Part shown: positions 1 to 35,389 of the stretch, piece after piece
How the letters are laid out: each line of letters starts with the position of its first letter
Position numbering within the stretch: position 1 is the stretch's first letter
Source of the DNA: Candidatus Desulfofervidaceae bacterium
Lineage (GTDB): Bacteria; Desulfobacterota; Desulfofervidia; Desulfofervidales; Desulfofervidaceae
NCBI GenBank assembly: GCA_027038965.1
Contig: JALWFG010000007.1
Location: forward strand, 1 to 35,389
Length of the DNA stretch: 35,389 nucleotides
Direction of reading: 5' to 3'
Translations under genes and position numbers: made by a program
Notes under the pieces: generated by a model
Told to the model about the DNA's origin: nothing
The model's input: only the letters and a program-made list of their open reading frames with translations
Database searches by the model: none

Positions 1-137
1 AGGTGGCCGCGGCTGGAGGCATCAATGAGACAAACATTGCCGATTATGCGGCCACAGGTGTGGATTTGATTGTTTTAAGTTGTGCCTATTTTGGAAAACC
101 AGCAGATATTAAAGTAAGTTTAATGCCAGCGTTATGA
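1..137 (+). CDS. modD: ModD-like protein, C-terminal end (partial)
   Basis: This is the 3' end of a gene that begins before the window. The reading frame starting at base 3 is open to a TGA at 135-137. It encodes a tail with AAAGGINETN, then YAATGVDLIVLS and a KPADIKV ending. This pattern matches the end of the NadC/ModD phosphoribosyltransferase fold, where a GGI-x-x-x-N turn is followed by a final beta strand. ModD is a quinolinate-phosphoribosyltransferase-like protein found in molybdenum transport operons; its reaction is not settled. The stop overlaps the ModB start as ATGA (134-137), which indicates translational coupling. NadC is the alternative, but the molybdate transport neighbours favour ModD. 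Confidence 0.75.
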   Translation, partial: VAAAGGINETNIADYAATGVDLIVLSCAYFGKPADIKVSLMPAL

Positions 138-937
138 GAGTATTGCATTTAAAAACATCACAAACGAAGTTGTTTGATATTGGAATTTCTTTTATTGCAG
201 GACTTTTCTTTACCTTTATCGTCTTGGTTTTAATAACCTTAATGACTACCACTTCCTTACATGAATTGTATCGTCAAATGCGTTCATCGGTTGTGATTTC
301 AGCGGTATGGATCAGCATAGAAACATCTATAGCTGTGGTTTTGCTAAGTTTTATTTTTGGTTTTCCAGTAGCTTATCTCTTGGCACTAAAACAGTTTAAG
401 GGTAAGCCCTTTTTGGAAACCTTAATTGACCTACCTATTGTCATGCCTCCCTTGGTATCGGGGCTTGCTCTTTTAATCTTGTTTGGTGGCACAGGTTTAC
501 TTGGGAAACTACTGAATAAATGGGGTTTAAATATCATCTTTACCAAAAAAGGTATTCTTATTGCCCAATTATTTGTGGCTTCTCCCTTTTTTATCAAAAC
601 AGTCCGGGAAGCCATTGCCAGCATTCCGCAAAACTTATTGGCTGCATCGGCTACCCTTGGAGCTTCTCCCTTTTACACATTCAGAAAGGTAATATTACCT
701 CTCTCTAAGAGCGCCATCTGGGCTGGGTTAACCATGACCTGGGCCAGGGCATTAGGTGAATTTGGTGCTACTGCTATGGTTGCTGGATGTATCCCACAAC
801 AGACAGAAACAATGACTATCGCCATTTATATGGGGGCCATGAGTGGTGAATTGGCAACGGCTAGCGCCCTTGCCCTTATCCTTGTAGTCTTTTCCTTTGT
901 ATCTTTATTAGTATTCAAAAGTGGGTTAAAGAGATGA
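134..937 (+). CDS. modB: Molybdate/tungstate ABC transporter permease
   Basis: This 267-aa inner-membrane permease belongs to the ModB/WtpB family and imports molybdate or tungstate with ModC. It has about five or six hydrophobic segments (around residues 15-37, 52-75, 100-118, 140-155, 195-215 and 240-262). The cytoplasmic EAA-type coupling loop is at residues 169-190 (AASATLGASPF then a KVILP ending), and a typical ModB block, GEFGATAMVAG, follows at 208-218. The start ATG overlaps the modD stop, and its own stop overlaps the modC start by ATGA (934-937). No modA binding-protein gene lies in the visible part, so it may be upstream or elsewhere. Sequence alone does not separate molybdate from tungstate; the nearby nifV is compatible with a molybdenum nitrogenase. 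Confidence 0.9.
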   Translation: MRVLHLKTSQTKLFDIGISFIAGLFFTFIVLVLITLMTTTSLHELYRQMRSSVVISAVWISIETSIAVVLLSFIFGFPVAYLLALKQFKGKPFLETLIDLPIVMPPLVSGLALLILFGGTGLLGKLLNKWGLNIIFTKKGILIAQLFVASPFFIKTVREAIASIPQNLLAASATLGASPFYTFRKVILPLSKSAIWAGLTMTWARALGEFGATAMVAGCIPQQTETMTIAIYMGAMSGELATASALALILVVFSFVSLLVFKSGLKR

Positions 938-2073
938 GCATCTTTCTAGAAGATATCACTAAATATTTTGGTTCCCAGAAAGTGTTAGATAAGCTTTCTT
1001 TAAAAATAAAAAAAGGAGAATTTCATGTCATTTTAGGCCCAAGTGGAGAAGGCAAAAGCACTCTTTTATCTATTATTGCAGGTTTGTTAAAGCCAGATAA
1101 AGGTAATATCTGGATTGATGGACAATTAGTCAATGAACTGCCTCCTCAAAAAAGACAAATAGGTTTTGTATTTCAGGACTTTGCCTTGTTTCCTCATTTG
1201 ACAGTTTTTGAAAATGTTGCCTATGGCCTTAAGGCAAGGGGAGTCAAAAATAACAAGCTAAAAGAAAGGATATGTTTTTATCTAAACATGGTTGGTCTAG
1301 ATATGTATAGGGACAAATATCCTCCAGAGCTAAGTGGTGGCCAAAAACAACGAGTTGCCCTAGCAAGGGCTTTAGCCATAAACCCTAGGCTACTTCTTTT
1401 AGATGAACCTCTAAGCCATATTGACGCCTGGCAGCAGGAGAAACTAAGGGAAGACTTAAAGCAAATTCAGCAAAACACAGGCGTAACCACCATTTATGTT
1501 ACTCATGACCAGCTTGAAGCCAGAGTATTAGCAGACCGAGTGTCTATTCTGCATCAAGGTAGAATTGAGCAAGTAGAACCACCAGAAGAACTTTTTTACC
1601 AACCTAAAACTGGATTTGTGGCTAACTTTATCGGAGCTACAAACATTTTAGACGGTTATGTCAGTAAAATGAACGATAACAATGTGAAATTTAAGATAAA
1701 GGATTCAGATTTGACTATCACCGTCAAAAAGTATCCTATTTTTCAAGATAAAAGGCAGATTCGTCTTTGTTTACACCCTGAAAAGATCATTTTAAGTTTA
1801 AGGCCTGAGAAAGAAAACCATTTTTTAGGTGTAGTTGAAGATATTAAACTCTTAGGTATTACAGCCAGGGTTAATGTAAATATAAGGGGGCTTAAAATAA
1901 AAGCGATTGTCCCACGAAAACACATTTCTTCTATAACCCGACAAACTTCAGTTTGGGTTTGCTTTTCTTCAGATGTTCCTCACCCCCTTTGTGGACGCTG
2001 CCATCGTTTACCTCCGCATTTGCGGAGATGTAATCAGTGCAGGGAAAACAAGCAGAAATCGGTTGAGTTATGA
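934..2073 (+). CDS. modC: Molybdate ABC transporter ATP-binding protein with unusual Cys-rich tail
   Basis: This is a 379-aa ABC ATPase that powers ModB. Walker A is at 35-43 (GPSGEGKST), the Q-loop glutamine at about 81, the signature LSGGQ at 133-137, Walker B with DE at 157-158 and the H-loop His at 191. A TOBE-like regulatory domain spans about 235-350. Family members normally end near a '...FSSDV-H-L' strand, reached here at about residue 348. The protein then runs on for roughly 30 residues containing two CxxC pairs (C353/C356 and C366/C369). That tail is either a real zinc-knuckle-like extension or the product of a shift at the C5 run at 1983-1987; the +2 frame across the same bases is also open, to a TAA at 2078-2080. 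The stop overlaps the next ATG as ATGA. Confidence 0.88.
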   Translation: MSIFLEDITKYFGSQKVLDKLSLKIKKGEFHVILGPSGEGKSTLLSIIAGLLKPDKGNIWIDGQLVNELPPQKRQIGFVFQDFALFPHLTVFENVAYGLKARGVKNNKLKERICFYLNMVGLDMYRDKYPPELSGGQKQRVALARALAINPRLLLLDEPLSHIDAWQQEKLREDLKQIQQNTGVTTIYVTHDQLEARVLADRVSILHQGRIEQVEPPEELFYQPKTGFVANFIGATNILDGYVSKMNDNNVKFKIKDSDLTITVKKYPIFQDKRQIRLCLHPEKIILSLRPEKENHFLGVVEDIKLLGITARVNVNIRGLKIKAIVPRKHISSITRQTSVWVCFSSDVPHPLCGRCHRLPPHLRRCNQCRENKQKSVEL

Positions 2074-2522
2074 ACTGTAAAATAAATATCCTTACTGCTA
2101 AAAAGGCAGATATAGATGGCATGTGTCATTTGCTTGAGCAATTATTTTCCATTGAAAAAGACTTTTCTCCAGATAGGGAAAGGCATAAAAGAGGATTAAA
2201 CCTACTTTTGGCCGATAAAAAGGCAGTCCTATTTGTGGCCAAAGAAGGCGATAAGGTCGTTGGCATGTGCACACTGCAGTTTTTCATCTCTACAGCCGAA
2301 GGAGGAAAAGTGGCCCTTTTAGAAGATTTGGTTGTAGATAAAGACTGGCGAGGAAGGGGAATTGGCACTGCCTTACTTAAGACAGCCGAGCAATACTGTC
2401 AGAAAAACGCTGTCTCACGTATTACTTTACTCGCCGATAAAGACAATCATGCGGCCTTGAACTTTTATAAAAAACACCATCTCCAAGAGACAAATTTGAT
2501 AGCCTTGAAAAAATTTATTTAA
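2070..2522 (+). CDS. GNAT-family N-acetyltransferase
   Basis: This 150-aa protein has the GNAT fold. The acetyl-CoA pyrophosphate-binding motif A is clear at residues 87-104 (LVVDKDWRGRGIGTALL, with R94-G-R-G-I-G). A C-terminal motif B-like stretch follows (NHAALNFYKKHHL). The substrate cannot be inferred. The start codon overlaps the modC stop by four bases, so it is probably translated with the molybdate transporter, although no functional link is known. It ends 28 bp before the convergent end of the sigma factor gene, and I see no terminator hairpin between them. Confidence 0.85.
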   Translation: MNCKINILTAKKADIDGMCHLLEQLFSIEKDFSPDRERHKRGLNLLLADKKAVLFVAKEGDKVVGMCTLQFFISTAEGGKVALLEDLVVDKDWRGRGIGTALLKTAEQYCQKNAVSRITLLADKDNHAALNFYKKHHLQETNLIALKKFI

Positions 2523-2550
2523 ATTGGCTTAGACAAGTAAGCACTAGGAT

Positions 2551-3657
2551 TTAAAGGTTCGGAGAGAAAAGGGTATTAAAATCCAATCCCAAATCTTCGG
2601 CAGCTATCCGTAGCTTTTGAAGGGATCTTTTCTCTATCTGCCTGATTCTTTCACGAGTAACGCCAAATTTTTCTCCGATTTCCTGCAGGGTATGTTCTGT
2701 TTCCCCTCCAATACCAAAACGCAAACGCAGGATCTCCTGTTCCCTAGGGGTAAGGGTGGACAGCATCGTTTGGAGCTTGCGTGAAAGTTCTGTATGAAGA
2801 ACAGAATCAAAGGGAGAAATGGCCTTTGGGTCTTTAATAAAGTCCTTTAGGGTGCTGTCTTCATCGCCAATAGGAGATTCCAACGACACTGGTTCTTGCA
2901 CCGCTGACAAAACAGCCCTGACTTTTTTCAGCGGTAACCCCGTTTCCTCTGCCATTTGTTCAATAGTGGGCTCTCTTCCATATTTGTTAAGTGAATTATA
3001 AAAGGACTTGAGGACCTTAGTCTTTAATTCCACAAAGTGAACAGGTAACCGAATTGTTTTGGATTTATCCGAAATGGCCCTTACGATAGATTGTTTGATC
3101 CACCAAGTAGCATAGGTGCTAAAACGATATCCCTCTTTGTAATCAAACCGAAAGATGGCCTTTATTAGCCCGATATTGCCCTCTTGAATCAGGTCAGCCA
3201 AACTTAAGCCATGGCCTACATACCGTTTGGCAATGCTTATTACCAAACGCAAATTTGCCTTAATCATTTCATTACAAGCATCCCTTACTATCTGGTCTAA
3301 TCTTTCAAGACGCTGTTTTAACTGAATCAACTTGGGTTCATGATATTTTTCCGCAAGTTGGTATATTGTCTTTGTCACGGTTTTAAGATACCATTCCTTA
3401 GGCAAAGTATCCTTTTGTTGCCACTGCCTTATTCGGGCCTTAAGGGCTATCAATTCAGGACAGGAGACACTTGCCTGAAGGACAAGAAATATAATTGCAT
3501 TGTATCCTTTACGAATCCGAATGGCAATTCGCTGTTCCTCTTTTTTGGTAAAAAGCTTGCAGGTACCTACTTCTTGTAAGTAAACAGTTATGGCCTCTGG
3601 AGAATCAAAACAGCTCGCTTGGGAAGTCTCTTTTGTTTCTTTTTTATCAGAACGCAT
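2551..3657 (-). CDS. RNA polymerase sigma-70 family factor, RpoS/group-2-like
   Basis: This 368-aa sigma factor has all conserved regions. Region 1.2 is at about 17-50 (SPEAITVYLQEVG), and a short non-conserved linker runs from 55 to 120. Region 2 spans about 125-200, with NLRLVISIAKRYVGHGLSLA, the DLIQEGN core-binding motif and YATWWIKQS of region 2.3-2.4. Region 3 is at about 205-285, and region 4 at 295-355 carries the HTH (TLQEIGEKFGVTRERIRQIE). It lacks the large N-terminal region 1.1 and the long insert of a typical proteobacterial RpoD, so I favour an alternative, RpoS-like sigma; a reduced primary sigma is possible. A good sigma-70-type promoter lies about 100 bp upstream (3757-3784). 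It sits downstream of nifV and the EamA gene on the same strand. Confidence 0.88.
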   Translation of the reverse strand: MRSDKKETKETSQASCFDSPEAITVYLQEVGTCKLFTKKEEQRIAIRIRKGYNAIIFLVLQASVSCPELIALKARIRQWQQKDTLPKEWYLKTVTKTIYQLAEKYHEPKLIQLKQRLERLDQIVRDACNEMIKANLRLVISIAKRYVGHGLSLADLIQEGNIGLIKAIFRFDYKEGYRFSTYATWWIKQSIVRAISDKSKTIRLPVHFVELKTKVLKSFYNSLNKYGREPTIEQMAEETGLPLKKVRAVLSAVQEPVSLESPIGDEDSTLKDFIKDPKAISPFDSVLHTELSRKLQTMLSTLTPREQEILRLRFGIGGETEHTLQEIGEKFGVTRERIRQIEKRSLQKLRIAAEDLGLDFNTLFSPNL

Positions 3658-3756
3658 TTTCTATTCAGTCAGAAATACCTTTTCTAAAAAGTCCTTGGCT
3701 CTTGGGATATGGATATAGCCTCTCACCCATACCTTTTTCAAAAAAGATACCTTCCT

Positions 3757-3784
3757 ATTATATAGCTTTTTTTGGTCCTTTCAA
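3757..3784 (-). promoter_or_regulatory. Sigma-70-type promoter upstream of the sigma factor gene
   Basis: On the minus strand, TTGAAA (3784-3779) is followed after 16 bp by a perfect TATAAT (3762-3757). Transcription would start near 3750 and leave a leader of about 90 nt before the sigma gene ATG at 3657. This suggests the sigma factor can be expressed independently of the upstream nifV and EamA genes. Confidence 0.6.
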
Positions 3785-3874
3785 CCATCATTTAATAATT
3801 TTGGATAGGGACACAATTTAAAGAAAAAACTGGAAAGGGGTCTTTTGCACAATTATTTAAGGCTCCAACCACCT

Positions 3875-4741
3875 TTAGCCTATTTTCAACAATATCAACC
3901 CAATAATAATTACCACTGAGGCAAGGGTGCGAGTCCAAACATGGGTTTCTTTGAAAACAAGAGCTCCAAGCCAAACGCTCAAGATAATACTGGCCCGGCG
4001 TAAAGCTACGGCATAACTTATGGGGCATATTTTGATGCCATAGCGGAAAGACAGGAAAGAACCTGCGAGCATAAGTCCCCCTAAGAGCACTTGAAACGGA
4101 TGGGTCTTAACTCCCATAAATATATCTTTGGCAGGGAAATGCCACCATACCCAGGCAGTAAGAAAACCAAGCATAAATAATACCATGAGTAAAATATAGG
4201 GATAAATAAGCCGATCTGAAAGCATTTTAACGCCGGTTTTATCCATAACCGAACCTATAGAAGCAAAAAAGGCCGCTGCCAGGGCCCAAAGGGTAGGCCA
4301 CTTATCTTTCTGAGGACAAGAAAGGAAGCTGCCGCTTCCCTGAAGCAATATTGTTCCTAAGGTGATAAACACAATGCCTATTATGCCAAGCCCACTCAGG
4401 CGTTCGTGCAGAAAAATGCCGGCCCAAAGGGGAACAAAAAGGGGAGTCAGGCTACTTAAAGGATAGACCAAAGAAAGCTCTCCTCTTTGATAGGCCTTAC
4501 TGGTACAAATTTGATAGAGAAAATACATAAATCCTGCCCCTAGGCAGGCAAGACCGGCCCTTGGGGGAAAGGATTTCCATACATCTGCCTGCCAGAGGCT
4601 TATGAACAGAAAAAACAGAAAGGTCGTAAGAAACATCCACCAGATATAAATCTGCTTGTGAAGGCTGTTTTTGACACAAAAGTTCCATCCCATGTGAAAG
4701 AGGGCTGAAATGGCAATCAGGAAAAAGGCATGTAGAGTCAT
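3875..4741 (-). CDS. EamA/DMT-family membrane transporter
   Basis: This 288-aa protein is almost entirely hydrophobic, with about ten membrane helices in two repeated halves, as in the drug/metabolite transporter (EamA) superfamily. The first half ends near VFITLGTILLQGSG (about 140-153) and the second near SVVIIIGLILLKIG at the C-terminus; each half has the typical PLSSLTPLFVPLWA or AVALRRASIILSVWLGALVFKE block before its last helix. The substrate is unknown; exporters of metabolites or amino acids are common in the family. The ATG at 4741 is preceded by AAGGA at good spacing. It lies 69 bp downstream of nifV on the same strand and could be co-transcribed from the sigma-54 promoter. Confidence 0.85.
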   Translation of the reverse strand: MTLHAFFLIAISALFHMGWNFCVKNSLHKQIYIWWMFLTTFLFFLFISLWQADVWKSFPPRAGLACLGAGFMYFLYQICTSKAYQRGELSLVYPLSSLTPLFVPLWAGIFLHERLSGLGIIGIVFITLGTILLQGSGSFLSCPQKDKWPTLWALAAAFFASIGSVMDKTGVKMLSDRLIYPYILLMVLFMLGFLTAWVWWHFPAKDIFMGVKTHPFQVLLGGLMLAGSFLSFRYGIKICPISYAVALRRASIILSVWLGALVFKETHVWTRTLASVVIIIGLILLKIG

Positions 4742-4810
4742 ATCTAAATCCTTAACCTCATTTTAATCTACCACTTTTAGCCAATCAATCGCACATTTAC
4801 ATCTCACATT

Positions 4811-5917
4811 TTAAGCCGCCTTTTGTACAATTTGCAAGAGCTCCTCATCCGTCAAACAGCGGTTCAAAGAAGAAGAAGTAATTTTTACCCTTTTTAAAAT
4901 TTCCTCCAAATGTATGGTGTTTAAGTCTATGCCCAAGCTGGCCAATTTGGCCGCCAATGCCTTTTCTCCAGCCTTTTTCCCGATAAGAAACTTGCGTTTT
5001 AACCCAAGCTCTTCAGGTCTTAGGGGTTCATAAGTTTGAGAATATTTAAGGATTCCATCAATATGAATTCCCGATTCACAGGTAAAGATTTCTTCTCCAA
5101 CAATAGGTTTTTTAGGAGAAATGGGCACACGGGCGGCATCGGCCACATAATGGCAGAGAGGGCGGAGAGGAGAAAGCCGATAACATTCTTTCCCCATGCG
5201 TTTGACCAAAAAGGCCACAACTTCTTCTAGGGCCGTATTGCCTGCCCGTTCACCCAAACCACAAACCGTAACATCTACAAAATCGGCCCCTGCCTGAAGG
5301 GCAGAAATGGCATTGGCTGTGGCCATACCAAAGTCATTGTGAGTATGTACTCCAATGTCCAGACTACAACAAACCTTCAATTCTTTTACGATATGATACA
5401 TCTCCAGAGGACTCAAGATGCCCAAGGTATCGGCAAATCGGATGCGGTTGGCCCCTGCCCTCTGAGCTACAGCACACACCTGCTTTACAAACTCCAACTC
5501 AGCCCGTGAGGCATCTTCTAACCCCAGGGAAATATATAAGTTGTGTCTGCCCCGAATATAACGAACACTCCTAGAGACTGTCTCTAATACCCATTGCCGG
5601 CTCTTTTTTAACTTGTGTTCAATGTGAATATCTGACACCGGTACAGATATGGCAATTACATCTGGGCCAAGGGCAAGCGTTTCATCAATGTCCGCTGGCA
5701 GACATCGGCACCAAAGAGAAAGTCGGGCTGAAGTGTGTTTCTTCGCTTGATAAAAAAGCTCCTTTATCTCTGGATTTTTAACAGCCACACCCAATTCTAT
5801 TTCCTCTATGCCAATTTGGGTTAAAAGGTCAATAATGTGAAGCTTTTGTTCGGGTTCAAAATAAACATAAGCTGCTTGTTCCCCTTCTCTTAAGGTAGTA
5901 TCTACTAGTCCTTTCAT
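4811..5917 (-). CDS. nifV: Homocitrate synthase (NifV type)
   Basis: This 368-aa HMGL/DRE-TIM metallolyase condenses acetyl-CoA with 2-oxoglutarate. In nitrogen fixers the homocitrate becomes the organic ligand of FeMo-cofactor. The opening motif DTTLREGEQ is at residues 6-14, FADTLGILSP at 161-170, the metal-binding HTHND at 191-195, GLGERAGN at 220-227, and a NifV-like ESGIHIDGILK block at about 290. It lacks the C-terminal leucine-sensing domain of full-length isopropylmalate synthase, which supports homocitrate synthase; a methanogen-type or AksA-like homologue is the main alternative. The modBC genes nearby and the sigma-54 promoter immediately upstream both fit nitrogenase. The ATG at 5917 follows a strong GGAGGGGG ribosome-binding site. 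Confidence 0.85.
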   Translation of the reverse strand: MKGLVDTTLREGEQAAYVYFEPEQKLHIIDLLTQIGIEEIELGVAVKNPEIKELFYQAKKHTSARLSLWCRCLPADIDETLALGPDVIAISVPVSDIHIEHKLKKSRQWVLETVSRSVRYIRGRHNLYISLGLEDASRAELEFVKQVCAVAQRAGANRIRFADTLGILSPLEMYHIVKELKVCCSLDIGVHTHNDFGMATANAISALQAGADFVDVTVCGLGERAGNTALEEVVAFLVKRMGKECYRLSPLRPLCHYVADAARVPISPKKPIVGEEIFTCESGIHIDGILKYSQTYEPLRPEELGLKRKFLIGKKAGEKALAAKLASLGIDLNTIHLEEILKRVKITSSSLNRCLTDEELLQIVQKAA

Positions 5918-5945
5918 AACGCCCCCTCCTTTGTGTTAGTTGAGG

Positions 5946-5961
5946 AGCAATTTATGTGCCA
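5946..5961 (-). promoter_or_regulatory. Sigma-54 (-24/-12) promoter of nifV
   Basis: On the minus strand the sequence reads TGGCAC-ATAAA-TTGCT, with the -24 element at 5961-5956 and the -12 element at 5950-5946. This is a perfect fit to the sigma-54 (RpoN) consensus, with the exact 5-bp spacing between boxes. The start site would fall near 5935, just before the nifV ribosome-binding site. Sigma-54 control is the norm for nif genes, with a NifA-type activator. No activator gene is visible in the window. Confidence 0.8.
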
Positions 5962-6020
5962 AATCTCAATTACATAAACGCTTTATAAATTGAGGATTTT
6001 AAAATAATCCCCTTAAAGAT

Positions 6021-6055
6021 TTTTAACAAAAATGTTAAAACTTACATAAATGTAA
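6021..6055. promoter_or_regulatory. Two adjacent inverted repeats upstream of the sigma-54 promoter, possible activator sites
   Basis: Two perfect palindromes lie side by side. One is TTTTAACA (6021-6028), a four-base spacer, then TGTTAAAA (6033-6040). The other is TTACAT (6042-6047), AA, then ATGTAA (6050-6055). They sit roughly 90-120 bp upstream of the predicted nifV start site, the usual distance for a sigma-54 enhancer. They do not match the strict NifA pattern TGT-N10-ACA. They could also serve the divergent mreD-like gene. Binding is inference only. Confidence 0.4.
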
Positions 6056-6083
6056 AGAAAATTTATTATACAAGTGAAGGATT

Positions 6084-6683
6084 TTGGGCCTTAAAAATAG
6101 AAACCTTAAGGGACTTGCAAGGACAAGTGGGTGTGATAAAAAAGGCTTAGGGAGTTTCCTTAAATCAGATTCGGCAAAGGGGGAATTGATCTTTAAGAAA
6201 GCTTTAATAAGGAATTTTTTTATTTTGTGGCTTTGGCCCGGAATATGTTTTTTTATTTCCCTTTCTCTTTATCCAGGCAAAATTAGTACTCTATCTTCCA
6301 TCTTTTTTAATGTAAGTCTTTTTTGGTTAATCTCCTTTTTTGAAAAGGGTGGCTTCTGGACCATATTTTTTTGGGGCACGATGTTAGATATTTACAAAAG
6401 TAATTGCTTTGGAGTTTATCTAAGCGGAATATTGTGTCTTTACATTATAGTCCAATCTGTAAGCTCCAAATTAATTTGGCAAAATTATTTAAATCAAATC
6501 CTTTATATCTTGTTTGCATTTTTGTTTCTTTGTTTTTGGCGCTATGTGCTGTCTGTGGTCTTTGACCTTCAGGAGGATCTTTGTCAGTTCAACCAATGTC
6601 TTCTAATGGCCTTTGTGGGAGGTATTTTCTCCCCAATAATTTATAAATTTTATTGTTTTTTCCAGAGGAAAGATGCCTCTTAA
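6084..6683 (+). CDS. mreD: Rod shape-determining protein MreD-like
   Basis: This is a membrane protein of up to 199 aa with about five or six hydrophobic helices between residues 45 and 195, diverged but consistent with MreD. The diagnostic part is the GxMLDI/YKS-like stretch (WGTMLDIYKSNCFGVYLSG, about 98-116), a conserved MreD feature. Position is the stronger evidence: it is followed, with an 11-bp overlap, by PBP2 and then RodA, the elongasome order. mreB and mreC are not present. The start is uncertain. TTG at 6084 has GAAGGA upstream but adds about 35 hydrophilic residues unlike the family, whereas a later TTG at 6189 would begin close to the first helix. Confidence 0.65.
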   Translation: MGLKNRNLKGLARTSGCDKKGLGSFLKSDSAKGELIFKKALIRNFFILWLWPGICFFISLSLYPGKISTLSSIFFNVSLFWLISFFEKGGFWTIFFWGTMLDIYKSNCFGVYLSGILCLYIIVQSVSSKLIWQNYLNQILYILFAFLFLCFWRYVLSVVFDLQEDLCQFNQCLLMAFVGGIFSPIIYKFYCFFQRKDAS

Positions 6684-8514
6684 TGAAGATCAAATATTAG
6701 AAGACTGGAAGAAAAGACTCTCTCCAACAAAGGTGGTAATACTGGCTATCTTTTCAATTCTTATGTTACGCCTCGCCTATTTGCAAATCTTAAAAGGCAA
6801 TGATTACTTTTTAAAGGCAGAAAATAATCGTTTAGAGGTTGAATCTATTCCCGCTCCACGGGGACGCATTTTTGCTTCTCATGGGGTGTTGTTGGCAAGC
6901 AATCGTCCTTGCTTTTGTTTGTTGCTTTATCCGCAAAAATTGCCTTGGGATAAAGAAAAACTAAAAAAATACGCCGTTTTTTTGTCTCCAATTTTAAACA
7001 AGACACAAGGGGAAATTATCAAATTCCTTAAGGACAGTCTCCATTGCCCTTTAAGTCCCATTTATCTAAAGAAAAAACTAACTTGGCCAGAAGTAACCTT
7101 TATAGAATCGCATTCCTATTCTTTCCCAGCCTTAAAAATCATCTCTCAACCGTTGCGTTATTATCCCTATCATAGCCTAGCCTCTCACATATTGGGATAT
7201 GTAAGCGTCATTACGGCCAAGCAACTCAAATCTGGGACATTTAAAGGGGCTGAACCGACTGACTTTGTGGGACAAATGGGAATAGAAAGGACCTTTCAAA
7301 AAGCACTTTCAGGAGAGAAGGGTAAAAGATATTTAGAAGTAGATGCCTTGGGACGTATTTTGCGCACCCTAAAGGAATATCCACCCACCCCAGGCGATAA
7401 TCTCTATTTAAGCTTAGACGTCTCCCTTCAAAGAAAGGCCGAGGCAGAACTTCATGGCAAAAAGGGCGCCATTGTAGTACTTGACCCCAGCACCGGTTAT
7501 GTCCTAGCCCTGGCAAGCAGTCCAAAATTTGACCCTAACCTATTTGTAAAAGGAATGGATCAAAAAACCTGGCAAAGACTTTTAAAAAACCCTGATCATC
7601 CTTTGCAAAATCGGGCCACATTAGGACTGTATCCGCCAGGTTCTGTTTTCAAACCAGTTACTGCTTTAGCCGGGCTTTATTATAAAGTAATTACGCCTTC
7701 CACAACTGTCTTCTGTAATGGAGGTTTTCAATTAGGGAATCGGATTTTTAGGTGCTGGAAGCCGGGCGGACATGGCTGGGTAAACCTCAAAAAGGCCATT
7801 ATTGAATCTTGTGATGTTTATTTTTATCAGCTAGGTTTGTGGTTGGGAATTGATAGACTCTCCAATTACGCCTTTAAATGCGGTTTTGGACAAAAAACAG
7901 GCATAGAATTGGCAGAAAAAGCAGGAATAGTTCCTAATCGCACTTGGAAATGGAAATATATGAGAAGAAGATGGCAAAAGGGAGAAACCCTTAATATTGC
8001 CATTGGGCAAGGGGCTTTAGTTGTTACTCCTATTCAAATAGCCCAATTTTTTGCAGCATTGGCCAATGGAGGGAAAATATATCAACCCCAACTATTGGTT
8101 AAGATTACTAATTATAAAGGAAAGGTAATCAAAGAAACCACCCCTATTTTGAAAGGCAAAATACCTGCCAGCCCTAGGCAGCTTCAAGAAATCAAAAAGG
8201 CCCTAGATGGAGTTATGAACTATCCCTCAGGCACAGGTTATAGAAGTCGGTCTTTAAAGTTTAGAATGGCTGGAAAGACAGGCACTGCCCAAGTAGTATC
8301 TCTTCCCAAAAAAAAAGGGGAGAAAATAGCGGATTTATACAAAGATCATGCCTGGTTTGCAGGATTTGCTCCAGTAGACAAACCCCAAATGGTTATTGTT
8401 GTTTTAATAGAACACGGTGGACACGGAGGAGCTACTGCCGTCCCTATCGCTAGAGACTTGGTAAACTTTTATTTAAGCAAAAAGGCAAAGGATACCACCT
8501 TCAAGAAAAAGTGA
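6673..8514 (+). CDS. mrdA: Penicillin-binding protein 2, elongasome transpeptidase
   Basis: This 613-aa class B PBP cross-links peptidoglycan during cell elongation, in complex with RodA. There is one N-terminal membrane anchor (about 20-40), then the dimerisation domain, with the conserved APRGRIF motif at 61-67. The transpeptidase active-site motifs are all present: SVFK with nucleophile S324, SCD at 379-381 and KTGT at 535-538. The SxD rather than SxN second motif is usual for PBP2. The ATG lies inside the end of the mreD-like gene behind AGAGGAAAG. rodA follows after 25 bp. Confidence 0.95.
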   Translation: MPLNEDQILEDWKKRLSPTKVVILAIFSILMLRLAYLQILKGNDYFLKAENNRLEVESIPAPRGRIFASHGVLLASNRPCFCLLLYPQKLPWDKEKLKKYAVFLSPILNKTQGEIIKFLKDSLHCPLSPIYLKKKLTWPEVTFIESHSYSFPALKIISQPLRYYPYHSLASHILGYVSVITAKQLKSGTFKGAEPTDFVGQMGIERTFQKALSGEKGKRYLEVDALGRILRTLKEYPPTPGDNLYLSLDVSLQRKAEAELHGKKGAIVVLDPSTGYVLALASSPKFDPNLFVKGMDQKTWQRLLKNPDHPLQNRATLGLYPPGSVFKPVTALAGLYYKVITPSTTVFCNGGFQLGNRIFRCWKPGGHGWVNLKKAIIESCDVYFYQLGLWLGIDRLSNYAFKCGFGQKTGIELAEKAGIVPNRTWKWKYMRRRWQKGETLNIAIGQGALVVTPIQIAQFFAALANGGKIYQPQLLVKITNYKGKVIKETTPILKGKIPASPRQLQEIKKALDGVMNYPSGTGYRSRSLKFRMAGKTGTAQVVSLPKKKGEKIADLYKDHAWFAGFAPVDKPQMVIVVLIEHGGHGGATAVPIARDLVNFYLSKKAKDTTFKKK

Positions 8515-8539
8515 TAAAATAAAAAGTTAAGATACAAAA

Positions 8540-9634
8540 ATGAAGTCGAAAGAGAATTTTTTTAAGGTTACCATTTTATTAATAGGTATTGTAGTCATTG
8601 GACTTTTAAACCTGTATAGTGCCACCCATCAATTAGGGACAAAATCCATTCTTTTTAAAAAGCAGATTTGTTGGACATTTATAGGCTTCATAGGATTCTT
8701 TTTATTTTATTTCATTTTAGATTACCGAAAGATACACTTATATGCCTATCACATTTACTTTTCTATTATTTCTCTTTTGGCGGCTGTTTTGGTGATAAGC
8801 CCTAAAATCATGGGAGCTAAAAGATGGCTTTCTGTAGGAATGATTACCCTGCAACCTTCTGAATTGGCAAAATTGACTATTGTAATTATCATAGCCCGTT
8901 TTTTCAGTCTATCTGAGACCAAACAGCAAGGGGTAAAAAGCTTCCTTATGGCTGGCCTTCTTACTTTAATACCATTCATATTCATTGTTCTAGAACCAGA
9001 CTTGGGCACGGCCTTTCTCCTGTTAATCCTCTTTGCAAGTTTGTGTTATTTTTCTAAGGTCCAGTCCAAAATTCTCATTGGGTGTATTTTGATAGCCCTT
9101 ATTCTATCTCCATTTGTTTGGCATTACGGCCTAAGAAGCTATCAAAAGGCCAGAATTATTGCCTTTGTCTCCCCTCAAAAAGACCCCTACGGTATGGGAT
9201 ACCACGTTACTCAATCTGCCATTGCAATAGGTTCTGGGAAACTGTGGGGAAAGGGATTCTTGAAAGGCACTCAGACCCAGCTTCGGTTTTTGCCAGAACA
9301 TTATACTGACTTTATCTTTTCTGTCTTTGCTGAAGAATGGGGATTTATAGGGTGCACAGGCTTGATTATCCTGTATTTAGGAATTATTTTTAGTGGATTA
9401 AAAATCTGTCAGAAGACAACAGATAGATTTGGATATCTTTTAGCGGCAGGGATTACAAGCATGCTTTTCTGGCAGACGGTCATTAATATAGCAATGGCCT
9501 TAGGCCTGCTACCTGTGGTAGGAGTGCCTCTTCCATTTATGAGTTATGGTGGTTCGGCAGTTTTAACAAACTTTATTGCCTTAGGTATTCTTACAAATAT
9601 CGGAGACAAAAAACTTATTGCCTCTAAAAAATAA
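8540..9634 (+). CDS. rodA: Peptidoglycan glycosyltransferase RodA (SEDS family)
   Basis: This 364-aa SEDS protein with about ten membrane helices polymerises lipid II into glycan strands with PBP2. Recognisable SEDS blocks are QPSELAKL (about 111-118), EPDLGTA (about 153-159, carrying the essential Asp), the extracellular loop GKGFLKGTQTQLRFLPEHYT with DFIFS and AEEWGF, and VGVPLPFMSYGGSA near the C-terminus. The pairing with the upstream PBP2 and mreD-like genes separates it from FtsW, which would sit in a division cluster. folD follows after 29 bp, so the transcript may continue. Confidence 0.95.
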   Translation: MKSKENFFKVTILLIGIVVIGLLNLYSATHQLGTKSILFKKQICWTFIGFIGFFLFYFILDYRKIHLYAYHIYFSIISLLAAVLVISPKIMGAKRWLSVGMITLQPSELAKLTIVIIIARFFSLSETKQQGVKSFLMAGLLTLIPFIFIVLEPDLGTAFLLLILFASLCYFSKVQSKILIGCILIALILSPFVWHYGLRSYQKARIIAFVSPQKDPYGMGYHVTQSAIAIGSGKLWGKGFLKGTQTQLRFLPEHYTDFIFSVFAEEWGFIGCTGLIILYLGIIFSGLKICQKTTDRFGYLLAAGITSMLFWQTVINIAMALGLLPVVGVPLPFMSYGGSAVLTNFIALGILTNIGDKKLIASKK

Positions 9635-9663
9635 GGCAAATGTAAGAGATAGGAGGAAAAAGG

Positions 9664-10530
9664 ATGGGAAGGTTGATTGATGGAAAACAAATCGCGGCTC
9701 AAATTAGAGCAGAACTCGCTTCAGAAGTAGAGGAACTCACGGCCAGAGGCAAAAGGCCCCCGTGCCTGGCAGTAATTTGGGTAGGCGAGGATCCGGCCTC
9801 AGCCACTTATGTGAGGGCTAAGGGTAAGGCCTGCCAAAAGATAGGTATGAACTTTGAACTTCATCACTTAGAAGAGGGCATCTCCGAAAAAGACCTTTTG
9901 AAACTCATTGAGGAACTTAATAACAGAGAAGAAATAGACGCCATGTTAGTCCAACTTCCTTTGCCAAAACACATCTCCGAAAAAAAGGTCATTGAAGCCA
10001 TAGCCCCTAATAAAGATGCCGATGGCTTTCATCCCTATAATCTGGGGCGTCTTCTAATTGGGGCCCCTACCTTTATTCCCTGCACCCCAGCCGGCATCTT
10101 GGAACTCTTGAAGCGTTCTCAGATAGAAACCGTGGGCAAAGAAGTTGTAGTCATTGGTCGAAGCAACATCGTAGGCAAACCCATAGCAGCCCTTTTAATG
10201 CAAAAAAATACTGGTAATGCTACAGTCACCGTTTGTCACACAGCCACAAAGAACCTTACTTTTCATACCAAACGGGCCGACATCCTCATTGTAGCTGCTG
10301 GTCAGCCCAAAATGATCAAGGCTGAAATGGTCAAAGATGGGGCCGTGATTATTGATGTAGGCATCCATCGCACTGAAGCAGGATTGTGTGGGGATGTGGA
10401 TTTTAAAGAAGTAGAGCCAAAGGTAGCTGCCATTACCCCAGTACCTGGGGGAGTGGGTCCCATGACAGTAGCCATGCTTTTGAAGAACACGGTTCAAGCA
10501 TATAAAATTCGTAATAACATAGTTTTATAA
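9664..10530 (+). CDS. folD: Bifunctional methylene-THF dehydrogenase / methenyl-THF cyclohydrolase
   Basis: This 288-aa FolD interconverts 5,10-methylene-THF, methenyl-THF and 10-formyl-THF in the cytoplasm, linking one-carbon flux to purine and formate metabolism. The active-site motif SATYVRAKGKAC has Y49 and K53. The substrate loop MLVQLPLPKHI is at about 98, DADGFHP at about 118, the dinucleotide motif GRSNIVGKP at about 164 and the family signature PGGVGPMT near 261-268. The length is normal. A strong TAGGAGG ribosome-binding site precedes the ATG. In acetogens and sulfate reducers FolD is often part of the Wood-Ljungdahl branch, but no such genes are adjacent. Confidence 0.96.
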   Translation: MGRLIDGKQIAAQIRAELASEVEELTARGKRPPCLAVIWVGEDPASATYVRAKGKACQKIGMNFELHHLEEGISEKDLLKLIEELNNREEIDAMLVQLPLPKHISEKKVIEAIAPNKDADGFHPYNLGRLLIGAPTFIPCTPAGILELLKRSQIETVGKEVVVIGRSNIVGKPIAALLMQKNTGNATVTVCHTATKNLTFHTKRADILIVAAGQPKMIKAEMVKDGAVIIDVGIHRTEAGLCGDVDFKEVEPKVAAITPVPGGVGPMTVAMLLKNTVQAYKIRNNIVL

Positions 10531-10557
10531 GCTGAAGGCATTAGTCAGGAGGCAGAA

Positions 10558-11595
10558 ATGAAGATTAGGCCCATTTTTTGGCAGGATGACGCAGTCATGA
10601 TTTTAGACCAACGGCTTTTGCCTTGGAAAATTAAATATTTAAAGTGCACCAAGGTCAATCAAGTGGCAAGGGCCATTAAAAATATGGCCATCAGAGGGGC
10701 ACCTGCTATTGGAATTGCAGCGGCCATGGGCATTGCCTTGGGGGTTAGAAACTTGAAAAACAAAAGGGATATAGAAAAGCGATTTGTTAAAACATTGACT
10801 TGTATTGCTAAGAGCAGACCTACGGCCCGCAATCTCTTTTGGGCTATTGAAAGGATGAGGCAAGTTTTTGAGAAAAATAAAGGGAAAAACCTTTCTGATT
10901 TAAAACTTGTAATGATTAAAGAATCACAAAAAATTCTTAATGAAGATATTGAAACAAATCAAAAAATCGGTTATTACGGCAAAAGTTTAATAAGCTCAGG
11001 GATGAAAATTTTAACTCATTGCAATGCCGGGGCCTTGGCTACAGGGGGATATGGCACGGCTTTGGGAGTGATTCGAGCGGCATGGGAAGAAGGAAAACGC
11101 TTTGAAGTCTTTGCAGATGAAACCCGTCCTTATCTCCAAGGGGCGCGGCTTACAGCCTGGGAACTTAAGGAGGAAGGCATCCCGACGACGGTGATTACAG
11201 ACAATACTGCTGGTTATCTTATGCAGAGAGGGGAAATTGACCTAGTCATCGTAGGTGCAGATCGCATTGCAGCCAATGGAGATACCGCTAACAAAATTGG
11301 CACCTATACTCTGGCTGTTTTGGCAAAAAGGCATCGGATCCCATTTTATATAGCCGCTCCACTTTCTACCTTTGATTTAAGTTTAAAGACAGGCAGGGAA
11401 ATCCCAATTGAGGTGCGTTCAGGGAATGAGGTAATCAAAATAGGCAAAAAACATATTTGCCCTGAAGGGGTTAAGGCGTTATATTACGCCTTTGATGTAA
11501 CTCCTGCCGAGTTGATTACAGGAATCATTACTGAAAGGGGAATTTTGAAATCTCCTTTTGATAAGGTAATAGCAAGCTTAGAAAAGGAGGCATAA
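10558..11595 (+). CDS. mtnA: S-methyl-5-thioribose-1-phosphate isomerase
   Basis: This 345-aa eIF2B-like isomerase converts methylthioribose-1-P to methylthioribulose-1-P in methionine salvage. Family motifs are RGAPAIG (about 45-51), the catalytic cysteine C155 in THCNAGALATGGYGTALG, and the catalytic aspartate D235 in VGADRIAANGD followed by NKIGTY. These residues separate MtnA from the eIF2B-related ribose-1,5-bisphosphate isomerases. AGGAGG precedes the start. The gene ends in TAA immediately followed by the ilvE ATG. No other mtn genes are nearby. Confidence 0.95.
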   Translation: MKIRPIFWQDDAVMILDQRLLPWKIKYLKCTKVNQVARAIKNMAIRGAPAIGIAAAMGIALGVRNLKNKRDIEKRFVKTLTCIAKSRPTARNLFWAIERMRQVFEKNKGKNLSDLKLVMIKESQKILNEDIETNQKIGYYGKSLISSGMKILTHCNAGALATGGYGTALGVIRAAWEEGKRFEVFADETRPYLQGARLTAWELKEEGIPTTVITDNTAGYLMQRGEIDLVIVGADRIAANGDTANKIGTYTLAVLAKRHRIPFYIAAPLSTFDLSLKTGREIPIEVRSGNEVIKIGKKHICPEGVKALYYAFDVTPAELITGIITERGILKSPFDKVIASLEKEA

Positions 11596-12516
11596 ATGGT
11601 TGCAAAGGCAAAATACATCTGGATGGATGGAAAACTTATTAATTGGGACGAGGCCAAGGTGCATGTATTGACGCATACCTTACATTATGGTCTTGGCGTG
11701 TTTGAAGGCATCAGGTGTTATGCTTGTGAGAATGGCAAGTCAGCAGTTTTTAGGCTCAAAGACCACATAAGACGACTCTTTGATTCGGCCAAAATTGTGA
11801 TGATGAAGATACCTTACACTCAAGAACAAATTTACAACGCCACCTTAGAAACCCTTAAGGCCAATGGCCAAAAAGAGGCCTATATCCGCCCCATTGCCTT
11901 TATTGGAGACGGAGCTATGGGGCTTCATCCCCAAAATAATCCCGTCCGTGTGGCTGTTATTACATGGGAATGGGGGGCATACCTGGGTGAAGAAGGTTTG
12001 AAAAGGGGTATTCGTGCTAAAACATCCTCTTTTAATCGGCATTTTGTCAATGCAATGATGACTAAGGCCAAGGTAGTAGGAAATTATGTCAATTCCATCC
12101 TGGCCAAGTTGGAGGTAGTAGAAGCAGGATACGACGAAGCCATTATGCTAGACACCGAAGGATATGTCTCTGAGGCTACAGGAGAAAATTTATTCATTGT
12201 TAGGGATGGAATACTTAAAACTACTCCTTTGACCTCGGTTTTGCCAGGAATTACCCGAGATGCCTTGATTAAGTTGGCTAGGGATCACGGTTATGAGGTG
12301 GTTGAAGAGAGATTCACACGGGATGAACTCTACATCGCTGATGAGGCCTTTTTCTGTGGCACGGCAGCCGAGCTAACACCTATTAGAGAGGTAGATAACC
12401 GTCAAATTGGTGAAGGAAAACCGGGCCCAGTAACCAAGCAACTTCAGTCCTTATATTTTGATGTCATTAGAGGCAAGATAGAGAAATATTATTCCTGGCT
12501 TGACTTTGTAGAATAG
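11596..12516 (+). CDS. ilvE: Branched-chain amino acid aminotransferase (class IV)
   Basis: This 306-aa fold-type IV PLP enzyme transfers the amino group between glutamate and branched-chain keto acids. The family features are [12 protein letters not shown] (about 33-44), the PLP lysine K157 in [26 protein letters not shown] (about 195-204) and the phosphate-binding [12 protein letters not shown] near 255-266. Its ribosome-binding site (AAAGGAGG) lies inside the end of mtnA and the start codon directly abuts the mtnA stop. In some bacteria a branched-chain aminotransferase performs the last step of methionine salvage, so the mtnA-ilvE coupling could be functional. Its last 28 bp overlap the convergent ABC ATPase gene. 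Confidence 0.94.
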
Positions 12517-13286
12517 TCAATTATAGGCCAATAACGACCAAACCTCCTTCGGACATGAATGGAAAAACCAAAGGTATGACTTAAAAGGTCGTCTGTTAAA
12601 ATCTTCCCCTTTTCCCCCTGGGCCAAAACCTGCCCCTCTTTCAAAAGGAGAACATGACTGAAGAGGGGCGCAATTTCCTCTACGTGATGGGTAACAAGCA
12701 CCAGGGTGGCCAGAGGACAAACTCTTTCTAAATCAAATAAAAATTCCTCCCTGGCCCCTAAATCTAGTCCTGAAAACGGTTCATCTAAAACCAATAAAAC
12801 GGGCTTGGCCATCAGGGCCCTAGCAATAATCACCCGCTTCTTTTCACCTTGGGAAAGGCCCCCAAAGGGCCTTTGGGCTAGGTGGGATATCCTCATTTTT
12901 TCAAGCAGCCGAGTTGCCTGTTTATATTCATCTCTTTGGGGAATTTCCCAGAGTCCTATACTGGCATACTTACCGCTTATAACAGTATTTACCACCTGCT
13001 GGGACGGGTAAATATCCTCCATAAGTTCGTCACTAACCCAACCAATCATTTTCCTTAATTCTCTCAAATCATAGCTACCATACCTTTTGCCTAGAACGGT
13101 TACTTCTCCTTTGCTTGGCCATAAATATCCGGCAATGATTTTTAGTAAAGAGGTTTTTCCTGCTCCATTGCTTCCTATCACCGCCCAATGCTGGCCTTTC
13201 CTTATAGTCCAAGAAATGCCTTTAAGAATCGTTTGGTGATTGCGGACAAGAGAAACATCTTGCAAACAAACGATTGGGTTCAACAC
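12489..13286 (-). CDS. ABC transporter ATP-binding protein, ModF/YlmA-like
   Basis: This 265-aa ABC ATPase has Walker [10 protein letters not shown] (38-46), the signature LSQGE (144-148), Walker B ending LDE (167-169) and switch His200. The opening ([24 protein letters not shown]) and the C-terminal R-FGRYW block resemble the ModF/YlmA group, whose exact roles are uncertain and which is often annotated as molybdenum-related. No permease or binding protein lies next to it, so its partner cannot be named. It is transcribed towards ilvE and the two 3' ends overlap by 28 bp. About 1.1 kb of non-coding, repeat-rich DNA lies upstream of its start. Confidence 0.85.
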
Positions 13287-13389
13287 TTAAATTGCCCCCT
13301 ATTTCCCCAAATGGTTATCTTTTAACAAATTCCGAGGATAAATCAATAAACCCAATATTTTAACTCAACTTGCTACCTTTATTGGAGTG

Positions 13390-13435
13390 TGAAAGTGAAA
13401 GGCCAAAGGCAAAGAGCCAAAGGCTAAAGGTGAAA
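13390..13435 (+). repeat. AAAGGC-type purine-rich tract
   Basis: This tract is a run of near-repeats of the form AAAGGC (GAAAGGCCAAAGGCAAAG, then GCCAAAGGCTAAAGG). Similar words occur at 13990-14076 (opposite orientation), 24910-24932 (same orientation) and 28379-28402 (opposite orientation), always outside genes. It is probably a dispersed low-complexity element of this genome; its function is unknown. Confidence 0.5.
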
Positions 13436-13439
13436 GGCT

Positions 13440-13552
13440 ATCTGATGTTAGATGTTGGATGTTGAATTTTGGATTAATTTTTGATTTTGGATGTTGAATC
13501 AAATTTCTTTTTCTAATTCAAAATTCAAAATCCAAAATCCATAATTCAAAAT
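13440..13552. repeat. Imperfect inverted low-complexity repeat
   Basis: The left half consists of words such as TTGGATGTTGAATTTTGGAT and GATTTTGGATGTTGAAT. The right half is AATTCAAAATTCAAAATCC and ATCCATAATTCAAAATT, which largely pair with the left. The whole could fold as a long, AT-rich, imperfect hairpin. No gene is present. Confidence 0.5.
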
Positions 13553-13737
13553 TATTAAGAAAAACAGCTCACCGTTAAGGATTGCAAGGGAATATAACTC
13601 ACACTATTCACTCACACTGTTTACTACTATCACTCATCGCTTAGGTGACAAGTTGGGTTATTTTAAAGAGGTTGTAGATTGGGGGTGGGTTTTCGTCTTG
13701 TGTTTGAGAGAAAACTTGTTGTAATTTTCAGGTGTTT

Positions 13738-13790
13738 CTTTTGACTACCAGATGTATCAAAATGCGGTTAAATTAACTGGTAGTCAAAAG
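13738..13790. repeat. Perfect 14-bp inverted repeat with 25-nt loop
   Basis: CTTTTGACTACCAG at 13738-13751 is the exact reverse complement of CTGGTAGTCAAAAG at 13777-13790. The right arm lies in the 3' end of the HTH fragment and the left arm just beyond its stop. It could be the terminus of the vanished element or a terminator-like structure, although no T-run follows on either strand. Confidence 0.6.
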
Positions 13791-13968
13791 GACTCAACCC
13801 TGCATTATACAAACTACTACTCCCTGTCTCCTTACAGAGACTACTGGGAGATACTTTATCATAGTGTCTATTGGGAAGTTTCTCTGCTTTTAAAACTCCC
13901 CTCTTCCTCAAGTTCCTGAGTGTTGACCTTGATATTCTCAATATTTCCATCACTGCTCTTGCTTTCAT
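13768..13968 (-). pseudogene. MerR-type HTH fragment, like the N-terminus of an IS607-family recombinase
   Basis: This is a 66-codon reading frame. Residues 1-37 (MKARAVMEILRISRSTLRN, then KRGVLKAEKLPNRHYD) match the layout of the MerR-like DNA-binding domain that opens IS607-type serine recombinases (K-A-x-x-x-x-x-L-x-IS-x-x-T-L, then L-P-N-x-x-Y-D). The serine recombinase catalytic domain, about 130 further residues, is missing. After residue 37 the sequence becomes Ser-rich and unlike the family, and the frame ends inside the 13738-13790 inverted repeat. I read it as a truncated remnant. A stand-alone small HTH protein is possible but less likely. The TnpB partner typical of IS607 is absent here. 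Confidence 0.5.
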
Positions 13969-13989
13969 ATCCTAAAACATGGCATTTTT

Positions 13990-14076
13990 CAGCCTTTTCT
14001 TTAGGCCCTTCACCTTTCGCCTTCAGCCTTTTTGCCCTTTCCCGCCATTTGCCCTTTGCCCTCTTGCCTTTTCACT
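13990..14076 (-). repeat. AAAGGC-type tract, inverted orientation
   Basis: The plus strand reads as repeated GCCTTT/GCCCTTT words (TTCACCTTTCGCCTTCAGCC, then TTTGCCCTTTGCCC). It is the inverted counterpart of the tract at 13390-13435, and the two bracket the HTH fragment. A plus-strand reading frame across it (13920-14186) has the composition of the repeat and is not a gene. Confidence 0.5.
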
Positions 14077-14304
14077 ACATATTGTCAAGTGTAGCTAACA
14101 ATTTGGGTTATATCTTTTATCTTTTAAAACCTACCAATAAGCGTTTTTTTACACAAACAATTGACTGGCTGATTATATACGCGTAAAATCTAAGAATTAA
14201 AAAGGACAAAATAATCAGGAGCATTACACAAATAAGGTATATCTAATTGGGATAGAATTTAGTTCAAAGGAGAAAAATGTGGTTAATTTTGAATGGGGAA
14301 AGAG

Positions 14305-14327
14305 TTGTCCTGCCTGGTGCAGGGCAA
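14305..14327. repeat. TTGTCCTGC-family hairpin, copy 1
   Basis: TTGTCCTGC (14305-14313) pairs with GCAGGGCAA (14319-14327) across a 5-nt loop, with one G-U pair. The 16-nt string AAAGAGTTGTCCTGCC (14299-14314) occurs again identically at 33001-33016, where it begins a longer palindrome. It lies 37 bp upstream of the YkgJ-type gene. It could be a palindromic mini-repeat or a leader structure. Confidence 0.5.
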
Positions 14328-14364
14328 GATTGACTTTTATTCTTAAAATGTTAATAAGTGCATC

Positions 14365-15096
14365 ATGCAGAAAGTTGGTGACTGGCCTGTATTAAATTTG
14401 GGAGATAGGTTTCAGTTTGCCTGCCATAAGGGGTTGTCCTGTTTTACCCAATGTTGCCAAAAGCTTGAAGTAATGCTTACACCCTATGATATCTTGAGAT
14501 TGAAAAATGCCCTCAATATTTCTTCAGACCGGTTTCTAGAAAAATATACCGAGACAGTCTTTTCGGAAAGATTGGAGATACCTTTAGTGAAATTAAAAAA
14601 AATTGACAACCGCTGCCCCTTTCTTTCTTCTGAAGGTTGTAAAATATATAAAGACCGCCCTAGTGTCTGTCGTCTTTATCCTCTTGGTAGGGGTTTTTCA
14701 AACCAGGGTAAAGAGGTTTATTTCCTGATAAAGGAAAAAGAATGTTTGGGATTCGAGGGAAGTAGGAAATGGACTGTTGCTTCCTGGGTTAAAGCTCAGG
14801 GAATAGAAGACTACGACAAATATAATAAGGGTTTTTCAGAAATTATCCTTTTAAAGGCCCAATCTCGCCCTCATGGTTTCAGTTTGAAAGAGGCCCGGAT
14901 GTTTTTTATGGCTTGTTATAATCTGGATGCCTTTAAAGAATTTGTTTTTAAAAGCAGTTTTTTAAAAAAATTCGATCTTTCTCCTAAAAGGATGGAAAAA
15001 ATAAAAAAGAAAGAGCCCTTGCTCTTACAGCTTGCATTTGATTGGTTGAAATTTGCCCTTTTTGGTAAACCTACCTTGAGGATAAAAAGTGCTTGA
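14365..15096 (+). CDS. YkgJ-family cysteine-cluster protein
   Basis: This 243-aa protein belongs to the UPF0153/YkgJ group, predicted to bind zinc or an iron-sulfur cluster; its biochemical role is unknown. The conserved cysteines are C20, C26 and the C30-C31 pair (ACHKGLSCFTQCC), then C84 (RCPFL), C92 (GCKIY) and C102 (DRPSVCRLYP). The last stretch is the family hallmark. The C-terminal half (about 150-243) is Lys-rich, alpha-helical in character and not conserved. The ATG at 14365 has no strong ribosome-binding site. The cysS promoter -35 box overlaps its stop codon, so the two genes may be separately transcribed. Confidence 0.8.
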   Translation: MQKVGDWPVLNLGDRFQFACHKGLSCFTQCCQKLEVMLTPYDILRLKNALNISSDRFLEKYTETVFSERLEIPLVKLKKIDNRCPFLSSEGCKIYKDRPSVCRLYPLGRGFSNQGKEVYFLIKEKECLGFEGSRKWTVASWVKAQGIEDYDKYNKGFSEIILLKAQSRPHGFSLKEARMFFMACYNLDAFKEFVFKSSFLKKFDLSPKRMEKIKKKEPLLLQLAFDWLKFALFGKPTLRIKSA

Positions 15097-15121
15097 CAAA
15101 AAGGCCTTATTAAATAATAAA
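15093..15121 (+). promoter_or_regulatory. Probable sigma-70 promoter of cysS
   Basis: A perfect -35 box, TTGACA (15093-15098), is followed after 16-17 bp by an AT-rich -10 candidate (TAATAA or AATAAA around 15115-15121). The -35 overlaps the stop of the preceding gene. Transcription would begin about 30 nt before the cysS ribosome-binding site. The -35 is convincing; the -10 is weak. Confidence 0.45.
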
Positions 15122-15157
15122 ATCATTTATTTTCCAATTGAAAATAGGGAGTGAGAA

Positions 15158-16591
15158 ATGCTTTATATATATAATACCTTAACTCGCCAGAAGGAAGTTT
15201 TTACCCCGCTCAAAGAAGGTAAAATAGGCATTTATGTCTGTGGCATCACGGCCTATGATTACTGCCATATGGGGCACGCTCGCTCGGCAATTGTATTTGA
15301 TGTCATTGTGAGGTATCTCCGCCATCTTGGTTATAAGGTAAACTTTGTGCGCAATTTTACCGATATAGATGATAAGATTATCAACCGAGCCAATAAGGAG
15401 GGGAAGTCGGCCTCAGAAATTGCCAATTTTTTTATCAAGGCCTTTTATGAAGATATGGATGCCCTTGGGGTAGGCAGGGCGGACATTGAACCTAGGGCGA
15501 CCGAACATATTCCAGAGATGATCGCTCTCATAGAACAAATTTTAAAAAAGGGACACGGGTATGTAGAAAATGGTAATGTATATTTTAGCGTGGAAAGCTT
15601 TCCCCGCTACGGCAGGCTTTCTGGACGGAATCTAGACGAAATGTTGGCAGGGGCTAGGGTAGAAGTTGATCCCCACAAACGGCATCCCTTAGATTTTGCC
15701 CTTTGGAAGGCCGCTAAGCCAAAAGAGCCGTGGTGGGAAAGCCCCTGGGGTAAAGGCCGGCCTGGGTGGCACTTGGAGTGTTCTGCTATGAGTATGAAGT
15801 ATTTAGGAGAAACCTTTGATATCCACGGCGGAGGACAGGATTTAATCTTTCCTCACCATGAAAATGAGATTGCTCAGTCCGAGGCCGCTACGGGGAAGCC
15901 CTTTGTGCGTTATTGGATTCACCACGGCTTTTTGACAATCAACAAGGAAAAGATGTCAAAATCCTTAGGTAATTTCTTCACTATCAGAGAAGTCTTGGCA
16001 AAGTACCATCCAGAGGCCATTCGCCTGTTTTTCCTTAACCATCATTATAGGAGCCCCGTAGACTTTTCTGATGCCGCCCTAGAGGAGGCCACTAATGCCC
16101 TAGAAAGGGTTTATTTGACCTTAAAAAGGGCCAAGGAAATCTGTGGGAATACAGAAGTAGTTGCCGAAGAAAGAATAACAGGGGAACCCCTTTATAAAGA
16201 AATCACTCAAGTAGAAAAACACTTTGAAGAAGCCATGAACGATGATTTTAATACGGCCCTTGCCCTAGGTTATCTTTTCGGAGGAATCAGGACCTTGAAT
16301 AAATATTTATCTCAGTCAAGTATCAATAAAGAAGTTTTGGTATGGGCAATAAAAAAGACTGCAAATTTGGGCAACATTTTGGGGTTGTTTCAATCAGACC
16401 CCGATAGCTTCTTGAAGCAAGAAATGCCTTTAAGTGTGGAGGAAATAGAGGCCTTAATTGCGGAAAGAGCGGAAGCTAGAAAAAATAGAAATTTTAAAAA
16501 GGCTGATGCCATTAGAGATAGACTCAAAGAAGTAGGTATCATTTTAGAGGATACACCCCAAGGCACTACCTGGAGGGTAAAAAGGAGATAG
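15158..16591 (+). CDS. cysS: Cysteinyl-tRNA synthetase
   Basis: This 477-aa class I synthetase charges tRNA-Cys. Its HIGH-type motif is HMGH (37-40) and its KMSKS loop is at 265-269. The zinc ligands are visible as C28 (YVCGIT), the Cys of WHLECSAM (about 209) and the histidines of FPHHENE (about 234). The C-terminal DALR and anticodon-binding region ends with KNRNFKKADAIRDRLKEVGI and EDTPQGTTWR, as usual. A GGGAGTGAG ribosome-binding site precedes the ATG. The glucan phosphorylase gene starts 3 bp after the stop. Confidence 0.97.
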   Translation: MLYIYNTLTRQKEVFTPLKEGKIGIYVCGITAYDYCHMGHARSAIVFDVIVRYLRHLGYKVNFVRNFTDIDDKIINRANKEGKSASEIANFFIKAFYEDMDALGVGRADIEPRATEHIPEMIALIEQILKKGHGYVENGNVYFSVESFPRYGRLSGRNLDEMLAGARVEVDPHKRHPLDFALWKAAKPKEPWWESPWGKGRPGWHLECSAMSMKYLGETFDIHGGGQDLIFPHHENEIAQSEAATGKPFVRYWIHHGFLTINKEKMSKSLGNFFTIREVLAKYHPEAIRLFFLNHHYRSPVDFSDAALEEATNALERVYLTLKRAKEICGNTEVVAEERITGEPLYKEITQVEKHFEEAMNDDFNTALALGYLFGGIRTLNKYLSQSSINKEVLVWAIKKTANLGNILGLFQSDPDSFLKQEMPLSVEEIEALIAERAEARKNRNFKKADAIRDRLKEVGIILEDTPQGTTWRVKRR

Positions 16592-16593
16592 AA

Positions 16594-19149
16594 ATGGAAG
16601 GTTTGCACATTTTTACTGTATCTTTAAGGCTACCAGACAACCTTAGACCTTTAGAAGAGATGGCTTACAATCTTTTATTCTCTTGGAACCCCGAGATCAT
16701 TGCCCTTTTCAGAAGGCTGGATAGACGGCTGTGGGAAGAAACAGGCCATAACCCTGTATTGATGCTATCCCAATTATCTCGCCATAGGATTGAAGAATTA
16801 AGCCAAGACGAGGCATTTTTGTCCTATATGCAACGAGTTTATCAAGAATTTAAAACCTATCTTACTACTCCTCATTTTGCCCCCTTTTTTACACCAGAAA
16901 AAAATTTATTAGTTGCCTATTTTTCAGCGGAATTTGCTCTTACAGATTGTTTACCGATGTATTCAGGTGGATTGGGGGTTTTGGCAGGCGATCATTTAAA
17001 GTCTTCTAGCGATTTAAACTTGCCCCTTGTAGGTGTAGGGTTGCTCTACCAACACGGATATTTTAGGCAAAGACTTTGTGCCGATGGAAGGCAAGAGGAA
17101 ATCTACCCTGAAAACGACTTTTATCATATGCCTTTAAAATTGGAAAAAGACAAAAATGGCAATCCCATTTTGATAGATGTGGATTTAAAGGGCGAAAAGG
17201 CGTATGCCCAAATATGGAGGGTAGATATAGGCAGAATTAGACTCTATCTGCTGGATACCAATTTACCCCAAAATCCCCCCCATATTCAAAATACCACTTA
17301 TAGACTCTATGATGCCGATAGAGAAACACGTTTAAGACAAGAAATTATGTTGGGAATTGGAGGAGTCCGGGCTTTATACCACCTCGGAATCAATCCCACG
17401 GTCTTTCACATGAACGAAGGGCATTCTGCCTTTGCTGGATTGGAAAGAATAAGAATCTTACGCCAACAAACAGGAATTTCATTTGATGCCGCCCATTTGG
17501 CAGTTATGGCAAGCAATGTCTTCACGACTCACACTTCAGTCCCTGCAGGGATAGATATCTTTGATCCCGGGCTGATAGAGGCCTACTTTGCCAATTATGC
17601 CCCTCAACTTGGAATCTCTGTCCCTGTTTTGCTTGGACTAGGGCGCAAGAACCCCTCAGACCCTCATGAACCCTTTTGTATGAATATTTTGGCCATGAAA
17701 CTTTCAGGCCATATCAATGCGGTAAGCAGGCTTCACACCACCGTCTCTCAAAGGCTTTGGCATGTCCTTTGGCCCGCTATACCCCGAGAAGATGTGCCTA
17801 TAAGACATGTAACGAATGGGATCCATGTTCCTTCCTGGGTCTCCAGAGATATGGCCGAGCTTTATAACCGCTATTTAGGACCTCATTGGTATGAAGACCC
17901 GGATAATCAAAAGGTTTGGTCAAGGATTATGGAAGTCCCTGATGAAGAATTGTGGGGCACTCATGAAAGAAGGCGGGAAAGGCTAGTAGCCTTTTGCCGT
18001 AGGAGGCTTCAAAGGCAGCTTCTCAGAAGAGGAGCACCACAAAGCGAGCTTATGAAAGTAAATCAAATTTTGAATCCCGAAGCGTTGACTATTGTATGGG
18101 CTAGAAGGATGGTAACTTATAAAAGGCCCACCTTAATCTTCCGAAATCCCGCGAGACTTGCTAAAATTTTAAATAATCCCACCCGTCCAGTCCAAATTAT
18201 CATGGCAGGCAAGGCCCATCCTGCGGATGAGCCCGCCAAGGAACTTATTAGACAGATTATTTCCTTCGCCAGAGAGGAACGTTTTCGTTATCGGCTTGTT
18301 TTTATAGAGGACTATGACCTGGAAGTGGCAAGATATTTAGTAGAAGGGGCAGATGTCTGGTTAAACACCCCTAGAAAACCCAATGAGGCATGTGGCACAA
18401 GTGGTATGAAGGCCGTTGCCAATGGGGCCCTTCATGTAAGCACAGACGATGGATGGTGGGCCGAGGCCTATAGGCCGGAATTAGGCTGGAAGATTGGGTT
18501 GGGTGATGAATATGACAATCCTGAACACCAAGATGAAGTAGAAAGTAACTCCCTTTACAATCTCCTAGAACATGAAATTGTGCCTCTGTTCTATGATAGG
18601 GGACCTGATGGCCTGCCTAAGGGATGGATCCAAAAAATGAAGCAATCTATGCGCCACCTTTGTCCTCAATTCAATGCCCACAGGATGTTAGAAGAATATG
18701 TCAAGGATTATTATCTTCCGGCCTTTCATTACTGGCAAAAATTGGATACCAATGGCTTCAAGGGAGCCCAACAGTTGGCAGATTGGAAAAACCGGGTAAT
18801 GACCAATTGGGGACAAGTCAAGGTCCTAAAGGTAGAACCTACAGGGGACATCGAGGTGCCTGCTGGAAGTGAGTTAGAAATCAAGGCCTGGATAGAATTA
18901 GGAGCATTAAACCCTGAAGAACTTAATGTAGAAATATCCTTTGGGCAAATCACATTTAGTGGGGAAATTAAGCATAGAAAAAAGGTAAAGATGAATGCTA
19001 CCCACAAAGAAAATAACACCTATATCTTCCGAGGCAAAATCGCTTGCCACGATACTGGAAGATTTGGATATAAACTCAAGATCACCCCTTACCACCCCAA
19101 CCTAGTTCCTTCTTATTACTTATTAGGTGTCCTGGTGGTATGGGGGTAA
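16594..19149 (+). CDS. glgP: Alpha-glucan (glycogen) phosphorylase
   Basis: This 851-aa GT35 enzyme releases glucose-1-phosphate from glycogen or maltodextrin. The N-terminal 100 residues match the DUF3417 domain of the long bacterial/archaeal phosphorylases (SLRLPDNLRPLEEMAYNLLF, then SWNPE). The central part has YSAEFAL-like and SGGLGVLAGDHLKSSSDL blocks. The PLP lysine is K606 in EACGTSGMKAVANGALHVST. The last 90 residues form a beta-rich domain also seen in this subgroup. GGAG precedes the start, which lies 3 bp after the cysS stop, so they share a transcript. It converges on prfA, whose end directly abuts it. Confidence 0.95.
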   Translation: MEGLHIFTVSLRLPDNLRPLEEMAYNLLFSWNPEIIALFRRLDRRLWEETGHNPVLMLSQLSRHRIEELSQDEAFLSYMQRVYQEFKTYLTTPHFAPFFTPEKNLLVAYFSAEFALTDCLPMYSGGLGVLAGDHLKSSSDLNLPLVGVGLLYQHGYFRQRLCADGRQEEIYPENDFYHMPLKLEKDKNGNPILIDVDLKGEKAYAQIWRVDIGRIRLYLLDTNLPQNPPHIQNTTYRLYDADRETRLRQEIMLGIGGVRALYHLGINPTVFHMNEGHSAFAGLERIRILRQQTGISFDAAHLAVMASNVFTTHTSVPAGIDIFDPGLIEAYFANYAPQLGISVPVLLGLGRKNPSDPHEPFCMNILAMKLSGHINAVSRLHTTVSQRLWHVLWPAIPREDVPIRHVTNGIHVPSWVSRDMAELYNRYLGPHWYEDPDNQKVWSRIMEVPDEELWGTHERRRERLVAFCRRRLQRQLLRRGAPQSELMKVNQILNPEALTIVWARRMVTYKRPTLIFRNPARLAKILNNPTRPVQIIMAGKAHPADEPAKELIRQIISFAREERFRYRLVFIEDYDLEVARYLVEGADVWLNTPRKPNEACGTSGMKAVANGALHVSTDDGWWAEAYRPELGWKIGLGDEYDNPEHQDEVESNSLYNLLEHEIVPLFYDRGPDGLPKGWIQKMKQSMRHLCPQFNAHRMLEEYVKDYYLPAFHYWQKLDTNGFKGAQQLADWKNRVMTNWGQVKVLKVEPTGDIEVPAGSELEIKAWIELGALNPEELNVEISFGQITFSGEIKHRKKVKMNATHKENNTYIFRGKIACHDTGRFGYKLKITPYHPNLVPSYYLLGVLVVWG

Positions 19150-20235
19150 TCAATGTAGCCCCATATTTTTGATAGCTTCGGCCTGAAAATGGGTGATGAG
19201 GGTGTCTATAATCTCATCTAGGTCTCCTTCAAGAACCTCTTCCAACCGATAGAGTGTCAGTCCAATGCGATGATCCGTCACGCGACCTTGAGGGAAATTG
19301 TAGGTCCGAATCCGTTCACTCCGATCACCACTTCCCACTTGACTTCTCCTTTGAGTGGCAATTTGCTGCTCTTGCTCTTGTCTTATCTTATCCAAAAGCC
19401 TTGCCCTAAGAATCTTCATAGCCTTGATTTTATTCTTAAGCTGAGACCGTTCATCTTGGCATTGCACTACAATACCTGTAGGGATGTGCGTAATCCGCAC
19501 AGCTGTTTCTAACTTGTTGACATTTTGTCCTCCAGGACCTGAAGCCCTAAAGACATCTATCCTTAAATCATTGGGATTAATGTCAACTTCTACTTCTTCG
19601 GCCTCAGGCAAAATTGCAACCGTTACGGCAGAAGTGTGAATTCGGCCCTGTGATTCTGTTTCAGGCACCCGCTGGACTCGGTGCACCCCACTTTCGTATT
19701 TTAACCTACTATAAGCCCCTTTGCCTTCAATAGAGGCAATAATCTCTTTAATGCCTCCCATCCCTGTAAAGTGAGAACTCAAAATATCTACCTTCCATTT
19801 CTTTCTTTCGGCATATTTGGTATACATTTTAAAAAGGTCTGATGCAAATAAGGCTGCTTCTTCCCCGCCTGTGCCTGCCCTTATTTCTAAAATCACATTT
19901 TTTTCGTCATTGGGGTCTTTGGGCAAAAGAAGGACCTTTAGCTCCTTTTCCTTGTTTTCCAAGGCTTCTTTTATTTGGGCAATTTCTGCCTTGGCCAAGG
20001 TTCTTATTTCTTCATCTTTGTCCTTCAAAAGCTCTTTATTTTCTTCTAATTCCTTGTCCAATTTTTTGTACTCACGGTATACCTGAACAATCTTTGATAA
20101 TTCTGCGTGTTCTTTGGCGTATTGCTTATATTTTTCCGGGTTGTTCAACACCTCAGCAGTGCCCAATGCCTGCTCCAATTGGACATACCTATTCTCTATT
20201 CCTTCAAGTTTTTGCCAAATACCACCTGTCTTCAT
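19150..20235 (-). CDS. prfA: Peptide chain release factor 1
   Basis: This 361-aa class I release factor recognises UAA/UAG stop codons. The decoding tripeptide position reads P191-E-T193 ([20 protein letters not shown]), the RF1-type PxT, rather than the SPF of RF2. The catalytic GGQ is at 235-237 ([19 protein letters not shown]). The N-terminal coiled-coil domain (about 10-105) is Lys/Glu-rich, as expected. The last codons abut the stop of glgP on the other strand. It is third in the rho-rpmE-prfA cluster, 1 bp after rpmE. Confidence 0.97.
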
Positions 20236-20236
20236 A

Positions 20237-20446
20237 TTACTTCTCTGCGGTCAATCCATATTTCTTTCTAAATTTTTCAATCTGACCAGCGCTATCTACG
20301 AATTTTTCCTTTCCTGTAAAAAAGGGATGACAATGGGAGCAGATTTCTACCTTTATATCCTTTTGAGTAGAGCCTACCTCCAATTCAAATCCGCATGCAC
20401 ATTTAATTTTAGTGCGATAATACTTAGGATGAATATCCTTTTTCAT
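20237..20446 (-). CDS. rpmE: 50S ribosomal protein L31, zinc-binding form
   Basis: This 69-aa ribosomal protein starts [10 protein letters not shown], the typical L31 opening. It keeps the four zinc cysteines C16, C18, C36 and C39 (CAC and CSHC), so it is the zinc-containing (C+) paralogue. The zinc-free form, usually induced in zinc starvation, is not in the window. GGAGGGAAG precedes the start. rho-rpmE-prfA is a widespread bacterial gene order. Confidence 0.97.
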
Positions 20447-20503
20447 CTTCCTTCCCTCCTTTCTGAAAGCGGATTTATAATCTTATTTTTTATATTTGAC
20501 AAG

Positions 20504-21751
20504 TTATTGGTTCATAGAATTTAGAAATTCTTCATTTGTCTCTGTGGCCTTGATTTTATCTAATAGAAACTCCATCGCATCAACCGGATTTAAAGGAGAG
20601 AGAAGCTTCCGCAACAACCAGATTCGGGGCAAATATTGAGGATCAGTAAGAAGTTCTTCCCTTCTGGTTCCAGATTTATTAATGTCAATAGCTGGAAAAA
20701 CCCTTTTATCACTAAGTCGCCTGTCTAAATGAATCTCCATATTCCCCGTGCCCTTAAATTCCTCAAAAATCACTTCATCCATTCGACTTCCAGTTTCAAT
20801 AAGGGCAGTAGCAATGATGGTAAGACTGCCTCCTTCTTCAATATTTCTGGCAGCTCCAAAAAAACGCTTGGGACGGTGAAGGGCATGGGCATCTATACCA
20901 CCTGATAGGATTTTACCGCTGGCAGGAACAACCGTATTATAAGCCCTAGCAAGCCTGGTAATACTATCTAACAGGATAACTACGTCCTTCTTGTGTTCTA
21001 CCATACGCTTAGCCTTTTCTATAACCATTTCTGCCACTTGAATATGTCGATGAGCTGGCTCATCAAATGTGGAACTAACAACCTCTGTCCCTACACTCCT
21101 TTTCCAATCAGTAACTTCTTCAGGCCTTTCATCAATAAGCAACACAATTAAATAAATTTCGGGATGATTGGCCTCAATGGCATGAGCAATGCTTTTTAAA
21201 AGCACAGTTTTACCAGTTCGGGGTGGAGCCACAATCAGTCCCCTCTGTCCCTTGCCAATAGGAGTAAGTAAATCCATAATTCGGGTAGAGTAATCCTGGG
21301 GATTATATTCCAAATTAATCTTTTCATTTGGGAAAAGAGGGGTTAGATTATCAAAGGAAATTATTTCCCTTGCCTTTTCTGGAGGTTCTTCATTTATGGA
21401 TTCTACCTTTAATAAGGCAAAATATTTCTCACCCTCTTTTGGGGGGCGGATTTCTCCTTTCACTATGTCACCAGTACGCAAACCAAACTTTTTTATTTGG
21501 GATGGAGAAACATAAATGTCATCGGGTCCTGGCAAGTAATTGTTATAAGGAGAACGCAAGAAACCAAATCCATCTGGTAAAATTTCCAAAACCCCTTCGC
21601 CATAAATGGACTCGTTGCGCTGGGCCTGGGTCTGAAGGAGGGTAAAAATGAGCTCTTGTTTGTTCATGCCAGGTGAGATTTCTATACTCAGTTCCTTTGC
21701 CAAACCAAGAAGGTCACTCACTTTCATCGCCTTAAGTTGCGCCAAATTCAT
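20504..21751 (-). CDS. rho: Transcription termination factor Rho
   Basis: This hexameric RNA helicase ends transcription at Rho-dependent sites. I chose the ATG at 21751 ([20 protein letters not shown], the usual Rho N-terminus, 415 aa) because GAGGCG lies 6 nt upstream. A TTG five codons earlier also exists but lacks spacing for that site. The RNA-binding cold-shock-like domain contains LPDGFGFLR. The ATPase core has APPRTGKT (Walker A), a Walker B stretch [17 protein letters not shown], the Q-loop region and [23 protein letters not shown] carrying the arginine finger. Length and motifs are standard for the family. Confidence 0.96.
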
Positions 21752-22211
21752 CTTATCGCCTCGCAAAATAAATATATTTTTTTTATACTAAACTAATATC
21801 AAACCTTGATAAACCAAAGAGAAAAACATCTCCTTAAGCATAAGAAATTATAGAAAAAACGTAAGAATATAGTACTACTTGACCTACGAAGACAAAACAG
21901 AGCATCAAAACCCTACTTGATTGTTATTATCAGTTAACCTCTCCAATCAGATCCCTACAATAAAAGGTGGGATACTCTTCTTATAATTTCTTTCTCTCCA
22001 AATGTCAAGACTATCCCAAACCCAAAATCCACGACCTCTTTGAGGTTATAGGTAGAGGCTGTAAAAGTTGTAGAAGGAAAAGAGCTCCCTTAAAACTTAA
22101 GGACTAGGGGCTTATGTTTTTGGGATTTTGGGCCAATCGAAGGCAGTAAGGTAGGGTCATAGAGTAAATTTATCAGTTGTATTTTGGGATATTTTGTGTT
22201 AGAAAGAATGC
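21752..22211. other. 460-bp intergenic region between divergent rho and the zinc-ribbon gene
   Basis: I see no gene, tRNA or strong terminator here. There is an AT-rich stretch upstream of rho (about 21765-21790) with a small inverted repeat, TATCAA-ACC-TTGATA, at about 21798-21812. The centre (about 21990-22100) has short CT-rich and GA-rich runs. Both flanking genes start outward, so promoters must lie here, but none stands out. Confidence 0.4.
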
Positions 22212-22820
22212 ATGAAATGTTTAAAATGTGGATACCATTCCTTTGATTACTTAGACGTTTGCCCAAAGTGTGGAACGAATTGGAAGGAATATAAAGAAAG
22301 GTTCAATATCGTTGATTACCGACCTGGAGACTACAATCTTCTAGAAGACCTTGAACTAAACAAGCTTGACGAAGAAGGCCCTAGAACCCTCGGCCAAGAG
22401 GCCGAACTTTGGACTCCCTCCCCTGAACCAGAAGTTCCTTCAGAATTGGAAATGCCTTTTATCTCTGCTGAAGAAGAAATCAGTGCCGCAGAGAAAGAAG
22501 GCAAATTAGAAGAAAGACAAGCAGAACTTCCTTTAGATGCAGAAGAACCCTCCAATACCTTAAAGCCCAAGATGGTAGAAGAGCTTCAAGAAGCAAAGGA
22601 AACTTTAGAAGAAATGGAAAAATTAGAACCAAAAGAAGTAGAATCTGAAATAGAAGACCAAGACCTTTTGAAAGAGGAAAAGGAAGAAATAGAACCTGTT
22701 GATCTTTTGGAAGAAATTTCTGAAGATGAACTTGGGTTCGATATCCCAGATTTGGAGTTGGAACCCGAGCCCTTGGAGGAAGAAGACAAAGAAAAAAGCA
22801 GGGAAAGTAAGCAAGAATAA
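22212..22820 (+). CDS. Zinc-ribbon protein with long acidic tail, unknown function
   Basis: This 202-aa protein has two parts. Residues 1-28 form a zinc ribbon with two CxxC pairs (MKCLKCGYHSFDYLDVCPKC). From about 35 to the end the chain is highly acidic and low in complexity, with long Glu/Asp-rich runs and almost no hydrophobic core, so it is probably disordered or an extended coil. No membrane segment or signal peptide is visible. Similar short proteins are known in deltaproteobacteria without an assigned function; I do not recognise a specific family. It lies 42 bp upstream of comF on the same strand. Codon use and the outward position argue that it is real. Reading frames on the other strand are by-products of its GAA repeats. 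Confidence 0.7.
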   Translation: MKCLKCGYHSFDYLDVCPKCGTNWKEYKERFNIVDYRPGDYNLLEDLELNKLDEEGPRTLGQEAELWTPSPEPEVPSELEMPFISAEEEISAAEKEGKLEERQAELPLDAEEPSNTLKPKMVEELQEAKETLEEMEKLEPKEVESEIEDQDLLKEEKEEIEPVDLLEEISEDELGFDIPDLELEPEPLEEEDKEKSRESKQE

Positions 22821-22862
22821 TGTTTCTAAAAGCCTTTACCACACAGTTTAATCTCAACTGAA

Positions 22863-23621
22863 TTGAAATTGAATGAGAAGGCCATTTTGACACGCCTGAT
22901 TGGTAATTCCTTAAATCATTTGTTAGACATAGTTGTTCCGCGTTTATGCATCGCCTGCGGGACTTTTACTAAAGGGCAAACACCCTTCTGTCCCCAGTGT
23001 GAAGCAAAAATTAAGCTCATCTTGCCTCCATATTGTCCTATTTGTGGCAAACCACTTCCTAAAGGGAACCAACCTCACATTTGCGGAAGTTGTTTGCAAG
23101 AAATTCCCTTCTTTGATAAAGCAAGGTCTGTCTTTTATTATCAAAATTCCATCAGAGAGGCGATTATAAAATTTAAGTTTGCTGAAAGCCTATCACTAAC
23201 AGACTTTTGGGTAAAAAGTATCTTAAAACATCTAAATTCCTTTATAGAGCAAATCTCTCCTGATCTTATATGCCCAGTCCCTCTCCATATCACCCGCTTG
23301 AGACAAAGAGGTTACAACCAAAGCTGGCTTATTGCCAAAAAATTGGGTAAAAACATAGGCATAAAGTCAAGAGCAAGGGTATTAATGAAGAGAAAGGTTA
23401 CTTTAGACCAGGTAGGGCTTAGCATGGCCAAACGAAAGCTGAATGTGCGTAATAGCTTTGAAGTTAACCCTAAAGAAAAAGTTGCCAAAAAATGCATTTT
23501 ATTGATAGATGATGTTTTCACCTCAGGAAGTACTGTAAATGAATGTGCCCGGATTTTAAAAAAGTCAGGGGCTAAAAGGGTTTATGTTATTACCTTGGCG
23601 AGGGCAATCAGTGAAATTTAA
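22863..23621 (+). CDS. comF: ComF-family phosphoribosyltransferase-like protein
   Basis: This 252-aa ComF-type protein takes part in DNA uptake and transformation in some bacteria, though many carriers are not known to be competent. The N-terminal part has eight cysteines in four CxxC pairs (C29/C32, C43/C46, C58/C61, C74/C77), a double zinc ribbon. The C-terminal half is a type I PRTase fold with the PRPP loop LLIDDVFTSGSTVNEC and the PVPL/RxRGYNQ block. No in-frame ATG exists near the 5' end, so it starts with TTG at 22863 or TTG at 22869. It overlaps the amidohydrolase downstream by 11 bp. Confidence 0.88.
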   Translation: MKLNEKAILTRLIGNSLNHLLDIVVPRLCIACGTFTKGQTPFCPQCEAKIKLILPPYCPICGKPLPKGNQPHICGSCLQEIPFFDKARSVFYYQNSIREAIIKFKFAESLSLTDFWVKSILKHLNSFIEQISPDLICPVPLHITRLRQRGYNQSWLIAKKLGKNIGIKSRARVLMKRKVTLDQVGLSMAKRKLNVRNSFEVNPKEKVAKKCILLIDDVFTSGSTVNECARILKKSGAKRVYVITLARAISEI

Positions 23622-24402
23622 GGCTGGAATTATTCAACATTCAGTTAAGTGCGGTGATATAGAGTACAACAAGCAAGTTGTATTTGCTAAAATAAGGCAG
23701 TTAGAGAGACAAAATGTAAGCCTCATCGTCCTTCCAGAATTATGGGCCACGGGATTTGCCTACAAGGAATTAGAATTGTTGGCCAAACAAACTCCCTCTC
23801 TCATCCATCAGATCCAGGAAATAATTTCTAAAAAAACGATAGTTATCGGAACCTTTGCCCAAATTTACCAAAGAAAGATTTATAATACTGCCTTTGTCAT
23901 TGCTAAAGAAGGGATACTTGGTGAGTACCAAAAAATACATCTCTTTAGTCCCTTAAAAGAGGACAAGCATTTCGCTCGGGGATGGCAGTGGCAAACTATC
24001 ACAAGCCCTTTGGGGAATTTGGGGATTATGATTTGTTATGATTTGCGATTCCCTGAGCTAGCGAGATGTTTAACCCTAAGAGGGGCTGAAATTTTAGTAG
24101 TTCCAGCCTCTTGGCCTCAAACAAGAGCTGAACATTGGAAAGTCCTTTTAAGGGCAAGGGCGATTGAAAATCAGGTTTTTGTCATTGGGGCAAATGCATG
24201 TGGCATTCAGGGTCAAATTAAAATGGGAGGCAATTCAGTTATTATCTCCCCTTGGGGAGAAATACTGGCTAGGGCAAACGAAAAAGAAACAATCCTAAAG
24301 ACAGAAATTGACACAGAGCTTATAAAAAGGGCTAGGGAAATAATCCCTTGCTTAAAAGAAAGACGACCTGAGGTATACCATGTCCAAAGAAAAAATTGTT
24401 GA
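23611..24402 (+). CDS. Carbon-nitrogen hydrolase (nitrilase superfamily, omega-amidase-like)
   Basis: This is a cytoplasmic amidase of about 263 aa. The catalytic triad is clear: E43 (LIVLPELWATGF), K108 (GEYQKIHLF) and C142 (MICYDLRFPEL). The preference for FSPLKED after the lysine and RFPEL after the cysteine fits omega-amidase or Nit2-type members, but the substrate is not certain. I chose the GTG at 23611, inside the end of comF and behind GAGGG, because the protein then begins MKFKAGIIQHSV as homologues do. An ATG 27 bp upstream would add nine residues that only repeat the comF frame. It overlaps the next gene by 23 bp. Confidence 0.88.
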   Translation: MKFKAGIIQHSVKCGDIEYNKQVVFAKIRQLERQNVSLIVLPELWATGFAYKELELLAKQTPSLIHQIQEIISKKTIVIGTFAQIYQRKIYNTAFVIAKEGILGEYQKIHLFSPLKEDKHFARGWQWQTITSPLGNLGIMICYDLRFPELARCLTLRGAEILVVPASWPQTRAEHWKVLLRARAIENQVFVIGANACGIQGQIKMGGNSVIISPWGEILARANEKETILKTEIDTELIKRAREIIPCLKERRPEVYHVQRKNC

Positions 24403-24886
24403 TTGGGAAACGATTAAAAGGGAAGTGGCCCTCTGGCGCAGTCAAGGGCTAAGGATAGTGTTTACAAATGGTTGTTTTGACCTTCTCCATGTAGGTCATG
24501 TGCGCTACCTTCAAGAGGCAAAGAAATTGGGAGATAAATTAATTATAGGATTAAATAGCGACTATTCAGTAAGGCAAATTAAAGGCTCAAGTCGACCTAT
24601 CAATCCTCAAGACCATCGGGGCGAAGTTTTGGCAGCATTAGAATGTGTTGATAGAATTGTAATCTTTGATGAACCTACGCCCTTACGCCTAATTACTCAC
24701 TTAGAGCCCGATGTGCTTGTCAAGGGGGCTGATTGGAAAGAGGAGGATATTGTGGGAAGGGAAGTAGTGCTAGGTAGGAGGGGAGCAGTAAGGCGAATTG
24801 CCTTAACGAACGGCATTTCCACAACGGAAATTATCAAAAAAATCTTGGAACGCTATAGAGGCAAAGTAAATGCATCATATCTATAA
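24380..24886 (+). CDS. rfaE2: Heptose-1-phosphate adenylyltransferase (RfaE2/HldE C-terminal type)
   Basis: This 168-aa nucleotidyltransferase makes ADP-D-glycero-beta-D-manno-heptose, a precursor of the LPS inner core. The HxGH signature is at 37-40 (TNGCFDLLHVGHVRYLQEAK), and the C-terminal ISTTEII motif at about 147-153 is typical of the cytidylyltransferase-like fold. It is the stand-alone adenylyltransferase, not the kinase-adenylyltransferase fusion HldE; the kinase partner is not in the window. It overlaps the amidase gene by 23 bp and is followed by kdtA, the next LPS-core gene. Confidence 0.92.
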   Translation: MSKEKIVDWETIKREVALWRSQGLRIVFTNGCFDLLHVGHVRYLQEAKKLGDKLIIGLNSDYSVRQIKGSSRPINPQDHRGEVLAALECVDRIVIFDEPTPLRLITHLEPDVLVKGADWKEEDIVGREVVLGRRGAVRRIALTNGISTTEIIKKILERYRGKVNASYL

Positions 24887-24909
24887 AATGCCTTTCTGTC
24901 TAAATTCCT

Positions 24910-24932
24910 TAGGCGAAAGGCGAAGGGCTAAA
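24910..24932 (+). repeat. AAAGGC-type tract, short copy
   Basis: The sequence AGGCGAAAGGCGAAGGGCTA resembles the tracts at 13390-13435 and in the opposite orientation at 13990-14076 and 28379-28402. It fills most of the short gap between rfaE2 and kdtA. Confidence 0.4.
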
Positions 24933-24961
24933 GACAAATTAGCAATTTGAGGAGCAGTCAA

Positions 24962-26224
24962 TTGCAAGGGGTATACAACAGCCTCCTTTGGCTAAGTGCA
25001 AGCTTGCTTTTTCCCTTAGGGACGATTTCTCCTAAGGTAAGACATTATTTTGGTCATCGTCTGGGCTGGAATCTAAAACAAGATTGCCCCCATATTTTAA
25101 AAAACTCTGTTTGGTTCCATGCCCTTTCTGTAGGGGAAGTCCTGTCAGTAGTGTCATTGGTGCAAAAATGGGCTCAAAAATACCCCCAAGTGCCATTATT
25201 CTTTACCGCCAGCACACTTACAGGTCATCAAGTAGCTATAAAAAAGCTAAAAAAAGTTGTTTCAAGCATCAGTTACTTCCCCTTAGATTTTCCCTTCATC
25301 ATTAGGCGTTATCTGAATCAGGTCAACCCCAAGATGGTCGTCCTTACAGAAACAGACATCTGGCCTAATTTCTTAACAGTTTTAAACCAAAAGGCCCTTC
25401 CGTGTCTGCTTATCAATGCCCGCATATCTGAACGTTCTTATAAAAGATATTCACTATTAAAACCTTGGTTTTCTCAAGTCATCAACAAACTTTCCTTTGT
25501 AGGAGTGCAACGCCCAGAAGATGCTCAGAGATTTCTTGCCTTGGGATTAGCACCAAAAAAGATAAAAATTATGGGTAGCCTCAAGTTTGATATTACCGTT
25601 CCTGACTTTGACAAACATTTTATAATTCAACAGAAATCATCCTTTGGAATAGATCCTTCCAGGCCAGTATGGATTGCAGGCAGCACCCATAGCGGAGAAG
25701 ACGAAATTATCTTAAAGGTTCATCATCTCTTACTCAAGTTCTTCCCTTCGTTATGCCTCATTATCGCCCCCCGCCATCCAGAACGTTTTGACAAGGTTGC
25801 CCTTTTAAGCAGGCGACTGGGGTTTGAAACAAGCCGCCGAACCGAAGGTCAAACTACCTCAAGCCAGGTCATAATTCTGGACACCATTGGCGAGCTAGCC
25901 CAAATCTATGCCCTGGCCGATCTGGTATTTATCGGGGGAAGCCTTGTGCCTATTGGAGGTCATAATCCATTAGAGGCAGCTAGATGGGCAAAACCAATAA
26001 TTTGGGGGCCGCATATGTTCAACTTCAGTAACATTGCCCAGCAAATGCAACAGGCAAAAGCGGCTTTTGAAGTCAAAGATGAAAAGACACTTTTTTACAT
26101 CGCCAAAACACTTCTGGAAAACCAAAAGTTGAGAAACTTTATGGGAAAGCAAGGCAAAGACCTACTGCTCAAACACCAAGGAATAGGGGAAAAATATTTG
26201 GAAATTATGGCCCGCTTTTTATAA
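24962..26224 (+). CDS. waaA: 3-deoxy-D-manno-octulosonic acid (Kdo) transferase
   Basis: This glycosyltransferase of about 420 aa (GT30) adds Kdo to lipid A precursor at the inner membrane and marks an LPS-bearing outer membrane. The family blocks are WFHALSVGEV (about 50), FFTASTLTG (about 78), TETDIWPNF (about 129), RHPER (about 258) and GGSLVPIGGHNPLEAA (about 318). The N-terminal hydrophobic stretch (about 5-20) is the membrane anchor. I prefer the TTG at 24962 because GAGGAG lies 7 nt upstream; another TTG at 24947 sits on top of that site. The 3' end overlaps the convergent transglycosylase by 20 bp. Confidence 0.92.
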   Translation: MQGVYNSLLWLSASLLFPLGTISPKVRHYFGHRLGWNLKQDCPHILKNSVWFHALSVGEVLSVVSLVQKWAQKYPQVPLFFTASTLTGHQVAIKKLKKVVSSISYFPLDFPFIIRRYLNQVNPKMVVLTETDIWPNFLTVLNQKALPCLLINARISERSYKRYSLLKPWFSQVINKLSFVGVQRPEDAQRFLALGLAPKKIKIMGSLKFDITVPDFDKHFIIQQKSSFGIDPSRPVWIAGSTHSGEDEIILKVHHLLLKFFPSLCLIIAPRHPERFDKVALLSRRLGFETSRRTEGQTTSSQVIILDTIGELAQIYALADLVFIGGSLVPIGGHNPLEAARWAKPIIWGPHMFNFSNIAQQMQQAKAAFEVKDEKTLFYIAKTLLENQKLRNFMGKQGKDLLLKHQGIGEKYLEIMARFL

Positions 26225-27050
26225 GAATGGCAAGCTGGAGAACGGTATGGACATAATAAGGGCTGGCATTATATGACATCAAAACTTGCTGTTTTCCCTG
26301 GGTTGACGTAGCCTTAGACCACCCATGTTGAGCCAGATAATTTGCAATACTCATGATGGCGTCGGCGGGCTCAAAAAGGTCTATTCGACCGTCTTGATTG
26401 CCATCACATCCATACTTGAGGACACTGGAAGGCACAAATTGACAAACTCCAAAGGCACCAAAAACAGAACCTCTAATGGAAAAGGGGTCTAGCCCACCTT
26501 TTTGGGTATAAATGATAAAGGCCTTAAGCTGACTATAGGCCCACTTTGATTTACGCTTGAGGTGCAAAATTTGAGAAGGCGTCAAATGAAATTCACGGGC
26601 AAAATTCCTTTCAAATGCTGGTAAGGCCAGTGTAGAAAGGACATTAAACACCCTATATCGGCCCGAGAACCTACCATAATGACTTTCAACCCCAATAATA
26701 GCCGTAATCACCTCTTTAGAAACGCCATATCTCTTCTCAGCTAAGGTTAAAACATCTATATGCCTTGCAAGGTAATTTTTGCCCATCTCAACATATTTTT
26801 TTTCTAAAAAATGCTTATAATTCAACTTGCTTTCTTTATAAACAGCACAAGTCTTTATCAAACCAGGTAAAAATCTCACGTAAGGACTGGCATACAATTC
26901 CTCTACTACCTTTTTATCAAAACCACTTTTAACTAGAGCCAATTTTAATGGTAAAAAGACAGAATCTGCCCTTAGAGAATGAGCACTTAAAAGCTCAAGT
27001 AATATCAGAAGCAAAATAATCCTTTTACGCCAGGGGTCAAGTCTCCACAT
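26205..27050 (-). CDS. mltB: Lytic murein transglycosylase B family, with EF-hand-like loop
   Basis: This 281-aa exported peptidoglycan lyase cleaves glycan strands to 1,6-anhydro-MurNAc products. A signal peptide spans about 1-28 (hydrophobic IILLLILLELL, cleavage near LRA-DS). There is no lipobox cysteine, so it is probably a soluble SltB-like form rather than the lipoprotein MltB. The catalytic Glu is E122 in GVESHYGRF. The downstream FGAFGVCQFVPSS block is conserved. Residues 216-227 (DGNQDGRIDLFE) form a canonical 12-residue EF-hand loop, as in E. coli Slt35, which binds calcium. The first 48 bp upstream of the start contain half of a 16-bp inverted repeat. Confidence 0.92.
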   Translation of the reverse strand: MWRLDPWRKRIILLLILLELLSAHSLRADSVFLPLKLALVKSGFDKKVVEELYASPYVRFLPGLIKTCAVYKESKLNYKHFLEKKYVEMGKNYLARHIDVLTLAEKRYGVSKEVITAIIGVESHYGRFSGRYRVFNVLSTLALPAFERNFAREFHLTPSQILHLKRKSKWAYSQLKAFIIYTQKGGLDPFSIRGSVFGAFGVCQFVPSSVLKYGCDGNQDGRIDLFEPADAIMSIANYLAQHGWSKATSTQGKQQVLMSYNASPYYVHTVLQLAILIKSGP

Positions 27051-27278
27051 TTGACATAGATTCTCAACTCAGTAATTGTGTTATTTTATTTAACATTTTT
27101 AAAACCCTTAAAGCCATCTTTTAAAGGATTTTTCATTTCCATGTTATCCATTACAACCCCCTTACACCTCTGCTGGGCCTGCGCTAAATCTAAATAAATA
27201 TAAATAATAGACATAATCTTAAGGGCCTTGCCACAATCGGCAGATACCACAAAGGAAAGATAATGTCAAATGTGGAGA
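27042..27278. repeat. 16-bp inverted repeat flanking a decayed segment
   Basis: ATGTCAAATGTGGAGA occurs on the plus strand at 27263-27278 and exactly on the minus strand at 27057-27042, where it runs into the mltB start. A 16-base match within about 200 bp is unlikely by chance. It may mark a small inversion or duplication at the edge of the accessory island. Confidence 0.5.
27086..27214 (-). CDS. Possible 42-aa open frame, unrecognised
   Basis: A 42-codon frame opens MSIIYIYLDLAQAQQRC and ends in a Lys/Phe-rich tail (KDGFKGFKNVK). The frame stays open for about 16 codons upstream of the ATG. That includes FVVSADCGKALKI, which reads like the continuation of the broken gene at 27219-27428 in a shifted frame. 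It may therefore be the tail of that pseudogene rather than a gene. No clear ribosome-binding site is seen. Confidence 0.25.
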   Translation of the reverse strand: MSIIYIYLDLAQAQQRCKGVVMDNMEMKNPLKDGFKGFKNVK

Positions 27279-27425
27279 ATTTGCCACTTTTTGATAATCT
27301 TCAAAATCACCTTCCCGAACAATATCTTCCATTTCTGCTTTTAACGCCACCCATTGTTCCACTCCCTCTGTTAAAATGCCAAGAAAAGTCTCATCTAATC
27401 GGACATCGCTGTTAACAAAGACTGC
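27219..27425 (-). pseudogene. Fragment paralogous to the C-terminus of the 31177-31839 protein
   Basis: Directly after the stop codon of the AbiEii-like gene, in the same frame, the minus strand encodes AVFVNSDVRLDET, then TEGVEQWVALKAEMEDIVRE and GDFEDYQKV, to a TAA at 27221-27219. The block GVEQW-V-x-LK-x-(E/D)-x-E-(D/E)-x-V matches GVEQWVNLKEDIEELVQDMD of the intact unknown protein encoded at 31177-31839. The 5' two-thirds are missing, and a frameshift near 27245 diverts the 3' end into the 27086-27214 frame. It has no start codon of its own. Confidence 0.6.
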
Positions 27426-28103
27426 TCAAGGAGAAAATCCACACCCGGGTGAACGATCGGTGATGTTTTCCAGCCTTTTCAGAAAAAGCGGCACAATTTT
27501 CTCAATTTCAGCCGCTGTAGAGGTGTCCAAAATTTCCAGCTTTTTAAGCTCACCTTTCATGTGCTTTTTCAGAAAGTCAAAGCGGTCTTTCAGTATGTCC
27601 AGTTTGGAGCACACGATCCTGGACATGGTTTCCACGTCTGCCTGCTTCGGGTATTTGAGCAGGACTGTTGTCAGGTCAAAAAGGTCTCTCATTTTAAGAC
27701 TTTCTACCCTGTAAAACAGCTTTTTGGTAACGATTTCCACAGGGTTGTCTATAAACAACTTTATCCCTTGAACCTTTATGAGTTTTGGCCTTAAACCTGT
27801 GAGATTGGGGGCAACAATGAAGTCAATCTCTTTGTCCTGGATTTCAATCTTTATCCAGTTGGACATCTCGGTATAGCTTGTTGCCCTGCTTTTGATGTAA
27901 TCGTTAAGCCGTGGAGAAAGGTGTGTTAATTGCTGAATATCTGTCAAAAAAATGTCTATGTCATTTGAAACCCTGTGAGAGTAATAAAACCTCAGGGCTG
28001 TTCCACCACCCCAGCTCCATTTGGTGAGCGGTATGCCTGTGTGTTCTAAAAAAGAGTAAGCAAGCTTTAGCAGTTGCAGCCAGTCCTGTTTCAATCCACC
28101 CAT
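27426..28103 (-). CDS. AbiEii/MenA-like nucleotidyltransferase toxin candidate
   Basis: This 225-aa protein has the nucleotidyltransferase signature of the AbiEii/AbiGii toxin family (DUF1814-like). WGGGTALRF (31-39) is followed by HRVSNDIDIF with the metal-binding pair D48 and D50. Later blocks (EIDFIVAPNLTG, then KLFIDNPVEIVTKKLFYRVESLKMRDLFDL) also fit. AbiEii-type proteins are toxins of type IV systems; MenA relatives block tRNA 3' ends with pyrimidines. Normally an AbiEi winged-helix antitoxin precedes it. Here the upstream neighbour, overlapping by 13 bp, is an unrelated-looking 90-aa protein. The C-terminus ends abruptly in front of a gene fragment in the same frame, so the 3' end may be a recombination junction. 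Confidence 0.8.
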   Translation of the reverse strand: MGGLKQDWLQLLKLAYSFLEHTGIPLTKWSWGGGTALRFYYSHRVSNDIDIFLTDIQQLTHLSPRLNDYIKSRATSYTEMSNWIKIEIQDKEIDFIVAPNLTGLRPKLIKVQGIKLFIDNPVEIVTKKLFYRVESLKMRDLFDLTTVLLKYPKQADVETMSRIVCSKLDILKDRFDFLKKHMKGELKKLEILDTSTAAEIEKIVPLFLKRLENITDRSPGCGFSP

Positions 28104-28363
28104 GCCCTGAAGAACTCCTCTAATCTTTTATTGCGGTAACTTCGCTTTATAAATTTTTCGTAATAGTCCCTGAGTTCTTTTATAGAAATGCCGAATCTCT
28201 TGCAAAAGCGAAACAGGGTCTGATTGTCCACCTCTGTGAAAAGGATAAAAAAGTTCTCCCTGTATTTCTCAGGAAACACCTGCTTTTTGATAAAATCTGC
28301 CGCCTGTTTGTCTGCAAGCTGGTATTCTTTTTTGAATGGGACATTAATGGTGGTCAGAATCAT
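28091..28363 (-). CDS. 90-aa partner of the AbiEii-like protein, unrecognised
   Basis: This small protein is encoded just upstream of, and overlapping by 13 bp, the AbiEii-like nucleotidyltransferase, so it is its obvious partner. I do not recognise the family. It looks alpha-helical: a basic stretch around KKQVFPEKYRE, then LFRFCKRFGISIKELRDYYE (about 50-69), which could be a helix-turn-helix-like segment, and a basic C-terminus KRSYRNKRLEEFFRAW. It lacks the AbiEi/DUF4095 antitoxin features. The ATG at 28363 has no clear Shine-Dalgarno sequence. A role as antitoxin or specificity factor is inference from position only. Confidence 0.65.
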   Translation of the reverse strand: MILTTINVPFKKEYQLADKQAADFIKKQVFPEKYRENFFILFTEVDNQTLFRFCKRFGISIKELRDYYEKFIKRSYRNKRLEEFFRAWVD

Positions 28364-28378
28364 TAATTTTAGCCGTAC

Positions 28379-28402
28379 GCCTTTAGCCTTTTGCCTTAAG
28401 CC
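28379..28402 (-). repeat. AAAGGC-type tract, inverted short copy
   Basis: The plus strand reads CGCCTTTAGCCTTTTGCCTT, the reverse complement of the AAAGGC words seen at 13.4 and 24.9 kb. It lies just upstream of the 90-aa gene and beside the CCCCGTTAAAT hairpin. Confidence 0.4.
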
Positions 28403-28415
28403 TCACATACACAAA

Positions 28416-28444
28416 CCCCGTTAAATTGGTTCCATTTAACGGGG
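28416..28444. repeat. CCCCGTTAAAT palindrome, copy 1
   Basis: CCCCGTTAAAT (28416-28426) and ATTTAACGGGG (28434-28444) are perfect complements around a 7-nt loop. The same 11-bp arms occur again, with no loop, at 34655-34676 inside a transposase pseudogene. The repeat sits between the two toxin-antitoxin-like units. It may work as a terminator for the MNT gene, although the following T-run on the minus strand is poor. Confidence 0.65.
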
Positions 28445-28527
28445 CAAACACCAATCTCCTGTCAAGGTGTGGATATAAAGGACAAGATGAAAGAAACAGC
28501 GATTACCCCATCTACTCATCTACCCAT

Positions 28528-28959
28528 TTACTCATCTACAAAGAATTCTTTCAGTCTGGACTGCTTTTCCCTGACCCTGAAAGGTTCACTCTCTACCATA
28601 CGGTGAGATAGTTTTTCAAGCATATCTCCTAAAAAATCAGAGTCTTTCTCAATTAAAAGCTCCCCTTTATCCACAGCATTGTACAGAACTTCCAGATCAA
28701 CTTCCTCAAGAGAAAAAAGAATCACATCCAGCTTTTCTTCTGGAAGACAGAGAATGGCACTCAGGTCTACGACTGTTCTGATGACCGCTTCGTCCCTCTC
28801 AGCTCCATCTATGGGAAGAATAAGGATATCCACATCGTTTGCCACAGGCTCTCCTCTGGCCAGGGAACCAAATAGGTAAACTGCCGCAAGGTCATCACGC
28901 TTTGAAAAATACTGTTTAAGCTTTTTCCTGATTTCTTCTCTTCTGGAAGCTAAATTCAT
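28528..28959 (-). CDS. mntA: MNT-domain nucleotidyltransferase (MntA antitoxin-like)
   Basis: This 143-aa minimal nucleotidyltransferase has the signature GSLARGE at 31-37 followed by D42-V-D44 (GS-x9-DxD). In HEPN/MNT toxin-antitoxin modules the MntA protein adds AMP to a tyrosine of the HepT toxin and silences it. Its ATG follows the HEPN gene's TGA without a gap, so the pair is translationally coupled. The C-terminal half (SEPFRVREKQSRLKEFF) has no known motif. The last codons fall in a low-complexity CTACTCATCTACC-type stretch (about 28498-28537). Confidence 0.85.
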   Translation of the reverse strand: MNLASRREEIRKKLKQYFSKRDDLAAVYLFGSLARGEPVANDVDILILPIDGAERDEAVIRTVVDLSAILCLPEEKLDVILFSLEEVDLEVLYNAVDKGELLIEKDSDFLGDMLEKLSHRMVESEPFRVREKQSRLKEFFVDE

Positions 28960-29439
28960 TCACTTATTTTGAGGAAAGGATGTATGGTCTAACCTTCTTT
29001 TAGAAACGCAATCAAGCCCGGCAACAAAATCCTTGATTTCTTCCAAAAAATCACTAAAGTCTTTTATCCCCTTTCTCATATTTTTTAGAAATGTCTGGTT
29101 GTCCACTTTCCAGTAACCATGAACCAACATGTTTCTAAACCTTACAAATTTCTTGAGACGCAGGTATAAGTCTTCGGAAATAATTTTTCTCTCTCTGGCT
29201 TTATCCATTACTGTTTGATAACCATCAACGCTTTCTTTAAACACTCTTGCCAACAAATGCTGAAGTATAATGCCAATTGCTTCCGTAATTTGGATAACAG
29301 AAAGTTTTAGGCTCTTAAGGTAATGGATATTTCCAGTTATTTCATTATCGGTATAATTGTCAATTAAAGAATGAATATCTGCCATTTCTTTTTCAATATC
29401 TTTCGCAGCTTTTCCAACTTTTTGCAAATCAACACACAT
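28960..29439 (-). CDS. hepT: HEPN-domain toxin (HepT/DUF86-like)
   Basis: This is an all-helical HEPN ribonuclease-type toxin of 159 aa. The defining motif is RNMLVHGY: R102-x4-H107-x-Y109, exactly the R-x4-H-x-Y form of HepT, in which Arg/His form the RNase site and Tyr is the AMPylation target. I chose the ATG at 29439 (MCVDLQKVGKAAKDIEKEM) because GGAG lies nine bases upstream and the length fits the family. The frame is open to an ATG at 29550, which would add a hydrophobic 37-residue leader; that seems unlikely. The mntA gene starts immediately after its TGA. Confidence 0.85.
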   Translation of the reverse strand: MCVDLQKVGKAAKDIEKEMADIHSLIDNYTDNEITGNIHYLKSLKLSVIQITEAIGIILQHLLARVFKESVDGYQTVMDKARERKIISEDLYLRLKKFVRFRNMLVHGYWKVDNQTFLKNMRKGIKDFSDFLEEIKDFVAGLDCVSKRRLDHTSFPQNK

Positions 29440-29571
29440 ATCTTTTTCTCCGTCCTTTTTTGCTGGGCTCAGCGTTCGTTCTGATTTAAACAATAGCAGA
29501 AAAAAACATAAAAGAAAAGCGATTGAAGTCTTCTGGTTCCACTTTTCCAATTATTGAATTGCTGCCTGAAA

Positions 29572-29586
29572 TGTTCAATTTGAACA
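29572..29586. promoter_or_regulatory. Perfect 7-bp palindrome upstream of hepT-mntA
   Basis: TGTTCAA-T-TTGAACA lies about 135 bp upstream of the hepT start and just outside the IS200/IS605 right end. TA operons often repress themselves through such sites, but neither MntA nor HepT has a recognised DNA-binding domain, so this could equally be part of the insertion target. Confidence 0.3.
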
Positions 29587-29610
29587 ACCATCAAACCTTA
29601 AGCATGTGAA

Positions 29611-31039
29611 CTACCTACGACTAAAGTCGCAGGCTTCTGAGAGAGTTTGATCCCGCCAGGGCGGGACCCTTATCCCCCGTGGCAGGTTCACACCGCCACC
29701 TACTCCTATCCCTGCATACAGCAGAGACTTGGAGATACCTTTGCTGAAGTTGTAGATTCTTACCCTGACTGCTTTCTTTAGCCCTGTTACAAGGTCAAAC
29801 CATCCCTTCTCGAACTTCCTTAAGATGTTCCTGGCACCGTTTGTGTCTGCATTGATGAATCCTTTGACTGATGAGAGGAACAATCCTCTTTTTATTCTTC
29901 TTCCCAGACCCTTGTTCTGCTTTGAAACAGTTGTGGTTCTATCACAACTGTCAGTCCGGGAAGTATAGCTCTCATCTATCAGCTTAACTCCTATTCCCTT
30001 CTCTTTTAGCTTATAGGTTAAACACTCCGTCACCTTCCCGTGCGGTAATAGCTTAAACATCTGGTTTACAAGGTCTGGAAGGTTGTTTGCTTTGTTCTTT
30101 GACTCTTGAACTTTTCCTATCACTACCGTTCTCACTCCGTTTCTTACTGCAAGCTCCTTTATCAAATTGCTGACCTTGTGGGCGTAGTCCCTTAATAGAT
30201 TCTTGATGCCCTTCCAGAGCCTATGAAGTTTCCTCTCTATCTGAACTGTCGGCAATCCCTTGTTTTTGAGGTTGTCAAGCCTGCTCTGAAGTCCAGCTAT
30301 CCTTTTGAACTTTTTCCTGAGCAGTGTCTTTAACCCCCTCCCATCTATGATATAAGAAACAGGATTGCCTTCTATTACACAGGCCGTAAAGTTCGTTATC
30401 CCATAGTCTATTGCTAAGACCTTGTTACCTTTAGGCTTAATTTTTGCGACTTCTTTTTCATACACTACCACCAGCTTAAAGCTTACCTGTCCACCTGCCT
30501 TACAGGGAACTATCTGAACATTAAGAACCGGAAGATTTTCTAATCCTTTATATCCTGTTTCTATCCACAGGTAAGCAGGAGAAAATCCGAATTTTTCAAG
30601 CAAGTGTTCTTTTAAGCCTTTTGAAAGAGACAACCTGTTCTTTTTATCCTCTATCTTAAAGCCTGTTTTATCCCAGGTTACTACCCTGTGGGGCATTTCA
30701 GGATTTACATAGCCCAGCAGTCTAACAATGTTTATTCCCTTTTTCTTAAACTTTTCAGGCTGTTTTAAAAAACCGAAAAAGTTTCTCCAGCCTCTTGATA
30801 GTTCATCAAGAACTATTTGAGCACTCCTTGAAGTGTAGGGAACGCAGGTGGAGTGAAGTGTCTTTGAGTTTGTTATACAGGTCTCTGTAATCAGGCTTTG
30901 CTAACCTGTTCTTTATGAGGTAGTTCGCTTGATTCCGGAGTCTCCCAGCGTGATAGGTTAGATGCCCAAGTATTATCTGCTGTTCTTCTGTCAAACGGTT
31001 AAGTTCAAAAACTATCGCTCGTTTTACTTTCCTTGACAT
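29611..31039 (-). pseudogene. tnpB: TnpB (IS200/IS605-type RuvC nuclease), disrupted by one frameshift
   Basis: TnpB is the RNA-guided nuclease ancestor of Cas12. The first 70 codons (from the ATG at 31039, MSRKVKRAIVFELNRLTEEQ) end early. A 1-nt insertion near 30829-30836 moves the rest into another frame, which continues SRSAQIVLDELSRGWRNFFG, then LLGYVNPEMPHRV and on to the end. The full span is 1,429 nt, exactly one base more than 476 codons. The three RuvC acids are kept: D in LAIDYG, E in LIDESYTS and D in NADTNGARN. The zinc-finger cysteines usual between the last two are not intact. Product without correction: a short N-terminal peptide and perhaps a 361-aa C-terminal protein starting at 30696. 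Confidence 0.85.
29614..29666 (-). ncRNA. Probable right-end/omegaRNA region at the tnpB 3' end
   Basis: Two hairpins lie at the end of tnpB: TCCCGCC-AG-GGCGGGA (29651-29666), inside the coding frame, and the right-end stem CCTaCGACT/AGTCGcAGG (29614-29633). In active IS200/IS605 elements the guide (omega) RNA comes from exactly this overlap of tnpB 3' end and transposon end, with the guide read from flanking DNA. Expression in this decayed copy is unproven. Confidence 0.4.
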
Positions 31040-31104
31040 TCCTCTATGTATCTCCTAATCGTTTCAGCAGATACATTTCCAGCAGTTCCAAAGTCAATAC
31101 CCCT
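31024..31104 (-). pseudogene. C-terminal remnant of IS200-type TnpA transposase
   Basis: Twenty-six codons, RGIDFGTAGNVSAETIRRYI then EECQGK and a stop, match the conserved C-terminus of Y1 (IS200/REP) transposases, which end in GNVSEE-x-I-x-x-YIE-x-QGK-like sequence. The catalytic HUH and Tyr parts are gone. Its last codons overlap the tnpB start codon, the normal arrangement in intact elements. Confidence 0.65.
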
Positions 31105-31176
31105 TCAGGGTGTCGGGCTGTATTCCCGCTTTAAAAAGCGGGGTTTTAGCCCGTGATTTTACTATAAAAACCGTTT

Positions 31177-31839
31177 TTATGGACAGGGAGAAGGAGAATA
31201 GGAGCACACCACATGGCGCATCTGCCATGCGGTATCAAAGTCCTTCCAGAGTTTCGCCAGTCCTTGATAATCCATATCCTGGACAAGTTCCTCTATATCT
31301 TCTTTCAAGTTCACCCATTGCTCTACTCCGTCTAAACGCACCTCTTTTCTGTACCCTTTTTTACTGTCATCAAGATGACATAGAATTTGCATGTAAGCTG
31401 TTTCCGTTCCGCTTGGGTTGAGGTCCTGCCCCAACCTGAGTAACTCTACTTCCGGTCCGCCAAAGCAGGTGTGAAGAGCCTCTGCAAGGGATTTCCTGAG
31501 GGTCCGGATTGCTTTCTCTTGAGAAATTCCCTGCTTTTTCAGATCAGAAACCCAGAAACCCCAGTAACCGTCGTATCTGCCAGTGGAATAGATGTCAACA
31601 TCCAACTGCTTTTTTACTTTTTCCTTTGTAAGCTCCCATACTACAGTTCCTACAGTTCCAAAGGAACTCTCAAAGGCCTCAGTCAGGAGAAGAGATTCCC
31701 AAAGAATCTCTTCAACTAACTTTGGAAACTTATACACCTTCACATGGAGCCCCACATGCCTACCATAGTCATGGTAGGCAATAGGGAGCTCTTTAACGAG
31801 CTCCCTCGCTTCTTTCTTCGTTAAAAACTGCCTTTTCAT
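31177..31839 (-). CDS. Unrecognised 220-aa protein
   Basis: I do not recognise this protein. I start it at the ATG at 31839 (MKRQFLTKKEARELVKELPI) because AAGGAGAAGAG lies just upstream; the frame is open 21 codons further but only through a Lys/Phe-rich run. It is soluble, with no membrane or signal segment. Landmarks are WELTKEKVKKQLDVDIYSTG, GRYDGYWGFWVSDLKKQGIS, HTCFGGPEVELLRLGQDLNP and the C-terminal block GVEQWVNLKEDIEELVQDMD. The last block recurs in a broken copy at 27219-27425. The stop lies about 20 bp outside the IS200/IS605 left end. Upstream is a tandem TTGTGTAAAAAAAA repeat (two copies, about 31868-31896). Plasmid or phage origin is likely from the neighbours. Confidence 0.6.
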   Translation of the reverse strand: MKRQFLTKKEARELVKELPIAYHDYGRHVGLHVKVYKFPKLVEEILWESLLLTEAFESSFGTVGTVVWELTKEKVKKQLDVDIYSTGRYDGYWGFWVSDLKKQGISQEKAIRTLRKSLAEALHTCFGGPEVELLRLGQDLNPSGTETAYMQILCHLDDSKKGYRKEVRLDGVEQWVNLKEDIEELVQDMDYQGLAKLWKDFDTAWQMRHVVCSYSPSPCP

Positions 31840-32242
31840 TTTTTTTCTCTTCTCCTTTTTTCTTTTTTGTGTAAAAAAAATTGTGTAAAAAAAATAGCAC
31901 AAACAGCAGAATGCAGGTTAAATGTCCCTAAACACCCACCGGGAATAAAGCTGGTCATCACCAGAGGTGTCAAAGGCAACCAGCACCGCAACTTGTCCCA
32001 TTCCAACGGGAGATGCCCGTGTCAAGAAAAATCTTAAAAAAGAGAGGGGCTGAAATTGAACGTTTTGGCATTTTGCGTATACTAGAGTAGAAGACAACCG
32101 GGGGAGATGAGCAGGCCCCATGAAAGAGAAAAATGTAAAAAGGTAGGAAAGAACAAAATTCTTTCACGGGGCAGGTGAAAGGGAGTGAAAAAATGTAAAA
32201 AAACACCCCCCGTTTTTTTGAGTCAAACGGGGGATTATCCAG
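31840..32242. other. Non-coding or decayed stretch upstream of the 220-aa gene
   Basis: No intact gene is convincing. A minus-strand frame (stop at 31918) ends SPVGMGQVAVLVAFDTSGDD, then QLYSRWVFRDI, which reads like the natural C-terminus of a lost protein. Its upstream part is not protein-like, and the neighbouring frame fits better before about 32020, so it is probably a frameshifted fragment. The direct repeat TTGTGTAAAAAAAA (x2) lies at about 31868-31896, and a terminator hairpin at 32206-32233. Confidence 0.4.
32203..32233 (-). terminator. Intrinsic terminator of the 32243-32625 gene
   Basis: On the minus strand CCCCCGTTT (32233-32225) pairs with AAACGGGGG (32215-32207) over a 9-nt loop and is followed by GGTGTTTTTTT. 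It lies 10 bp after the TAA of the frameshifted gene. Its arms (CCCCGTT/AACGGGG) also resemble the CCCCGTTAAAT palindromes at 28.4 and 34.7 kb. Confidence 0.65.
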
Positions 32243-32625
32243 TTATGGAGACGGGTAGGACGCTGCTGTTCTTTTCATTCTTGCCTGGAGCTTTTTCTCA
32301 TACTCAGCTCCCAATTTGCTCACCTTTTCTCTGGCAGGGGCAAAGCCGTTGTTAACCGCAAATTCAAGTTGCTCAGCCAGAATCAAAGCCTGCTCTGTTA
32401 TGGTCAGAGGAGAACCCTTTGCCCCGGCAATCTCCAGAACCTTGATGGCGTGCCCAGCACATTCATCCTGCTTATTTTTACATCCTTCTGATCCCAGTAA
32501 CTCTTCCTGTCTTCCACCTGCTTTTTACCTGTTTCTGGTTCAGTCTGCATGGGCTCTGGCTTTGAATCCTGAGCAGCTTTTATGCTACCTATGTACTGAC
32601 CTGCCCCCATTTTTTGGAATGTCAA
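32243..32625 (-). pseudogene. Frameshifted plasmid/phage-like gene, unknown function
   Basis: Two frames join into one sensible protein of about 127 aa. The first half runs MGAGQYIGSIKAAQDSKPEP through RKSYWDQKDVKISRMNVLG. One missing base near 32450 then moves it to HAIKVLEIAGAKGSPLTITE, QALILAEQLEFAVNNGF and KLGAEYEKKLQARMKR, with the stop at 32245-32243. The 'YWDxKDxxIxRMxVL' opening followed by an 'L-x-LAE-x-x-E' helix resembles small proteins of unknown function common on phages and plasmids. The start is TTG at 32625 or ATG at 32610, neither with a clear ribosome-binding site. The terminator just downstream supports former or present transcription. Confidence 0.55.
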
Positions 32626-32669
32626 AAAGGATAATTCTGTGTAAAATTTCTGAAAAAGGAGGTATTGTT

Positions 32670-33008
32670 ATGAGACCAACAAAATACCCACCAGATAAAA
32701 TTATCCAAATTCTTGCTGAAGCTGAACTTCCTGGTAGCCCCATTGCTAAAGTCTGTAGAAAATATTCCATTGCGAGAAGCACTTTTGATAGATGGAAACA
32801 AAAATATAAAGGGCTTTCTTCTTCTGAAGCTAAAAAAACTTAAAGTCCTTGAAGACGAGAACCTAAGACTCAAAAGACTGCTTGGCCCAAAAAAGAATTA
32901 GAAATACAGGTGCTTAATGAGATCATTAAAAAAAACTTAATAACTAAACACCAGAGAAAGGAAGTTGCTAGAAAAATGATTAAAGCTGGCATTAAAACAA
33001 AAAGAGTT
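32670..33008 (+). pseudogene. IS3-family OrfA transposase remnant
   Basis: A strong AAAGGAGGT site precedes the ATG at 32670. The product begins MRPTKYPPDKIIQILAEAEL, then IAKVCRKYSIARSTFDRWKQ and KYKGLSSSEAK: the HTH of IS3-type OrfA. An extra A in an A7 run (32830-32837) shifts the frame to LKVLEDENLRLKRLLGPKK. A second shift near 32890 leads to KELEIQVLNEIIKKNLITKH, the typical coiled-coil/leucine-zipper end of OrfA. The frame then runs into a palindrome at 33007. OrfB (the DDE integrase) is absent. The A7 run could in principle allow slippage, but two shifts and no OrfB make decay more likely. Confidence 0.75.
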
Positions 33009-33037
33009 GTCCTGCCACCCCTAGGGGTGCAGGACAA
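33007..33037. repeat. TTGTCCTGC-family palindrome, copy 2
   Basis: TTGTCCTGCCACCCCT (33007-33022) pairs with AGGGGTGCAGGACAA (33023-33037) with one bulged C, giving a 15-bp stem without a loop. It begins with the same 16 nt (AAAGAGTTGTCCTGCC) as the hairpin at 14305-14327. It lies exactly where the OrfA remnant stops matching its family. Confidence 0.6.
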
Positions 33038-33214
33038 TCGTTATGCCAAATTTAAAGCCATCGGTTAAACTTACTTCCGTAGTTATTGCTGGACCACTTA
33101 AAACTCCTGGCCAACAAAAGAAGTGTGCCTTATCAATCCTTAATGAAAACATTCCCGGCAGAAAAGGTAGAAGAGGAGTTGAAAAAGGAAATTTGACCAA
33201 ATCTGTAAATTTAA
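33038..33214. other. Debris between IS remnant and ATPase gene
   Basis: The plus strand is open in the frame of the downstream ATPase, but the translated residues (MPNLKPSVKLTSVVIAGPLK onward) resemble no protein I know. A second frame reads TNKRSVPYQSLMKTFPAEKV then EEELKKEI and a stop (about 33113-33196), faintly like a transposase C-terminus. I treat the stretch as mobile-element debris. Confidence 0.35.
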
Positions 33215-33243
33215 TTGACAATTTTTGCCATTTTGGATATATA
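33215..33243 (+). promoter_or_regulatory. Strong sigma-70-type promoter placed for a leaderless start
   Basis: A perfect -35 TTGACA (33215-33220), 17-bp spacer and TATATA (33238-33243) stand directly before the ATG at 33250. Transcription would begin about 7 nt after the -10, at the A of the start codon. No ribosome-binding site lies between. Confidence 0.6.
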
Positions 33244-33249
33244 TTTAGC

Positions 33250-34401
33250 ATGATTGAAAGAAAAATTAGCTTAAAAGTTATGGAATATTCAAGACAATTT
33301 CCTGTTGTAACCATTACAGGCCCAAGACAGTCAGGAAAAACCACTTTATGTAAAATGCTTTTTCAAGATAAAAAATATGTCAATCTTGAAGAAATTGATG
33401 AAAGGCAATTTGCACTTGAAGACCCAAGGGGATTTTTAGCAAGATTTCCAGACGGAGCTGTTATAGATGAAGTTCAATATGCTCCAAATCTTTTTTCTTA
33501 TATTCAAGCAATTGTAGATAAAAAAAACAAAGAAGGCATGTTTATCTTAACTGGTTCTCAGCAATTTGAGCTAATGGAATCTATTTCCCAATCGTTAGCC
33601 GGTAGGACAGCCATTGTAAAATTATTGCCTTTTTCATTAAACGAAGCTTATAGCAACTTAGAAAACATTTCTTTATATGAAGTATTATTCACAGGATTTT
33701 TCCCAAGAATTTTTGATAAAGGAATTTCGCCTACAGACATGGCTTCATTCTATATTTCCACATACATTGAAAGAGATGTGAGGAAACTGATAAATGTCAA
33801 AGATTTAACAAAGTTTCAAACATTTATAAAATTGTTAGCAGGAAGAAGCGGTCAATTATTAAATCTCAGTTCTCTTGCTGATGAATGCGATGTAAGTCAT
33901 AACACAATAAAATCCTGGATAAGTGTTCTTGAAGCAAGTTACCTTATTAAAATTCACAGACCATTTTATAGGAATTTAAACAAGCGAATGGTAAAAACTC
34001 CCAAAATATATTTTCTTGACACAGGACTGCTTTGTTATCTCCTTGGAATGAGAGAGCCAGGACATATTGAAATTCATCCCCTAAAAGGAGAAATTTTTGA
34101 AACATTCATTGTTGCTGAGCTAATAAAAAACAGATTTAATAAGGGAGAGCAGGATAATTTATACTTTTATAGGGAGCATAAAGGAAGAGAAATAGACGTT
34201 GTAATAGACAATGGTATAATGCTTGATTTAATTGAAATAAAAATGTCTCAAACAGTTTCAGAAAAATTTTTTAAGAACTTTAATAAATTTCCCGCAAATA
34301 ATTTTATCTCAGTGAATAAAAAAATAATTTTTGCTGGCAATGAGTCAAGAAAATTTAAAGATTTTGAAATCATTTCATGGAAAGACATTGAAATAGTGTA
34401 A
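33250..34401 (+). CDS. AAA_14 / DUF4143 family ATPase
   Basis: This 383-aa protein is typical of the ATPases often found in mobile or TA-rich regions. The start at 33250 gives MIERKISLKVMEYSRQFPVV, the family's usual opening; an ATG 207 bp upstream would add only debris. Walker A is GPRQSGKTT (24-32), Walker B VIDEVQ (71-76) and sensor-1-like FILTGSQQF lies near 98. A winged-helix-like segment SLADECDVSHNTIKSWISVL at about 208-227 leads to the C-terminal DUF4143 nuclease-like domain. That has GEIFETFIVAELIKN and FYREHKGREIDVVID...LIEIK, resembling a PD-(D/E)xK core. The gene is AT-rich relative to its neighbours and appears intact between two wrecked insertion sequences. Its biological role is not established. 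Confidence 0.85.
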   Translation: MIERKISLKVMEYSRQFPVVTITGPRQSGKTTLCKMLFQDKKYVNLEEIDERQFALEDPRGFLARFPDGAVIDEVQYAPNLFSYIQAIVDKKNKEGMFILTGSQQFELMESISQSLAGRTAIVKLLPFSLNEAYSNLENISLYEVLFTGFFPRIFDKGISPTDMASFYISTYIERDVRKLINVKDLTKFQTFIKLLAGRSGQLLNLSSLADECDVSHNTIKSWISVLEASYLIKIHRPFYRNLNKRMVKTPKIYFLDTGLLCYLLGMREPGHIEIHPLKGEIFETFIVAELIKNRFNKGEQDNLYFYREHKGREIDVVIDNGIMLDLIEIKMSQTVSEKFFKNFNKFPANNFISVNKKIIFAGNESRKFKDFEIISWKDIEIV

Positions 34402-34465
34402 TTAGTCGTCCCTGAAAAACTATATAACCTTCCTTATTACTGTAACTTTTTTAAAAAAATAGGGT

Positions 34466-34472
34466 AGGACAA
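34466..34472 (+). repeat. Possible half-copy of the TTGTCCTGC repeat
   Basis: The string GGTAGGACAAC (34463-34473) resembles the right arm (GCAGGACAA) of the palindromes at 14.3 and 33.0 kb, without a left arm. It may be chance or the broken end of a third copy. Confidence 0.2.
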
Positions 34473-34496
34473 CTGTTTAAGAACGGAGACAGCCCA

Positions 34497-35294
34497 ATGA
34501 AAGGGAGAAGTCCTGACCTAAGAAAGCCTAATCTATTCAAGCAAAGACTAAAAAACCAGTTAAACCCCTCCCATCCCTTATACAAATTAGCCGAAGCAAT
34601 CCCCTGGGGTTATTTTGAAAGGGAAATTGAAAAGATTTACTCAGACAAAGGCAGCCCCGTTAAATATTTAACGGGGTCATGGTGGGGTTATTAATTCTAA
34701 AGCAGCTCAGGAACCTATCAGATGAAAGGGTAGTAAAGGAATGGACAGAGAATCCTTACTATCAATACTTTTGTGGGGAGGTATATTTCAAGTGGGAATT
34801 TCCCTGTGATCCGACTGATTTGGTGTATTTTCGTAGGAGGATAGGCAAAGAGGGAATTAAAAAGATTTTAGAGGTTTCAATAAAGCTTCACGGTAAGAAG
34901 GCCAGGGAGAAAGAGGTATTAATAGACACGAGGTTCAGGAAAAAAACATCACCTTTCCTACGGACACAAACACAAAAAGATAGCAGAGAGATGTGTCAAG
35001 ATAGCCAAAGAGGCAGGGATAAGCGTAAGGCAGACATACAAAAGGACGATAACCAAACTGATGCAGGCACAAAGATTCAGGAATCATCCCAAGAACTACC
35101 AAAAGGCCAAGAGGAGTGCCAGGAAGCTTAAAACCATAGCAGCCAGACTGGTAAGGGAGCTAAAAAGGAAACTGCCAGAAAATCTCTACAAGACTTATCT
35201 TAAAGAAATAAAAATATTCGAACAGGTTTTATCCCAAAACAAAGACAACAAGGACAAAAAGATTGCAATGCCCCAATTTTTTGGAAAGATATAA
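34497..35294 (+). pseudogene. IS5-family transposase, several frameshifts and truncated
   Basis: Three frames together give an IS5-type transposase. The N-terminus (MKGRSPDLRKPNLFKQRLKN through EREIEKIYSDKG) is followed by a shift to MVGLLILKQLRNLSDERVVK, PYYQYFCGEVYFKWEFPCDP and VYFRRRIGKEGIKKILE up to EVLIDT, the first catalytic Asp region. Further indels (34935-35000) lead to CVKIAKEAGISVRQTYKRTI, then KRSARKLKTIAARLVRELKR. The second and third catalytic acids are missing because the frame ends at 35294. A 22-bp palindrome (34655-34676) sits precisely at the first frameshift. Confidence 0.85.
34655..34676. repeat. CCCCGTTAAAT palindrome, copy 2, inside the IS5 transposase
   Basis: CCCCGTTAAAT (34655-34665) is followed directly by its reverse complement ATTTAACGGGG (34666-34676), a perfect 22-bp palindrome. 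The arms are identical to those at 28416-28444. It replaces the residues that family members have just before the MVGLLILK block and coincides with a frameshift, so it looks like an insertion or conversion event. Confidence 0.65.
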
Positions 35295-35389
35295 TGGTTA
35301 ATATAAAATTTGTCAAGCATAAATCTCCCATTTTTTAGAAAGGGGTTTTGGGTCATTGTTGTAGTAGACAGAATAAGGAGTTTTATAGT
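35295..35389. other. AT-rich end of the window
   Basis: This is 95 bp after the truncated IS5 transposase. I see no gene start, hairpin or recognisable insertion-sequence end. Confidence 0.3.

Follow-up and report, generated by a model that had tools for sequence, protein, structure and literature searches.

Which promoter drives nifV in a Candidatus Desulfofervidaceae bacterium, and which activator acts on it through what kind of site, is the question raised by the stretch of DNA analysed here (35,389 nucleotides, in the following the window). On its minus strand, at 4811-5917, NCBIfam and Pfam matches reveal a nifV-like homocitrate synthase gene of 368 aa. The top NCBIfam match of the product is TIGR02660 nifV with 392.8 bits, which lies under the cut-off of 462.9; its Pfam domains are HMGL-like and HCS_D2, and its relatives are mod- and nif-linked. 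Read on the minus strand, the control region of the gene is ...GATTTGGCACATAAATTGCTCCTCAACTAACACAAAGGAGGGGGCGTTATG. An earlier interpretation of the letters, the sequence-only reading, had placed an RpoN consensus box and a very short leader here; the box is confirmed, and a short leader is predicted here as well. The box TGGCAC-ATAAA-TTGCT is found at 5946-5961 of the minus strand, with TGG(CA) at -24, TTGC at -12 and standard GG/GC spacing; it is the sole exact match to TGGCAC-N5-TTGCT within the window. From the -12 spacing a transcript start near 5935 is predicted, giving a leader of ~17 nt (5918-5935, minus strand) in which the ribosome-binding site AAAGGAGG can be read, a strong one whose GGAGG stands 7 nt ahead of the start codon of nifV (ATG, 5917). 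Across the 2.19 Mb genome there are 12 copies of the exact 16-mer box as compared to 1 of the reversed pattern, and 39 of the relaxed TGGCAYN5TTGC as compared to 4 in the reversed-pattern control. Moreover, the genome encodes rpoN (PF04552, E 7.1e-64), ~20 sigma-54 activator domains, nifH, nifB and three nitrogenase-component-1 genes; rpoN and nif structural genes were what the sequence-only reading had called for. Judged from its sequence and these counts, region 5918-6055 carries a genuine sigma-54 promoter in front of nifV.

Further upstream, two palindromes are centred ~95 and ~113 bp from the predicted start. Both are candidate enhancer-binding sites on account of their sequence and recurrence: a proximal one, TTTTAACA-AAAA-TGTTAAAA, at 6021-6040 and a distal one, TTACATAAATGTAA, at 6042-6055. 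The sequence-only reading had reported two distinct motifs; both palindromes are indeed present, but they represent a single dyad, ACA-N4-TGT, repeated at a distance of 18 bp. It was right that neither fits the classical NifA site, TGT-N10-ACA (PMC7294313).

Palindromes in such an AT-rich region might have arisen by chance, leaving a real sigma-54 promoter with palindromes that are irrelevant to it or that belong to a repressor or to the housekeeping control of mreD. The window contains 22 palindromes with 8-bp arms and spacers 0-8, shuffled sequences giving 2-11, and an 8-bp-arm palindrome by itself is not remarkable. On the divergent side, mreD (6186-6683, plus strand; Pfam MreD 24.2 bits) is the first gene of an mreD-mrdA-rodA operon. 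The distal palindrome overlaps a weak sigma-70-like mreD promoter (6041-6069, plus strand), including its -35-like hexamer CTTACA at 6041-6046, which is followed by TATTAT at 6064-6069; ~1 match of this kind is expected by chance in the stretch. That the distal dyad interferes with the mre operon is conceivable but not supported, and an unsystematic look at other dyad sites met no mre or rod gene. What is remarkable is the recurrence of the dyad at nitrogen promoters and at a regulator gene, where 0.08 to 0.6 occurrences are expected by chance. This makes an origin by chance, or a role confined to mreD, very improbable.

The recurrence is seen in several counts. The strict form WWWACAN4TGTWWW is found at 34 places in the genome as compared to 17 for the reversed control, and lies 20-150 bp upstream of 6 of the 39 sigma-54 sites (0.08 expected). 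Poisson expectations of this kind are optimistic for AT-rich intergenic DNA, since they assume uniform placement. ACA-N4-TGT itself has 12 instances in 7 of 34 sigma-54 promoters (0.6 expected). An unbiased count covered the 832 possible three-base dyads (spacers 0-12) in front of these 34 promoters, against a background of flanking sequence that includes coding DNA; ACA-N4-TGT was the most over-represented of them, A/T homopolymers aside. The combined pattern AACANTTTTGT-N50..110-TGGCAN6TTGC retrieves from the genome exactly nifV, nifH, urtA and ureA, and nothing in the reversed control. Two strict dyads, at C11:803 and C16:227594, were not counted as part of the regulon: they belong to one and the same 16-mer, TTTACATTTTTGTTAA, found in the genome (G000) at C11:803-818 and C16:227594-227609 (L071, L070) next to what are probably CRISPR arrays with cas-like genes, and it is likely a duplicated leader sequence. 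The amtB-glnB region of the genome was also left out; its dyad lies over the ribosome-binding site between glnB and amtB, with no matching sigma-54 box.

Seven dyad-bearing sigma-54 promoters result. Six of them precede nifV, nifH, glnA, urtA, ureA and a DUF389 gene, the seventh an unrelated gene, so that the recurrence in front of other nitrogen genes which the sequence-only reading had proposed to look for is indeed found. Twin dyads stand upstream of the DUF389 gene and of glnA, there together with the sigma-54 box TGGCATTTTTTTTGCA, while the unrelated promoter (C3:50896) has one divergent copy. The genes urtA and urtB are firm NCBIfam matches, and ureABC were identified from sequence. No dyad is present at further exact sigma-54 sites, among them those of pilin, flagellar and lpxC-like genes. 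The proposal that nifV is nitrogen-regulated by an activator with an unusual site is thereby supported, with a change of scope: the targets point to general nitrogen limitation and not to a nif-specific control. The nifH operon comprises, in this order, a small ORF (73 aa), nifH, nifI1, nifI2, cynS, nifB, the three nitrogenase-component-1 genes and modA. Its cyanase gene cynS (L018:12804-13253) has nifI2 on one side and nifB on the other; cyanate is a nitrogen source, and from its position inside the operon cynS would share nif control. At a further locus (L063, C18:163091-163564; L067:2518-2630), the gene of a 483-aa protein, similar to enhancer-binding proteins (EBPs) but without the GAFTGA motif, adjoins the sigma-54 promoter with twin ACA-N4-TGT that precedes the DUF389/TIGR00341 gene. 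Its recognition helix, SSRMLSYKLHKYEID, resembles that of the candidate regulator on contig C4 described below, and the protein might compete for ACA-N4-TGT sites.

Where twin dyads abut, TGT-N10-ACA could be the true site of a classical NifA regulation, ACA-N4-TGT being incidental. Sites of this form are present at glnA (TGTAAAATATTTTACA) and at nifH (TGTCCTTATTTTAACA), where a single TGT-N10-ACA accompanies the only strict dyad within 200 bp. However, none was found in the 200 bp upstream of nifV, urtA and ureA, and TGT-N10-ACA also precedes unrelated sigma-54 genes, e.g. the lpxC-like gene at C5:22742; we rejected it as the operator. Furthermore, the spacer inside the dyad is constant at 4, whereas the distance between twin copies varies (here 15, 18, 19, 20 and 30 bp, and 21 bp in G003, a genome of another genus in the same family). 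The dyad, and not TGT-N10-ACA, is thus the unit, and classical regulation appears extremely improbable.

Which protein would read the dyad? On contig C4, at 38362-39876, lies a gene with a strict dyad just upstream. It encodes a protein with the GAF-AAA+-Fis-type HTH architecture of classical NifA, and the match to TIGR01817 (NifA) reaches 542.2 bits, over the cut-off of 528.85. In this protein and in its G003 ortholog the GAFTGA loop is the variant GAFSGA. The recognition helix, TTLRILSYKI, differs from the TxRQxxY common to the nif-linked NifAs examined; the C4-type clade shares a helix around LRI[LI]xYK. In a tree of the AAA+HTH parts, the C4 orthologs form a clade of 31 rows whose node, unlike the deeper ones, is resolved, with 100/100 support; nif-linked NifAs from Desulfobacterota, Rahnella and Rhizobium fall outside it. 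Matches to the C4 protein over nearly its full length exist in 253 of 395 Desulfobacterota genomes at E <= 1e-110.

The surroundings of the orthologs point in the same direction. The 81% identical ortholog in G003 and glnA are divergently oriented, with twin dyads and a sigma-54 promoter in the intergenic region. Among the 30 orthologs closest in the phylum, a set that takes in the C4 protein itself, a flanked dyad lies within 250 bp upstream of 7 (0.175 expected), and a strict upstream dyad is missing in the other 23. The seven span five families, and six of them carry the dyad between -24 and -36 relative to the start codon, a position expected for autoregulation. In two genomes of one family C4 orthologs are near amtB, in front of which lie a dyad and a near-sigma-54 box, and in Eth-SRB1 the ortholog is located between amtB and modABC-nifV. 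G001, of the same genus, has a dyad before glnA; no clear sigma-54 box was found at this gene, and no C4 ortholog among three candidates scored. On this comparative evidence the C4 GAF-AAA-HTH protein is the likely activator of ACA-N4-TGT sites.

A second NifA-like activator deserves consideration for this role. The EBP L059 (609 aa) is encoded on contig C11 between the urtA and ureA sites, flanked by two target operons with dyad sites on both sides; it has the GAFTGA motif, and its best NCBIfam match is NifA with 393 bits, below cut-off. L059 would then bind ACA-N4-TGT and drive the regulon, the C4 protein serving some other purpose. However, the recognition helix of L059, TRRQLEYRI, belongs to the classical NifA type associated with TGT-N10-ACA. 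The best match to L059 in G003 is the C4-type ortholog, with 43% identity; L059 therefore seems absent from this genome, where the glnA dyads are still there. We therefore regard L059 as an unlikely, yet not negligible, candidate.

Taken together, a genuine sigma-54 promoter and a palindrome almost confined to nitrogen genes and their likely regulator suggest that one NifA-like activator probably runs the nitrogen-starvation programme. With fairly good confidence we propose that nifV is under sigma-54 control through tandem dyads bound by the C4 NifA-like activator, which would also drive the remaining nitrogen regulon. From the boxes and their recurrence, the co-location of the regulator gene, its clade and the altered nifV operon, all of them seen in the sequences, we infer the following course of events. 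The signal to this one-component protein would be a shortage of fixed nitrogen, as the nature of the targets implies. Its dimers would bind each ACA-N4-TGT dyad, and the bound protein would assemble an AAA+ ring; looping would bring it to the sigma-54 holoenzyme positioned at 5946-5961, where it would open the nifV promoter. Along with nifV, the protein would switch on the nifH operon, glnA, the urea importer and urease, and it may regulate its own gene via the dyad in the leader. As a whole, this is probably a nitrogen regulon that depends on enhancers and whose operator is non-classical and read by a distinct clade of NifA-like proteins.

How does this proposed system relate to known ones? 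NtrC is the general nitrogen regulator of enteric bacteria, and the general nitrogen-limitation role suggested here, including glnA, resembles it. In contrast to NtrC, the C4 protein has a GAF instead of a receiver domain, and the dyad differs from the NtrC consensus. With classical NifA it has in common the sigma-54 promoter, an upstream site and a GAF-AAA-HTH protein over the TIGR01817 cut-off, whereas the site, the recognition helix and the clade are different and the predicted regulon is wider. Among known operators, the one of AnfA comes closest; at Rhodobacter capsulatus anfH it consists of TAC-N6-GTA in twin 17-bp direct repeats (PMC7294313). A comparison of the sites reveals the same dyad geometry, xAC-N6-GTx containing xACA-N4-TGTx, and in both cases two copies lie upstream of a sigma-54 promoter for an activator of the NifA family with GAF-AAA-HTH architecture, the binding being predicted in our case. 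The TAC-N6-GTA form occurs at glnA, at the distal nifV site and at the proximal DUF389 site, with AAC and CAC variants elsewhere. Unlike the AnfA site, the dyad described here has A/T flanks and an inner A...T and accepts AAC-N6-GTT, and it serves nifV, nifH, glnA and urea genes, whereas AnfA serves the Fe-nitrogenase. The nearest known regulon, by its description, is the predicted one of DVU1949 in Desulfovibrio vulgaris, a one-component EBP proposed to be autoregulated, with nine operons of nitrogen metabolism and transport (PMC4641369). The likeness, a one-component nitrogen EBP with proposed autoregulation in a sulfate reducer, refers to the regulon description only, and the nitrogenase operon of D. 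vulgaris differs in being assigned to another EBP, DVUA0143 (PMC4641369). In a literature search for Geobacter GnfM, none of the papers listed named it.

The genomic neighbourhood suggests how nifV may have come under a promoter of its own. The nearest nifV genes found (58-62% identity) belong to MAGs of the SeepSRB2/Eth-SRB1 kind and to other Deltaproteobacteria; nifV was not found in the one genome of the same genus and the three of the same family that were searched. In several relatives (L087, L088, L092, L098) modA-modB-modC-nifV, encoding a molybdate transporter and homocitrate synthase, lie on one strand, with nifV joined on the 3' side. In the genome studied here modB and modC (134-2073) are on the plus strand and nifV is inverted relative to them on the minus strand, with three genes between. 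No sigma-54 box was found before the nifV of the relatives, in several of them because of the modABC-nifV layout. Nor was the dyad found upstream of their nifV, and there is no phylogenetic footprint at nifV itself for this reason. By comparison of the sequences, the separate sigma-54 promoter of nifV is associated with the changed layout. The modA gene is located at the end of contig C8 (L018 18583-19317), and modB opens the contig of the window, whose first stretch (1-2073) holds modB and modC. As modA-modB-modC are contiguous in relatives, C8 and the window are probably adjacent, which would place nifV a few kb past the nif operon.

A wider evolutionary reading seems to us about evenly balanced between right and wrong. 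According to it, a Desulfobacterota-wide clade of NifA-like proteins acts as a general nitrogen-limitation regulator of ACA-N4-TGT, first tied to glnA and amtB and here annexing nitrogenase, urease and urea uptake; nifV would have gained its sigma-54 enhancer-promoter after leaving the mod-nifV operon. Since the one member of the clade that was tested passes the NifA model, annotation of the clade as nif-specific is likely; this would be misleading if the clade in fact consists of general nitrogen regulators that have an operator of their own. In that case ACA-N4-TGT would allow nitrogen regulons to be predicted directly in sulfate reducers that are uncultured, and in relatives of these. As for nifV, its altered layout would be a case of a gene that moved out of an operon and under its own enhancer-dependent promoter.

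Two further features of the window were seen. Between modC and nifV, at 2551-3657, a sigma-70-family factor of 368 aa with regions 1.2 to 4 is encoded. The minus-strand ORF at 29611-30696 resembles, by eye, an IS605/TnpB-type transposase protein, and the part of the contig around it carries mobile-looking genes and nucleotidyltransferase/HEPN-like pairs.
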